From NCBI GenBank assembly GCA_016788825.1, contig JAEUSD010000006.1:1-55188 (forward strand): a stretch of DNA of 55,188 bases, written 5' to 3'. This stretch comes from Candidatus Doudnabacteria bacterium. Lineage in GTDB: Bacteria > Patescibacteriota > Dojkabacteria > J137 > JAEUSD01. The position numbers and the translations under genes were made by a program. Below the pieces are notes generated by a model. It saw nothing but the letters and a program-made list of their open reading frames with translations, did no database searches and was not told where the DNA came from. Shown piece by piece: positions 1-55,188 of the stretch. How positions within the stretch are numbered: the stretch's first letter is position 1; every line of letters begins with the position of its first letter.

Positions 1-4
1 CCCG

Positions 5-3000
5 ATGGATGAGCTGATAGTAACTGACGATGGCAGAAATCAAAGTCTTGAGGATATTGCTGAAGGATTAATGCCAGGGGCTACCGTCGCGTTTAAAAAT
101 GGTGGGGCCGACGTCACTTACATTGTAAAACCTGGAGATACGGTTTCAAGCATTTTGGGGACAAATGATGAAGGGGTTATGGCTGTTTTTGTGAAAAATA
201 ATCTTCAAGCTTTTAGTCTCACTGAATCTCAAGGGCTGCCTTCTATAGGATCTATTCTGCCGCGAGGAAGTCTAATTCCAAATGAGACTAACAATGCCCC
301 ACAACAAGAGGCTCCGCAGGCCCCCCCTGTTGCTCAGCCATTGAACCAACAGCCAGCACCTCAAGGTGCTCCTGTTCAACCTCAAGTTCCTTACAACTTC
401 CCTTCAAGCTCTGTTGATACAGCTAACTGGAAAGATGATAATGCTGCTGCCCTTGCTGCCAGAGCAAATATGGTAGCCTCGTTGGCAGTTGCTGCCGGCG
501 GACAAAGTAATCCAGCCGGCTTGCGTTCAGACATTTTGGCTGGACTTACGCAGGAGGAATTAGCAAAGATTGCCGGACTCACTCAACAACAGATTGAAGC
601 TGCCGGCAGTGTAGAGGGTGCATTGAAAGAGTTGGGCCTATCTAGCTCCGAAGCTTACCAAGTGTCCGTGATATTCACTGAAGGGGCGACTGTTGAAAAG
701 ATCCTCAGGAATTCTCCAACACTTGTGTCAGTCACCCCAGGAAGTCAGGCATTACCTCAAACTATTCCAAACCAACCCGCCGTTATTACACAACCCCAAA
801 CAACCCAAACTGCTAGTGTCGCCGTAGGCTCGTTTGCATCAGACAATATTCCAGCGAACACGCCAATCAGCGCTAGTCAGCAACAGACGTTGCAGGTGGA
901 CCCAACCTACTCTGGGCATATATCTGCGCTGGATCAGTGGGTAAATGAAGCTGGAAACGGTTCTGGAGGACAGGAGCGAAGTTCAATCGCAGCCTACGTT
1001 CGGGCGATTTTGGCAGTACTTGATGCCGATGGGAATGGGACTATTATTGACGATCAAACTTTGAACAATTTCCGTAGGGTTTTCGGCATTAACGGAATGG
1101 TTAAGCAAAGTGATATTGTAGAGATTGCTACTGCGCTTTACATCGCAAATGATTTGGATCCAAAACTCAACAACCTTAATATCTCAAGCTTCACTAGTAA
1201 CCCTGAAGCATTTAAGGACTTACTGATCAATGCTCATACCTCTCGTCCTGACCTTCTAGCTTTGTATGTAGATGATTTCGTGAGTAAGTACAAAGGGGCC
1301 GAGGAAGGCATCGTTACTGGAATGGAAATTCAGAATGGGCAAACTCCACAGGGATGGGCTGGCAGTACGGAAGGTAGTTTCTCTGGAAACACGTCGCCAT
1401 TTCCTCCTGGATCTGAAACTTTAGATATTCAGTCAGTGGTTATCACCGAAGTATTGCGTAATGATGAGCTGAACACGCCATTGCGTCTTAATGGGCCTAC
1501 AGATCTTAATGCAAGTATTACTTATAACAGAATTCCTGGACAAAATGCTTACTCAGTAATCGTTCCTCCGGATAGCAGATTTTTAACTTTCGGTAGGGCA
1601 TTCCAGGGATTGCCATTCGCTGCTCAAGCCTGGGGTTACAGAGCATTCGAAGGTGATTTTGAAACGGTTACTTACTTATATGTAAAACCGGATGATAGCT
1701 CTTTGGGCTATATATTTGATCAAAATAGGCAGCTAATAGGTATTTATAATAGTGAGGATGGGAAGACATATTGGTCATCTGCGGGGGTTACAAATGAGAT
1801 GGAGCTTGATCTGGGAGGGGGAAGGTTTGTAAAGATGTCAGTGATAACAAGCTCTACCACTGAAGAGATAAAGGCTATTCTTTCTGGACAGAACCCTTCT
1901 ACTCCTGTTGCGACAGAAACTACAGATACCAGTATTCCAGAGCCAGATGCAAATCCTCAGTTTGGAGGAACACCAAACCAACAACCTAGTCCAATTTCAA
2001 TTCCGGAAACAACACCAGGAGCAACGCCTCCGGCGCAGTCAGGAACCCCAGCAGCAGAAACGACTGCTCAGCCAGAAGTTACAGCGGAGGTACCTGGAAC
2101 AGGACTTACTGCTTTCCAGGCAGGAAATAAAGATGAACTCATAATAAATATTGATAATTTCAAAGGTATCCAACCTGAACAATGGCCAGGGTTTATTGCC
2201 CTTATGGAGCCGAGTGATAGGTTAACAATAAAATCGACTGATCTAATGCAAAGTTTAGTATTATCAGTCGAAAGTGATAGTGAGGAAGTGAGGTTAGTTG
2301 TCTCGACCACATCAACCACCTCATTAGATCTGTTCTCTGAGGTTACTTCTTCTCAAGGTGTAGCCTCTAGCGGAGCAACGCTTTACGTGAGAGTAGATGA
2401 TGCATCTGAGGATAGTTTAGAAGCTATGTATGCCTCTTTAATAGACCTATCAAGCGAAAATAGCCGGACTATTGGGGTTATTACAGGAGAAACTAGGTTT
2501 GTATTTAAGGTAGATGGTGATGACATGATTCTATTCCCACGAGGAGATGTTGGCCCTGTTACAGTTTCACAGTTAAGGGATAAACCAGAAACTATAGCTA
2601 TATTTGGTATCCCCGAGATTAACACGATAGGGATAATTTCTGCGTACGTTGGCCAGTTCTCTGGAGTGACGAATGTAAGCTTAACGGACCCCAATGCTAT
2701 CGATTTCGCAGTCTGGGCCTCGACCCGTTCGAATGCAGTTAGAACTCAGGTTCCATTTTATGTAAACCCACAAGATAGTTTAAATAGCCCTTTCAGTCAG
2801 AAGTATGTAATTAAAATATCGGAGGTGGGGACTGAAATTTGGAGTAGACAGCAAAATGCTTCAGTGGGAGAGGGCTCATTCCCAGTCTTTCATAACTCTG
2901 GTACTGAGGGGGATAGAGAATTTGGAGGTGTTATTGTGAAAGAGTCAGGGCAGTACGTCTTCTACGATGCGCAGGGTGAACTCGAGCTCTATGGAGGTGG

Positions 3001-6000
3001 AGATACTCAGGGTTACAAAGTGGTGGAATATAACAATAGAATTTACCTAGTACATATAAGCGATACTAATTCAGAGTTTAATAACGTGTGGCAAGTTAAG
3101 CCCCCAGATGTGCCAAACTCCACAGGTGAGCTTCTCCCTCTGGAAGATGGTACAGAAAAAAGTCGGATTTTCGATTTAGTGAGACCAGGGCAAGGTCCAA
3201 CTGCTGAAATTACTCCGGAAATTGTTTCTACAGAAGAAGCAACAGCTGAGGTCGCAGCGGAACTTACTGATGAACCCACGGAAGCCCCAACTGCGACCAC
3301 GACACCATCGTATACACCCACGTTGACTCCAACACCTGAACCTAGCAATACGCCGACACCTACCAGCACAACTGAACCTACTGCGACCTTAACACCTACA
3401 GACACTCCAACTGATGTGCCTACACAAACACTAGTTCCTACGGATAGACCGACGAACACACCGACAGAAATTCCGACTGATGAACCTACAACCTCGACTG
3501 CTGTCCCAACAGAGACCCCTACTGTATCAAGCGCTTTGCCGACCGATACAGTTCAGCCTTCATTGACACCCGAAACTCAACTTCCGGTTCCCGATGATAT
3601 CCAGAGCTCTTTCTTTATTCCGCAAGAGAATTTACAAGGCTTAGAAAAAGGGCTAGAGCTCAACATTTTGGAGGTAATTGATTGGGCAAAAACGCCGCTT
3701 ACACAGTTATTAGACGTGAGCGACGAACAGGCAAGAACATATATTCACACCTTAATCGCTAGCTCTTTTACAGGTCTTGCAACTGAAGCTATCCTTAATT
3801 CACGTTCGAACGCTGGTGAAGCATTCAATCTGGACAGTGATGGCACAACACCGATTACCTTTACTGATGGGAAATACAAAGTAGGCGGGATTTTCTTTAG
3901 AATGGCACAACCTAATTCCGGTCTAGTTGTTGAAGAAATAGTGCAGGCAGCAATCTACGATAAGATACTAGAGAATGTTCAAAACAATCCAAGCTTGTAT
4001 GCGGGGATTGGGATTGATGGCGTAAATGCAGCGATAGACAGTTTGGGCGGATACCGCAGTGATACGGTTCAGACCAGCCTGCGTGCTGTTGCTGAGGCAA
4101 TGCAGATAGCAGTGATTTACGAAGCTAACAAAGACGGCTACAGCGCAAGCAGTAACTATGACTTCCAGACTATTGGGTCGAATACTCCCCATGGAACTGA
4201 CTTTGATGACTACTCTAAAGCAAATGCCGTAGTAACTGAGTGGAAGAGCGTTGTTTTAAGTTTGCTAACGCCAGACCAACTAAAAAGATTAGAAATTGAT
4301 CATAGTTCTTCTAATACAGAATTTGTAAGATTGCTCCTAGACCCAGTTAGGTACAGAGACTTAGAAAACTGCTTAGCTGCGTTAGGTAGCTTCAAGGGGG
4401 ATGAAATCCATGCCTTTGAATTAATTGCGATGTCCCGTGGGATACCGGGAGGAACAGATGATACAACATTAGGAGTGACAAGAGATGATTACAATTCTGC
4501 GCTAGGCAAAGTTGGTGCTCCTACATATACAAATACACCAACGCCTACATTAACACCATCAAATACCCCTACGTCTACTCCCACAAACACGCCGACGACA
4601 ACATTCACACCTACACCAACAAGTACCTTAATACCGACTGATGTCCCAACAGAAACCCCATCTAGTACACCGACCGAAACTCCGACAAATACATCATTGC
4701 CGACAGATGTACCCACACTCCAGCCGCCAACTCAGACGCCTACTAGTACTCAAACCAATACGCCCACATCTACAAATACAGTAGTTCCTTTACCAACAGA
4801 AACGGTAGAGAATCTTACTGGATCAAACACAGCTTTGACTTCCACTCCAGACGAAAACGGTGAGGTTACTTTGTCCACCCCGCCTGTCGATGTTGATATT
4901 GTATACAATGGCCAGTCAATATTTGTAGATGCACAGAGAAATGCGTATACAGATACTGATGGTGACCAGAAATATGAGCCAGCTGGGAAATTCTACTCAG
5001 ATAATATCGAAGTAGCGGGTGGAGGTTGGAGATTATTCAAACCAATAGATTCCGATATCGTTTATGACGGAATTGGGGCGGAATTTGGAAGGGTAGATAC
5101 GGCTACATTTGGGAGGGAAGTAATAATCTCAAACGATTATGTTTTTGCCGCAGCACCTGACGGCACAATGTATGCAGGTTCAAATATGGATTTATTAGTA
5201 AACGGTCACCACGTGATCTTTAACCCCATAACTACAGAGTTTGAGGATGTGGTTACGGGTGAAATAATCCCTAAATTCAGAGCAGAAACTGGTCTGGGGG
5301 GCGTACCAGCGGGTAGCTACTTGGTGGTGAGTGGAGATGGCGATGTTTATACCCAAGCAGGTAAGCTCGCTTTTGGTATTAGATTGATAAACAACCCTGT
5401 AGCCGCAGATAACCAGGCTTTTACGTTCAATATTGATCGTGGTGTAAAAGAGGTCTATGGTGTTGAAGAAGGTGTTATAACTAACCGCATAGGATTTATT
5501 TATCCTGAGAGTTTGGCGATGGATGACGGTAGCCTTATCTACCGAGACATGCAAGGCAATGCAAATGTAGTAGGAGACCCGGATAGCCCGGTGAGTTTTG
5601 TAACTTTCACGGGAGAAAACCAGGAGGTTTTGCACGAGGTTAATGGGCAGTTCTATGCAGGAGACTTCCAAAAGATTCAAAACGGACAAGTTGTTGAACT
5701 CGGGGACGATTCACGTTTAATTTATTTCGATAGTCATGTCTTTAGACTAGAAGGGGGAGTAGTAAAGCCGGTTCTCTTAGATGAAATGGCCAGATATGGC
5801 TACGCAATCGCTGATGGTGAGTTCACTCTATTAAATGAATTGGCTGGTTCATTTGTAGTTGATGGCCTGCAAGAGAATCTATATATAAATCCTGGCTCAG
5901 GGAATGTATCGAATATAATGGGTGTGAATTATGGTGTACGAGTTGAGAGGGGTGAGCAGTCGTACGTAGTAGTAAGAGTTGGGGATACTTATCAGTATCT

Positions 6001-8302
6001 GAAAGGGGAAGATAATGTCCTTACAGTCTCATCTGATACAGAATTGAGCGCTGCTGGCATAAACTTATTCTCATTGCCAAATGAAGCTGGTGTAGAGGAA
6101 CTAAATAATGCTCTTGTAGTGCAAGTAGGAGATAATCAGTGGAGAGTGTTGCCAGCAGTTCCGAGTACCGACACATACTATCTTTCAAATACGCAGGGCT
6201 GGTTCTTATCTCCAAAGAATATTCCTCATCTCGCTGTAGCCGATACTAATGGGAATATCTCAAAAGTTTATGAACTTGAAGGTAACCTGAATGAAGGAGA
6301 GATAAATGGGCAACTAATAGACCGTACATTTAGACAAGATAAATATGCACTGAGCTTATTCATAGATAACTATAAGTTGGAGAGAGTTGTCGATGTCTTG
6401 AGACTGGAAACTTTAAACAATAATTCTGGTGTAGAGGCAGTAGTGAAAGCGTTGGTGTTGATGTTGGGAGCAGTTGCTGTGGCTAGTGGGCTGGCCTACG
6501 GCATTGTGAAAGGTATTGAGACAAGAAGAGATAAGCGAAACTATTTAAAGGATTTGGAAGAAAGAGTGGAGGAAGCGATGGAAAGGGCGGTCGAAATTTA
6601 TCTATTACCGCACTTGTTTATTATCGACACCACTGAAGAAGTTGGTGCCATTGTAGGACGGCTTTCTAAGCAATTAGCAACCTCTATACCAGGTAATAAA
6701 TCAGAGTATCAAGTCCAACTTTGGATAGAGGCATTGCTAGAAAAGAAGAGGCTCACAATTCCACTAAGTGAAGAAAGAAAGGAAGAGCTAAGGTCTATAT
6801 ACTTGCCGCTTCTCCAACAAATTGGTTATGGAGAAAATAGTGTAGATGTGGAAGCTACAGTATTGAACTATATCAAAGAAACTTTTGGCTTCAATGAAGA
6901 GGAGGCTAGGAAGTTTACTATGAGTCTCGGGATTCAACTCACCGAGATAGATGCCGATGTAGATGCTAGGCGGGCAGTGATACTTCAAAAAGTAGGTACC
7001 GATACCAATTCGCCAATCCAGATTAGCAGTGAAGAAGTCTTATCTTTAATTAATCCTGTTTACAGAACGGATGTACTAGCTGCTTTAGGGAGACACGGTT
7101 CTTCAATTGAAGTGGTGTCGGGTGGGTTAAAAGGAAGTAGAGTTTCTCTGTCAAAGGGTTCACTTAATATTGAAGTTCCAGGTGAAAAGGAATACGTATA
7201 TATCTACCGGATCATTCAAAGTTTGCCAATTTCACAAGAAAAAGAGTTGGCTATTCTGCCAAGGAGCGAAAAATTTAACTTCATCGATCAGGTTTTGGCT
7301 TCAAAGTGGGACTTTGATCTACTAGCTCCATATGGTGATAAGTTGATTCGGCTTAGCCTTAGGCTAGAGCTCTCTGGACAGACGGCAATAACGATTGGTT
7401 TTGAAAACGACCGCCCGCTCTTAATAGCCGGTTTAGTTGACGGGGATTGGGTTATAGATACGAGGGGTAGTGAGTTAAATGGGAATATGGTGGACTTAAT
7501 TAAAGGTTTTGTTGGAGTCGTTAATCTTTCTTATGGTTGGAATAAAGGAATAATCCTAAATGCAGGCTTTGATCAGCTCGAACAGAGCATCAATCTGGCT
7601 AAAAGTGGGGTGATAATCCGAACTTTTGGAAGTGACAAACATACTAGCTTGTTTGAAATAAAGAGAAAAGGAAAAAAGCTGATGGTGGAGATTCTTGCGG
7701 GGAAAAGTGATGAGAGGGAATATGCAATACCATCTGAGGTATGTACAGAAGATGTCTGGTTTGTTGTCAACGAGAAGCTTTTTAAAGCTGGCAATATAGT
7801 TGTCCCAGAAAACGCAAATATTTTAGTTGCCGATTTCGACCCTAATTATGAAATAAATGACGATATTGTGGACTTTATAGCGAAGAGGCATACACTATTC
7901 AACAATCATTGGGATGTCACTAAGCTTATGAGGAATGTTGGCTTCTGGGGGAGGTTTAAGAGTCTACGTATATATCTGGACATGTATGATGATGTTGAGG
8001 AGGCGGATAGGGACGATTTATTGATTAGGTTCTTAGCTATTGATAACTATGTATATGTTTTGAATAAAGAAGGGATAGCCGATCCGTCAGAAATCTTGCA
8101 GAGCTTGTTTGATAGGAGATTTGTAACTCCGAACTTTAATACGACTAAACTAGATATAGAATTAGTAGCTCTGTTTGGAGTAGATGACCTGAAGACTCCA
8201 GAGCAGATAAAGGCTAAGTTGCTTGAACTAATCTCGAAAATAAACAATAGTGACCGTTTCGGGCAGTACGACTTCCTAAAGACTTGGTCGCCGGTTAGTT
8301 GA
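5..8302 (+). CDS. Giant Thr/Pro-rich cell-surface protein, likely 5'-partial
   Basis: This 2765-codon reading frame stays open to the window edge and has no signal peptide at its first ATG, so the true start probably lies upstream. Residues about 39-80 look like a LysM-type repeat ([13 protein letters not shown]). A Pro/Gln linker follows (about 97-135). An EF-hand-like calcium loop is at about 339 ([10 protein letters not shown]) and a second at about 1651 (DTDGDQ). Three Thr/Pro/Ser linkers lie at about 631-697, 1098-1197 and 1506-1600. One strong membrane helix is at about 2145-2170, followed by a basic stretch and a charged, coiled-coil-like segment, then about 590 soluble residues. I infer a very large extracellular part and a cytoplasmic tail. 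I recognise no enzyme. An adhesin or host-contact role is plausible but unproven. Confidence 0.85.
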
Positions 8303-8392
8303 TGAATTAGCTCTGTAACCAACCCCAATTTCATGCTAAACTACACCGCTAGAATTAATTCAAATTCTATTTTTATATCTTAATTTATTTAC

Positions 8393-9589
8393 ATGGCAGG
8401 AACATATACACGTACCAAGCCTCATGTAAATGTCGGAACACTAGGTCATATCGACCACGGTAAAACCACATTGACAGCAGCTTTGGTAGCATATTCTGCA
8501 CGACAAGGTTGGACTTCTGGCGGTAAGGACTACGCTTCTATCGCAAAGGGAGGTATCGCCCGCGCAGGATCAAACAAAATTGTGACCGTGGCTTCAAGTC
8601 ACGTGGAGTACGAGTCTCCAAACCGTCACTACGCTCACATCGATTGTCCAGGACACCGTGACTACATAAAAAACATGATCACAGGTGCTGCGCAGATGGA
8701 TGGAGCAATCTTGGTAGTATCCGCAGCTGATGGTCCTATGCCTCAGACACGAGAGCACGTTCTATTGGCTAAGCAAGTTGGTGTTGAGCACCTAGTAGTG
8801 TTCATCAACCGCTTCGATCCAAATATGGATGAGGAACTTCTTGAGTTGATCAAGGATGAAGTATCTGACATTTTGGATAAGCACGGTTACGACTCGAAGA
8901 AAGTGCCATTTGTAGTTGGAAGTGCTTTGGACGGTACAACCGGACAAAACAAAGGAGACGAAGAAATGGCTGCTCTACTTGCTGCAATGGATGAAAATAT
9001 TCCAGAGCCAGCTCGTGAGTTGGACAAACCATTCCTAATGGCTGTAGAAGACGTCTTCTCAATTGAAGGTCGTGGAACAGTAGCAACAGGAAGAATTGAC
9101 CGTGGAATAGTCAAGGTAGGCGATGTTGTACAGCAGATCGGTTTGATGGAAGAGGCAAAAGACCTAACCATTACCGGTGTAGAAATGTTCAACAAGTCTC
9201 TTGATCAAGGTCAGGCAGGTGATAACGTCGGATTGCTAATCCGTGGTATCAAGCGTGAAGAGATCCGCCGTGGTCAAGTATTGGCTGCAAAGGGATCAAT
9301 TAAGCCACACACTGAGTTTGAGGCTGAAGTTTACATCCTTACAAAAGAGGAAGGTGGACGTCATACCGGTTTCGGTAGCAGCTACAAACCACAGTTCTAC
9401 ATCCGCACAACAGATGTAACCGGAGAAGTAACTCTTGCTGCAGGTACCGACTTGGTAATGCCAGGAGACAACGCTAACTTAACAGTTAAGTTAGTTTCTC
9501 CAGTAGCTCTAGAAGAGCAAACTCGTTTCGCTATCCGTGAGGGTGGTAAGACGGTTGGAGCTGGAGTGGTAACTAAAGTGATTAAATAA
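8393..9589 (+). CDS. tuf: Elongation factor Tu
   Basis: EF-Tu carries aminoacyl-tRNA to the ribosome as a GTP complex. The 398-residue length and the three-domain layout are normal. The P-loop GHIDHGKT (18-25), CPGH with catalytic His88, and the domain 2/3 signatures ([20 protein letters not shown]) are intact. Two motifs differ from the usual pattern: the guanine-specificity NKxD is NRFD (139-142), and the switch I RGITI is KIVTV (62-66), keeping only the Thr65 that binds magnesium. The gene stands alone between the giant protein and the S10 block, with its own terminator; fusA, rpsG and rpsL are not next to it. The upstream 90 bases are AT-rich, with no clear SD. Confidence 0.98.
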
Positions 9590-9615
9590 GCTTTAGGCTA
9601 CAATAGACTTTAGGG

Positions 9616-9648
9616 GCGCCCCGACGCAAGTCGGGGCGCTTTGTTTTT
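9616..9648 (+). terminator. Rho-independent terminator of tuf
   Basis: A perfect 9-bp GC-rich stem (9616-9624 GCGCCCCGA with 9631-9639) closes a six-base loop and is followed by TTTGTTTTT. It lies 27 bases after the tuf stop and separates tuf from the ribosomal block. Confidence 0.95.
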
Positions 9649-9721
9649 GAAAATCGCAGCTACAAGCCCCAAATAAATTGCCGGCTTAAACCAATTTCAT
9701 CGTATTTTTCTATATGTTTCC

Positions 9722-9750
9722 TTGCTATATAGCGCATTTGTTAGTATAAT
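9722..9750 (+). promoter_or_regulatory. Promoter of rpsJ (S10 block)
   Basis: TTGCTA (9722-9727) and TATAAT (9745-9750) are separated by 17 bases. The predicted start near 9757 gives a leader of about 20 bases before rpsJ. Judged by consensus only. Confidence 0.7.
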
Positions 9751-9777
9751 CACCGTGCTTCGTTGATCTTTAAAACT

Positions 9778-10080
9778 ATGCAAAAAATTAGAGTCAAATT
9801 AAAAGGGTACGATCACAAGGTTGTAGACCGTGCTACCAATATGATTATTACTACTGTGGAAAACTCGGGAGCGAAAGTAGTAGGACCAATCCCACTACCA
9901 AACCGCAACTGGCGTGTCGCAGTGCATAAAGGTCCGCACATTGATGGAAACTTTAAAGATCATTTCCGCAGAGTTACACACTCTCGGGTGGTAGATATAC
10001 TAGACGCAAACTCGAAGACTATTGAATCACTCACTCACTTGCAATTGCCAGCGGGTGTGTGGATAGAAATAAGAAATTAA
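9778..10080 (+). CDS. rpsJ: Ribosomal protein uS10
   Basis: Small-subunit protein uS10, which also binds NusB in antitermination in well-studied bacteria. The 100-residue sequence starts MQKIRVKLKGYDH and contains the family VGPIPLPNRN segment. The frame can be extended to a TTG at 9763, but the family N-terminus and the promoter position favour the ATG at 9778. It is the first gene of the block yet is followed by a terminator-like hairpin before rplC, so it may be transcribed partly on its own. Confidence 0.97.
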   Translation: MQKIRVKLKGYDHKVVDRATNMIITTVENSGAKVVGPIPLPNRNWRVAVHKGPHIDGNFKDHFRRVTHSRVVDILDANSKTIESLTHLQLPAGVWIEIRN

Positions 10081-10112
10081 ATAGCAAAACTGTTCCGCGA
10101 GCGGAATAAGTT

Positions 10113-10155
10113 GCCTTTGAATTAAGAAAATTCAGAGGCCGAAAGGCCTCTTTTT
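10113..10155 (+). promoter_or_regulatory. Putative attenuator between rpsJ and rplC
   Basis: A terminator hairpin AGAGGCC-GAAA-GGCCTCT (10134-10151) followed by a T run overlaps a second possible stem, GCCTTTGAATT (10113-10123) with AATTCAGAGGC (10129-10139), which is 11 bp with one G-U pair. The two stems share 10134-10139, so they exclude each other, which is the layout of an antiterminator/terminator switch. A smaller hairpin TTCCGC-GA-GCGGAA lies just upstream (10093-10106). The regulator, if any, is unknown. Confidence 0.65.
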
Positions 10156-10164
10156 AATACTACA

Positions 10165-10788
10165 ATGCAAGCAGTTATCGCAAAAAAAATTGGAATGACT
10201 CAAGTATATCAGGACAATGGAGACGTTGTTCCTGTAACTGTGTTGGCGATCGAAGAGCTGAAAGTGGCGAAGCATTTGAAGGCGGGGGACAAAGTCACCC
10301 ACATCGAGATCGCCACAGGTAAAAAGAAGAAACCAACCAAATCCCAGACTGGAAATTACAAGGACTTGGGATTTGTTCCATCACGCAAGCAGATGATCAA
10401 GATTGTCGATGAGGCTGCGGTAGCAGATATGCAGATTGGTAAAGAAATTAAGGCAGATGTATTTGCTAAAGGCGACAAAGTCGATGTGGTTGGAACAACA
10501 AAAGGTAAAGGTTTTCAAGGAGTTGTGAAGCGCCACGGTTTCCACGGTGGTCCAAGTACTCACGGACAATCCGACCGTCATCGTGCACCAGGTTCAATCG
10601 GGTCTGGAACAACTTTGGGACGCGTATTCAAAGGAACAAAAATGGGAGGACACATGGGAAATGTTCGTCAGACAGTTTCCAACCTCAAGGTGGTAGATGT
10701 GGATATGGACAGCAATACCATATCCGTACTAGGTGCAGTTCCAGGAGCCAACGGCTCCTTTGTATTTGTAAGAAAAGCTATTCGTTAA
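10165..10788 (+). CDS. rplC: Ribosomal protein uL3
   Basis: uL3 is an early assembly protein near the peptidyl transferase centre. The 207 residues begin MQAVIAKKIGMTQVY and contain the conserved GKGFQGVVKRHGF and HGGPSTHGQSDRHRAPGSIG region that reaches the 23S core. It lies directly after the attenuator-like hairpin, and its ATG follows the T run by only about 10 bases, with no SD. It abuts rplD with one base between. Confidence 0.98.
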   Translation: MQAVIAKKIGMTQVYQDNGDVVPVTVLAIEELKVAKHLKAGDKVTHIEIATGKKKKPTKSQTGNYKDLGFVPSRKQMIKIVDEAAVADMQIGKEIKADVFAKGDKVDVVGTTKGKGFQGVVKRHGFHGGPSTHGQSDRHRAPGSIGSGTTLGRVFKGTKMGGHMGNVRQTVSNLKVVDVDMDSNTISVLGAVPGANGSFVFVRKAIR

Positions 10789-10789
10789 G

Positions 10790-11437
10790 ATGAAACTAAA
10801 CTTATTTGACCAAAAAGGAAAAAAGTCTACCAAGCAAGTGGAGGTCTCTGATGCTGTGTTTGGTGCAAAGGTAAACAAAAGGTTACTCTCGCAGTATGTT
10901 TTTGTGTACCTTTCAAATCAAAGAGAAGCAGTAGCACATACCAAAGATCGTTCTGAAGTGAGTGGAGGAGGCAAGAAGCCATGGAACCAGAAAGGAACTG
11001 GTCGTGCACGTGCGGGTTCAAACCGTTCTCCATTGTGGAGAAAGGGAGGAGTTACCTTTGGACCAAGTAACGAACGCAACTGGAAAAAGACGATGAACAA
11101 GAAAATGCGTAAACAAGCAATGTGCAGCGCACTGTCTATGTTGGTTGCGAATGACAAGTTGAAGGTTCTAGAAACACCAAAATTTAGTAATGAAAAGTTA
11201 ACAAAGCAAGCTGTTGAGATGTGGACCAGTTTTGGTAGCCCACGCAAAATGACTATTGTGTTGGCCGAGAATCAACCTGAAGTTTTGAAAGCATTCGGAA
11301 ACCTAGAGAACGCGCAGGTAAAGTTGGTATCTGAGTTGAGCGCTTATGATGTACTAAATGCTGGAGAACTACTAATTGCTTCAGAAGCTTTGGAATATAC
11401 TAATAGCTGGCAATTATCAAAAGATGAAACTAATTAA
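10790..11437 (+). CDS. rplD: Ribosomal protein uL4
   Basis: uL4 lines the peptide exit tunnel and in Enterobacteria also represses its own S10 operon. The 215-residue sequence carries the tunnel-loop segment GGKKPWNQKGTGRARAG and the family C-terminus. The gene overlaps rplW by 14 bases, suggesting coupled translation. Whether it acts on the upstream attenuator cannot be seen. Confidence 0.98.
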   Translation: MKLNLFDQKGKKSTKQVEVSDAVFGAKVNKRLLSQYVFVYLSNQREAVAHTKDRSEVSGGGKKPWNQKGTGRARAGSNRSPLWRKGGVTFGPSNERNWKKTMNKKMRKQAMCSALSMLVANDKLKVLETPKFSNEKLTKQAVEMWTSFGSPRKMTIVLAENQPEVLKAFGNLENAQVKLVSELSAYDVLNAGELLIASEALEYTNSWQLSKDETN

Positions 11438-11711
11438 GAAACCTGTCATAACTGAAAAAACAATGCAGCTTGCACAGACAGAGAATAAGTACACCTTTGA
11501 GGTTACTCTTTCTGCCGACAAGACTAGAGCTAGCAAAGAGATCGAGAAGATGTTTGAAGTCAAAGTGGCTGCAGTAAATGCACATACACGCTTGGGCCAG
11601 ACTTATGGATTTGGTAAGTATCGTCAGATGAAACGCCGCAAGCCATCACAAAAGTTTATGATTTTTAAATTGCAAGACGGTCAAAAGATCGATTTGTTTG
11701 AAACTAAATAA
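11424..11711 (+). CDS. rplW: Ribosomal protein uL23
   Basis: uL23 sits at the tunnel exit and docks trigger factor and SRP. I chose the ATG at 11424 (MKLIKKPVITEKTM) because it matches the family start; a longer frame from 11376 would only add out-of-family residues lying inside rplD. The 95-residue length is typical. The start overlaps the end of rplD. Confidence 0.97.
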   Translation: MKLIKKPVITEKTMQLAQTENKYTFEVTLSADKTRASKEIEKMFEVKVAAVNAHTRLGQTYGFGKYRQMKRRKPSQKFMIFKLQDGQKIDLFETK

Positions 11712-11713
11712 AC

Positions 11714-12580
11714 ATGGGAATCAAAGTTCTTAAACCAACAACACCAACAGCGCGACACACAGTATTGATCGATCGCTCCGAGTTACACAAAGGCCAGCCG
11801 CTTAAGTCTCTGGTCTCCAAGTTAAACTCCAAGGCTGGCCGCAACAACACTGGTAAAACTACTATGCGTCATCAAGGCGCAGGCGTGAAGAAGCAGTACA
11901 GGATTGTTGATTTTAAGCGAGACAAGTTGGATATCCCAGCAGTTGTAGAAAGACTTGAGTATGATCCAAACCGCAGCGCATTCTTGGCCTTGTTGAAGTA
12001 CGCTGACGGTGAACGAAGATATATTATTGCCCCAGATACACTTACAGTTGGGACGGAAATCAAGAGCACTGCCGCAGAAGCTCCGATCCAAGTGGGTAAC
12101 AATATGCCTTTGGCAAAGATCCCTCAAGGAACATTTGTTCATTCAGTTGAGGTAATGCCAGGACAAGGAGCTGTCGTTGGACGTAGTGCAGGAACTATGA
12201 TTCAGGTGATGGGAGGAGACAAAGGATACATACAGTTGAGAATGCCTAGCGGAGAGATTCGTTTGGTAAGTGAAGAGTGTCGTGCTACTATTGGGAACGT
12301 TTCGAACCCTGATCATAAAAACGTGAAGTTAGGTAGCGCAGGTCGCAATCGCCGTAAAGGTGTAAGACCAACAGTTCGTGGAGTAGCAATGTCATACATT
12401 CACCCTCACGGAGCTGGACAGGGTAAGAGCGGACGTCACGGAACAGGTGGACCGGCCAAAGATTTGTGGGGTAACAAAGTAGGTAAGCGCACACGTCGAC
12501 ACCGCAGAGTAACCAGCAAGTTTATTGTGCGCCGACGTCCAGAAACAAACGCATTTAAGAAATATAAAACAGTTATCTAA
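11714..12580 (+). CDS. rplB: Ribosomal protein uL2
   Basis: uL2 is a 23S rRNA binding protein needed for subunit joining and peptidyl transfer. It has 288 residues, slightly longer than usual. The signature GRNNTGKTTMRHQG near the N-terminus and the C-terminal HPHGAGQGKSGRHG with its conserved histidine are present. The start follows rplW by two bases and shows no SD. Confidence 0.98.
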   Translation: MGIKVLKPTTPTARHTVLIDRSELHKGQPLKSLVSKLNSKAGRNNTGKTTMRHQGAGVKKQYRIVDFKRDKLDIPAVVERLEYDPNRSAFLALLKYADGERRYIIAPDTLTVGTEIKSTAAEAPIQVGNNMPLAKIPQGTFVHSVEVMPGQGAVVGRSAGTMIQVMGGDKGYIQLRMPSGEIRLVSEECRATIGNVSNPDHKNVKLGSAGRNRRKGVRPTVRGVAMSYIHPHGAGQGKSGRHGTGGPAKDLWGNKVGKRTRRHRRVTSKFIVRRRPETNAFKKYKTVI

Positions 12581-12590
12581 ACTTTAGAAC

Positions 12591-12896
12591 ATGGCAAGAT
12601 CAAGCAAAAAAGGACCATATGTAGATCCTAAGTTGTTGGCAAAGGTTACCCAGACAAAAGCTGCAGGCAACCGCAAAGCTATAAAAACTTGGGCACGTAA
12701 AAGTACTATTTCGCCAGAAATGGTAGGAGTAAACTTTGAAGTACATAATGGTAAATGGTTCAATGCCGTATTTGTTACTGAGTCAATGGTTGGACACAAG
12801 TTGGGGGAGTTTTCTCCAACTCGCAAGTTCTCCGGACATAGTAAGAAAGGTAAGATTGCTAAATCTACTGGTTCAACTGGTAGAGCAACAGAATAA
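12591..12896 (+). CDS. rpsS: Ribosomal protein uS19
   Basis: uS19 binds the head of the small subunit. The 101 residues show [16 protein letters not shown] at the start and the conserved [16 protein letters not shown] segment. It lies between rplB and rplV in standard S10 order. Confidence 0.98.
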
Positions 12897-12901
12897 AAAT
12901 T

Positions 12902-13378
12902 ATGGAAGTAAAAGCATTTGCTAAAAATATAAAAGGCTCGCCAAGAAAAGCAAGAATAGTTGCTGATGTTGTACGTGGTCAAAATGCTTTGTATGCAGTT
13001 GAGGCTTTGCGCTTTATGCCAAAGGCCGCTGCTCATACAGTGCGCAAAGCCATCGAGAGTGCGATTGCGAATGCAGTTCACAATCATAATATGCAAGCAG
13101 ATGCTCTTTCTGTCACCAAGATCATGATTGATCCAGGTATGACATACAAACGAATGATTCCTCAGTCACGCGGACGTGGAAGAATGATTATTAAACGCAC
13201 AAGCAACATTACAGTGTGGGTAGGGACAAAGGGTGCTCAAGTTGCTGAAGTAGCTAAAGAGCCTGTGAAAACAAAAGCTGCGAAGGCTGAAACAAAAACT
13301 AAGACCAAAACAAAAAAAACAGCTGCTAAGCCAAAAGCTGCAGCAAAAACAAAGAAAACAACTAAAGCGAAAGCATAA
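12902..13378 (+). CDS. rplV: Ribosomal protein uL22 with Lys/Ala-rich tail
   Basis: uL22 reaches into the exit tunnel. The first 115 or so residues are a normal L22 fold with the RGRGRMIIKRTSN beta-hairpin. The last 35-40 residues are an added low-complexity tail of Lys, Ala and Thr, probably disordered and RNA-binding. Total length of 158 compares with about 110 in many bacteria. The start is five bases after rpsS. Confidence 0.97.
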   Translation: MEVKAFAKNIKGSPRKARIVADVVRGQNALYAVEALRFMPKAAAHTVRKAIESAIANAVHNHNMQADALSVTKIMIDPGMTYKRMIPQSRGRGRMIIKRTSNITVWVGTKGAQVAEVAKEPVKTKAAKAETKTKTKTKKTAAKPKAAAKTKKTTKAKA

Positions 13379-13380
13379 AT

Positions 13381-14031
13381 ATGGGAAATAAAACAAATAC
13401 CACGGCCATGCGCCTGGGAGTAAACAAAAACTGGAAGTCAATTTGGTTTCAACCAGACTCTTCTTATGCAGATACTTTCTTACAAGATATGAAGGTGCGT
13501 AAGTTGGTGGAGAAGAAGTTGAAGAATGCCGGAGTAGCTGACGTGATCATCAAAAGAACGATGAACAGTGTAATTGTTGAAGTTATGGTAGCTCGCCCAG
13601 GAGTAGTGATTGGAAAAGCAGGCGCAGGAATCGATAGCTTGCGCAAAGATTTAAAGAAAATTACTAAAACCGATGTCGATGTGAAGGCTTATGAAGTAAA
13701 GCGACCAGAAATCGAAGCTAAGCTTGTAGGCGAGAATGTTGCATCTCAGTGTGAGCGACGTGTATCTCCAAAGATCGCAGCTCGCAAAGCAGCTGAGGCG
13801 GCTATGGATACAGGACTTATCAAAGGAATTACAATCATTGTATCTGGAAGAATTCGCGGTGCAGAAATCGCTCGCACAGAGAAGATTAGTCTCGGCGTTG
13901 TGCCAAGACATACACTGCGCGCAGATATTGACTATGCATTGGTTGAAGCTCAAGTGCCAGCTGCCGGAAAACACGGTATCAAGGTATGGATAAATAAAGG
14001 AGAAAAACAAACGTACAGTATTGAAAAATAA
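13381..14031 (+). CDS. rpsC: Ribosomal protein uS3
   Basis: uS3 is part of the mRNA entry tunnel. The 216 residues include a KH domain with GVVIGKAGAGIDSL and the C-terminal GIKVWINKGE motif. The stop overlaps the rplP start (TAATG), so the two are likely translated together. Confidence 0.98.
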   Translation: MGNKTNTTAMRLGVNKNWKSIWFQPDSSYADTFLQDMKVRKLVEKKLKNAGVADVIIKRTMNSVIVEVMVARPGVVIGKAGAGIDSLRKDLKKITKTDVDVKAYEVKRPEIEAKLVGENVASQCERRVSPKIAARKAAEAAMDTGLIKGITIIVSGRIRGAEIARTEKISLGVVPRHTLRADIDYALVEAQVPAAGKHGIKVWINKGEKQTYSIEK

Positions 14032-14432
14032 TGCAACCACGCAACCGTAAACACAAAAAAGAATTTAGAGGTAAGATGCGAGGAATTGCTTGGAGAGGAA
14101 GTACCATCACCTTCGGTGAATTTGGACTTCAAGCTACAGATCGCGGATGGATCTCGGCAAAGCAAATTGAAGCTGCTCGTAAAACAGTTGCTCGTGCTAC
14201 CAAGCGTCGTGGGCGTATCTGGATCAAGATGTTCCCACACAAGCCTGTAACCAAGAAAAGTGATGAAGTAACTCGCGGAGCAGGAAAGGGAGAAGTTGAT
14301 CATTACGTATGTGTGATCAAACCAGGACTTGTATTACTTGAAATCGGAGGATTGGACAAAGAAGTAAGTGTGAGCAGTTTGAAACTTGCAGCACAAAAGT
14401 TACCTATCAAAACCAGAGTAATCGAAAAATAA
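14031..14432 (+). CDS. rplP: Ribosomal protein uL16
   Basis: uL16 helps position the A-site tRNA. The 133-residue sequence starts MQPRNRKHKKEFRGKMRG and holds the RRGRIWIKMFPHKPVTKK segment. The ATG shares a base with the rpsC stop, and there is no leader or SD. Confidence 0.98.
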   Translation: MQPRNRKHKKEFRGKMRGIAWRGSTITFGEFGLQATDRGWISAKQIEAARKTVARATKRRGRIWIKMFPHKPVTKKSDEVTRGAGKGEVDHYVCVIKPGLVLLEIGGLDKEVSVSSLKLAAQKLPIKTRVIEK

Positions 14433-14433
14433 C

Positions 14434-14640
14434 ATGGCAAAGAAGAAAGTTGAAACAACAGAAAAGGCAGAAGCTAATACAGTTAAGACTTGGGTTGATG
14501 TACAAGACATGCAAAGAGAATATGCAAAGTTGAAAGTGAACATACTAAAAGGTACAGAAAAGAACGTAACTTTACTAAAAAAGACACGCAAGCAAATTGC
14601 GCGAGCATTGACAGCTATCAATCAAGACAAGACTAAATAA
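14434..14640 (+). CDS. rpmC: Ribosomal protein uL29
   Basis: A small, mainly helical 68-residue protein in the position of L29 between rplP and rpsQ. It is divergent at the N-terminus but keeps the LKVNILKGTEKNVTLLKKTRKQIARALTA helical hairpin pattern, shortened here only by description. uL29 lies near the tunnel exit. Assignment rests on position plus C-terminal pattern. Confidence 0.9.
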   Translation: MAKKKVETTEKAEANTVKTWVDVQDMQREYAKLKVNILKGTEKNVTLLKKTRKQIARALTAINQDKTK

Positions 14641-14641
14641 T

Positions 14642-14890
14642 ATGGACAAGAAACAACGCACATTAGTAGGCAAAGTAATCAAAAAAAGTAGTGCAAATAC
14701 TATCAAGGTAAGAGTGGAAATCAAAAGCACTCACCCTTTGTACGGTAAAGTTGTTACACGTCACAAGAATTATTTGGTGCACTGCACAAATGAGCAGTTT
14801 GACCAAGTTCAACTTGATCAAGTAGTTAATATTGGTGAGACACGCCCAATGTCTAAGCTTAAATCATGGGCATTAATTGAGAGTAAATAA
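14642..14890 (+). CDS. rpsQ: Ribosomal protein uS17
   Basis: A primary 16S rRNA binding protein with an OB fold. The 82 residues begin [20 protein letters not shown] and contain [14 protein letters not shown] and the GETRPMSK motif. Its stop overlaps the rplN start by one base. Confidence 0.98.
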
Positions 14891-15273
14891 TGGTACAGAA
14901 ACTATCAAGACTAAAAGTTGCCGATAACAGTGGAGCCAAAGAAATTATGGTGATCCAGGTGTTGGGACGTAAAAAAGGAAATAGCTTGATGCGGTTTGCT
15001 TATGTAGGAGATTTGGTAAGTGCATCAGTTAAAAAAGCGATTCCTAACGGTCAACTTAAGCCAGGAGATGTTGTGCATGCAGTAGTTGTGAGAGCCAAGA
15101 AAGAAGTAAAGCGCAAGGATGGCACTTATGTGAAGTTTGATGACAACGCCGCAGTGTTGATTAACAAAGCAAATAATGATCCTCGTGGTACACGTATTTT
15201 CGGGCCAGTAGCCAGAGAGCTTCGTGACAAAGGATTTCAGAAGATTGTATCTTTAGCACCAGAAGTACTATAA
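14890..15273 (+). CDS. rplN: Ribosomal protein uL14
   Basis: uL14 forms an intersubunit bridge. The 127 residues contain [17 protein letters not shown] and the C-terminal [19 protein letters not shown] signature. Start overlaps the rpsQ stop (TAATG). Confidence 0.98.
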
Positions 15274-15276
15274 ATC

Positions 15277-15615
15277 ATGAATAGACTAAAAACAGGAGAC
15301 AAAGTAAAAGTAATGCGCGGCAAAGAGGCTGGCAAAGAAGGTGAATTGCTGAAGATTGTACGTGTCAAAGACCGAAAAGGTGTCGAGAAAGTACGCGTTG
15401 TTGTAGGCGGAATCAATAAAGTAAAGAGACACCAAAAGCCAAACCCGACACTGGGTTTAGCTGGCGGAGTGATCGAAATAGAAAAACCAATTGACATCTC
15501 AAATGTGATGTTAATAGATCCTAAGTTAAATGTACCAACTAGGGTGGGAGTAAAGGTTGATGAGAAAACTGGCAAAAAGGTACGTTTTGCCAAGAAAAGT
15601 GGACAAACATTGTAA
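15277..15615 (+). CDS. rplX: Ribosomal protein uL24
   Basis: uL24 starts large-subunit assembly. The KOW motif KTGDKVKVMRGKEAGKEGEL is near the N-terminus of the 112-residue protein, and a GGINKVKRH segment follows. Position between rplN and rplE is standard. Confidence 0.98.
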   Translation: MNRLKTGDKVKVMRGKEAGKEGELLKIVRVKDRKGVEKVRVVVGGINKVKRHQKPNPTLGLAGGVIEIEKPIDISNVMLIDPKLNVPTRVGVKVDEKTGKKVRFAKKSGQTL

Positions 15616-15623
15616 TAAATAAA

Positions 15624-16172
15624 ATGGCGAAACCAACACTAAAACAAAAATACGAAGATTCAATCCGAGCCGAGTTAGCGAAAGAGCTAGGGATTACAAA
15701 TGCTATGGCTATTCCAAACTTGACTAAGATTGTAGTCAACGCGGGTATCGGAAAAGAGTTTACATCAAACTCGAATGTAGCTGAGGATTATGCACAGGAT
15801 ATCGCTTTAATCACTGGTCAAAAACCAGCCGTAACCAAATCAAAGAAAGCTGTATCAAACTTTAAATTGCGTGAAAACACAGATAACGGTTTGAAAGTAA
15901 CTCTACGTGGAGACAGGATGTGGGAATTCTATTACAAACTGGTTAATATCGTATTGCCAAGAGTAAAAGATTTCCGTGGTGTTTCAGACAAAGCTTTCGA
16001 TAAACGTGGCAACTATGCTTTAGGTATCAAAGAGCATACAGTTTTTCCAGAAATTGATACAAATAAACTAGTCAAAATACGTACATTACAGGTTATAATC
16101 TGTACCTCTGCGCAAAACGACGATCATGCGAAAGTCTTGCTACAGAAGTTAGGTATGCCTTTTAAGAAATAA
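15624..16172 (+). CDS. rplE: Ribosomal protein uL5
   Basis: uL5 binds 5S rRNA in the central protuberance. The 182 residues contain KIVVNAGIGKE, GQKPAVTKSKKAVSNFKLR and RVKDFRGVSDKAFD, all family signatures. There is no SD, only an A-rich spacer. Confidence 0.98.
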   Translation: MAKPTLKQKYEDSIRAELAKELGITNAMAIPNLTKIVVNAGIGKEFTSNSNVAEDYAQDIALITGQKPAVTKSKKAVSNFKLRENTDNGLKVTLRGDRMWEFYYKLVNIVLPRVKDFRGVSDKAFDKRGNYALGIKEHTVFPEIDTNKLVKIRTLQVIICTSAQNDDHAKVLLQKLGMPFKK

Positions 16173-16184
16173 TAACTAAAAAAC

Positions 16185-16394
16185 ATGGCCGGAAAAGCAC
16201 AAAAATACGCAGCAAAAACAAAAACAGCGAAAAGACTACGTGGAAGCTTAAAGCATTCGACAAAGGCTTATAATCGTTGTGAGATTTGTGGGCGTTCTAG
16301 AGGCTATATCCGTAAATACAAGATTTGCCGAATCTGCTTTAGACAGAGGGCAATGAACGGAGAACTTCCAGGAGTTCACGTCGCAACTTGGTAA
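16185..16394 (+). CDS. rpsN: Ribosomal protein uS14, zinc type
   Basis: A 69-residue type Z S14 with a four-cysteine zinc ribbon (Cys32, Cys35, Cys48, Cys51) and the C-terminal [11 protein letters not shown] signature. It is a little longer at the N-terminus than the common 61-residue form. It assembles into the small-subunit head. Confidence 0.97.
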
Positions 16395-16410
16395 TTAGAA
16401 AAATAAAATT

Positions 16411-16806
16411 ATGCTTATTACAGATCCAATTGCAGATTTCTTAACCAGAATCCGCAATGCACAACAAAGAGAAAAACAAGAGTTGCAAGTACCAGCGACG
16501 AAGATGATCGTGGCAATCACAGAGATTCTAAAGAAAGAGGGTTTTATTAAAGACTACCAATTGGTAGACACAGAGCCACAGAAAACACTATCTGTAGAGT
16601 TGAAATATGTGAATGGTGTTGCAGCAATCCGCGACTTGAAACGTGTATCGAAGCCAGGTGTTCGTCGCTATGTAGGATACAAAGATATCCCACATGTAAT
16701 GCGCGGACTAGGTGTAGCAATCTTGTCTACTCCAAAAGGTATCATGACTGGAAAACAGGCTCGAGTGGAGAAGACAGGTGGAGAATTTATTTGCACAGTT
16801 TATTAA
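16411..16806 (+). CDS. rpsH: Ribosomal protein uS8
   Basis: uS8 binds the 16S central domain and in E. coli represses the spc operon. The 131 residues start with DPIADFLTRIRNAQ and end with the STPKGIMTGKQAR and GGEFICTVY signatures. Upstream is A-rich with no SD. Confidence 0.98.
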   Translation: MLITDPIADFLTRIRNAQQREKQELQVPATKMIVAITEILKKEGFIKDYQLVDTEPQKTLSVELKYVNGVAAIRDLKRVSKPGVRRYVGYKDIPHVMRGLGVAILSTPKGIMTGKQARVEKTGGEFICTVY

Positions 16807-16812
16807 TATTAA

Positions 16813-17367
16813 ATGTCTAGAGTAGGTAAAAATCCAATCACAATTCCACAAGGTGTGACAGTAGAGATTTCTCAGGGGGGTGAGTTTGGCAACCAGGAGA
16901 TCAAGGTCACCGGTCCAAAAGGGACAATGACTCGTGCTGTAAGGCATGGAGTTAGCGTCAAGGTTGAAGATGGCAAGGTTGTATTGGAACGTGCTAACGA
17001 ATCAAATCAGATTAAAAGCTATCACGGTTTGTACCGTGCGCTAATCCAGAACATGGTGCAAGGAGTAACTCAAGGTTTTGTAAAAGAGCTAGAGATTGAG
17101 GGAATTGGTTATCGTGCTGATCAACAAGGTGATAAAGTTGTCTTTTCACTAGGTTATTCACATAAGATTGACTATATTCCGCCAACAGGAGTGGTGGTGA
17201 CTGCAGTTAGCCAGACTGAATTAAAAGTCGAAGGAGTAGACAAACAGTTAGTCGGTGAGGTTGCTGCTAAAATCCGCAGCTTCCGAGAGCCAGAGCCATA
17301 CAAGGGTAAGGGAGTAAGATACAAAGGTGAACAAATTAGACGTAAATCAGTCAAGAAAGGTGCTTAA
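16813..17367 (+). CDS. rplF: Ribosomal protein uL6
   Basis: uL6 lies near the sarcin-ricin loop. The 184-residue protein has the [14 protein letters not shown] start and the C-terminal [18 protein letters not shown] signature. It abuts rplR by two bases. Confidence 0.98.
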
Positions 17368-17369
17368 TA

Positions 17370-17708
17370 ATGTTACATAAGCAATTAAAACAGCAAAAAA
17401 GAAGAGCGCATATCAGAAAGAATGTTTCTGGTGTTGCAGAAAAGCCTCGTTTGTCGGTTTACCGCTCAAATAAACACATCTACGCTCAATTGATTGATGA
17501 TGTGAAAGGCGTTACACTCGCTGCTGCTAGTGATCACGCAGAGAAAGGTAATCCTGTTCAGAAGGCAGCAGCAGTAGGTGCTAAAATTGCTCAGTTAGCG
17601 AGCAAACTAGGAATCTCGACAGCTGTATTTGACCGTGGAGGCTACAAGTTTCATGGTCGAGTAAAATCTTTGGCAGATAGCGCGCGTGAGGCAGGACTAA
17701 AATTCTAA
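17370..17708 (+). CDS. rplR: Ribosomal protein uL18
   Basis: A 5S rRNA binding protein of 112 residues. [18 protein letters not shown] and the C-terminal [20 protein letters not shown] are typical. It sits between rplF and rpsE. Confidence 0.98.
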
Positions 17709-17715
17709 ATCAAAT

Positions 17716-18231
17716 ATGGAACAACAGACACAACAAAAACCACAACTACAAAAACCAAATTTTAAACAGAACAAACAACGTCCTCGCAAAGATGATGATG
17801 GATTTGATTCTCGCATCATAAACATCCGTCGTGTTTCTCGTATGTACAAGGGAGGTCGTCGTATGCGCATGAGTGTATTTGTAGTTGTTGGGGATCGCAA
17901 GGGAAGAGTAGGATTGGGCTTAGGTAAAGGAGCAGATGTCGCTTTGGCGCAATCCAAAGCAGTTGAAAAGGCAAAGAGATCAATGATCACTGTAAACATG
18001 AAGGGTAGCACAATCCCCCATGAGTCTTTGGTCAAAGAGCGAGCTACAAAGGTTTTGCTCAAGCCAGCTGCTCCTGGAACAGGATTGATCGCAGGAGCTA
18101 CAGTAAAGGCAATCTTGGAGGTAGCAGGAGTCAAAGATATCTTGTCCAAGATATTGGGATCGACAAATCAAATAAATACAGCACATGCAACGTTTAATGC
18201 TTTGAAAGGATTACGCGCAGCAAGATTATGA
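17716..18231 (+). CDS. rpsE: Ribosomal protein uS5
   Basis: uS5 acts in decoding fidelity. After a Gln/Lys-rich N-terminal extension, the 171-residue protein has the RRMRMSVFVVVGDRKGRVG and GLGKGADVALA segments and the C-terminal GSTNQINTAHATFNAL motif. The stop overlaps the rplO start by ATGA. rpmD (uL30), which usually follows rpsE, is absent. Confidence 0.98.
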   Translation: MEQQTQQKPQLQKPNFKQNKQRPRKDDDGFDSRIINIRRVSRMYKGGRRMRMSVFVVVGDRKGRVGLGLGKGADVALAQSKAVEKAKRSMITVNMKGSTIPHESLVKERATKVLLKPAAPGTGLIAGATVKAILEVAGVKDILSKILGSTNQINTAHATFNALKGLRAARL

Positions 18232-18680
18232 TACATAGTTTACCAACACCAAAAAGTAAAAAAGCAAAAGTTCAGGTAGGTCGCGGAATTGGAACCGGAC
18301 ATGGTGGACATACCGCAGGTCGTGGAACCAAAGGTCAAAAATCCCGTTCAGGTTACTCTCGTCCACGTCCAGGATTTGAAGGAGGTCAGATGCCATTAGC
18401 CCGTAGATTGCCAAAGCTGAGAGGCTTTAGCCGCAACTGGTTAAGCTCTGGCGTGCAGAGATTCCAACTCCCGTTGTCGTTGGTTGCCGAGGTGATCGCA
18501 GATGGTAAAGTAAATGTAGAGACATTGGTTGAAAACGGATTGATCCGACCAGTAAGCAAGAAGATCAGTGTAAAAATACTGTTTGATGCTGAGATTGACA
18601 AAGCCCTTTCTATCGAAGGGATTCCCATGTCAGCAAAAGCAAAAGCAGCTGTGGAGAAGGCGGGGGGAAAAGTAGCCTAA
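18228..18680 (+). CDS. rplO: Ribosomal protein uL15
   Basis: The 150 residues contain the glycine-rich N-terminal GRGIGTGHGGHTAGRGTKGQ region and GFEGGQMPLARRLPK. The ATG overlaps the rpsE stop (ATGA), so translation is probably coupled. There is no uL30 gene between them. Confidence 0.98.
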   Translation: MIHSLPTPKSKKAKVQVGRGIGTGHGGHTAGRGTKGQKSRSGYSRPRPGFEGGQMPLARRLPKLRGFSRNWLSSGVQRFQLPLSLVAEVIADGKVNVETLVENGLIRPVSKKISVKILFDAEIDKALSIEGIPMSAKAKAAVEKAGGKVA

Positions 18681-18699
18681 ACAATCTTTTAACTCAACA

Positions 18700-20178
18700 A
18701 TGAGATTCAAACTTCCCAAGTTAAAAATAGGGTTACCACGATTTCGTTTCACGACTAGTACTAAGTCTTACAATTCACAGACCTCTCTTTGGAGACTAAT
18801 TTTCACCAAAGAAGTCGGTAAAAAGATACTATTCACGCTGTTTATTGTCTTTATCTATCGATTATTGTCTGCTGTCCCGCTTCCTGGAATCAATATGGAT
18901 GTTTATCTGCAACAGTTTGCTGACAAGTCTAGCTCACAGATCAACTATTTTTTGACTGTGTTTACAGGCGGAAGTTTGGAGACTCCTAGTATTGTTGGTT
19001 TGGGAATCGGTGTCTACATTACAGCATCAATTATCATTCAGTTATTGTCTTCGATTGTTCCTAGGTTAGAGGAGTTGAGCAAAGAGGGTAACAGAGGGAA
19101 GCAAGTGATTGATCAGTATACTCGGTACTTAACGGTTCCACTATCATTTGTATACTCAATAGGGTATCTGTTCTTGGCTACTCAAGATCCCACAACTGGG
19201 CAAGCTAGCCCGTTAAGCAATTTAATTCCTAGACTTCCAGATGGAAGCTTTTCTATCCCAAGAGTGCTGTTTATGGCGTTGGTACTGACTGCTGGATCGC
19301 TATTTTTGATGTGGTTGTCAGAACTAATTACAGAAAATGGAATTGGTAATGGATCCTCCATTTTGATTATGGTAAGCATTCTTAGCAATGTCCCAGCATT
19401 TATTGGTAACGATTTGTCTGCACTAAACATAGCAGGGGCTATTGGGCAAGTATTCCAAGGTAGATTTGAATTTTTGACCGATCCAAGTATGGTAGCAGTT
19501 TACCTAATCGCGATTGGGATAATCGTGCTCACCATAGGGACGGTTATTATGAGTGAGTCTACCCGCAAGATTCAGATCCAGTATGCGAGAAGAGAAAGAA
19601 TGGGAGGGGAGACAGAATCCGTTTTGCCGCTAAAATTAAATCAGTCAGGGGTATTGCCGATTATCTTTGCATCAGCCTTATTAACTTTTCCTCGGGTAAT
19701 TATCCCAATTCTAGAAAGGATCGTAGATCCAGTTTCAGAGGTTGGTAGATTCTTATCTTCCCTGAATACAAGTTTCTTATTTGACAGTACACAACCAGCC
19801 TACTGGGTGATCTATTTCGTGGCAATCATGCTGCTTTCACTTTTGTATGCAAACATAGCGTTGAAGCCAGAGCAAGTAGCTGAGAACTTGCAAAAGTCTG
19901 GTGGGTTTATTCCAGGGATCCGCCCAGGAAAGACAACAGAATCATACATCTCTATCACATTGTTGCGTCTGACATTTGCTGGATCAATATTCTTGGGAGT
20001 GATTGCTTTGATCCCACTAGTAGCAGGTTCCGCATTGTTTCAATTGTCCGGATACCAATTCACACTGTTCTCGGCCATTGGAGGTACTAGCATTCTGATT
20101 GTTGTTGGGGTAATCTTGGATACAATAAGACAGTTGCAATCTTTGCGAGCTACTCAGAGCTACGAACGTTACTTATGA
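18700..20178 (+). CDS. secY: Preprotein translocase subunit SecY
   Basis: The channel of the general secretion pathway. The 492-residue protein has about ten membrane helices, the plug/TM2 signature GLGIGVYITASIIIQLLSS and GNGSSILIM. It carries an N-terminal extension of about 45 basic residues before the first helix, longer than typical SecY (about 430-440). Its stop overlaps the start of map. adk, often between secY and map, is missing here. Confidence 0.98.
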   Translation: MRFKLPKLKIGLPRFRFTTSTKSYNSQTSLWRLIFTKEVGKKILFTLFIVFIYRLLSAVPLPGINMDVYLQQFADKSSSQINYFLTVFTGGSLETPSIVGLGIGVYITASIIIQLLSSIVPRLEELSKEGNRGKQVIDQYTRYLTVPLSFVYSIGYLFLATQDPTTGQASPLSNLIPRLPDGSFSIPRVLFMALVLTAGSLFLMWLSELITENGIGNGSSILIMVSILSNVPAFIGNDLSALNIAGAIGQVFQGRFEFLTDPSMVAVYLIAIGIIVLTIGTVIMSESTRKIQIQYARRERMGGETESVLPLKLNQSGVLPIIFASALLTFPRVIIPILERIVDPVSEVGRFLSSLNTSFLFDSTQPAYWVIYFVAIMLLSLLYANIALKPEQVAENLQKSGGFIPGIRPGKTTESYISITLLRLTFAGSIFLGVIALIPLVAGSALFQLSGYQFTLFSAIGGTSILIVVGVILDTIRQLQSLRATQSYERYL

Positions 20179-20972
20179 AGATCAAGGTGCACAAAAAAAC
20201 CTCATTGGATGCAGACAAAATGCGTTCTGCCGCAAAGCTTTCCACCCAGATACTAAAGCAAATATACGACGCCACACGCATCGGGGTTTCCCCAAGCGAA
20301 CTAAATACCCTTGCAGGTGAATTATGCGCCCAAAACGGCGTAAAACCCGCTTTTAAGGACGTTTTGAACCCTCGGGGAGAGGTTTTTGGGGGAAATATTT
20401 GTATATCCGTGAATGAGGCAGTGTTGCATGGTACTCCCTTCTCAAAGGCGCCACTTGCTGATGGTGATGTTGTGAAACTTGATTTCGGCATCATACTAGA
20501 CGGACATTACACAGACCAATGTGTGACCTTGGGCTTGGGAAATATTTCGGAGGCGGATAAGGCACTAATTGCTACAGGAAAAATGGCTGTGCAGGCCGGG
20601 CTGAAGCAAGTTCAGCCCGGCCGTCACACTGGTGATGCCGGCCATGCGATCCAAACAATTGCGGAAATGGCCGGCTTCAACGTTCTAAAAGAGTATATTG
20701 GGCATGGAATCGGAAAATCTTTATGGGAAGAACCAGAGATTCCAGCCTACGGAAATCCCGGAATGGGGCAAGAATTTGAACCAGGAATGGTGGTCTGTAT
20801 TGAGGCGCAAGTTGTATCGGGAGATGGCGAAACCTTTGTAGATGAAGACGATTGGACCGTTGTGACCGTTGATGGTAGCAAGGGAGTAATGTTCGAATAC
20901 ATGGTTTTGGTCACAGAAACTGGCTCGGAAGTACTTACTAGCAACTTGGATTGGGAAATATTTTCTCCCTGA
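20175..20972 (+). CDS. map: Methionine aminopeptidase, type I
   Basis: Removes N-terminal methionine from new proteins using two metal ions. The ligands are visible in order: the LDFG and YTDQ aspartates, the GHGIGKSLWEEP histidine, the CIEAQ glutamate and the final FEYMVLVT glutamate. The last motif has Tyr where many enzymes have His (FEHT). At 265 residues the length is normal. It overlaps secY by four bases. Confidence 0.96.
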   Translation: MKIKVHKKTSLDADKMRSAAKLSTQILKQIYDATRIGVSPSELNTLAGELCAQNGVKPAFKDVLNPRGEVFGGNICISVNEAVLHGTPFSKAPLADGDVVKLDFGIILDGHYTDQCVTLGLGNISEADKALIATGKMAVQAGLKQVQPGRHTGDAGHAIQTIAEMAGFNVLKEYIGHGIGKSLWEEPEIPAYGNPGMGQEFEPGMVVCIEAQVVSGDGETFVDEDDWTVVTVDGSKGVMFEYMVLVTETGSEVLTSNLDWEIFSP

Positions 20973-20978
20973 TTTATA

Positions 20979-21007
20979 TTGAGAGTATTCATATCTTCTG
21001 GTAAAAT
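20979..21007 (+). promoter_or_regulatory. Promoter of infA-rpmJ-rpsM operon
   Basis: TTGAGA (20979-20984) and TAAAAT (21002-21007) are 17 bases apart, in the only real gap of the ribosomal block after map. The predicted start near 21014 leaves a leader of about 22 bases to infA. Confidence 0.7.
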
Positions 21008-21035
21008 TGCCTGCTTTATAGACAGGGCCTAAAAA

Positions 21036-21314
21036 ATGCACCCAAAAGGGCAAAATGACCAGAAAGAAGAGAAAATATTAGTTGAGGGTTTGGTATTGGA
21101 GGCTTTGCCAGATAGTCAGTATCTTGTAGAGGTTGAGATAGCTCCTGGTGTAAAACATCAGTTGTTGGGTTACTTGGCAGGAAGAATGAAGCAAAGGTAC
21201 ATTAAAGTATTGCCGGGAGATAAGGTGAGAATCGAAATTTCTACGTACAATTTAGAGTTAGGTAGGATTAGAGATAAAATTTTTAAGAAAAGAATACAAG
21301 AACCAGTAAAATGA
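21036..21314 (+). CDS. infA: Translation initiation factor IF-1
   Basis: IF-1 is an OB-fold factor binding the ribosomal A site during initiation. The 92 residues include [19 protein letters not shown] and [23 protein letters not shown], shown here as two pieces of the fold. The protein has a short Lys/Glu N-terminal extension and about 16 extra C-terminal residues. The stop overlaps the rpmJ start by ATGA. Confidence 0.96.
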
Positions 21315-21469
21315 AAGTAAAGAGCAGTACCAAAAAAAGATGTGCACATTGCAAGATAGTAGTACGACGTAAGCGCTCTGGCGGCAGTAAAGTTAGCCAA
21401 GCAAAGCTGAAGCGTATAGTTTATGTTATTTGTTCTGCCAACCCAAGGCACAACCAAAGACAAGGATAA
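21311..21469 (+). CDS. rpmJ: Ribosomal protein bL36 with internal insertion
   Basis: This 52-residue protein begins [20 protein letters not shown] and ends [14 protein letters not shown], both clear bL36 signatures. Zinc ligands Cys11, Cys14, Cys41 and His47 are kept. Compared with the usual 37-38 residues it has about 14 extra residues (rich in Ser, Gly, Lys) between the two halves of the zinc fold. It lies in the normal infA-rpmJ-rpsM order and overlaps infA by four bases. Confidence 0.95.
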
Positions 21470-21488
21470 TTAATTAATCGTATACAAG

Positions 21489-21872
21489 ATGGCAAGAATT
21501 TTAGGAATAGATATACCAAATGAAAAGAAACTAGAAGTGTCGTTGAGTTATATCTATGGTATTGGCCGTCCTTTGGCAAAGCAGATTATCTCTGCAACCA
21601 AACTGAATCCTAACATGCGTGCAAAGGAGTTGACTGAGGATCAGATCAACGTTATCTACGAGTACATCGAAAAGAATTTTGTTGTAGAAGGAGCTTTGAA
21701 GCAGCGTATTTTCCAAAACATTAAACGCTTGAAAGATATTCGCTCATACAGAGGGCTGAGACACAAAGCTGGTCTTCCAGTTCGTGGTCAAAATACCCGT
21801 AAGAACGCTCGCACCCGCAAAGGTAAGGGAGTGACTGTAGGAGGACTTAATAAGAAATTAGACAAGAAATAA
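21489..21872 (+). CDS. rpsM: Ribosomal protein uS13
   Basis: uS13 contacts uS19 and the P-site tRNA in the head. The 127 residues start MARILGIDIPNEKKLEVSL and hold RSYRGLRHKAGLPVRGQNT and a basic tail. The start is 19 bases after rpmJ. Confidence 0.98.
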   Translation: MARILGIDIPNEKKLEVSLSYIYGIGRPLAKQIISATKLNPNMRAKELTEDQINVIYEYIEKNFVVEGALKQRIFQNIKRLKDIRSYRGLRHKAGLPVRGQNTRKNARTRKGKGVTVGGLNKKLDKK

Positions 21873-21876
21873 AATA

Positions 21877-22278
21877 ATGGCAGACCCAAAGAAACAGAAC
21901 AAAGTAGAAAAAAAGAAGAAGGCTAAGGTAGCTTCACCTAAGGTGAAGGTTGTCGTGAATTCTTCTTTTAACAATACAATTGTGTCTGTGACTGACTACT
22001 CTGGAGCTGTGATAGCTACAAGTAGTGCAGGACAAGTTGGGTTCTCCGGATCTCGCAAGAGCACAGCATATGCTGCGAGTAAGGCTGGAGAAGATGCTGC
22101 TCGAAAGGCAGCCAAATTGGGTGCACAAGAGGCTATCATTATTGTGAAAGGTGTTGGAGAAGGCAGGCAGTCTGCTATCAAGGGGGTACGCTCAGCTGGT
22201 TTGCGAATTACATCATTATCTGACTATACACCTATCCCTCACGGAGGTTGCAAACCCCGTAAGATGCCTAGGAAATAG
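21877..22278 (+). CDS. rpsK: Ribosomal protein uS11
   Basis: uS11 forms part of the platform and mRNA exit path. The 133 residues contain VNSSFNNTIVSVTD and end TPIPHGGCKPRKMPRK, the family signature with a slightly changed PHNGCRPPK core. Confidence 0.98.
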   Translation: MADPKKQNKVEKKKKAKVASPKVKVVVNSSFNNTIVSVTDYSGAVIATSSAGQVGFSGSRKSTAYAASKAGEDAARKAAKLGAQEAIIIVKGVGEGRQSAIKGVRSAGLRITSLSDYTPIPHGGCKPRKMPRK

Positions 22279-22311
22279 AGTTAAATTAGAACTTAGAAAT
22301 TTAGAAAACAA

Positions 22312-22911
22312 ATGGCAAGATATACTGGACCAAAATGGAGAATCAACCGCAGAGAGAACTCTAATGTGTTGGGTTCTACAGATAAATGGAGAAGGCGTCC
22401 CACAGCTCCAGGACAGTTCCCACGTCCTAAAAAATCTTTGAGTGAGTACGCTATTCAGTTCCGTGAGAAGCAAAAGGTCAAGAGAATGTATGGAATGCAA
22501 GAAAGACAGTTCAGGCGTTACTTTGGTCTTGCGCTTAAGGCAGAAGGAAATACTGGAACGCGGTTCTTACAATTGTTGGAATTACGTATGGATAATGTCT
22601 TGTTTAGGTTAGGTTTTGCCAAAACACGAAGCCAGGCGAGGCAGATGGTAACTCATGGACATGTTATGTTGAATGGTGAGAAGCACAATATTCCATCTAC
22701 TATTCTGCAACCAGGAGATGAATTGCAGATTGTTGAGAAAACAAAGAAGTCTCCTCTGTTTGAGCAATTATCTGAAGAGCTAAAAGCTACTCAGGTACCA
22801 ACTTGGATGGAGAGATTGGCCGCTGGTGGTAAAGTTGTTGCTGAGCCTACTCGTGACCAGATGGACCAAGGTATTCGAGAAAGACTTATAATTGAGTTAT
22901 ATTCAAAATAA
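22312..22911 (+). CDS. rpsD: Ribosomal protein uS4, cysteine-free type
   Basis: uS4 nucleates 30S assembly. The 199-residue protein has the S4 RNA-binding domain (RMDNVLFRLGFAKTRSQARQ) and the MARYTGPKWRINRR start without zinc-binding cysteines. It lies directly upstream of rpoA, as usual. Confidence 0.98.
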   Translation: MARYTGPKWRINRRENSNVLGSTDKWRRRPTAPGQFPRPKKSLSEYAIQFREKQKVKRMYGMQERQFRRYFGLALKAEGNTGTRFLQLLELRMDNVLFRLGFAKTRSQARQMVTHGHVMLNGEKHNIPSTILQPGDELQIVEKTKKSPLFEQLSEELKATQVPTWMERLAAGGKVVAEPTRDQMDQGIRERLIIELYSK

Positions 22912-22932
22912 TCTAAATTTTATTATTACTGC

Positions 22933-23904
22933 ATGTTTCCAATAAACCAATTTGTGATTAAGAAGATTTCAGAGACTGATACTCAGGGAGTGTTCCATGT
23001 TGGACCCATGCCAACAGGATTTGGAAGTACTATCGGTACAACTTTCCGCCGCATTTTGTTGGCAGCTATTCCAGGTGCTGCAATTACAAGTGTACGAATT
23101 GAAGGTGTAGAGCATGAGTATACAACTGTAGCAGGCTTGCAGGACGACGTATTGAAAGTTGTTCTAGCTATGAAGAACATTGCAGTAGTTTCTCACTCTG
23201 ATCAACCAGTAAACTTGAAACTCAGCATGAAAGGAAAGAAGGGTGGAGTAACAGAAGTTACAGCTGGTGATTTTGAGAAGAATCCTTTGGTAGAAATAAT
23301 CAACCCTGACTACGTAATCACAACTTTGGCTGACGAGCATGCTGAGTTGAATGTAGAGGTGACTGTGGAAAAAGGAATCGGATACTCCCTTCCAAATGAA
23401 GAGGTAAGGCAAGAAATCGGTGCAATTCCTGTAGACGCGATCTACAACCCAGTGCGCAGTGTGACAGTTAATGTTTCAAACGCACGTGTTGGTCAACAAA
23501 CCGATTTGGACCAACTAGAACTGACAATCGTTACCAACGGAACTGTTTCTCCAAGTGCTGCTATTTATGAAGCTGCTCAGATCTTGGTTGAGATGGGGAA
23601 GCACTTGTTGAGTACAGCTCAGGATAACTTGAGCAAACAGGCGGAGAAAGAGGTTGCGGAAGCGATATTGCCTATTGCGCCAGCGGCTGAGACTTCCAGC
23701 GCTTCCGCCCCAAAGTCTTTACGTATCGAAGATCTGAAGCTATCAACTCGCTTGGTAAACGCTTTAGTTAATTCCGGATATGAAGATCTAGCTGTAATGG
23801 AAGGTCTGACAGAAGAGGAATTGCGTAATATCAAAGGAATGGGAGAGAAAACATTCCAGGAACTACTTGATGTTTTGAAAACTAATAACATTAAACTTAT
23901 CTAA
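22933..23904 (+). CDS. rpoA: RNA polymerase alpha subunit
   Basis: Alpha dimerises to start RNA polymerase assembly. The 323 residues contain the N-terminal assembly domain with GFGSTIGTTFRRILLAAIPG, a short Ala/Ser linker near 248-258, and a full C-terminal domain (LKLSTRLVNALVNSGYEDL) able to contact UP elements and activators. rplQ starts on the next base. Confidence 0.98.
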   Translation: MFPINQFVIKKISETDTQGVFHVGPMPTGFGSTIGTTFRRILLAAIPGAAITSVRIEGVEHEYTTVAGLQDDVLKVVLAMKNIAVVSHSDQPVNLKLSMKGKKGGVTEVTAGDFEKNPLVEIINPDYVITTLADEHAELNVEVTVEKGIGYSLPNEEVRQEIGAIPVDAIYNPVRSVTVNVSNARVGQQTDLDQLELTIVTNGTVSPSAAIYEAAQILVEMGKHLLSTAQDNLSKQAEKEVAEAILPIAPAAETSSASAPKSLRIEDLKLSTRLVNALVNSGYEDLAVMEGLTEEELRNIKGMGEKTFQELLDVLKTNNIKLI

Positions 23905-24438
23905 ATGTATACGACACGCGGAAAAGCAAAAATGGCCGGCAAGAAGCCATCTCATCGTAATGCAATCATTCGTTCTCAATTGATCGAGTTGATTCGCAAT
24001 GAGAGGTTGAAGTCGACAGCTACAAAGACAAAGATCTTGAAGGCTGAATTCGACAAGGTGGTAAACATGGCCAAAAAGGGATCCCCTGCTAGTCGTCGTG
24101 AAGTTGAAGCTACTTTGCAATTTATGCCAGCTGTAGAAAAGCTTTATACTCATATTCTACCAAGGTTGGAAAAAGATAATTCGGGTTATACTATTTCTGC
24201 ACGTACGTTGCCTCGCAAAGGCGACAACGCTACTCAGGTGATCGTTATGATCAAAGGTACTGAGGTGAAAGAAAAGAAATCACGAATTCAGGCCACATTG
24301 GAGAAGCAAGAGAAAGCTGAAGCTGCTGCGAAGCCTTTGACATCTAAGATCCGTAACGCAGTTAAGAGCGTTGGAGGAGCTGCCAAAGAAACAAAGGCAA
24401 AGAGTAGTGTTGTATCTGTAAGACGTAACTCTAAATAA
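23905..24438 (+). CDS. rplQ: Ribosomal protein bL17 with extended tail
   Basis: bL17 lies by the tunnel exit. The core includes KKPSHRNAIIRSQLIELI and a family central helix. The last 50 or so residues are an extra Lys/Ala/Ser-rich tail, giving 177 residues against about 115-130 usual. The start at 23905 abuts the rpoA stop; a second ATG at 23932 is possible, but the upstream one aligns better with the family N-terminus. Confidence 0.95.
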   Translation: MYTTRGKAKMAGKKPSHRNAIIRSQLIELIRNERLKSTATKTKILKAEFDKVVNMAKKGSPASRREVEATLQFMPAVEKLYTHILPRLEKDNSGYTISARTLPRKGDNATQVIVMIKGTEVKEKKSRIQATLEKQEKAEAAAKPLTSKIRNAVKSVGGAAKETKAKSSVVSVRRNSK

Positions 24439-24439
24439 T

Positions 24440-24895
24440 ATGTTCAAAACAAAAATAACAAAATCAAAAGAAGTCACACCTAAATGGTACTTAATTGATG
24501 CCAAAGGTAGACGTTTGGGAAAGATTGCGAGTATTGCTTCTCAATTGCTATTGGATAAAGCAAACCCTGTGATGCGTGACTACTTGATGCCTCAAGCTAA
24601 GGTGGTAATTATCAACGCATCTCAGATTGATCATACTGAGAAGAAAGCAATCAGCAAGTTGTACACAAACTACTCAGGTTTCCCAGGTGGATTAAAGATT
24701 TCCACTATGGGTGAGTTGATGGCAAAATTCCCAGAACGAGTGATTGAACATGCTATCTCTGGAATGCTTCCAAAGACAAAGCGTGGTAAACAAATTATGA
24801 GTGAGAACTTATATGTTTACCCTGCCGCAGAGCATGCACATTCAGGTCAACAAGCTGAGTTTATTTCAATTGACGTTAATGCTTACAAAATATGA
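24440..24895 (+). CDS. rplM: Ribosomal protein uL13
   Basis: The 151-residue protein has WYLIDAKGRRLGKIAS and GMLPKTKRGKQIM, classic uL13 segments. It overlaps rpsI by four bases. uL13 and uS9 form the common rplM-rpsI pair, here joined to the alpha operon. Confidence 0.98.
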   Translation: MFKTKITKSKEVTPKWYLIDAKGRRLGKIASIASQLLLDKANPVMRDYLMPQAKVVIINASQIDHTEKKAISKLYTNYSGFPGGLKISTMGELMAKFPERVIEHAISGMLPKTKRGKQIMSENLYVYPAAEHAHSGQQAEFISIDVNAYKI

Positions 24896-25284
24896 ACAAG
24901 TACACTTACGCTTTAGGAAGAAGAAAAACCGCTGTAGCAACAATGAGGCTTTATGCTGGGAAAGGTGTATCTACTGTTAATGGTAAGCCAATTGAAGAAG
25001 CTTATATCTCAGAATTTACGAGAGCTGACCTTATTGCACCTTTCAAAGTGGCAGATTTGGCTCCAGCTCAGTACTATTTCACAGCTAAGGTGCGTGGTGG
25101 CGGTACTTCTGCACAGGTAGAAGCTATTCGTTTTGCCCTCGCTCGCTGCATTGCTAATAGTCAAGAAGATCTACGAAAACCTTTAAAGGATGCTGGTTTG
25201 CTTACACGTGACCCACGTATGGTTGAGCGTAAGAAGACAGGTCGCCATAAGGCACGTAAATCTGAGCAGTACTCCAAGCGTTAG
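24892..25284 (+). CDS. rpsI: Ribosomal protein uS9
   Basis: uS9 touches the P-site tRNA with its C-terminal tail. The 130 residues include YALGRRKTAVATMRLYAGKG and end KARKSEQYSKR, where the last Lys-Arg reaches the anticodon. It ends the ribosomal block. Confidence 0.98.
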   Translation: MNKYTYALGRRKTAVATMRLYAGKGVSTVNGKPIEEAYISEFTRADLIAPFKVADLAPAQYYFTAKVRGGGTSAQVEAIRFALARCIANSQEDLRKPLKDAGLLTRDPRMVERKKTGRHKARKSEQYSKR

Positions 25285-25287
25285 TAT

Positions 25288-25316
25288 TTGCGCCTGCTGC
25301 CTAACTTCCATATAAT
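25288..25316 (+). promoter_or_regulatory. Promoter of the PEGA/DUF4012 operon
   Basis: TTGCGC (25288-25293) and a perfect TATAAT (25311-25316) are 17 bases apart, four bases after the rpsI stop. A second possible -10, TACACT (25329-25334), lies five bases before the ATG at 25340. Confidence 0.55.
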
Positions 25317-25339
25317 AGGTACAACTGATACACTTGCCC

Positions 25340-26014
25340 ATGGCCAAATCATTCAGAATTTTAATTCTACTATTGATTGCGGTAGTTTGCGCCGTATGGT
25401 CGCCATGGAACTATTGGAATTTCTCCATTACAAGGTTATTTGGAATTGAACCCCCTCCAGAGATCGGTGGACTGCAAGTTACTTCTCTAGCGGGGGAAGT
25501 GGAGGTGTTTGTGGATGGGATTTCCCAAGGTAAGGCAGTGGCAGAACAAGCACCACTTATTATTCCGGCAGTTGAGCCTGGGGAGAGACAGATAACTTTG
25601 AAGCGTGCTAGTACGGTGATCGGGGCATACTGGGAGTTCAATAGATTAGTGAAGTTTGAATCAGGTGTAGATGTAATCATTTCTTATGAGCTAGGCCCAT
25701 CCCAAGACTTCTCTGAGGGACATGTGATATTTGCTACCAAATCGGCCGATAAATTTGAAGGTGTGAAATTAAATTTGGATTCTCCAGTTGCAGGGGCGGC
25801 TGTTTTTCTGGATGATGTAGAGATAGGGCAGACCCCCTTGAGGGCAAAATCGATCTCGATAGATAAGCAGCACACAATCAAGGTTGTAGCTGAAGGGTAC
25901 GAAACCCAGGAGTTCAAGCTATTGCCCGAGGATCAGACAAACCGAGACAAGATTTCTGGCTTTGATTTGAACGTTACAGTAGACCTTTTTTTGCAGCCAA
26001 TTACAGTTAGATGA
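25340..26014 (+). CDS. Membrane-anchored PEGA-domain protein
   Basis: The 224-residue protein starts with a basic N-terminus and one hydrophobic helix (ILILLLIAVVCAVWSPW), an uncleaved anchor or signal. Two PEGA-type beta domains follow: one at about 45-95 with VEVFVDGISQGKA, the other at about 140-195 with AAVFLDDVEIGQTPLRA. PEGA domains are surface beta-sandwiches, usually on cell-wall proteins. I chose ATG 25340 over a TTG two codons earlier. It overlaps the next gene by ATGA, linking it to the DUF4012 protein. Confidence 0.85.
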   Translation: MAKSFRILILLLIAVVCAVWSPWNYWNFSITRLFGIEPPPEIGGLQVTSLAGEVEVFVDGISQGKAVAEQAPLIIPAVEPGERQITLKRASTVIGAYWEFNRLVKFESGVDVIISYELGPSQDFSEGHVIFATKSADKFEGVKLNLDSPVAGAAVFLDDVEIGQTPLRAKSISIDKQHTIKVVAEGYETQEFKLLPEDQTNRDKISGFDLNVTVDLFLQPITVR

Positions 26015-29000
26015 TCAACCAGTTTAAGCTTAAAGCTACAATTAAATATCCGACCTCTGTGATCGTAAACGGCCTAAGTAACTTAGGTATTGAGATTGCA
26101 GATTCTCTTTTGGCCCAAGGCGGGTACGTGATCTTAGTAGACGCCTACAATCAGGAAAACTTGTTGAAGCTTAATGACAAGTTTGGCAGCAGCAATTTGG
26201 TTAGTTTTGTCGATTACAGTGCAATTCCCCACCTACAGGAGGATATTCGTAGGTTGGATTATGTGTTCTATCTTTCTCATGTTGCAAACTTAGATCTCAA
26301 TGCGGAAATATCCACCCAGAGTTTCTTAAAGTACTCAAACTATCTGGATACAATGCTGGATTTGGCGGTTAAGTTTGAAGCTAAGCTATTACTGACGACA
26401 TCTATTCGAGCCCATCAAATGATGATGTCCAGGATGGATATCGATATGAATTTCGGTACAAATGTGCAGTCCAAGCATACGGTGTACACTGAGATGGAGG
26501 TACAGCGCTATGCTGAGAGTTTGTGTCTGGAGTATGCGACGAAAAAAGACTTGAACGTAAGGATTGTGAGGGTTGGAGAAATAATTGGAGAGGGCATGGA
26601 TTTCTCTGCCAATACCGCTTTCACAAAAATGGTGCTACAAGCTGTCGCCGGCCAAGACCTCGTATTGCAAGGTGATGGGTTGGACACGGATTGGTTTGTG
26701 CACTTACTCGATGCAGCTTATGGCGTGATAAAAGCGCAGTTCTCGAAAGATACCGAATCAGAAGTTTTCTCTTTGGCATACGAGAATAACGTGACTCAGC
26801 TGTCGATGGCGTACAAGATTCAAGAATTGGAGGCAAATGCGAAAGAAATTGTTTTCAAAGATGAGGGGAATGGCTTACCACCTATTCGGTTGCACAAACC
26901 TGCACCTAACTTGGCTAAGATCGGTTGGAAACCAAGGATAGACTTTGAGAAAGCCATTGCAGAGTCTTTGTCAGCAGCGAAGCTGCATTTGCTAAAAAGT
27001 GAGGCAGATCACCCGGAGGGTGATCTGCCGGGCAGTAAATTAGTTGGAAAACTAAGGTCGTTCTTCTCTGTGGCAGATGCTACGCCTACGCCTGCAGAGA
27101 TCGAAATGCTAAATTCTGGTCCAGTCTCTAGGCTGATTGCTGAACGCAAGCGCCAAGAACAGATGCGGGGAGAATCGATGGACAAAGCAGATCAAATAAT
27201 CCGCGGTCGCTGGCGCGACCGCCAGCGTACACCTATGCAGAAATTATCTGCTTGGATATGGCGGAACTTTTTAGATGTCAGAACCAACTTTGGTTTTTTG
27301 AGGCAAATGACCCCAGCCCAGTTCTTTGGATACTTGGTTATTGGCGTAGTTTTTGTAGCTGTGTATTTTGCGATAGTTTCTCCATTGATTGTATTTGTAC
27401 GCAATGTGGTAGTGGTAGCAACAGCGATTACCACACTTCAAGCTGGGCTAGAGAGTTCAAACTATCAGCAGGTATATGCTAGTTCAACCCAATTGACCAA
27501 TGCACTCAAGGAAAATGTGACATTGGCTTCGAGATTCCAGGGCGGGGCTAGTATTTTGGGGGCAGATAAGTTTTTAAGTTCTGCTGAGGCCACGATGCAG
27601 AGTCTTGGCAAAGTTGCCGAAGGAGTGCAAAATATTTCTTATGCTGCTCAACCACTTGATGAATACCTAACCACCTACAAAGACAACACGCGATTTAGGT
27701 TGAATAATGAAACATACTTGTCTGTAACCGAAGCAGGCACAGATTACTCTCCGATACTCGGTGAACTGACTGCCCGGAGTGCATTTGTAGATGTGGGGGC
27801 AACCAAGATCGCGCAGGGAATAGAGGAACTAAAGATGCAAGACTATGGTTTGTGGCCACAATTTGTTTCCGAGCAGCTGGGAGGTCTGGTGGACAAGTTT
27901 GATAGTTTCCAACAGATCTCTGGTATTAAAGACTTAGTCCTTTACGGGCCAGATCTGTTCGGCGTGAATGCCCCGCGGAGTTATCTTGTCGTTTTGATTG
28001 ATAATTCACGCCCCATGCCTGTGGGAGGTGAGTTATCTGCTTACATGATGCTGACTCTGCAAAATGGCGCGATTGCTGATTTGAGGCTCCAAAGCATCGA
28101 TACGTTCTCGCCAGACCTAACTAAATTGAGCGACTCGGTACTAAAAGAAATAAATCTCAACTCATTCCAAGCAAAGAACAAGAACAATGTCACGGTACGA
28201 GATCTGGCATTTATTTCTAACTACGAGCTATTTGGAGATACTGTGGCTCAGCTTTGGGAAGAGTCGCTGAGTAGAACAGTTGATGGGGTTGTGGTCGTAA
28301 ACTACAACTTCCTGTCGCAGCTATTAAACATTAAAGGAAACGTTACCGTAGATGGGCAGGTGTTTACTCAGGAGACTTTCCTGACTGCGTTGGCTTCTTT
28401 GCAGACGAGTACGCCTACAAATCAGAGGCGAAATGATATTGTGTCTCAGGTTTGGGCAGGGTTGTGGGAGCGAATATTTGATGAGTACAAAGTAACCCTG
28501 CCCAAGTTGCTAACTGAAGCGGCGGCGGCGGCGCGGCGGAAGGATCTGGTAGTCGCTCAGCTTTCAGTAGCCTATTCCCGCGCTGCCGCCGAGTACGGCT
28601 TGTTGGACAATGATTTGACGGATGTCGATGTACCGCTGACCACTAGTTTTGTCACAGATGCCAAGCAGATATCCCCATCTCGCTACCCTGCAGTGAACCA
28701 GGCGATCAAGTACACGATAAATCCTGACTTGTCAGCGACAGTTATTCAAACGGTAAAGTTCCCTGCTGTGCCTGGTGTCGATTTTGTAGTCTTCTGTACA
28801 AACTTAGCCTCCAAAGATCTGAAGATTGAAGGCATAGACAGCACAAAGGTGCGAAATACTAAGTCTTCTAGCCGTAATTGTATGTCCGTAGATGTAATTT
28901 CGGAGACAGAATTGACCTTTAGCTTTACAACGCTACCGATTGAAAGTTTGCAAAATAGGGAGTATAATTTAGAGTTTGGTGTTTCTAAGAATAGTGGAAG

Positions 29001-29145
29001 TGAGGTAATCTCAGACTTTGAAGTGACGATTAACCCCGCTTTGTCGTTAGTTAAATCATTGCCCCAAGTTCCAAGTATAGATAACAAGATCGCGTTTACA
29101 CAAACTTTGGTGAGCGATCAGAGAATTACATTAACTTTAAAATAA
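26011..29145 (+). CDS. SDR-like/DUF4012 fusion membrane protein
   Basis: 1044 residues. About 10-330 resemble an NAD-dependent epimerase (extended SDR) with SVIVNGLSNLGIEIADSL at the nucleotide-binding end. The Gly-rich loop is degenerate, and the usual YxxxK is Y159-TEM-E163, lacking the lysine, so catalysis is doubtful. A membrane helix lies at about 440-465. A DUF4012 region follows, with its hallmark SYLVVLIDNSRPMPVGGELS near 660. DUF4012 is common in CPR and some Gram-positive surface proteins, with no agreed function. I infer a cytoplasmic SDR-like part and an external DUF4012 part. Coupled to the upstream PEGA gene. Confidence 0.85.
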   Translation: MINQFKLKATIKYPTSVIVNGLSNLGIEIADSLLAQGGYVILVDAYNQENLLKLNDKFGSSNLVSFVDYSAIPHLQEDIRRLDYVFYLSHVANLDLNAEISTQSFLKYSNYLDTMLDLAVKFEAKLLLTTSIRAHQMMMSRMDIDMNFGTNVQSKHTVYTEMEVQRYAESLCLEYATKKDLNVRIVRVGEIIGEGMDFSANTAFTKMVLQAVAGQDLVLQGDGLDTDWFVHLLDAAYGVIKAQFSKDTESEVFSLAYENNVTQLSMAYKIQELEANAKEIVFKDEGNGLPPIRLHKPAPNLAKIGWKPRIDFEKAIAESLSAAKLHLLKSEADHPEGDLPGSKLVGKLRSFFSVADATPTPAEIEMLNSGPVSRLIAERKRQEQMRGESMDKADQIIRGRWRDRQRTPMQKLSAWIWRNFLDVRTNFGFLRQMTPAQFFGYLVIGVVFVAVYFAIVSPLIVFVRNVVVVATAITTLQAGLESSNYQQVYASSTQLTNALKENVTLASRFQGGASILGADKFLSSAEATMQSLGKVAEGVQNISYAAQPLDEYLTTYKDNTRFRLNNETYLSVTEAGTDYSPILGELTARSAFVDVGATKIAQGIEELKMQDYGLWPQFVSEQLGGLVDKFDSFQQISGIKDLVLYGPDLFGVNAPRSYLVVLIDNSRPMPVGGELSAYMMLTLQNGAIADLRLQSIDTFSPDLTKLSDSVLKEINLNSFQAKNKNNVTVRDLAFISNYELFGDTVAQLWEESLSRTVDGVVVVNYNFLSQLLNIKGNVTVDGQVFTQETFLTALASLQTSTPTNQRRNDIVSQVWAGLWERIFDEYKVTLPKLLTEAAAAARRKDLVVAQLSVAYSRAAAEYGLLDNDLTDVDVPLTTSFVTDAKQISPSRYPAVNQAIKYTINPDLSATVIQTVKFPAVPGVDFVVFCTNLASKDLKIEGIDSTKVRNTKSSSRNCMSVDVISETELTFSFTTLPIESLQNREYNLEFGVSKNSGSEVISDFEVTINPALSLVKSLPQVPSIDNKIAFTQTLVSDQRITLTLK

Positions 29146-29150
29146 AATAA

Positions 29151-29666
29151 ATGTCTAAGAATTCAAAATCAAACAAGAGCGCAAACTCCGATAAAGATGT
29201 ATTGATTGTGTCGCAGCAGGGGTACAATGAGATGACGGAGGAGCTGGACTACCGTATAAAGGTATTAAGGCCTCAAATTGCGGATGAAATCAAGCAAGCT
29301 CGTGACTTAGGAGATTTGTCAGAAAATCACCCATACACTCAAGCAATGCAAAAGAAAGAAATGAACGATGCACGCATCGATGAGCTAGAGTACTTGATCA
29401 GTATTGCTCAGATCTCAAGCGCCTCTGATGCCGATGATGTGGTGACAATTGGACATACCGTCGAAATTCAAAAAGTCGGAGGTGAGAAAAAGTCAGTTGT
29501 TCTGGTTGGAAAGTCCGAAACTCAGCAAGCAAACCCTGCAGAAGGAAAAGTATCCATCGATTCACCTTTGGGAAAGGCTATTAACATGGCTAAGGTAGGC
29601 GATACAGTAGTTGTTTCTTTACCAAAAGGAGAAGCTAAGTACAAAATTCTGCGAATAGCTGCCTAA
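29151..29666 (+). CDS. greA: Transcription elongation factor GreA
   Basis: GreA rescues backtracked RNA polymerase by stimulating transcript cleavage. After about 20 Ser/Asn/Lys-rich extra residues, the 171-residue protein has a coiled coil with the tip DLGDLSENHPY, keeping the acidic Asp and Glu that place the magnesium ion (the family form is usually NAEY after SEN). The C-terminal FKBP-like domain ends GDTVVVSLPKGEAKYKI. It starts five bases after the DUF4012 gene. Confidence 0.95.
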   Translation: MSKNSKSNKSANSDKDVLIVSQQGYNEMTEELDYRIKVLRPQIADEIKQARDLGDLSENHPYTQAMQKKEMNDARIDELEYLISIAQISSASDADDVVTIGHTVEIQKVGGEKKSVVLVGKSETQQANPAEGKVSIDSPLGKAINMAKVGDTVVVSLPKGEAKYKILRIAA

Positions 29667-29682
29667 CTCGGGCACTCTTCTG

Positions 29683-29688
29683 TATAAT
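29683..29688 (+). promoter_or_regulatory. -10 element of the PrgI/VirB4 cluster
   Basis: A perfect TATAAT lies eight bases before the ATG at 29697, in the 30-base gap after greA. The transcript would start within two or so bases of the start codon. No good -35 was found. Confidence 0.5.
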
Positions 29689-29696
29689 GGATCGGT

Positions 29697-30947
29697 ATGG
29701 ATCAACATCCGATTCCTAAAAACGTTCTCACTGTAGAATTTAAATTGTTCGGAGCCTTATCAGTAAGGCAATTTATGCGTGTACTGATCGGTGGGCTAAT
29801 AGCTTTGGGTCTGTACGTTCTACCACTTCATCCGCTGATAAAGTTTCCAGGCATAATTATTTCAATTGCTGTTGGTGTTGGCTCGGCTTTGGTCCCAGGC
29901 TTTGATGTACGACTTTTTGCTTTACTAAAAGCTGTATTTGTTTCTCCTCGATACGTGTGGCGTAAACAGGTAAGGGTGCCGGAAGTGCTTAACGACGTGG
30001 CAATAAATTCAAAGACAGTGGTAGAAAAGGCAGAAAAAGCCAAAACAGAGGAACAAGAAAATGACTTAACAATTGACCAGATTTTAGTGGCTCGTTCCCA
30101 AGTGTTACCTTTGGTCGAGCAGCAAAAGCAGCAAGGGGAGGCGGCTGGGCCTGCAATCCAAGCAATTGCTTCAATAACACGTCCCCAGCCGCCGCAGCCG
30201 AAAGACCTCAACTCTGGGCAAGTGAAAGATGAAAGCGAGGAAGATAGGTTTAGTCGTGCTTACGAGGAAGAATTCGGCCTGAAGACCATGGAGGCCAGTT
30301 TACAGGCCAGAAATGCAAATCAATCATCTCCGGTATCCCAGGTGACTGGCCTGGCCGGAAACTTCTCCCAGAAACAAAGTATTGCTATTGGTCCAAACAT
30401 GCAGGCTGCGTTGCGTCCGCTGAATAATACTAATGTGCGTCCACCAACGCAGCCATTAATCCCTCCCAAGTCTACTGCACAAAATAACGTACCCAATTTG
30501 CTGCAAAACTATCGAGAAGAGCTTACTCTGTTGCAATCTCAGCTGCAACAGTTGAACAAGAATGGAGGGGATGATGCACGGAAACAGCAAATATTAGACC
30601 GTATAAACGAAATTTATGCTACTCTAAAGCCGGCAGCTCCTTCAACTCAGCCGGTTAAGTTACCAACCAGTGAGCTGCCGGAGATTCCAAAGCGACTTGT
30701 CTATGGAGTTGTAGTAGATAAGAAGGATGCGCCAATCCAAGGCGCGACTATTTCTATCTTAAATAGCGAAGGGAAAGTATTGATTGACAAGCTCTTGACC
30801 AAGGCTGATGGGACATTTTCTGTGGAGGCCCCACTAACTACAGGCGAGTACGTCGTAAGAATTACACATAGTACTTTCAAGTTCTATGATTTCAAGATTA
30901 TAATTAACAACCAGCAACTGCCCGGCTACAGATTCCGTCCCCGGTAA
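29697..30947 (+). CDS. PrgI-family membrane protein with C-terminal beta domain
   Basis: 416 residues. The N-terminus (VEFKLFGALSVRQFMRVLIG, then two membrane helices to about 60) is typical of PrgI, a small inner-membrane part of Gram-positive conjugation systems that lies next to VirB4. A long Gln/Pro-rich, coiled-coil middle region follows. Residues about 335-410 form a carboxypeptidase-regulatory-like beta domain (VVVDKKDAPIQGATISILN). Classical PrgI is only about 100-120 residues, so the extension is unusual. It leads the TraC-N/VirB4 cluster. Confidence 0.85.
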   Translation: MDQHPIPKNVLTVEFKLFGALSVRQFMRVLIGGLIALGLYVLPLHPLIKFPGIIISIAVGVGSALVPGFDVRLFALLKAVFVSPRYVWRKQVRVPEVLNDVAINSKTVVEKAEKAKTEEQENDLTIDQILVARSQVLPLVEQQKQQGEAAGPAIQAIASITRPQPPQPKDLNSGQVKDESEEDRFSRAYEEEFGLKTMEASLQARNANQSSPVSQVTGLAGNFSQKQSIAIGPNMQAALRPLNNTNVRPPTQPLIPPKSTAQNNVPNLLQNYREELTLLQSQLQQLNKNGGDDARKQQILDRINEIYATLKPAAPSTQPVKLPTSELPEIPKRLVYGVVVDKKDAPIQGATISILNSEGKVLIDKLLTKADGTFSVEAPLTTGEYVVRITHSTFKFYDFKIIINNQQLPGYRFRPR

Positions 30948-30964
30948 GGTGCACTCAATAAATT

Positions 30965-31690
30965 ATGGGAGTGTTTGACCCAAAACAAATAAGTACGCAG
31001 GATCACTTGGATATCGAGGATATTCGAGATAACTTGGTGGTGCTGAAGAATGGTAAAGTTTCGCTGGTGATCGAGACTACGTCTCTTAACTTCGACTTAT
31101 TATCCGGAATTGAGCAAGACACCAGCATTGGAACCTTTGCAGGTTTACTGAATTCATTGAACTTTCCAATTCAAATTGTCATTCGCACCCAACGCACAGA
31201 CATCAGTAAGTACTTAACCCTTTTGGATCAATACAAGCAAACAGTACTGGCAAATCAGCCTTTGACTCAGCAAATTTCAATTTATCAGGAGTTTATAAAC
31301 GCGTTGACAGCAAATACTCAGATTTTGAATAAGCGTTTCTATGCGGTTATTCCGAGTCTTACTACCACAGCTGTCAAAACACCGTTCTTAAAACAGTTAC
31401 TAGGACAGCGAGAGCAAATTATAAATATTCAACAGGTTATCGAAAAAGCAAAGGTAGAGTTGTTTCCCAAACGAGATCATATGATCAAGCAGTTTGCAAA
31501 TATGGGCTTGGCAGCCAAACAACTAACAAATGAAGATTTGATCAAGCTATACTATTCGGTATATGAACCGGATAGAACTGGTGTGGAGATGCTTAACTTA
31601 AGAGAAGATAGTATCAGTGGGGCGGTGGTGGGAGGTGCAGATGTACAGCCTGAGACTGCCCAAACACCACCGCCCCAGGCGCAAAAATAA
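30965..31690 (+). CDS. TraC/VirB4 N-terminal-like protein
   Basis: 241 residues without an ATPase motif. The pattern LVVLKNGKVSLVIETTSLNF followed by NSLNFPIQIVIRTQRTDISKY fits the N-terminal domain of TraC/TrsE/VirB4 proteins, which in CPR genomes is often a separate gene. It lies between prgI-like and virB4-like genes and stops two bases before the latter's ATG, so it probably belongs to the same complex. The Gln/Pro-rich C-terminus is likely disordered. Confidence 0.75.
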   Translation: MGVFDPKQISTQDHLDIEDIRDNLVVLKNGKVSLVIETTSLNFDLLSGIEQDTSIGTFAGLLNSLNFPIQIVIRTQRTDISKYLTLLDQYKQTVLANQPLTQQISIYQEFINALTANTQILNKRFYAVIPSLTTTAVKTPFLKQLLGQREQIINIQQVIEKAKVELFPKRDHMIKQFANMGLAAKQLTNEDLIKLYYSVYEPDRTGVEMLNLREDSISGAVVGGADVQPETAQTPPPQAQK

Positions 31691-31691
31691 T

Positions 31692-33608
31692 ATGGGACTT
31701 ATAAACACAATACTTGGTGTAAAACCAAAACAAAATCAGTCAACGAATGCTAAAGGTCAGGTAGATCCTTTGGCTAACAAAGCGATCAGAGAGTTTGCGC
31801 AAGGCCTGATAGACGTAAAGGATATTATTGCTCCTTCGGCCATTGAGGTGAACTTCAAGCATATTTTGATAGGAAGTAAGTTTTTTAGGTCCTACTTTGT
31901 GATTGATTATCCGAATACTGCCTTCCCCAACTGGTTATCACCGTTGATCACATTTGAGTATCCAGTAGATATTAGTACGTTCTACTATCCGAAGGAGACG
32001 GTTGAAATATTGGAGCGACTTAAGCACAAGATCGCTGAAATGAAGGCTACGCTTTATTTGCAGGCGGAATCTGGTAAACCACCAGACCCTGTATTGAAGG
32101 TTAAGTTGCGTGATGCTGAGACTCTTCAGGATCAATTGGCCTCGGGCAGCGAGCGGTTTTTTCAGTACGGCATGTATCTAACCATTCATTCAGATACGTT
32201 GGATGAACTTGAAAAAATCGCCAAAAACTTAGAGTCTACAATGGCCTCAATCGGCGTGATAATAAAAGTAGCAACATTGCAACAAGAAGAGTGTTTCCAA
32301 ACCACATTGCCCTACGGTTGGGACAAGATCAACCAAACGAGAAACTTGGATACAACCTCGATTGCAACCACTTTCCCTTTTGTGTCAGCTGATTTGACGA
32401 TGGAAAAGGGGGTGCTTTATGGTGTGAACTTGCATAACCGCTCATTAGTCATTTTTGACAGATTCTCATTGCCCAATGCAAATGCCGTTATCTTTGCAAC
32501 TTCTGGAGCAGGTAAATCTTTCACGATCAAATTGGAAGCGGTGCGTAGTTTGATGTTGGGGGTAGAGATAATCATTATCGATCCGGAGCGAGAGTTTGAA
32601 AAGCTTTGCGAAGCGATCGGGGGAGAGTATATTTCATTCTCTCAGGATGGTGCACAGAAATTGAATCCGTTTGAATTATCTGGTCTATTTGCGAAAGATG
32701 AGGATGAGTTGAGGTTCAAGATCCTGACACTGTCAGGCTTGATCCGGATGATGATGGGGGGGACATTAAGTGCTGAAGAAGGGGCTATCTTGGATAGAGC
32801 TTTAATTTTGACTTATAAAGAGAAGGGGATTACGCCCGATCCAGCTACGCACTCTCGCAAGCCGCCTCTGCTTGAAGATTTGTACAAAGTCTTGAATTCG
32901 ATGGCGGAAGAGGAGGCGCATTCAATGGCTATGCGGCTCGAGAAATATGTACGGGGAAGTGCATCTGGTGTCTTTGATCAGCATTCAAACGTGGATTTAA
33001 AGAATACGTTTACTGTGTTTAATATCCGTGATTTGGTCGAGGATCTGCGTCCGATGGCTATGTATGTGATGTTGGATTATATCTGGACGCGGGTGAAGAA
33101 AGATAAACGCAAGCGGTTGTTGATTATTGATGAGGCCTGGTTGATGATGCAATACCCTGACGCAGCACGTTTCGTATATTCGATTGCCAAGCGTGCACGT
33201 AAGTATGCCTTGGGGTTGACTGTAATTAGTCAGGATGTGAGTGATTTCTTGGACTCGGAGTACGGTAAGGCTGTTGTCAGCAACGCAGCTATGCAGGTGT
33301 TGTTAAAACAATCACCTACGGTGATTGATAAGCTACAACAAGTTTTCTACCTTACAGAGGGTGAAAAACAATTCTTGTTGTCCGCAGGTGTTGGTGAAGG
33401 TATCTTCTTCGCAGGCGCAAACCATGTAGCAATTCAAATCTTGGCTTCTGAAGTAGAGTACAATCTCATTACGACCAACCCGAACGATACGCTGAAAGCG
33501 CAACCACAGGCGGCGGGCGGCACTCAAGCCCCTGCACCTAGTGTTCCCTCTCAGCCGCCCGCCGAGGGAAATTCAGATAAACTGGATATAACTAGCCAAT
33601 CGATGTAA
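31692..33608 (+). CDS. VirB4-like type IV secretion ATPase
   Basis: 638 residues. Walker A TSGAGKSFT at about 270 and Walker B RLLIIDEAWLM at about 475 define the ATPase, with a VirB4-type N-terminal domain ahead and a Pro/Gln-rich tail. VirB4 proteins power conjugation and other type IV secretion. The ATG at 31692 was chosen; a longer frame from 31617 only overlaps the preceding gene. No relaxase, VirD4 coupling protein or pilin is in the cluster, so plain conjugation is unlikely from this locus alone. Confidence 0.93.
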   Translation: MGLINTILGVKPKQNQSTNAKGQVDPLANKAIREFAQGLIDVKDIIAPSAIEVNFKHILIGSKFFRSYFVIDYPNTAFPNWLSPLITFEYPVDISTFYYPKETVEILERLKHKIAEMKATLYLQAESGKPPDPVLKVKLRDAETLQDQLASGSERFFQYGMYLTIHSDTLDELEKIAKNLESTMASIGVIIKVATLQQEECFQTTLPYGWDKINQTRNLDTTSIATTFPFVSADLTMEKGVLYGVNLHNRSLVIFDRFSLPNANAVIFATSGAGKSFTIKLEAVRSLMLGVEIIIIDPEREFEKLCEAIGGEYISFSQDGAQKLNPFELSGLFAKDEDELRFKILTLSGLIRMMMGGTLSAEEGAILDRALILTYKEKGITPDPATHSRKPPLLEDLYKVLNSMAEEEAHSMAMRLEKYVRGSASGVFDQHSNVDLKNTFTVFNIRDLVEDLRPMAMYVMLDYIWTRVKKDKRKRLLIIDEAWLMMQYPDAARFVYSIAKRARKYALGLTVISQDVSDFLDSEYGKAVVSNAAMQVLLKQSPTVIDKLQQVFYLTEGEKQFLLSAGVGEGIFFAGANHVAIQILASEVEYNLITTNPNDTLKAQPQAAGGTQAPAPSVPSQPPAEGNSDKLDITSQSM

Positions 33609-33616
33609 AATTCGCC

Positions 33617-34171
33617 GTGGAAATAATTAGCATAAATTCAACCACTCTAACGATTATAGTAATTGCCAACATATTCGTATTTGGCACGTTGATTATGCTG
33701 GTCCTTAGGCAGCGTAATCATATCCAGCAGCTAGAAGATGATCTCAAGCCTAGATATGGCTTTCTAGGGAAACCCTTATTTACTTCACTGGCCGTAGCTT
33801 TGATGCTCGGAAGTTTCGGACTCACCTACCTAATTAAGCAAAACAGCCCAGATGTAAGTGTTACGGAGGAGAAGCGAGTGGAGATCACGATTGATTACGA
33901 AGTAGTGGCAGATCTTGGGGTAAAGAAAGATGTTAAGTTTAAGGTTATTCCAAAAGTAGATGGTAAAGAATGGGCTGACGACCAGACAGCACTTTTTGAT
34001 GCCTACTGGAGTTTCTCGGGCCCAGAGGTTTTCTCAGAGTTCGAGTCAAAGCTGAACGAAAAAGATCCGGGTGGCTTTCGTCGCGTACTCGCCGAAGGGG
34101 ATTACCGAATCCGCATAGACATAGTCTACCTGGGGAAAACCTGGAGCAAAGAATTCAATCTCAACTTCTAA
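33617..34171 (+). CDS. Membrane protein of the VirB4 cluster
   Basis: A 184-residue protein of unknown family starting at a GTG. Two helices (about 8-30 and 55-72) bracket a short basic loop, followed by an external beta-rich domain of about 110 residues with strand patterns such as EKRVEITIDYEVVADLG. It starts nine bases after virB4 on the same strand and ends overlapping the convergent gene by four bases. It may be part of the secretion complex. Confidence 0.7.
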   Translation: MEIISINSTTLTIIVIANIFVFGTLIMLVLRQRNHIQQLEDDLKPRYGFLGKPLFTSLAVALMLGSFGLTYLIKQNSPDVSVTEEKRVEITIDYEVVADLGVKKDVKFKVIPKVDGKEWADDQTALFDAYWSFSGPEVFSEFESKLNEKDPGGFRRVLAEGDYRIRIDIVYLGKTWSKEFNLNF

Positions 34172-34968
34172 TTCTTCTTCTTTTTATCCCTCACGTAAGC
34201 AAGAAGAACGATCAGTACAATAAGGATGATCAGTCCGAACGGGATCAACATCAAATTTATGCTTAATGATCTTGCTTCTTCTAAGCTTTGGCCTTCTTCG
34301 CTTGACTCTATTGTTGCCGGACTAGATTCTGTATACAAAGGCAAATCTGAGGCTGTCGATTCTGAGCTTGAAACAGATTCGCTTATAGTAATGACTGGCG
34401 CTGAAGCAACCGGTGGAACTGGTGTTGGAGCTGGATTTATTACTACTGGTGGTGGTGCAGGAGGAGCAACAATATTAACTATAATCTCTGGTCCAACTGG
34501 GGCATCATTATCCCCATGATTACAACCTGCAACCACCCTTAAAAAACTAGCGTTTGTTTTAGGGTTGATTTGTAGCGTAACTGAGAAGACGATCTGTTGC
34601 CCCGAGTTCAGAATCCACCATTTAGAGTTAGGGTTTGAGTTCTTATAAATATCATAATTACCTCCTCCAAAATATTCAATCACGACCGCTAAGCTATTTC
34701 CGGTTACACCCATTATTTTATTAGGTTCAGGATCTTGACTACCCCCTAGACTAAACCATCCATAGGCCTGGGTTAAGGTTCCGCTACTAATGTTGGTACA
34801 TGAGAAACTGTAGCTAAATTGCTGTCCAGGAGAAAGCGTTGCCGGTGGATAGGTAATGAAATCAGCCCTTAAAAGGTCTCCTCCCCCAGCACTTGCTTTA
34901 GAAGGTAAAATGGCTGATAAAGCGGAGATGACTATTACCGTAGATAAAACTATTTTCCATTTAAACAT
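34168..34968 (-). CDS. Secreted, membrane-anchored surface protein
   Basis: 266 residues. An N-terminal signal peptide (hydrophobic core about 5-22, then ASA-GGG), a beta-rich domain to about 170, a Pro/Val linker (PAPTPVPPVASAP), a Ser/Glu-rich stretch, and a C-terminal membrane helix at about 236-260 ending in DKKKKN. This is the layout of a surface protein held by its C-terminus; no LPxTG motif was seen. The beta domain (SPGQQFSYSFSCTNISSG) resembles domains of unknown function. It lies downstream of rsmE on the minus strand. Confidence 0.8.
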   Translation of the reverse strand: MFKWKIVLSTVIVISALSAILPSKASAGGGDLLRADFITYPPATLSPGQQFSYSFSCTNISSGTLTQAYGWFSLGGSQDPEPNKIMGVTGNSLAVVIEYFGGGNYDIYKNSNPNSKWWILNSGQQIVFSVTLQINPKTNASFLRVVAGCNHGDNDAPVGPEIIVNIVAPPAPPPVVINPAPTPVPPVASAPVITISESVSSSESTASDLPLYTESSPATIESSEEGQSLEEARSLSINLMLIPFGLIILIVLIVLLAYVRDKKKKN

Positions 34969-34969
34969 T

Positions 34970-35731
34970 TTAATTGCCTAGTAAAGAAATAAAACTTGTT
35001 GCCGCGATACCGGCTGTTTCGGCTTTTAGAACGGTATTTCCCATACTTACGAAGGGGAAGCCTAGCTCCTTTGCTTTGAGGTGCTCTGCGGGTGAAAACC
35101 CGCCCTCAGGCCCGATCAAAAGAGCTACACGCTTAGCGTCTTTAATCTTCTCTTGCATCTGATGCAGGGGGGTGACTGGGGAAATCTTGGTGACAACTTC
35201 ACGTGGAGTAGTGAAAAACAAGATCAAGTCGAACTCAGAAACTAATCCTTGGGTCTCAATCGCATTGAAATCTATTGGTAAGTAAACCTCGGGTATTGTA
35301 TCTCGTTCGGACTGTTTGCATGCTTCCAGCACAATTTTTTCCCAGCGTTCCATCTTGGATTCGACCCGCTCAAGTTTAATTTGAGAAAATTCCGTTTGTA
35401 AGGGGACTATGTTATCGATGCCTAACTCTGTGGCTTTTTGTAATACGAGCTCGAAGTTGTGGGCACGGATCAGGGACTGAAAAAGAGTGATCTCTTTTTC
35501 ACTATCGTCTGTAGATTCGATACGATCTTCAACTTCTACTAGGACATTGTCCTTGGTGACCATGGTCAGCCGAGCACGGTATTTGCGCTCCCCATTGAAC
35601 AGAATTATCCTGTCGTTGGGTTCCATGCGCAAAGACTTACGAATATGTTCGGCTTCGTTCTCGTCGAGTTTCACACTGCTACCTTCAGTAAGGTTTTTGC
35701 GTGAAGTAAAAAATTGTCGTAAGTAGGCCAT
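34970..35731 (-). CDS. rsmE: 16S rRNA m3U1498 methyltransferase RsmE
   Basis: RsmE methylates U1498 of 16S rRNA using SAM. The 253-residue protein has a PUA-like N-terminus and a SPOUT fold with the signature LLIGPEGGFSPAEH. I chose the ATG at 35731 (MAYLRQFF), which sits one base after the upstream dsbA-like stop; a longer frame from 35752 overlaps that gene and does not match the family. The two are probably one transcript. Confidence 0.93.
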   Translation of the reverse strand: MAYLRQFFTSRKNLTEGSSVKLDENEAEHIRKSLRMEPNDRIILFNGERKYRARLTMVTKDNVLVEVEDRIESTDDSEKEITLFQSLIRAHNFELVLQKATELGIDNIVPLQTEFSQIKLERVESKMERWEKIVLEACKQSERDTIPEVYLPIDFNAIETQGLVSEFDLILFFTTPREVVTKISPVTPLHQMQEKIKDAKRVALLIGPEGGFSPAEHLKAKELGFPFVSMGNTVLKAETAGIAATSFISLLGN

Positions 35732-35732
35732 A

Positions 35733-36371
35733 TTATTTGTTTTGCTCTGCACGCTCGATCAAGCGTTTGATTGTGTCTTTAAACGGTTGATAATCAGTGC
35801 CTGTCGCGGTACTTTTAGCAAAGTCTCTTGCGGGAATGGATTTATCGAACAGAAAAACTGTAGGTGTGCCAGTTACGCCTAGTTGGTTACCCTCTGCTAT
35901 GTGTTGTTCGACCACTTGCTTGACCTCGTCACTTTGGATATCGGTTGCAAATTGAGTCATGTCCAAACCAATTGTCTGCGCTACTGCCTCAGGGGTAAGT
36001 GCTGAAATATCTGCTGTCCCTTCGCGTACTGCATTGAATACTTCAAAAACTTCTGTATGGTACTCTAAGAATTTTCCTTGTTTTTCAGCTGCGATAGCTC
36101 CGTAAGCAAGTAAATCGCTCTCTGTAGTTAGGAATGGGTATTGACGGTAAGTAACTGCGACCTTATCACCATATGTCGCTTTCAACTCTTCGATCACAGG
36201 GTAAAAATCGGCACAGTGTGGGCAGCGGTAGTCAAAGAATTCCTTTATCTCAATAGGTAATTTGATATCTGCTAGCCGTTGGTTGTTGCTCCACATTGTG
36301 AAGCCGATGATGGCAACTGCCCCGACGACGAGTAGTCCCATAATTATTAAACTAGTTGGAATTTTACGCAT
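35733..36371 (-). CDS. Membrane-anchored DsbA-like thioredoxin
   Basis: 212 residues: one N-terminal membrane helix (about 8-25), then a DsbA-type thioredoxin fold with active site C50-P-H-C53 and the cis-proline loop GVTGTPTVFLF near the end. CPHC is the DsbA motif for making disulphides in exported proteins. No partner DsbB/VKOR is in the window. It is translated just upstream of rsmE. Confidence 0.9.
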   Translation of the reverse strand: MRKIPTSLIIMGLLVVGAVAIIGFTMWSNNQRLADIKLPIEIKEFFDYRCPHCADFYPVIEELKATYGDKVAVTYRQYPFLTTESDLLAYGAIAAEKQGKFLEYHTEVFEVFNAVREGTADISALTPEAVAQTIGLDMTQFATDIQSDEVKQVVEQHIAEGNQLGVTGTPTVFLFDKSIPARDFAKSTATGTDYQPFKDTIKRLIERAEQNK

Positions 36372-36412
36372 GGTATATTTAAGACTAAAATAGAAACGGT
36401 TAATTTTAACGG

Positions 36413-37072
36413 ATGATCGCCACTTTGGGAATTATTACAGCTGTAATATTGATAGTTTTCCAGCTTTTATGGGGTTTTGTCGCGTATTGGCGCTCTCGCA
36501 ACCTTGCCGGGCGTTACAACGCTAAGCTGATTGCTGGCGGGACCCTGATCGATTTATTGGAGACATATATAACTGTATTTGAACCTATTAATGTCCGTGT
36601 TGATGCTCCGATCAGGGTCCCGGCGTTGTTTCGATACGACATTCTGCTGGTAAACAAAACTTATGCACGCACTTCCAACTTGTATTCTGCGTTTGTAGTT
36701 GTATGGCAAGTCTTGTTGGGAAAAGAGCATAACAAATACCTGAGACAGTATAAGGTCAGTCAGAATCTATTATGGTTGCTTGAAGTTGCCTTGTTCGTTC
36801 TGGCTGTCTTATTTGATCCAGCTTGGTTGATTCTATGTATTCCTTTGGGTGTGGGGTTAATTGCTCATTCAATCTTTCTGTACATCATATATGGCGAACT
36901 TGTACTCGAAGTGTTGGACACGCTTTATGTGCTGGGTGAGTTCGCACCCCAGGAACGGGCGTATTTGCGTGAACTAGGGGGATTGATTCGAGAAGAAGTA
37001 TTTAAGTATCCTGCAACTCTGCTTGTGAGTGCCGTGCAATTCATATTGCCAATCAGGGGGTCTATTCCATAA
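36413..37072 (+). CDS. Membrane protein resembling a catalytically dead YugP peptidase
   Basis: 219 residues with four or so membrane helices. The order of elements (N-terminal helix, basic loop, soluble part, two central helices, a GEFAPQERAYLRELGG segment, last helix) recalls the YugP/DUF2268-like membrane zinc-peptidase family as I remember it. The place where those enzymes have HEVGH reads WQVLLGKEHNKY, so the zinc site is missing. The family link is my inference and unsure. Its last codons overlap the 3' end of rnpB on the other strand. Confidence 0.55.
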   Translation: MIATLGIITAVILIVFQLLWGFVAYWRSRNLAGRYNAKLIAGGTLIDLLETYITVFEPINVRVDAPIRVPALFRYDILLVNKTYARTSNLYSAFVVVWQVLLGKEHNKYLRQYKVSQNLLWLLEVALFVLAVLFDPAWLILCIPLGVGLIAHSIFLYIIYGELVLEVLDTLYVLGEFAPQERAYLRELGGLIREEVFKYPATLLVSAVQFILPIRGSIP

Positions 37073-37413
37073 GCCGGATTCTGTTTTAGGCAATCATTTA
37101 TCTAATGCTCCCGTCTTACGGGATTGCTCTAGGTAGGGGTTACCAGTCCCTGACAAATTACTCTGCCAGGCGGTGGTCTCTTACACCACCGTTTCAGCTT
37201 TTCTCCCGACAAGTCGAGAGTAGTTTTTTTCTGTTGCCCTTTTCTCCCTGAGATCACTCCCAGCCGCTCTTCACGACTCAAGGTCGGATTAACGGTACCT
37301 ATCCCGTTATGGTCACTTACTTCGAAAATAAGTACCCACATACGGGACCGAAATAGAGTCCAGACTTTCCTCCCTCCCCAGATGCTGGTGAGAGCGATTA
37401 CCTGGAATAGACC
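37059..37413 (-). ncRNA. rnpB: RNase P RNA (type A-like)
   Basis: The catalytic RNA that matures tRNA 5' ends. Read on the minus strand, it has the conserved GGGAGGAAAGTCTGGACTC (CR-I) near its 5' end and the CR-V type ACAGAATCCGGCTTA near its 3' end. The ends pair perfectly over 11 bp (GGTCTATTCCA at 37413-37403 with TGGAATAGACC at 37069-37059), which gives the P1 helix and bounds of about 355 nt. Its 3' end overlaps the convergent membrane-protein gene by about 14 bases. No terminator was seen beyond it. Confidence 0.95.
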
Positions 37414-37419
37414 TGTAGT

Positions 37420-37425
37420 ATTATA
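37420..37425 (-). promoter_or_regulatory. Extended -10 of rnpB
   Basis: On the minus strand the sequence reads TGCTATAAT, an extended -10, placed seven bases before the first base of the P1 helix. A weak TCAATA lies 17 bases further up. This fixes the mature or primary 5' end near 37413. Confidence 0.7.
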
Positions 37426-37448
37426 GCATTTATTCGTGATTATATTGA

Positions 37449-37457
37449 TGGTACAAT
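37449..37457 (+). promoter_or_regulatory. Extended -10 of the 486-aa orphan gene
   Basis: TGGTACAAT is an extended -10 whose last base is five bases before the ATG at 37463. This supports that ATG as the start of a leaderless message. The -35 region (TTTATT) is weak and overlaps the opposing rnpB promoter. Confidence 0.45.
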
Positions 37458-37462
37458 TGACT

Positions 37463-38923
37463 ATGGTAGCAATGCAAAATCCGCCAGTAGCCGCGTCTTC
37501 AAGCCCAGTAAGTAGAGTGATAGAGTTACATCCGGATACTTCGATGACAAACTTAGAGTTTCTGCAACAGTTAGAACCTAAGTTGGCCGAGTTCAATAGA
37601 AGGCTTCAGGGTTTGACGGAGGATGTTTACAGGACACTCTCTTACAGTCCAGATTTCCGTACTGGTGGGAATGGATGCCCCGAAATGAGCGAGTCCCTGT
37701 TCGACAACATCTTGGATAGGGTGGTATCTACAATAACAGCAGAAACTAGCACCTGGCCTGCAAGTATTTTCCCTGCGAATGGTAAAGAAAGAATTATAAA
37801 ACAACTAGTTTCTGATCTAGTATACGAGATGGGTTCTCGTTTCAAGCCATTTCTCGTAGGAGAAAAAACTCCATTCACATTGGGTAGTGATGGTAAGAAA
37901 AAACTTACCCCAGAAATGAAATCGGTTCATCAAAGTGCCTATGTATTAGCTCAGGGCTCAATTGAGAGGTTTCTCAGGGTACTGGGGTTTGAGGGATTAA
38001 CCCACGAACAGCTGAATGAGCTGGGGATGCAGCTAGAAGAGGACGCTGCTCGAGAGAGCGTAGAAGTTGTGGTAAATATCTTGAAAACATATAAACAGAT
38101 CGCTAATGGCTTGCAAGTTGAAGATATACTGGATGTTCTTAAGAATGAAGAGAATTATCAGTTAGTCAGGTTACTTATGAAGCGGCTGGTTCAAATAAAG
38201 TATCCCTCGGGCCAGCATGAGTGGCAGCTAGACTGCTTAGAAAAATTCATACCTGAAAATATAAAAGATTTTCAGGCATGGAAAGACAAAAAAGAGGATC
38301 CCCTTGACGATCTCTTTAGTGAGTTTGCCGCAAGATTGGCAAATCTCACTTGGAAGTCACAGCAGATATTTAGGGCTATTATTGAGGGTGCAGATTGGCG
38401 AGTAAAAGTAGAAAAGCCAGTCATGGACACAGAGCAGGATTACAGCTCTAGGAATGGATTGATATTGACTACGGCAAAACATATCGATGGTTTTATCGAT
38501 TCCTTACTCTCCCAGGTAAGTTTTAAAACCAGTCTAGCTGAAGAGAAATTGCGGCTGATTTTGAAAATACTTGCTACAGCACTAGATATACACAAAGATC
38601 TTTCGGGATTAATATTTTCAGAACCTGTTGAGCATAACGTGATCTTTGAAGTCACTATGCTAATAAATAATGACATTGTTTCTAAAATCAGAGGACAGGC
38701 CGCAGTTGAAAATATTGACTATTGGGTAGAGATTCTCGAAAAAGCGCTGAATAAATATGCCCAGGAGGCCAAGATCGATTATGCGACTTTGAGAGAAACT
38801 TTGCAGCAAAATAAGATTACTATATTGGAGACTTTGCTGCACAGCGGTTCAAACGGAGCTATGCCTGACGAGGCAATCAATGTTTTGAAGGTGTCTTTGG
38901 AAAATATACTGGGACGTGTGTAG
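37463..38923 (+). CDS. Unrecognised 486-residue soluble protein
   Basis: I do not recognise a family. The sequence has no signal peptide or membrane helix and reads as almost wholly alpha-helical, with acidic and hydrophobic repeats after an Ala/Ser/Pro-rich N-terminus. In-frame starts are at 37436 (GTG), 37448, 37463 and 37472 (ATG). I prefer 37463 because an extended -10 lies just before it. The gene is divergent from rnpB and convergent with pgk, only three bases apart. A cytoplasmic structural or scaffold role is possible but not shown. Confidence 0.75.
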   Translation: MVAMQNPPVAASSSPVSRVIELHPDTSMTNLEFLQQLEPKLAEFNRRLQGLTEDVYRTLSYSPDFRTGGNGCPEMSESLFDNILDRVVSTITAETSTWPASIFPANGKERIIKQLVSDLVYEMGSRFKPFLVGEKTPFTLGSDGKKKLTPEMKSVHQSAYVLAQGSIERFLRVLGFEGLTHEQLNELGMQLEEDAARESVEVVVNILKTYKQIANGLQVEDILDVLKNEENYQLVRLLMKRLVQIKYPSGQHEWQLDCLEKFIPENIKDFQAWKDKKEDPLDDLFSEFAARLANLTWKSQQIFRAIIEGADWRVKVEKPVMDTEQDYSSRNGLILTTAKHIDGFIDSLLSQVSFKTSLAEEKLRLILKILATALDIHKDLSGLIFSEPVEHNVIFEVTMLINNDIVSKIRGQAAVENIDYWVEILEKALNKYAQEAKIDYATLRETLQQNKITILETLLHSGSNGAMPDEAINVLKVSLENILGRV

Positions 38924-38926
38924 TTC

Positions 38927-40126
38927 TTACTTCAATAGCGCCTCAACCGTAGGCATCTTTTCTCCTGCAAGGAAGGCTAGCATGGCTCCACCACCTGTAG
39001 ATACGTGGGCGAAGTTTTTCATGTTGATTTTCAGCCGATTCATGGCAGTGATAGTATCACCTCCACCAGCTACTTTGTATGTGTCGTGAGGTGCTGATAG
39101 TCCGATGTATTCTCCTACAGCTTCTGTTCCACGACTGAAGTTTGCCCATTCAAATACACCCATGGGGCCATTCCAAAGGATGGCTTTGGCCGATTTGATG
39201 ATTTCCATATACTGAGCCAGGGTTCTTTCGCCAATATCTAGCCCGATCAATCCCTTTGGAATGGCCGCACTAGAAACCTCTTCAGGTTTGGTACTTTCGA
39301 CAAATTCTTTTCCTGCGATATGGTCAATAGGTAGCATAACGTCACAGTTGTGTTTTTTTGCTAACTCAAGGATCTTTTTGGCTGTTTCGATCTTGTCGTC
39401 TTCGACCTTAGAATCACCAACATTTACCCCTTGTGCCTTCAGAAAGGTATAGGCCATCGCCCCACCAATTAAGACATGGTCTGCCTGCGTGACAAGTTTC
39501 AACAAAACATCGATCTTAGTATCAAGCTTGGCTCCTCCAATTACAGCAACATATGGATGAGGAATATTTTCTATCAACGCAGATAATCTCTCAATCTCAA
39601 AACCAAACTGGATCCCTGCAAATCGCTCTTCGAAAGCGAGGGCCAACTCGTAAGTAGATGCATGTTTTCGGTAAGTAGCAAACGCATCATTCACGTAGGC
39701 ATGACCCAGACTTGCTAATTCCTCCACAAATTGTTTACGTATTTTTGCATCTTCATTTTCTTCTTCTGGATGAAATCGCACATTTTCCAGCATTAGAATC
39801 TCTCCGTCTTCCATATAACGAATGGAATTACGAGAACTTGGAATATGTGCAAACTTTATATGTGTGTTGAGAAGCTTTCCCAACTCAAAGCGAACAGGCA
39901 GGAGGGACATATCATCTTGGTATTTGCCCTCTGGTCGACCACGGTGCCCGATGATGACAACACGTGCCTTCTTGGATACCAGATCCTTAATTGTGGGTAA
40001 AAGTTTAACCAAGCGGTAGTTTTCGAGAACTTGTTCTCCTTGTACGGGAACATCTAGATCCGCCCTCAACAACACAGTCTTTCCAGCCACATCGCCTATT
40101 TCAGATAGTTTTCTCAAATTCAGCAT
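38927..40126 (-). CDS. pgk: Phosphoglycerate kinase
   Basis: Makes ATP from 1,3-bisphosphoglycerate in glycolysis. The 399-residue enzyme has RADLDVPV at 21-28 (the family usually has Asn at position 25), GHRGRPEG, GGAKLDTK, NGPMGVFEW and the GGGDTITA nucleotide loop. A frame extended upstream to 40306 is open, but the ATG at 40126 matches the family start and lies six bases after an extended -10, so the message is probably leaderless. It lies downstream of gap on the same strand but has its own promoter. Confidence 0.97.
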   Translation of the reverse strand: MLNLRKLSEIGDVAGKTVLLRADLDVPVQGEQVLENYRLVKLLPTIKDLVSKKARVVIIGHRGRPEGKYQDDMSLLPVRFELGKLLNTHIKFAHIPSSRNSIRYMEDGEILMLENVRFHPEEENEDAKIRKQFVEELASLGHAYVNDAFATYRKHASTYELALAFEERFAGIQFGFEIERLSALIENIPHPYVAVIGGAKLDTKIDVLLKLVTQADHVLIGGAMAYTFLKAQGVNVGDSKVEDDKIETAKKILELAKKHNCDVMLPIDHIAGKEFVESTKPEEVSSAAIPKGLIGLDIGERTLAQYMEIIKSAKAILWNGPMGVFEWANFSRGTEAVGEYIGLSAPHDTYKVAGGGDTITAMNRLKINMKNFAHVSTGGGAMLAFLAGEKMPTVEALLK

Positions 40127-40132
40127 AGCTGA

Positions 40133-40141
40133 ATTATACCA
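40133..40141 (-). promoter_or_regulatory. Extended -10 of pgk (leaderless)
   Basis: The minus strand reads TGGTATAAT, then six bases, then the pgk ATG. A GGGACA 18 bases upstream is a weak -35. Transcription should begin at or within a base or two of the start codon. Confidence 0.65.
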
Positions 40142-40254
40142 CGAACTATATACCCGTGTCCCCTGTAACGCAGTGTATGAAAGGCTTATTAGAAAGATGT
40201 TACAATTTATTGTATTAACTGTAAGCAGATCGGCCTGGCAGAGGTTAAGATTTT

Positions 40255-41319
40255 TTAGTTTGCTACACTCATAGCGATCTCTAACAAACGGTTGGAGTAA
40301 CCCCACTCATTGTCATACCAGGCAAGCACTTTTACCAGGTCTCCATCGATAACTTTTGTAAGTGGGAGATCTACGATTGCTGAGGCAGTTTTGCCAATGA
40401 TGTCGCTAGAGACAATAGGGCCGGTGCTAATTTCGATAATTCCACGATACTCATCGGTTTGGGAAGCTTCGACAAGTGCTTGATTAATTTCTTCTACGGT
40501 TACTGCTCGACTCACCAAGAAGGTGAAGTCTGTGATAGATCCACAGATTGTGGGTACACGGATGGCCATTCCATCAAATTTCCCTTTCAATTGAGGAATG
40601 GCCTCAGTTGTTGAGATCGCGGCTCCAGTAGTGGTGGGGACGATGTTCATCATGGCTGAACGGCCGCGGCGATAGTCATCATGGAGACCGTCAACTAGCA
40701 CTTGATCTGCTGTCACAGAATGGATAGTTGTCATCCCAGCCTTGAGGATTCCAAACTTCTGATTCAGAACACGGGTGATAGGTGATACACAATTTGTTGT
40801 ACACGAACCGTTGGAGATAACTCCTTCTCCCTTGTATTCACCTAAGTTAACACCTACAAGGTAAGTAGGGGCTGCCTCTGCACCTTTGGAGGGTGCTGAA
40901 ATGATTACTTTCTTGGCACCGGCAGTCATGTGCGCTTCTGCTGCCTTATCTTTTGTAAAGATTCCGGTACATTCCAACACAACATCAATATTCATCTCGG
41001 CCCATGGCAAGGTGCTGGGATCTTTGACTGCCAAAACTTTTGTGCGGTGGCCGTCGACGATAATAAAACTCTCGTGAGCAGCGATCTCTTCTTTGCTTAC
41101 ATCCAAGCCTTTCTCACTCTCGGCGTCAAAAGTTTGGCCCGCCATCTCGACACTAATTTGCTTGTCGTACTTTCCATAAACGGTATCGTACTTAAGCAAG
41201 TGTGCCAGTTCATCTGCGCGCGTTAGGTCGTTCACAGCTACGACTTCAATTCCCTTCTCGCGCGCAATCTTATAAGCTTGTCTTCCAATTCGGCCAAAGC
41301 CGTTTATTGCCATTCGCAT
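40255..41319 (-). CDS. gap: Glyceraldehyde-3-phosphate dehydrogenase, type I
   Basis: Oxidises glyceraldehyde-3-phosphate with NAD, giving the substrate for the Pgk made downstream. The 354-residue enzyme has the NAD loop AINGFGRIGR, Asp31 in VAVND (points to NAD), the catalytic SNGSCTTNC (Cys173) and the C-terminal WYDNEWGYSNR. It is about 15-20 residues longer than many homologues. The intergenic space to pgk is 128 bases. Confidence 0.97.
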   Translation of the reverse strand: MRMAINGFGRIGRQAYKIAREKGIEVVAVNDLTRADELAHLLKYDTVYGKYDKQISVEMAGQTFDAESEKGLDVSKEEIAAHESFIIVDGHRTKVLAVKDPSTLPWAEMNIDVVLECTGIFTKDKAAEAHMTAGAKKVIISAPSKGAEAAPTYLVGVNLGEYKGEGVISNGSCTTNCVSPITRVLNQKFGILKAGMTTIHSVTADQVLVDGLHDDYRRGRSAMMNIVPTTTGAAISTTEAIPQLKGKFDGMAIRVPTICGSITDFTFLVSRAVTVEEINQALVEASQTDEYRGIIEISTGPIVSSDIIGKTASAIVDLPLTKVIDGDLVKVLAWYDNEWGYSNRLLEIAMSVAN

Positions 41320-41351
41320 AGTAAAACGCTAAAAAATATTGATCCATGTCC

Positions 41352-41380
41352 AGCTTAGTTGAATGCTTCGTATTTGACAA
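41352..41380 (-). promoter_or_regulatory. Possible promoter of gap
   Basis: On the minus strand, TTGTCA (41380-41375) and TAAGCT (41357-41352) are 17 bases apart. The -10 is poor. A leader of about 25 bases would result. The same stretch holds TTGACA on the plus strand. Confidence 0.35.
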
Positions 41381-41408
41381 GGTTGTACACTTAAAATCCG
41401 TTTTGGTG

Positions 41409-41414
41409 TAGAAT
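41409..41414 (+). promoter_or_regulatory. -10 element before the 96-aa membrane gene
   Basis: TAGAAT ends five bases before the ATG at 41420, again a leaderless spacing. TTGTAC lies 20 bases upstream, which is too far for a good -35. Confidence 0.4.
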
Positions 41415-41419
41415 AGGCT

Positions 41420-41710
41420 ATGTTTAGCAAATTATTCTACTTACTTCTGCGGACTATCTTGCTTCCCTGGGGAACTATTTGGCTAATTACGAATTCTTCC
41501 GATATTAGCGACCAGGTAATATTTATTGCTGTCGCTGTCGCCTATAGTGTTCTGACTGTGTTTATGGTCCTATGGCATGCGTTGAAGATAATCCCCAATC
41601 TTGCACTTATTCGACTGGGGAAGAGCGCCTACCTATTACTTGAGGTTGTAATTGAAATTCTCAGCATAGTGGCTTTGTGGATTGGTTACGTAATCACATT
41701 TGCAAAATAG
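41420..41710 (+). CDS. Small three-helix membrane protein
   Basis: 96 residues, with three predicted membrane helices (about 5-25, 33-53, 73-93) and short loops. I recognise no family. Its end overlaps the frame of the M23 peptidase gene, whose chosen ATG is 13 bases after its stop, so the two are likely one operon acting in the envelope. Confidence 0.65.
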   Translation: MFSKLFYLLLRTILLPWGTIWLITNSSDISDQVIFIAVAVAYSVLTVFMVLWHALKIIPNLALIRLGKSAYLLLEVVIEILSIVALWIGYVITFAK

Positions 41711-41723
41711 ACATCCAATAAGT

Positions 41724-42821
41724 ATGCGGACATTTCTAGATGCCCTCACTCACTTCCCTGGTTACTTAATATGGAGAACTGTGCAGTTCTGGCGATTTGG
41801 GGCGGCGTTGTTCGATATATTGAATGTTTTTGCCAACGCCGCCAAGAAGGCCATTGTGAGCAGAATGTTCTGGGGAAGAGGTAACTGGTACAAGAATTCT
41901 TTTCACGTTCTGATCACTTTCCTGACGATCTTTGCTTTATTTACAGGGTTGATCAGTCAGTTGAAGATTAATTCAGATACTCAAGCATTGCAAGTGACTT
42001 ATGGCCAGGGGGCCACAGACGATATACTTCAACAAGGGGCGGGTATTCAGACCGTGCTTCCTTTGGACGCAAATCTCCCCGCCCTCCGTATCAGCATCTA
42101 CCGCGTGCAGCCAGGAGATACCTTGGAATCTGTGGCTTTGAAGTTTGGGATATCGGTAGACACTGTGCGATGGGCAAACTTAAACAGAGTAAGTCCATTT
42201 TCTAGTTATTTAGAGGTGGGTTGGGAATTGAAGATCCCAGAGATCAACGGTGTGCTCTATCGGGTACGCCAAGGGCAGTCTGTAGATGATGTTGCAGCAA
42301 TTACTGGTGGCAGCCGGTTTGATATTGTAGAGATAAATCAGCTTGTTCCACCTGACTACGCTTTGGTTGCTGGCCAAGAAGTTTTTGTTCCACAAGGTAG
42401 TTTGGCAGAGAGTGAAGTGGTGATCGCTGGAATTCCTCAAGGAGTGTTTGCAAATCCTCTTTCCAACCCTGCTTGTGCTGGATATCGCTTAGAACGTGGG
42501 TATACGGGGTATCACAATGGATTAGATCTTTCTCGTTACCCGGGCTGTCCGATTCGGGCAATCGCTGCGGGGAGGGTGACGCATGTGGGATGTACTTTGG
42601 GAGGACCAGGTTGTTATATTAAGATAGATCACGGGGGAGGAATTGAGAGTCATTACTACCACGGCTCAGGGGAGTTTTGGGTGAAGAATGGGGACAGGGT
42701 GCAGCAGGGGCAAGATATTATGATGATGGGGACGACTGGGAATAGTACTGGGGTTCATTTGCATTTAAGTCTTTTCAAAAATAATATATCGGTGAATCCG
42801 GGGCTTTTTGTCCCGTATTAA
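41724..42821 (+). CDS. LysM/M23 peptidoglycan endopeptidase
   Basis: 365 residues. A cytoplasmic N-terminus and one membrane helix (about 60-80) are followed by two LysM repeats (about 125-172 and 178-223) that bind peptidoglycan. A C-terminal M23 (LytM) domain follows, with zinc ligands His264 and Asp268 in YHNGLDLS and His347 in HLHLS, and His312 in reach of the active site. It should cut peptide cross-links in the cell wall. I chose ATG 41724; a TTG at 41700 would overlap the previous gene. Confidence 0.93.
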   Translation: MRTFLDALTHFPGYLIWRTVQFWRFGAALFDILNVFANAAKKAIVSRMFWGRGNWYKNSFHVLITFLTIFALFTGLISQLKINSDTQALQVTYGQGATDDILQQGAGIQTVLPLDANLPALRISIYRVQPGDTLESVALKFGISVDTVRWANLNRVSPFSSYLEVGWELKIPEINGVLYRVRQGQSVDDVAAITGGSRFDIVEINQLVPPDYALVAGQEVFVPQGSLAESEVVIAGIPQGVFANPLSNPACAGYRLERGYTGYHNGLDLSRYPGCPIRAIAAGRVTHVGCTLGGPGCYIKIDHGGGIESHYYHGSGEFWVKNGDRVQQGQDIMMMGTTGNSTGVHLHLSLFKNNISVNPGLFVPY

Positions 42822-42830
42822 TCGACTGAT

Positions 42831-42859
42831 TTGACAAAAGTCTTTATTCTCTTTAGCAT
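42831..42859 (+). promoter_or_regulatory. Promoter of the orphan receiver gene
   Basis: TTGACA (42831-42836) and TAGCAT (42854-42859) are 17 bases apart, just after the M23 stop. A leader of about 16 bases to the ATG at 42882 is expected. Confidence 0.75.
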
Positions 42860-42881
42860 GTAGATATATCAGTGTACTTTC

Positions 42882-43406
42882 ATGCCAACAGACAATACGG
42901 GTAAAACCCAGAGTTCTAAAATTATTCCATTAGACGGCAAAAACTCAGTTGCCGATGTTTCGAAGAAGGCTGGGAAAAAGATTCTCGTTGTTGAAGACGA
43001 ACCAGATGCACGTACGATGTTTACGGATCTGTTGTCTTTTGAAGGATACGACGTTTCAAGTGCTGTGGATGGTGTCGATGCGTTGGCAAAGGCCTCTGCT
43101 GAGAAGTATGATTTGATCTTGCTGGATATTGTGATGCCAAATAAAGATGGACTGGAAGTGTTGGAAGACTTGAGGGCAAACACTGCTCAGTATGGTAGTC
43201 CTGTGATCCTGATGTTGACCAATATCAGTGGAGATGCCGCAGTGGAAAAGGCTAAAGAACTTGGCGCAAAAGACTTTCTGCTAAAGGTGGGGACAGAGCC
43301 AGATGCATTGATCGCTTTGGTAGATAAATACATCTCTGGAAATGCTGATGCGGATGCTGTCCCAGCAGCTAAACCAGAGCAAGATGCTTTGCCAAAGGCT
43401 GCTTAG
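42882..43406 (+). CDS. Orphan response-regulator receiver protein
   Basis: 174 residues. A CheY-like receiver spans about 32-155, with the acid pair Asp39/Glu40, phospho-acceptor Asp82 in LLDIVMP, Thr113 and Lys135, so phosphorylation sites are intact. There is no DNA-binding output domain; the ends are low-complexity (Ala/Asp/Pro-rich). No histidine kinase is in the window. It likely signals by protein contact or to a kinase elsewhere. Confidence 0.92.
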   Translation: MPTDNTGKTQSSKIIPLDGKNSVADVSKKAGKKILVVEDEPDARTMFTDLLSFEGYDVSSAVDGVDALAKASAEKYDLILLDIVMPNKDGLEVLEDLRANTAQYGSPVILMLTNISGDAAVEKAKELGAKDFLLKVGTEPDALIALVDKYISGNADADAVPAAKPEQDALPKAA

Positions 43407-43408
43407 GC

Positions 43409-43437
43409 TTGTTTTTAAATCAAGTGCGGGGTAAACT
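43409..43437 (+). promoter_or_regulatory. Promoter of the YhaM-like gene (leaderless)
   Basis: TTGTTT (43409-43414) and TAAACT (43432-43437) are 17 bases apart. Only six bases separate the -10 from the ATG at 43444. Confidence 0.6.
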
Positions 43438-43443
43438 ACTCTC

Positions 43444-44391
43444 ATGAAGACTCTATACGTAAAGGATATTAAGCCCGGTGGCGGAGTTGTCACGGGGGAG
43501 ACTTTTGCCTTGGCAGACATTCGTCCAGGGACGGACAAGAATAATCGCACATACTACGATGTCTCTCTTAGTGATAAGACCGGTTCTATCAAAGGTAAGA
43601 TTTGGGCAGATAGTATCCAGTTTGTGGACAAGACAGCATTCAAAGTGGGTAATGTTGTGATGATTGATGCCAGAATAGATCAGTATAAGGGGCAACCGCA
43701 GCTTTCGGTCACAGCTTTGAAGGGGGTGAGTGAGGAGTTGTTAGATGAGTATTTGCAGTCCAGTCAGTTTGATGCGGATAAGATGTGGGATGAGTTGCTG
43801 TCGATTGTAGAGAGTATTTCGGATGAGGGTATCAGGGCTTTGTTGCAGAATATTTTGAATGATGAAGTTTTGGCAAAGAAATTGAAGTATTGGCCAGCGG
43901 CGGTCTCTGTGCATCACGATTTTCGTTCGGGTTTGCTTCAGCATTTGTTGGAAATGTATGTAGTTGCGGAGGGGATGGAGCGTTTCTACCCCGAGGCAAA
44001 TTTTGATATTGTGAAGGCGGGTATTTTCTTGCACGATATTGGTAAACTAGAAGAGCTGGATTCGCAGGGGGTGAATATCGTTTATACAAAGAAAGGTTCC
44101 CTCTTGGGACATATGGCGATTGGATTAGAGATAATTACTGCTCACCTTCCTGAAAACTTCCCGATAAATACGCTTTTACACCTTCAACATATAGTCCTAT
44201 CTCATCACGGCGAACTGCAGTATGGTAGTCCGGTGCTTCCAGCGACTGTTGAAGCACTTATCGTACACAATATCGATAATGTCTCCGCGGACGCTCGCAA
44301 AGCAGCGCAAGCAATCTCTGAATCGGTCGACGAAGAGGGGATGACCAGCTACAACAAGTGGCTATCTACTAGGTTTTGGAACGGAGTTTAG
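43444..44391 (+). CDS. YhaM-like 3'-5' exoribonuclease (OB-HD)
   Basis: 315 residues. An OB-type nucleic acid binding domain (about 15-90, with GSIKGKIW and YKGQPQLSV) precedes an HD phosphohydrolase domain with His158/Asp159, His167, and the HDIGKLEEL motif (His197, Asp198), plus a later LSHHGELQYG. This is the order of YhaM/Cbf1, a metal-dependent 3'-5' exonuclease acting on RNA and single-stranded DNA. The start follows a promoter with a leaderless spacing. The next gene converges 29 bases on. Confidence 0.9.
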   Translation: MKTLYVKDIKPGGGVVTGETFALADIRPGTDKNNRTYYDVSLSDKTGSIKGKIWADSIQFVDKTAFKVGNVVMIDARIDQYKGQPQLSVTALKGVSEELLDEYLQSSQFDADKMWDELLSIVESISDEGIRALLQNILNDEVLAKKLKYWPAAVSVHHDFRSGLLQHLLEMYVVAEGMERFYPEANFDIVKAGIFLHDIGKLEELDSQGVNIVYTKKGSLLGHMAIGLEIITAHLPENFPINTLLHLQHIVLSHHGELQYGSPVLPATVEALIVHNIDNVSADARKAAQAISESVDEEGMTSYNKWLSTRFWNGV

Positions 44392-44420
44392 TTAGCTTTC
44401 GGAGTATATCTCTTTGTTGG

Positions 44421-44825
44421 TTAGGCTTCCAGGTTATCGTCTGGAGAAATAATTTCCACACCGATTTGGTCCGCGGACACACTCACCACTTTTAATAGTT
44501 GTATCTCTGTATCTTCGTTCAGTCTGAGCGCAATTATGGTTCCCTCTGAGACTTGATCATGTTCAAAAGTGTAAGTATGCCCCCCGAGTCTAATATTGAG
44601 AGTTATTCCGCACGAATCCTTGTTTCTTTTTAGTTTTGCAGTGATGCCAAATGTTCGCGTGTTTATGTGTAAGATCCTGCTTTCACTTATTGTGTGAATG
44701 TGAGTAGATAAATCTGTGGCATTGTATATGTCTCCACGTCTATTTCTATTAAAAAGCCCACGGAATGCCTTATTAGTAAGGCGTCTTTCCCAGGTTGGTT
44801 TTTGATGTGATGGTGTGCGCTGCAT
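44421..44825 (-). CDS. Small basic/beta-rich protein, unknown
   Basis: 134 residues: a basic N-terminus (about 1-35), then a beta-rich part. The last 40 residues (EIQLLKVVSVSADQIGVEI) loosely recall the strand pattern of CsrA or of a PilZ barrel, but key residues of neither are clear, so I give no function. The gene is divergent from mraZ and convergent with the YhaM-like gene. Its start lies seven bases after a TATAAT, giving a leaderless message. Confidence 0.6.
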   Translation of the reverse strand: MQRTPSHQKPTWERRLTNKAFRGLFNRNRRGDIYNATDLSTHIHTISESRILHINTRTFGITAKLKRNKDSCGITLNIRLGGHTYTFEHDQVSEGTIIALRLNEDTEIQLLKVVSVSADQIGVEIISPDDNLEA

Positions 44826-44832
44826 TGGGGGG

Positions 44833-44838
44833 ATTATA
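44833..44838 (-). promoter_or_regulatory. -10 of the 134-aa gene within a dyad
   Basis: On the minus strand TATAAT is followed by CCCCCCA and the ATG at 44825. It overlaps the dyad TATACC-TCA-GGTATA (44835-44849), which may be an operator. Confidence 0.45.
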
Positions 44839-44897
44839 CCTCAGGTATATATTGTACGCCACTACGCAATTATGGTTACGAATTCTTATCTGGACTG

Positions 44898-44926
44898 TTG
44901 ACATGTTCATAATTTCTCCTTAATAT
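44898..44926 (+). promoter_or_regulatory. Promoter of mraZ (dcw cluster)
   Basis: A perfect TTGACA (44898-44903) and TAATAT (44921-44926) have a 17-base spacer. The predicted start near 44933 leaves a leader of about 100 bases to mraZ. The MraZ boxes cover the -10 and start site. Confidence 0.8.
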
Positions 44927-44948
44927 GGTGAAAAGTGGAAAAAAGTGG
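44922..44948 (+). promoter_or_regulatory. MraZ-box repeats (autoregulatory operator)
   Basis: Three repeats at exact 10-base spacing: AATATGG (44922-44928, degenerate), AAAGTGG (44932-44938) and AAAGTGG (44942-44948). The AAAGTGG-N3 form matches the MraZ box described for Mollicutes. The position across the -10 and start site fits repression by MraZ encoded downstream. Confidence 0.8.
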
Positions 44949-45033
44949 TGCACTTTTAACTATTTTATTGCCTTAATAGCCAATTGCCACACCACCGCCC
45001 ATATACTTTTGTACTGTATAGGGCTCTTCCACC

Positions 45034-45459
45034 ATGTTAATCGGCGAGTTTATTACCCCTGTTGGGGATAAAAATCGAGTTGCGATACCTAAGAAATTAC
45101 GCGGCCAATTGGAAGATGACATTGTCATAACCAAAGGTTACGAAGGGTGTCTAATACTTGTAGATAAATCTCGCTGGATACAGCTCATTTCACAAATTAA
45201 TAAATACCCTTTGTTGGGTATGAACGTAAGAGATACCAAGCGCTTCCTATTAGGAGGGGCCTTCGATCTGGATATCGATAAACAAGGTAGGTTTGTGATA
45301 CCAGAGGCCCTGGTGCTTTACGGTCAGCTAGCAGAAGAGGTCGTCTTTGTCGGGGTGGGGGAGTGGATTGAAGTTTGGTCTAATTTGAACTGGCAAGCAA
45401 AATCTGATTATCTAGCTAAACATTCTGCGGATATCGCAGATAGGTTAGGACAAAGTTAA
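45034..45459 (+). CDS. mraZ: Transcriptional regulator MraZ
   Basis: MraZ is a ring-forming, AbrB-fold DNA-binding protein that controls the division and cell-wall cluster. The 141-residue protein has the two repeated domains: LIGEFITPVGDKNRVAIPKK near the start and FDLDIDKQGRFVIPEALV in the second half. It is the first gene of the dcw cluster, as usual, and the boxes 85-110 bases upstream suggest it controls itself. Confidence 0.96.
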   Translation: MLIGEFITPVGDKNRVAIPKKLRGQLEDDIVITKGYEGCLILVDKSRWIQLISQINKYPLLGMNVRDTKRFLLGGAFDLDIDKQGRFVIPEALVLYGQLAEEVVFVGVGEWIEVWSNLNWQAKSDYLAKHSADIADRLGQS

Positions 45460-45469
45460 AGGATAAAAA

Positions 45470-46381
45470 ATGCATATACCGGTCTTTAAAAATCGAATAG
45501 CAGAACTATTAAACCTTAGTAAGGATGCTGTGGTTGTCGATGCTACGTTAGGTGCTGGAGGTCACAGTTTCGAAATCTGGGAACAAATGATCTCGGGTAA
45601 GCTTGTAAGTTTCGATGTTGATAAGCATGCGATTGAGCGGCTTGTAGCCCTAGATTCCGGTTGGCAAGAGTTTACCGCTGGCGTATGGGCCTTGCACGAA
45701 GGTACAAAGACTTGGTACTTAGCCAATGCAAATTTTAAAAACATTGCCACCATACTAAGGAGCCTGGCAATACACAAAGTCGATGTAGTTTTGGCAGACC
45801 TCGGATGGTCAACAGACCAACTAGGAGCGATAGCAGGCTTGTCGTACAGCAAAGATCTTGATGCTCAACTAGATATGCGCTTCTCGCCAGAACTTCAAGT
45901 TACTGCAGCCGACCTACTGAATAATCTGAGCCGCGATCAACTAAAAACGTTGTTTGAAGGAAATGCTGATATATATGGCAAACAATGTTTTTGGCTGATT
46001 GAGAAGATTGTCCAGGGGCGCCCGCTAAGCAAAGTAAGTGATCTTTTGAAAATTCTTGAAGATGCGGATAAATCCGGCATAGAAAATCTGGTGCCGCGAG
46101 TATTTCAGGCACTCAGGATTGCAGTGAACTCGGAACTGTCCACGCTGCAATCTTTTTTGTCTGAAATACCGAGGTACTTAGGTCGAGGCGGAAGACTCAT
46201 GGTAATCACTTTTCACTCAGGTGAAGAAAAAGTGGTTGAACGGCTTGCTGCTGAGTGGCAAAAACAGGGAGTGATAGCGAAAAATCAGCAAGCCAGCTAC
46301 TTGAGGCCGACTGTTGATGAACTTAAGGAAAATATAAGCGCACGCAGTGCAAAGTTATACATATATGAATTCTTGAGATGA
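45470..46381 (+). CDS. rsmH: 16S rRNA m4C1402 methyltransferase RsmH
   Basis: RsmH (MraW) methylates C1402 near the P site. The 303 residues hold the SAM-binding DATLGAGGHS loop, VLADLGWSTDQL, LDMRFSPE and the C-terminal VITFHSGEEKVVE motif. An AAAGGA about 9 bases before the ATG is one of the few SD-like sites in the window. It overlaps the next gene by four bases. Confidence 0.97.
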   Translation: MHIPVFKNRIAELLNLSKDAVVVDATLGAGGHSFEIWEQMISGKLVSFDVDKHAIERLVALDSGWQEFTAGVWALHEGTKTWYLANANFKNIATILRSLAIHKVDVVLADLGWSTDQLGAIAGLSYSKDLDAQLDMRFSPELQVTAADLLNNLSRDQLKTLFEGNADIYGKQCFWLIEKIVQGRPLSKVSDLLKILEDADKSGIENLVPRVFQALRIAVNSELSTLQSFLSEIPRYLGRGGRLMVITFHSGEEKVVERLAAEWQKQGVIAKNQQASYLRPTVDELKENISARSAKLYIYEFLR

Positions 46382-46701
46382 CAAACATAAAACAACTACT
46401 ACAAAAAACAAACAACCTCTCCAGACCAATGGTTGTGTTGATTACCGTACTATTGGTATTTGTGGCCGTACAGTTTATGATTCTAGCGACATTAGGAACA
46501 AAAGGCGGTGAAATCGGTTTGATCCGCGCGCAGATGGAGAGTTTGCGTGTGGAAAATGATAACCTGCGCGCGGCAATTGACCGAACAAAAACTGTGGCAA
46601 ATATTGAAGAGGACATGACAAACGTGTTTGCGCTGCAGACTACCTATGTGGAAAAGATTGTCACTGCCCCAAGTGATCAATTTGTCAGTCTAGATAATTA
46701 G
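46378..46701 (+). CDS. ftsL: FtsL/DivIC-like division protein
   Basis: 107 residues: short cytoplasmic N-terminus, one membrane helix (about 19-40), then a coiled coil with heptads through about 50-90. No strong sequence motif exists for this family; position between rsmH and the transpeptidase gene plus topology are the grounds. FtsL bridges FtsB and FtsQ and activates FtsWI in the divisome. It overlaps the rsmH stop by ATGA. Confidence 0.8.
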   Translation: MTNIKQLLQKTNNLSRPMVVLITVLLVFVAVQFMILATLGTKGGEIGLIRAQMESLRVENDNLRAAIDRTKTVANIEEDMTNVFALQTTYVEKIVTAPSDQFVSLDN

Positions 46702-46706
46702 CCATC

Positions 46707-48506
46707 ATGGCAACTCAACCTACATTTCTTTCAAAAGTGCGGCTAATCTACACCGGAATGTTTATGGTTGCTTTGCTGTTGATAATTTTTGCGTTCCGGT
46801 GGCAAGTAGCTGAAGCAGAGCGATTTACATTAGCCGCAGATGGACGATCTCAACTATCCTATATCCCTTCGGTGCGAGGCTCGATATATGCCTCAGACGG
46901 AACGACATTGGCCTACTCCGAGCCTCGCTATGATGTATATGTCTGGCTTCCAGAACTTCAATTCCGTGAACTGAAAGAAATCCAAACAAGAGTTGAATTT
47001 ACGGACAAGTTGGGCAGTTTGATTGATAAATCAGGCGAGCAGTTGCGCCAGGAATTGAGTGCTTTGGAAGCCCAAGATGTTAAATACATTAAAGTGGCCG
47101 ACTCAGTGACTGTTGAAGTGCGAAACCAGATAATGGCATTAACTCTAGACGCTGATAAAGATAAGCCAGAAAATCAGAGACGTAAGTTGACTGGCTATGA
47201 GATGAAAGAAACTTCAAAACGTATTTACCCTGAGAACGAACTGGCATCACAACTAATTGGACTAACCAAACAATTGGAAGACGGGTCTACCGTCGGTTTG
47301 GGAGGACTGGAAGCAGAGTGGGCTGAACTTGAACCAATCGAAGGTATTGTGTCGGGGGAGCGTGATGCTAGAGGGAATGCAATTGCTTTGTCCGCAGAGA
47401 AAACGGTAGAGGCTCAGCGAGGAAACTCTATTTACACATCAATAGATAAGAGACTACAACTTCTTGTAGAAAATAGGTTGAAATGGGCTGTGGAGGCATT
47501 CTCCGCCGCTTCTGGGTCAGTGGTAATCATGGATCCGAAGACGGGGGAAGTCAAAGCAATGGCAAACTATCCAACGTACAATCCCAATCTACGTGAGGCG
47601 AAAGATCCAAGTGTGTTCGGGAATAAGGCGATCTCAGAGCCTTATGAGATTGGATCTGTCGGAAAGTCGTTTACTTTGGCGGCGGCCTTGGATACTGGAA
47701 CTGTGAATCCTGATAGCGTAATCATCCAAGGCCATCAGGGATGTGAAAAGATCCATGATGATCTAGAACCTGTGTGTACTCATGACAAGCTTCCCCAACC
47801 CCCTTTACCAATCAAAGAGGCTTTTGCGCTTTCGGATAACATATACTTCTTACACTTAGCCCAACTGATGGAGAAGCAGGACTTCCATGATTATCTAGTT
47901 AATTTTGGGATTGGAATCCCAAGTGGGGTAGACATCAAGGGGGAGTCGGCCGGTTACCCAGTCAAAGATGTCGAGAAGTGGAATGTTGCTGATCAGGCTG
48001 CCTACTCGTACGGCCACTCTTACCAGATGAATTTGCTGCAAGTGGCAAACGGTATTGGGGCAATTGCCAACTATGGCGTTTTGATGCAGCCTCATGTGGT
48101 AAACAAGGTACAACGAGTCGATGGTACCGAGATAACGCTTCCTCCTCGTGCGGTCAAGCGTGTGATTACAAAAGAAACTGCGCAGACTATGGATGAAATT
48201 ATGCATCAGGTTTACCAAAATAACCTGTTCTGGTGGGAGCGTCACTATGATGACTTGCGATCATACAAGATCGCTATGAAGTCAGGGACTGCTCTGATAC
48301 CGCTCAAAAATGGGTTGGGTTATTCCAATGAAATAAATGCAACTTATGCTGGTTACGATGCTTCGCCAGACAGAAGTTTTGTGATGATTGTGCGGCTAGA
48401 GCGCCCACAGGGTAGTTTGGCATCTACCAATGCCCGTATACTGTGGCTAGAGTTATTTAGAGATATCAAAGATTACCTTGGCGTCAAGCGCATAGGTGAG
48501 TTCTAG
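46707..48506 (+). CDS. FtsI/PBP2-type transpeptidase
   Basis: Class B penicillin-binding protein that cross-links septal peptidoglycan. The 599 residues have an N-terminal membrane helix (about 10-32), a pedestal region, and a transpeptidase domain with all three motifs: SVGK (Ser317, Lys320), SDN (376-378) and KSG (525-527). SGSVVIMDPKTGEVKAMANY is typical of FtsI. Its cluster position after the FtsL-like gene fits FtsI, but SpoVD/PbpA names are equally possible. No PASTA domain was seen. Confidence 0.95.
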   Translation: MATQPTFLSKVRLIYTGMFMVALLLIIFAFRWQVAEAERFTLAADGRSQLSYIPSVRGSIYASDGTTLAYSEPRYDVYVWLPELQFRELKEIQTRVEFTDKLGSLIDKSGEQLRQELSALEAQDVKYIKVADSVTVEVRNQIMALTLDADKDKPENQRRKLTGYEMKETSKRIYPENELASQLIGLTKQLEDGSTVGLGGLEAEWAELEPIEGIVSGERDARGNAIALSAEKTVEAQRGNSIYTSIDKRLQLLVENRLKWAVEAFSAASGSVVIMDPKTGEVKAMANYPTYNPNLREAKDPSVFGNKAISEPYEIGSVGKSFTLAAALDTGTVNPDSVIIQGHQGCEKIHDDLEPVCTHDKLPQPPLPIKEAFALSDNIYFLHLAQLMEKQDFHDYLVNFGIGIPSGVDIKGESAGYPVKDVEKWNVADQAAYSYGHSYQMNLLQVANGIGAIANYGVLMQPHVVNKVQRVDGTEITLPPRAVKRVITKETAQTMDEIMHQVYQNNLFWWERHYDDLRSYKIAMKSGTALIPLKNGLGYSNEINATYAGYDASPDRSFVMIVRLERPQGSLASTNARILWLELFRDIKDYLGVKRIGEF

Positions 48507-48510
48507 GGGT

Positions 48511-49842
48511 ATGAGTGAACTAATAAACACAAATAATGCTGTCTGGCCACTGGGGGAGCAAGTTGACCCAGATTTTTTCTCCAAAGTACAAGATATAGAA
48601 GTGTTTGTTCTACCAAACGGTATAACTGTGGTACTTTTGCGGGATATTAATGATAGAAGTACGTATTTGGATATGAGGGTGAATGCTGGAAGCATTCACC
48701 AGCCTACGGATCTGCGGGGAATCGCTCACTTTACAGAGCACATGCTGTTTCAGGGGACCAAGCGATTCCCCGACCAGGCAGCATTCCTGCAACACGCGGA
48801 GGAGTTCAATCTCAGCTGGAACGGTTACACCTCCGAGGGGCTACAGTCATTTTGGGTAGAGTCTGATAATGATCTTGAGTCAATTGAGGAGGCCTTTATT
48901 CACCTTTCCCAGTTGATCTGGGAGCCTTTATTGCCTGAATCGAAGGTGGATAAGGAGCGTGAAGTTGTCTTTAGTGAACGTCAGGCGGCTATGAGCGATC
49001 CTGAGCAGTTTACAATGGAAGCTTTCAACAATCACTTTTATGATGCGAATACGCCCTACGCTGGTGGCGGGGTTCTCGGTGGAGACGAAGAGATTCGCCG
49101 TTTTACACATCAAGATGTGCGTGATTTTCACTCTCGCTATTTTACACCTTCAAACATGCACTTGTTGGTGGTCGGTGGTGCTGAGCTTTCTGTGTACAGG
49201 GGCATGATTGAGAGGTATTTCGGCAACAACGAGCGGACTTCTACCTCTTGGGAGAAGAATCCTGTTTTACGCGCTGTTCGGAAAGGGGCGCCTAAGGAAT
49301 CTTCGATTAGCAAGGAGTTCAACCACGCGAACTTGTATATGGGATATTACCTGCACAATGAGGCCGAGCTGATCTACCCTTCGCCAGAGTTGTTTGCGCT
49401 CAAGTTCGCGGCATATGCCCTTTCCACGCGGATCTTTCTAGATCTGCGTGACCGTCAGGGTTTGGCTTATGCTGTGGGGTGTAGTTTGCTAGATTTGGAC
49501 ACAGGTTTCTTGTTCAACTTCTCGGGTGAATTCCCGGCTGACAAATACAACCAGGCCTTCGATGAGGTTAGAAAGTATGCAGATGACAAGTTGTATGAAC
49601 CAATCACTGAGCAGGAGTTTAAACGTGCGTTGCGTTATTTTAGATCAACTCGTTGGGCACGTAGTGGACGTAAAGTCGCAAACTTTGTGGCAGATAACTT
49701 GTTTAAGTACGGTCAATTAATCGCTCCTGAAAGTATGCACAAGTATCTGGCCGACTTGGATGTAGCCTTTGTGAACAAAACCTTGCATAAAAAACTCTCT
49801 GGTCACAAGCTAGATATTCTGGCAGTCGGAGCTGTTAAATAA
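48511..49842 (+). CDS. M16 family zinc peptidase
   Basis: 443 residues. The inverted zinc motif H73-FTE-H77 (HxxEH) is intact, and the EREVVFSERQ helix about 75 residues later provides the third ligand. The C-terminal half has the substrate-binding RDRQGLAYAVG region. I chose the ATG at 48511, five bases after the pbp stop, rather than the in-frame GTG at 48496 that overlaps pbp. There is no signal peptide, so it is likely cytoplasmic, unless exported by another route. It ends just before the tRNA promoter. Confidence 0.93.
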   Translation: MSELINTNNAVWPLGEQVDPDFFSKVQDIEVFVLPNGITVVLLRDINDRSTYLDMRVNAGSIHQPTDLRGIAHFTEHMLFQGTKRFPDQAAFLQHAEEFNLSWNGYTSEGLQSFWVESDNDLESIEEAFIHLSQLIWEPLLPESKVDKEREVVFSERQAAMSDPEQFTMEAFNNHFYDANTPYAGGGVLGGDEEIRRFTHQDVRDFHSRYFTPSNMHLLVVGGAELSVYRGMIERYFGNNERTSTSWEKNPVLRAVRKGAPKESSISKEFNHANLYMGYYLHNEAELIYPSPELFALKFAAYALSTRIFLDLRDRQGLAYAVGCSLLDLDTGFLFNFSGEFPADKYNQAFDEVRKYADDKLYEPITEQEFKRALRYFRSTRWARSGRKVANFVADNLFKYGQLIAPESMHKYLADLDVAFVNKTLHKKLSGHKLDILAVGAVK

Positions 49843-49857
49843 CAGGAGAATATATAG

Positions 49858-49863
49858 TATAAT
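49858..49863 (+). promoter_or_regulatory. -10 element of the tRNA-Gly locus
   Basis: TATAAT places the start near 49870, one or two bases before the truncated tRNA copy at 49871. The -35 (TTAAAT, 49835-49840) is weak. Confidence 0.55.
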
Positions 49864-49870
49864 TGACGGG

Positions 49871-49894
49871 TGCGGGTATAGTATATCGGTTATT
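49871..49894 (+). repeat. Exact copy of the tRNA-Gly 5' third
   Basis: This 24-base stretch (ending CGGTTATT) is identical to 49974-49997, i.e. the base before plus the acceptor and D-arm 5' part of tRNA-Gly. The match ends before the anticodon arm, and no acceptor 3' strand follows, so it cannot fold as a complete tRNA. The copies are 103 bases apart. Confidence 0.9.
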
Positions 49895-49954
49895 TAGACA
49901 ATCTCCGCAAGGAGAACTTAAAAGGAACCAGGTTCCGATGTCGCAATAACCGAT
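49885..49954 (+). ncRNA. Predicted three-way-junction RNA before tRNA-Gly
   Basis: ATCGGTTATT (49885-49894) pairs perfectly with AATAACCGAT (49945-49954). Inside are two hairpins: TCTCC-GCAA-GGAGA (49902-49915, GNRA loop) and GGAAC-CAG-GTTCC (49924-49936). The 3' strand could instead pair with the same D-arm sequence of the real tRNA at 49988-49997. Function unknown. Confidence 0.5.
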
Positions 49955-49974
49955 CAGGAATCTAAAAACTTAAT

Positions 49975-50046
49975 GCGGGTATAGTATATCGGTTATTATG
50001 TCAGTTTTCCAAACTGAAGAGGCGAGTTCGATTCTCGCTACCCGCT
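49975..50046 (+). tRNA. tRNA-Gly(UCC)
   Basis: A full cloverleaf: acceptor GCGGGTA with TACCCGC, anticodon stem TCAGT/ACTGA around loop TTTCCAA (anticodon TCC), variable AGAG, T arm GCGAG-TTCGATT-CTCGC and discriminator T. CCA is not encoded. The convergent PPOX gene stop overlaps its last two bases. It reads GGA and GGG codons. Confidence 0.95.
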
Positions 50047-50515
50047 AAGAAATTTTGCTGCCTAACACCAGCTGCTTATCATACCCCCAAATCGGCTCAT
50101 AGATTAATTCAATTAGTGTGGGAGTTAGTTTGTACCATGATACTCCTGGACCCAAAAAGTCTCTAATGTTTTCTGGAGTGAGCTTCCTCCTCTTCGTTAA
50201 ATGCCTTGTTACTAAGCCCAAGTTGCCTCGCACTCTCATTGCAGTACCCTCTAATTGAAGGCCGATGTTGTCCTCTCCTTGGTTTATACTTTGAGTTATT
50301 GTTGCTGCAACATTGCGGCAAAGCTCAATGTTACGCGAGTGCCGAGTATTTGTTTTTGAGATCCAATATATATTGAACTTTTCGTCGTGAATAAATACGA
50401 CATCAGCAACCCAAGGGCTATCAGCGTGAATTGTTGCGATGCTCATGAGATAAGTGCTTTCTAGGACTTGCTGTGCCAATTCTGTAGGATTAAATGATGT
50501 GTTTGACTTGCTCAT
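50045..50515 (-). CDS. PPOX-class FMN-binding protein
   Basis: 156 residues of the pyridoxamine 5'-phosphate oxidase-like split-barrel type, judged from LESTYLMSIATIHADSPWVADVVFIHDEK read as strand pairs, WISKTNTRHSRNIE and the closing IELIYEP strand. Such proteins bind flavin or F420 and may reduce small substrates. The exact reaction is not known. An extended -10 (TGATATAAT, minus strand, 50540-50545) lies upstream with a leader of about 18 bases. Confidence 0.7.
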   Translation of the reverse strand: MSKSNTSFNPTELAQQVLESTYLMSIATIHADSPWVADVVFIHDEKFNIYWISKTNTRHSRNIELCRNVAATITQSINQGEDNIGLQLEGTAMRVRGNLGLVTRHLTKRRKLTPENIRDFLGPGVSWYKLTPTLIELIYEPIWGYDKQLVLGSKIS

Positions 50516-50539
50516 TCAGGTGGTAGAGTATGTTAACTG

Positions 50540-50545
50540 ATTATA
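50540..50545 (-). promoter_or_regulatory. Extended -10 of the PPOX gene
   Basis: The minus strand reads TGATATAAT. The start would be near 50533, 18 bases before the ATG. No clear -35. Confidence 0.5.
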
Positions 50546-50610
50546 TCATTGGCTCTATTACATCTGAGTTCTAGCTTCGTACAGTAGTCCGCTCCAAATT
50601 TTTCTTGCTT

Positions 50611-51030
50611 CTACAAAGCTCCTACCGTATAAGCTGCAAAAGTCACCACAGTTGATAGTATTGTTCCCCACGCGAGGTCGATGAGCGTGATTTTTAGTGA
50701 CCAGTCGCGTAATGTAGCGAGGTTTGTCAGGTCATATGTCGCATAAGTGACTAAACCATAAAGAGCCCCTTTGAATAGAGTTGTCTGCAGACTGGCAGTT
50801 TCTAACCCAGGTAAAACCACTAATACCAGCAAGCCAAACACAAACAAAAGATAAAATATCACGGCAGGTAACCATTTAGGCTGTAAGCTCCCATTGGCTT
50901 TTGTGCTCAGGAGGTGTCCAAGTTCTTGAGAGTATAGTTTTTGAGCGATAAAACCCAGCCAAGTAAAGTCTATAACTAAGAAGACGATCAAAGCTGCTAA
51001 GTAAGTGACTATAAACTGGACAATATCCAT
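50611..51030 (-). CDS. DUF2177 family membrane protein
   Basis: 139 residues with four membrane helices. The pattern LVIDFTWLGFIAQKLY in helix 1 and ALYGLVTYATYDLTNLATLRDW in helices 3-4 (given in part) is that of DUF2177. Function is not known. The gene is divergent from the SGNH-dockerin gene across a 70-base intergenic region with promoters on both strands. Confidence 0.85.
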   Translation of the reverse strand: MDIVQFIVTYLAALIVFLVIDFTWLGFIAQKLYSQELGHLLSTKANGSLQPKWLPAVIFYLLFVFGLLVLVVLPGLETASLQTTLFKGALYGLVTYATYDLTNLATLRDWSLKITLIDLAWGTILSTVVTFAAYTVGAL

Positions 51031-51054
51031 AGTGATAAAGTTAATAACACCTCC

Positions 51055-51060
51055 ATCTTA
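51055..51060 (-). promoter_or_regulatory. Extended -10 of the DUF2177 gene
   Basis: The minus strand reads TGCTAAGAT. The start near 51048 gives a leader of about 18 bases. Confidence 0.4.
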
Positions 51061-51066
51061 GCAAAT

Positions 51067-51095
51067 TTGACTTGGTTTTCGCAGGGGAGTAATCT
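51067..51095 (+). promoter_or_regulatory. Promoter of the SGNH-dockerin gene (leaderless)
   Basis: TTGACT (51067-51072) and TAATCT (51090-51095) are 17 bases apart. Five bases separate the -10 from the ATG. Confidence 0.65.
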
Positions 51096-51100
51096 TTGGT

Positions 51101-52234
51101 ATGCAGAAGTTGCTTAGACCCCTCAAAACCCTAGTTATCAGTTGTATTCTCTTCGTGAGTTTTGTCCAACCAGTCGCAGCATTGAACATCAACGCCGGAG
51201 TGATTGCCGATAGCTGCTGCGACGAGTATCGGGCCGATGACAACCGCGGCGGTGCTTATGCTGCTACAACATTGAATTGGGTGGAACTCCTAGCTAAGTA
51301 CCGCCGCTGGAATTTTGGTCCTTGGGGTCAATGGGGTGGTGTGCGCAGAACGGGTTTCGAGTACAATTGGTCCCGATCGGCGGCGACTACTACTGACATG
51401 ATCAATAACAAGCAGCACATTGGCCTCGCCGCCTCTGTCTCTCAAGGCAAAATCGACCTAGTGATTATCTTTATCGGCAGTAACGATTTTGCCTATTACC
51501 GTAGTGATGGCTATGCTCCAATTTATTCTGGCTCATGGTCGGAAAGTCAAATTCAAGCCAAGCTAGACCTGGTTTATAACAATATAAAAACCGCTGTGGA
51601 TACTATTCAGCAAGCAGGATCGCCTCATGTAATTGTGGCTGGTGTTCCCGACTGGGGCTTAAGTCCCGTGGTGGTTGCCCAATTCCCAGATGCTACTAAG
51701 CGCCAGAAAGTATCAAATTACATGAATCAGCTTAACTTTAGGATTGGCCAGTATGTAGAGGCAAATGGCGGATTATTCTTGGAGGTAAATCAATTTGCCA
51801 AGAGTTTGTTAGCGAAAGTAACTTCTTCTGGTAAGTTGCTTGTGGGTGGGGAAGAGATAAATCTTCTTTCTGTTGGGGATGAGCCTCATCATGTAACTCT
51901 AGGTGATGGAATTCACTCGGGAACCGTTTTTGGTGGGCTGTTTGCAAATTATATAGTAGGGTCGGCAAATGCTCGCTGGGGCTTAAGCGAGCGGCTTTTT
52001 GAGGAGGATGAAATCTTGCAAGCGGCGGGTATTATTTTGGATTCATTTATATGTGCTGCCGATATAAACCGGGATGGGGTGGTAGATTTGTATGATTACA
52101 GTCTGGTGGTGGCGGATTTATTGGGCTCCATTCCAGTGAATCAGAGGACGGACGTGGATGGGAATGGGTTGGTGGACCTTGAAGATTACTCTTTGCTTGT
52201 AGCGAGACTTCTTGCTCATTGCCTCACTCCATAA
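51101..52234 (+). CDS. Secreted SGNH hydrolase with dockerin-type tail
   Basis: 377 residues: a signal peptide (cut after about residue 27, VAA-L), then an SGNH/GDSL esterase domain. Block I reads GVIADS with Ser38 (usual GDS is ADS), block III GSND supplies Asn, and block V DGIHSG supplies Asp and His. The C-terminus (about 313-377) has two calcium-loop repeats, DINRDGVVDLYDYSLVV and DVDGNGLVDLEDYSLLV, the form of a type I dockerin. Family members deacylate sugars or lipids; the substrate is not known. A cohesin partner is expected. Confidence 0.88.
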   Translation: MQKLLRPLKTLVISCILFVSFVQPVAALNINAGVIADSCCDEYRADDNRGGAYAATTLNWVELLAKYRRWNFGPWGQWGGVRRTGFEYNWSRSAATTTDMINNKQHIGLAASVSQGKIDLVIIFIGSNDFAYYRSDGYAPIYSGSWSESQIQAKLDLVYNNIKTAVDTIQQAGSPHVIVAGVPDWGLSPVVVAQFPDATKRQKVSNYMNQLNFRIGQYVEANGGLFLEVNQFAKSLLAKVTSSGKLLVGGEEINLLSVGDEPHHVTLGDGIHSGTVFGGLFANYIVGSANARWGLSERLFEEDEILQAAGIILDSFICAADINRDGVVDLYDYSLVVADLLGSIPVNQRTDVDGNGLVDLEDYSLLVARLLAHCLTP

Positions 52235-52247
52235 CCTGAAAGTTTGC

Positions 52248-52269
52248 GGTATATACCTGGGTATATACC
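52248..52269 (+). repeat. GGTATATAC hairpin/dyad
   Basis: GGTATATAC-CTGG-GTATATACC forms a 9-bp stem. It lies between the SGNH gene and the peroxiredoxin-like gene and has no T run, so an operator is more likely than a terminator. A related dyad, TATACC-TCA-GGTATA, is at 44835-44849. Confidence 0.5.
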
Positions 52270-52297
52270 AGTAATTTCTCCACAGATATATCTACTA

Positions 52298-52326
52298 TAG
52301 TCAATTTCGCATAATTGGTATAAACT
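52298..52326 (+). promoter_or_regulatory. Possible promoter of the peroxiredoxin-like/cyclase pair
   Basis: TAGTCA (52298-52303) and TAAACT (52321-52326) are 17 bases apart, giving a leader of about 16 bases. A second -10-like TATATT is at 52332. Confidence 0.4.
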
Positions 52327-52348
52327 GTAGATATATTAGTTTGCACTA

Positions 52349-52915
52349 ATGACAACTGCCGAAAAAAATCGTTGGCGTCGAATTCGTTCTAACCGTGTCT
52401 CACCAAGCTTTCAGCTGCAAAGTGCGACTACCGGTAAACTGATCTCCCTTGAAGAATTTAACTACAAAAGACTAGTTCTGGCATTTATTCCAGGCGTATG
52501 GGCACCTTGGTGTCGGCGGTTTCTAGACCAGTTAGATATTCCACAAGAGGTCGCTAGGGGGGACATTGAAGTAAAGTTTGTGGCGATCATTTCACAAGAC
52601 TATGAGCAGCTGTATAGCTATGTAAGAAGCCAGAAGTTAGCTGTTGAAGTTCTTTCGGATCCGAACGGTGTAATAGGAAAGAGATACGGTGTGTTTGACG
52701 ATAATCTTACTGAGCCCATGAGGATATCCAAACCTTCGATTTTCATTTTGGATAGCAAAAAGAATGTTGTCCATAGTTTCATAGGTTTGCATTTGATGGA
52801 TAGGCCTTCGGTGTCAGAAATATTAGAAAAGGCGAATGAGCCTTTGGAAAGTGATTCTAACTCGCGTAACTTTTGGTCTTTTATCTTTAGAAAGCCTGCA
52901 TATGCAATTAATTAA
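52349..52915 (+). CDS. Peroxiredoxin-like (AhpC/TSA fold) protein
   Basis: 188 residues with a thioredoxin/peroxiredoxin fold: FQLQSATTGKLISLEEF at the start, the LAFIPGVWAPWCRRFLDQL active-site region, and KPSIFILDSKKNV near the end. The single cysteine Cys55 sits where the peroxidatic Cys would be, but the Thr/Ser usually three residues before it is Ala52, and no resolving Cys is seen. It may be a weak or altered peroxidase or a sensor. The cyclase gene starts inside its last codons. Confidence 0.75.
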   Translation: MTTAEKNRWRRIRSNRVSPSFQLQSATTGKLISLEEFNYKRLVLAFIPGVWAPWCRRFLDQLDIPQEVARGDIEVKFVAIISQDYEQLYSYVRSQKLAVEVLSDPNGVIGKRYGVFDDNLTEPMRISKPSIFILDSKKNVVHSFIGLHLMDRPSVSEILEKANEPLESDSNSRNFWSFIFRKPAYAIN

Positions 52916-53603
52916 AGACTGGGTGATTAGCAAGTATGTCCCTGAATACAATCAGGCTCTGCAACGTGCCCAGGAGTTAGAGTATTATGCGCAGTTTTTT
53001 CCTAAGTTTGTTGACCCACAAGTGGTGCAATACCAACAACAGAATGAACTAACTACGGATGGTAAGGTGAAGGATATTTGTGTGATGTTTACGGATGTAA
53101 GAGGTTTTACCAGATTTTCTCAAGAAGTTAGTTTACCTGCAGCTAATAGTTTTCTGAACAACTTCTACGACATAGTAGTACATCATACCCACCGTTATGG
53201 GGGAGTGGTGGACAAATTTTTAGGTGACGGTACAATGTCTATCTTCGGTGCGCTTGATCGCAGCCGCAATTACGTGCGTAAGTGTGTCGCGGCAGCACAG
53301 GATATCCTCAAAGACTTCAAGGACATGACAATGCAAAAGGCCGAGCCTAGCTTATTTTTAGGGGTAGGTATTGCCCAGGGGCCGGCAATGGTGGGGACTT
53401 TTGGAAATGGTGAGTTCATCAATTTTACGGCGATCGGCCATACTGTAAACTTGGCTGCACGTGTGCAGGGCTGTGCTAAGAATAATAATATATTTGTCAC
53501 CAAGGAAGTTTCTCAGCTTCTAGATCCCGATGAGTACGAATCACGCGGTCGGTTCGAGTTGAAGAACGTGAATAAGAAAGTTCCTTTGTACGAGGTGGTG
53601 TAA
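52902..53603 (+). CDS. Class III adenylate cyclase (IIIb-like)
   Basis: 233 residues. The cyclase domain has both metal aspartates (Asp65 in MFTDVRGFT, Asp109 in KFLGDG), Lys105, Thr176 in FTAIGHTVNLAAR, Asn183 and Arg187, so all catalytic roles are filled; Lys/Thr as the purine pair is the class IIIb pattern and points to ATP. The short N-terminal region may dimerise. No membrane or sensor domain. The ATG at 52902 overlaps the peroxiredoxin-like gene by 14 bases, suggesting coupled translation. The start at 52836 would lie deep inside that gene. Confidence 0.92.
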   Translation: MQLIKDWVISKYVPEYNQALQRAQELEYYAQFFPKFVDPQVVQYQQQNELTTDGKVKDICVMFTDVRGFTRFSQEVSLPAANSFLNNFYDIVVHHTHRYGGVVDKFLGDGTMSIFGALDRSRNYVRKCVAAAQDILKDFKDMTMQKAEPSLFLGVGIAQGPAMVGTFGNGEFINFTAIGHTVNLAARVQGCAKNNNIFVTKEVSQLLDPDEYESRGRFELKNVNKKVPLYEVV

Positions 53604-53633
53604 TTCCTGGTAGCTTTGAAGGATGGCTGGGAT

Positions 53634-54386
53634 CTAGACTTCGGCTCCGTGCATTATTTCGAGATATGGCTTCGTATTGATAATAATCAATTCTTTCTCT
53701 TCCTGGGTCAACATCTCTCTAAGGAGTGCTAGCTGGTGGTCTGATTTTTGAGGCGGGCGATTTCCAATAGTATCACTAGCTCTTAAGTATTGGGTGACCC
53801 TTGCTATAATTTCCTGATCTGAAGTCCCATTAACGTTCTCCCAGTGCTTCAACTCTCCGTCCTCACGACTTCCGGCGAGTGTGTCAGTATTCAGATCATC
53901 TAACTCAACGTAAATGTGTAAGAGATACTTTTTGACGGTTTTCATTGAGCTATTTGAGTAGCTGTTTAGGAAAAGACTTCCAAAGCTTATTCTCAAACTC
54001 TTTATGTCAAGGTGTGTGAAGCTAATCCCATGTTCCTCTTCGATACACCTTATGAAGGTGAAAACGCATAGTGAGCGAAGAAACTCTTCTGGGGTAATGT
54101 CTACGATGGATGCTGCATTGAAATACTTAAGTACATTCTCGATGTCGGTTCGACTAATCTTTTCTGAGGGAAAAGCATGGATCGAGGCATTAGAAAGATT
54201 GGAATCCTTTGCTTGGTGAGTCTGTAAAAGAATCCCATCTTCAAGGTTGGTCAAAGATACAATGGCTATCTCAATTCCTTCTGGCCCTACAATAATATCC
54301 CCCTTCTCGTTGATGGAATATTTTTGGAGCAATGAAAGTAGTTCCGCAGCAATAGACTCTGGTTTCTGTAATTGACTATCGAGCAA
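53634..54386 (-). CDS. Unrecognised 250-residue protein
   Basis: I recognise no family. The protein is soluble, acidic, of mixed helix/strand pattern, with no signal peptide. The frame has no early ATG; the TTG at 54386 is the only reasonable start near the promoter (-10 TATAAT on the minus strand at 54410-54415). It lies between the cyclase (convergent) and htpX (upstream, same strand). Confidence 0.6.
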   Translation of the reverse strand: MLDSQLQKPESIAAELLSLLQKYSINEKGDIIVGPEGIEIAIVSLTNLEDGILLQTHQAKDSNLSNASIHAFPSEKISRTDIENVLKYFNAASIVDITPEEFLRSLCVFTFIRCIEEEHGISFTHLDIKSLRISFGSLFLNSYSNSSMKTVKKYLLHIYVELDDLNTDTLAGSREDGELKHWENVNGTSDQEIIARVTQYLRASDTIGNRPPQKSDHQLALLREMLTQEEKELIIINTKPYLEIMHGAEV

Positions 54387-54409
54387 AAAAGATGATTTAA
54401 CTGCTAAGG

Positions 54410-54415
54410 ATTATA
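54410..54415 (-). promoter_or_regulatory. -10 of the 250-aa gene
   Basis: TATAAT on the minus strand, with a likely start near 54403 and about 17 bases to the TTG start. No clear -35. Confidence 0.4.
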
Positions 54416-54435
54416 CCCCTGCAATTATATATAGT

Positions 54436-55188
54436 CTATATAGTGAGCAGTTTTGCTATGCGCTCTTCTGTGGGTGGGTGGGTAGAGAATAAGCTTGCTA
54501 ATTGGCGGCCTCCGAGGGGGTTTGCGATGTATAGAGAGCTGAGAGCAGGATTTATGTCCATAGGGTAGCGTTCAGCAACTGTCGAAATACTTACAAGTGC
54601 GTCTGCGAGAGGTTTTCCACTTCCCATGGTCTGGGCGGCCACGGCGTCGGCTGCGAACTCGCGGCTGCGCGAGATCGCGAATTGAATTAGCGTGGCCGCA
54701 ATAGGAGCTAGGATAACGAGCAGGATGGAGGCGATTGGGTTTGAATCCTCTTCGTCGCGTGGCGCCCACAAAGCAATATTCCCAATCGCCGAGATGGCCC
54801 CAGCTATTACTGCTGCAACGGTGGAGATTAGAACGTCACGGTTTTTAATATGTGCCAATTCATGCGCAATTACTCCGGCTACCTGCTCTTGGGGCAGGGA
54901 ATTAATTAATCCTTGAGTTAAACAAACCACTCCTGTCTTCGGGCTACGGCCGGTTGCGAAGGCATTTGGTTGCGGCTGAGGGCTTATAAATAAGCGAGGT
55001 GTGGGGATCCCCATTTCATGAGACAGCTCCTTCGTTATCTGCTCCAATGCCGGTGCAGAACCTTTGGTTAGCTCTGTAGCTCCGCTCATGGCCAAAGCGA
55101 TTTTGTCGCTAAACCAGAAGCTCACGAGATTCATGATTACGCCGAAGATCAAAAATACAATTAGCCCATTATTTCCGCCAAGCATATA
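54436..55188 (-). CDS. htpX: HtpX-like M48 membrane protease, 5'-partial
   Basis: HtpX cuts misfolded membrane proteins. At least 249 residues are in the window, with HELAHIKNRD carrying the HExxH zinc motif, SREFAADAVAAQ supplying the third ligand, LFSTHPPTEERI at the C-terminus, and membrane helices on either side. The first helix is incomplete: family members have 25-35 further N-terminal residues, so the true start lies beyond the window edge. The ATG at 55185 is probably internal. Confidence 0.93.
   Translation of the reverse strand, partial: YMLGGNNGLIVFLIFGVIMNLVSFWFSDKIALAMSGATELTKGSAPALEQITKELSHEMGIPTPRLFISPQPQPNAFATGRSPKTGVVCLTQGLINSLPQEQVAGVIAHELAHIKNRDVLISTVAAVIAGAISAIGNIALWAPRDEEDSNPIASILLVILAPIAATLIQFAISRSREFAADAVAAQTMGSGKPLADALVSISTVAERYPMDINPALSSLYIANPLGGRQLASLFSTHPPTEERIAKLLTI

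Follow-up and report, generated by a model that had tools for sequence, protein, structure and literature searches.

Why does a tRNA gene stand behind a second copy of its own 5′ part? The sole tRNA gene of the window (the whole 55,188-nucleotide stretch of DNA analyzed here) is an intact tRNA-Gly(UCC) at 49975–50046 on the plus strand (ARAGORN; Rfam RF00005, 62.8 bits). As the original prediction had it, an exact 24-nt direct repeat, TGCGGGTATAGTATATCGGTTATT, was found at 49871–49894 and at 49974–49997, with a start-to-start distance of 103 nt. The repeat spans tRNA-Gly positions −1 to 23, namely one upstream base and residues 1–23. The displaced copy of the tRNA 5′ third (49871–49894, plus strand) thus includes the acceptor strand but falls short of the entire D-arm that had been proposed: it has most of this arm, and the last D-stem bases (24 and 25) lie outside. 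The whole 103-nt unit occupies 49871–49973 on the plus strand, delimited by the repeat and by tandem copies in other genomes (see below), and no second copy was found elsewhere in its own genome (G000).

From the sequence, a probable promoter can be read at 49835–49863 on the plus strand. It consists of a weak −35 box (TTAAAT, 49835–49840), a 17-nt spacer, and a −10 box (TATAAT, 49858–49863) that ends about 7 nt ahead of the displaced copy, in agreement with the predicted position of the repeat just after a −10 box. A consensus promoter scan did not list this promoter because its −35 box is weak. Judging from the promoter position, transcription is expected to start near 49870. By the same kind of reading, no clear promoter is present in the spacer directly before the intact tRNA-Gly (49952–49973), which may form a weak 3-bp hairpin (GAT-CAGGA-ATC, 49952–49962). 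A convergent gene ends at 50045, facing the tRNA-Gly locus.

What lies between the two copies? The 70 nt at 49885–49954 were predicted to fold as a three-way junction closed by D-arm sequence and its antisense, and they do fold so. The closing stem P1 pairs ATCGGTTATT, which is the displaced D-loop (tRNA residues 14–23, at 49885–49894), with AATAACCGAT (49945–49954), which is antisense to the D-loop of both the displaced and the intact copies. The inner junction (49897–49942) comprises P2 (GACA/TGTC, 49897–49900/49939–49942), the P3 hairpin (TCTCC-GCAA-GGAGA, 49902–49915), an A-rich linker (49916–49923), and the P4 hairpin (GGAAC-CAG-GTTCC, 49924–49936), all on the plus strand and assigned by folding. 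The minimum free energy of the 103-nt leader is −26.4, with a z-score of −3.0. On the minus strand (49936–49924), P4 and the A-rich linker can be read as a terminator-like site, which may stop antisense transcription.

Is this unit found in other genomes? A DNA search of 58 relatives revealed plain tRNA genes, save for a partial leader match at a contig end of G002. When the G002 contigs were joined over an exact 67-nt overlap, a unit of 102 nt with a 25-nt repeat was found to precede a tRNA-Gly(UCC). The G002 unit copies the differing tRNA 5′ end of its own host, AGGCGCGTATAGTATAGCGGTTATT; the tRNA 5′ sequence in the unit is GCGCGTATAGTATAGCGGTTATT and the antisense is AATAACCGC. The G002 junction equals that of the window in length and is followed by a CAGGA loop, which belongs to a hairpin (CAC-CAGGA-GTG) at the same place as the 49952–49962 hairpin. 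Counted inward from the outer ends of the repeat, C3 and C2 of G002 both break off after exactly 97 nt of the unit, and these contig ends apparently fit a tandem array that was collapsed in k-mer assembly. From the window and G002 units, a covariance model was then made and run on 86 genomes of the class. It detected a third case, G027, so that two further genomes of the class have the unit, with unit lengths of 102–105 nt.

In G027, two adjoining and nearly identical units of 104 and 105 nt are followed by the start of a third copy. A TATAAT box is also present ahead of the first unit. The contig ends inside this next repeat, before any tRNA is reached, so that the attachment of the array to tRNA-Gly is presumed. 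An account of this contig end by assembly k yields no standard k and was dropped. Drift in the outer unit affects the acceptor and D-stem sequence and spares the P1-forming D-loop. The inner sequence is unrelated to that of the window, and P1, the two-hairpin junction, and the length are retained. This insert has the same length and fold as the window insert, with which it may or may not be homologous. The inserts of the window and G002 match at about half of their positions and share ancestry; the three genomes therefore represent about two independent observations, not three. T-rich stretches after P4 on the minus strand are also seen in G002 and G027.

Is the fold stronger than expected by chance? 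The longest complement to the 5′ third in the insert is 10 nt in the window, 9 nt in G002, and 8 nt in G027, and such complements were reached by 7, 6, and 33 of 2000 shuffles, respectively. When P1 was held fixed, the junction was 2.8–3.5 standard deviations more stable than inner shuffles in all three genomes (z of −2.8 to −3.5). The two-hairpin topology matches among the three genomes and is by itself common among shuffles (30–38%). The covariation across relatives that had been suggested as a check is thin: the fold recurs in two relatives, but the covariation in P1 amounts to one compensatory pair (U15-A to G15-C), which 111 of 500 shuffles also reach. Within the element, no Rfam family other than tRNA gave a meaningful score. 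No riboswitch or known structured RNA was found at the gathering score, nor any match to the group I intron core, in the element of the window, G002, or G027. A known RNA family was rejected for the leader, as Rfam gave no match. Sites of the attC type were also considered, and their core boxes misfit by eye.

The unit is present in three of the 86 class genomes, which belong to three genera, and is absent from the other 83 according to both the model and a pattern search. The 400 nt upstream of 14 other tRNA-Gly(UCC) genes contain no 5′ copy of at least 10 nt. A scan of 380 genomes across the phylum recovered the window and G027 alone, with a pattern that is overly strict and would not have detected G002. 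On viral contigs, a strict pattern gave 0 matches. A loose pattern there gave 120 matches, every one without a downstream 5′ repeat, and carriage by viruses was rejected. The sole match of a pattern scan of genome contigs lies in an apparently coding, unrelated region. A tRNA-Glu gene of G006 has a 12-nt copy at −125 with a different fold and is a doubtful case.

Do other tRNA genes have displaced 5′ parts? When the tRNA loci of the same genome were screened, one other case was found, tRNA-Arg(UCU) at G000:C4 774–849 on the minus strand (L052/L199, L241). Its 5′ end recurs as a 15-nt copy at −185, behind a TATAAT box, and a truncated ORF in the insert codes for the C-terminal half of a GIY-YIG domain (PF01541). 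By its sequence, this GIY-YIG layout is taken to be a remnant. A second TATAAT is located just ahead of the intact tRNA-Arg gene.

In the 58 genomes, the relatives of this ORF are mostly flanked by a 19–36-nt copy of a tRNA 5′ part on one side and by the intact tRNA on the other. A profile made from six tRNA-linked GIY-YIG ORFs was run over the class and yielded about 90 ORFs, 25 of which have an intact same-strand tRNA directly downstream. For 20 of these 25 tRNAs, an exact copy of 12–36 nt of the tRNA's own 5′ part was found 185–437 nt upstream, a proportion that is not a census, since tRNA-linked ORFs had served as seeds of the profile. Reversed upstream sequences, used as a control, gave copies of at most 10 nt. 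The 20 cases cover 11 isotypes: Asp (four), Pro and Ser (three each), Asn and Met (two each), and Lys, Gln, Arg, Cys, Leu, and Gly(GCC) (one each). GIY-YIG loci with a displaced 5′ part are L218–L224, L226, L228, L251, L252, L257, L267, L273, L279, L281, L292, L297, and L299. The insertions reach varied tRNA positions, from 12 to 36. Palindromic hairpins, often TCCCG-N-CGGGA, come after the displaced copies or break into them, and in many cases TATAAT boxes tend to precede the displaced copy, not the intact tRNA. Tandem GIY-YIG units were found at the tRNA-Asn of G024 (L299, G024:C85) and the tRNA-Asp of G004 (L205, G004:C40). These tandem units carry decayed ORFs. The 3′ end of the small GIY-YIG ORF often overlaps the tRNA start.

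Is the Gly(UCC) unit one of these insertions? Both sets have the same plan, consisting of a promoter, a displaced 5′ part, hairpins, an insert, and an intact tRNA, and both have a tandem habit. At tRNA-Gly(UCC), the displaced exact copy is 24 nt and is followed by hairpins (P3 and P4); tandem units occur in G027 and, by assembly signature, in G002, while the window has a single unit. In contrast, there is no GIY-YIG match between the tRNA-Gly copies, where such an ORF would not fit into the 79-nt insert, and the tRNA-Gly(UCC) loci of G000, G002, and G027 yielded no GIY-YIG ORF. Furthermore, a D-loop antisense of more than 6 nt was found in none of the GIY-YIG cases tested. The absent ORF and the D-loop antisense set the Gly(UCC) unit apart. 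As the antisense junction is peculiar to Gly(UCC) units, a common origin with the GIY-YIG elements is unproven, and with both differences the unit is to be regarded as a noncoding insertion of the same mechanism rather than a proven member. The unit is probably related to the GIY-YIG insertions by mechanism.

With modest confidence, I lean toward reading the feature as a 103-nt noncoding unit that inserted into the D-arm, restored the tRNA 5′ part, and likely derives from a GIY-YIG-like invasion of tRNA genes. This source is the most likely one because the same layout recurs around GIY-YIG ORFs elsewhere. The mobility and function of the Gly(UCC) unit are inferred, as follows. A break in the tRNA gene would be repaired with a copied unit, the end of which is a tRNA 5′ part. 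The promoter and the old 5′ third (to position 23) would be left upstream, and the insert would end in a fresh, identical 5′ third, by which an intact tRNA-Gly would be rebuilt downstream. Since an intact tRNA would be regenerated each time, the insertion would be repeatable and would give arrays. The spread would have been driven by a nuclease, and the origin may be shared with the GIY-YIG elements. Transcription would probably begin at the displaced copy and read through the tRNA, and RNase P would free the tRNA-Gly, the leader being discarded. The displaced copy, if free, could compete for the tRNA 3′ half; by taking up the displaced D-loop, P1 would probably keep this copy from acting as a second 5′ half.

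Could the leader instead be a cis-acting RNA switch, whose antisense and second acceptor strand control the folding or 5′ processing of tRNA-Gly(UCC)? The antisense is able to pair with either D-loop copy, the fold is retained in three genomes, and the unit copies the tRNA 5′ end of each host. RNAfold also pairs the tRNA 3′ acceptor strand with the leader copy with a probability of about 0.99. However, shuffled inserts give 0.96–0.99, and thus this preference is not evidence for a switch; as modeled, it stems from the presence of two 5′ copies in the multiloop energy model. The original suggestion that the leader may switch or delay tRNA folding or processing finds no support here. Moreover, a conserved ligand-like core is absent, the unit is missing from most relatives, and tandem arrays would be odd for a switch. 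A switch is thus unlikely. An ordinary partial tandem duplication, by slippage or unequal exchange, of a tRNA with a hairpin-rich leader, involving no mobile agent, is about as improbable. Direct repeats with hairpins favor slippage, arrays can arise from one unit by recombination, and the G027 units are nearly identical, but such a duplication leaves unexplained the source of the 79-nt insert, the agreement of three genera in insertion point, length, and fold, and the parallel GIY-YIG cases. A decayed tandem tRNA, another earlier suggestion, became less likely because the insert has no recognizable tRNA-Gly 3′ part and the unit length is constant.

It is known that integrases use tRNA genes as att sites and that the element's own copy restores the tRNA, usually its 3′ end. 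The 24–25-nt identity block at the tRNA and the tandem copies would be compatible with a remnant att site of an integrase-type element (a prophage or an ICE) integrating at the tRNA 5′ part. Here, in contrast, it is the 5′ end that is restored, the loci read showed no integrase, and the tRNA-tied insertions bear GIY-YIG nucleases. In addition, deletion scars would not be expected to share length and fold in three genomes, which makes this reading quite improbable. The more general idea of an insertion scar at the tRNA was favored by the comparison, although it is a recurrent structured unit with tandem copies rather than a one-off scar. It was also considered whether the tRNA start was falsely duplicated by the assembler, since the window comes from a fragmented assembly of 56 contigs. 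Such an artefact is hardly credible, as the insert is unique sequence and two other assemblies show the same architecture.

Are similar arrangements known? At the tyrT gene of E. coli, the noncoding rtT tandem repeats beside the tRNA gene each contain a fragment of that tRNA. Those repeats have the 3′ end of tRNA-Tyr and lie downstream, whereas the Gly(UCC) unit has the 5′ third upstream and an antisense-closed junction. The SegB-type free-standing GIY-YIG homing endonucleases of T-even phages are also encoded by genes adjoining tRNA genes (PMC13096335; PMC2988022). In the present case, the hosts are chromosomal tRNAs of small-genome bacteria, the unit brings the tRNA 5′ part only, and the Gly(UCC) unit has a conserved RNA fold and no nuclease ORF. 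The rRNA genes of CPR bacteria carry insertion sequences (introns), some of which encode homing endonucleases (PMC11270868). Both are insertions into structural RNA genes of CPR bacteria, but those introns interrupt the rRNA genes, while splicing is unneeded at tRNA-Gly because the intact tRNA is rebuilt downstream. Open-access papers on tRNA genes, introns, homing endonucleases, and GIY-YIG proteins in CPR describe no displaced tRNA 5′ parts, which is not proof of novelty, as open-access papers only were covered.

A broader reading, which I offer tentatively as possible rather than probable, is that of an undescribed family of tRNA invaders that insert into the 5′ half and bring a replacement 5′ part. 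Members encoding a GIY-YIG nuclease of about 90 amino acids would be autonomous, and the 103-nt three-way-junction unit would be a nonautonomous, noncoding form that multiplies in tandem and hides the displaced D-loop by its antisense. If this is true, small-genome bacteria (probably Patescibacteria/CPR) host such a family, and, in very small genomes, invasion of essential tRNA genes can recur with their function kept, the new 5′ part replacing splicing. From its genome size and gene content, the organism of the window probably belongs to the Patescibacteria/CPR. The structured leader would then be tied to the wider pattern of GIY-YIG ORFs between a displaced 5′ part and an intact tRNA in 11 isotypes. 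With this locus, it can be tested directly whether displaced tRNA pieces are neutralized by short RNA folds.

A few other loci may be mentioned. The tRNA-Thr(UGU) at L287 has a 26-nt partial copy of positions 8–33 at −92, with no GIY-YIG ORF. Displaced 5′ copies followed by noncoding inserts were found at the tRNA-Phe of G011 (L256, −142) and the tRNA-Lys of G004 (L264, −128). These two inserts have no GIY-YIG ORF and resemble one another (CTCAA..GAGAT...TTAGTCC, plus hairpins); group I intron remnants were suspected there by eye, and Rfam gave no match. G002 has a second, odd tRNA-Gly(UCC) on contig G002:C33 (L022 1600–1775), with a palindrome-like insert in the variable region, and the sequence CTCGCAATAGCCGC 13 nt upstream of this gene is perhaps a remnant.
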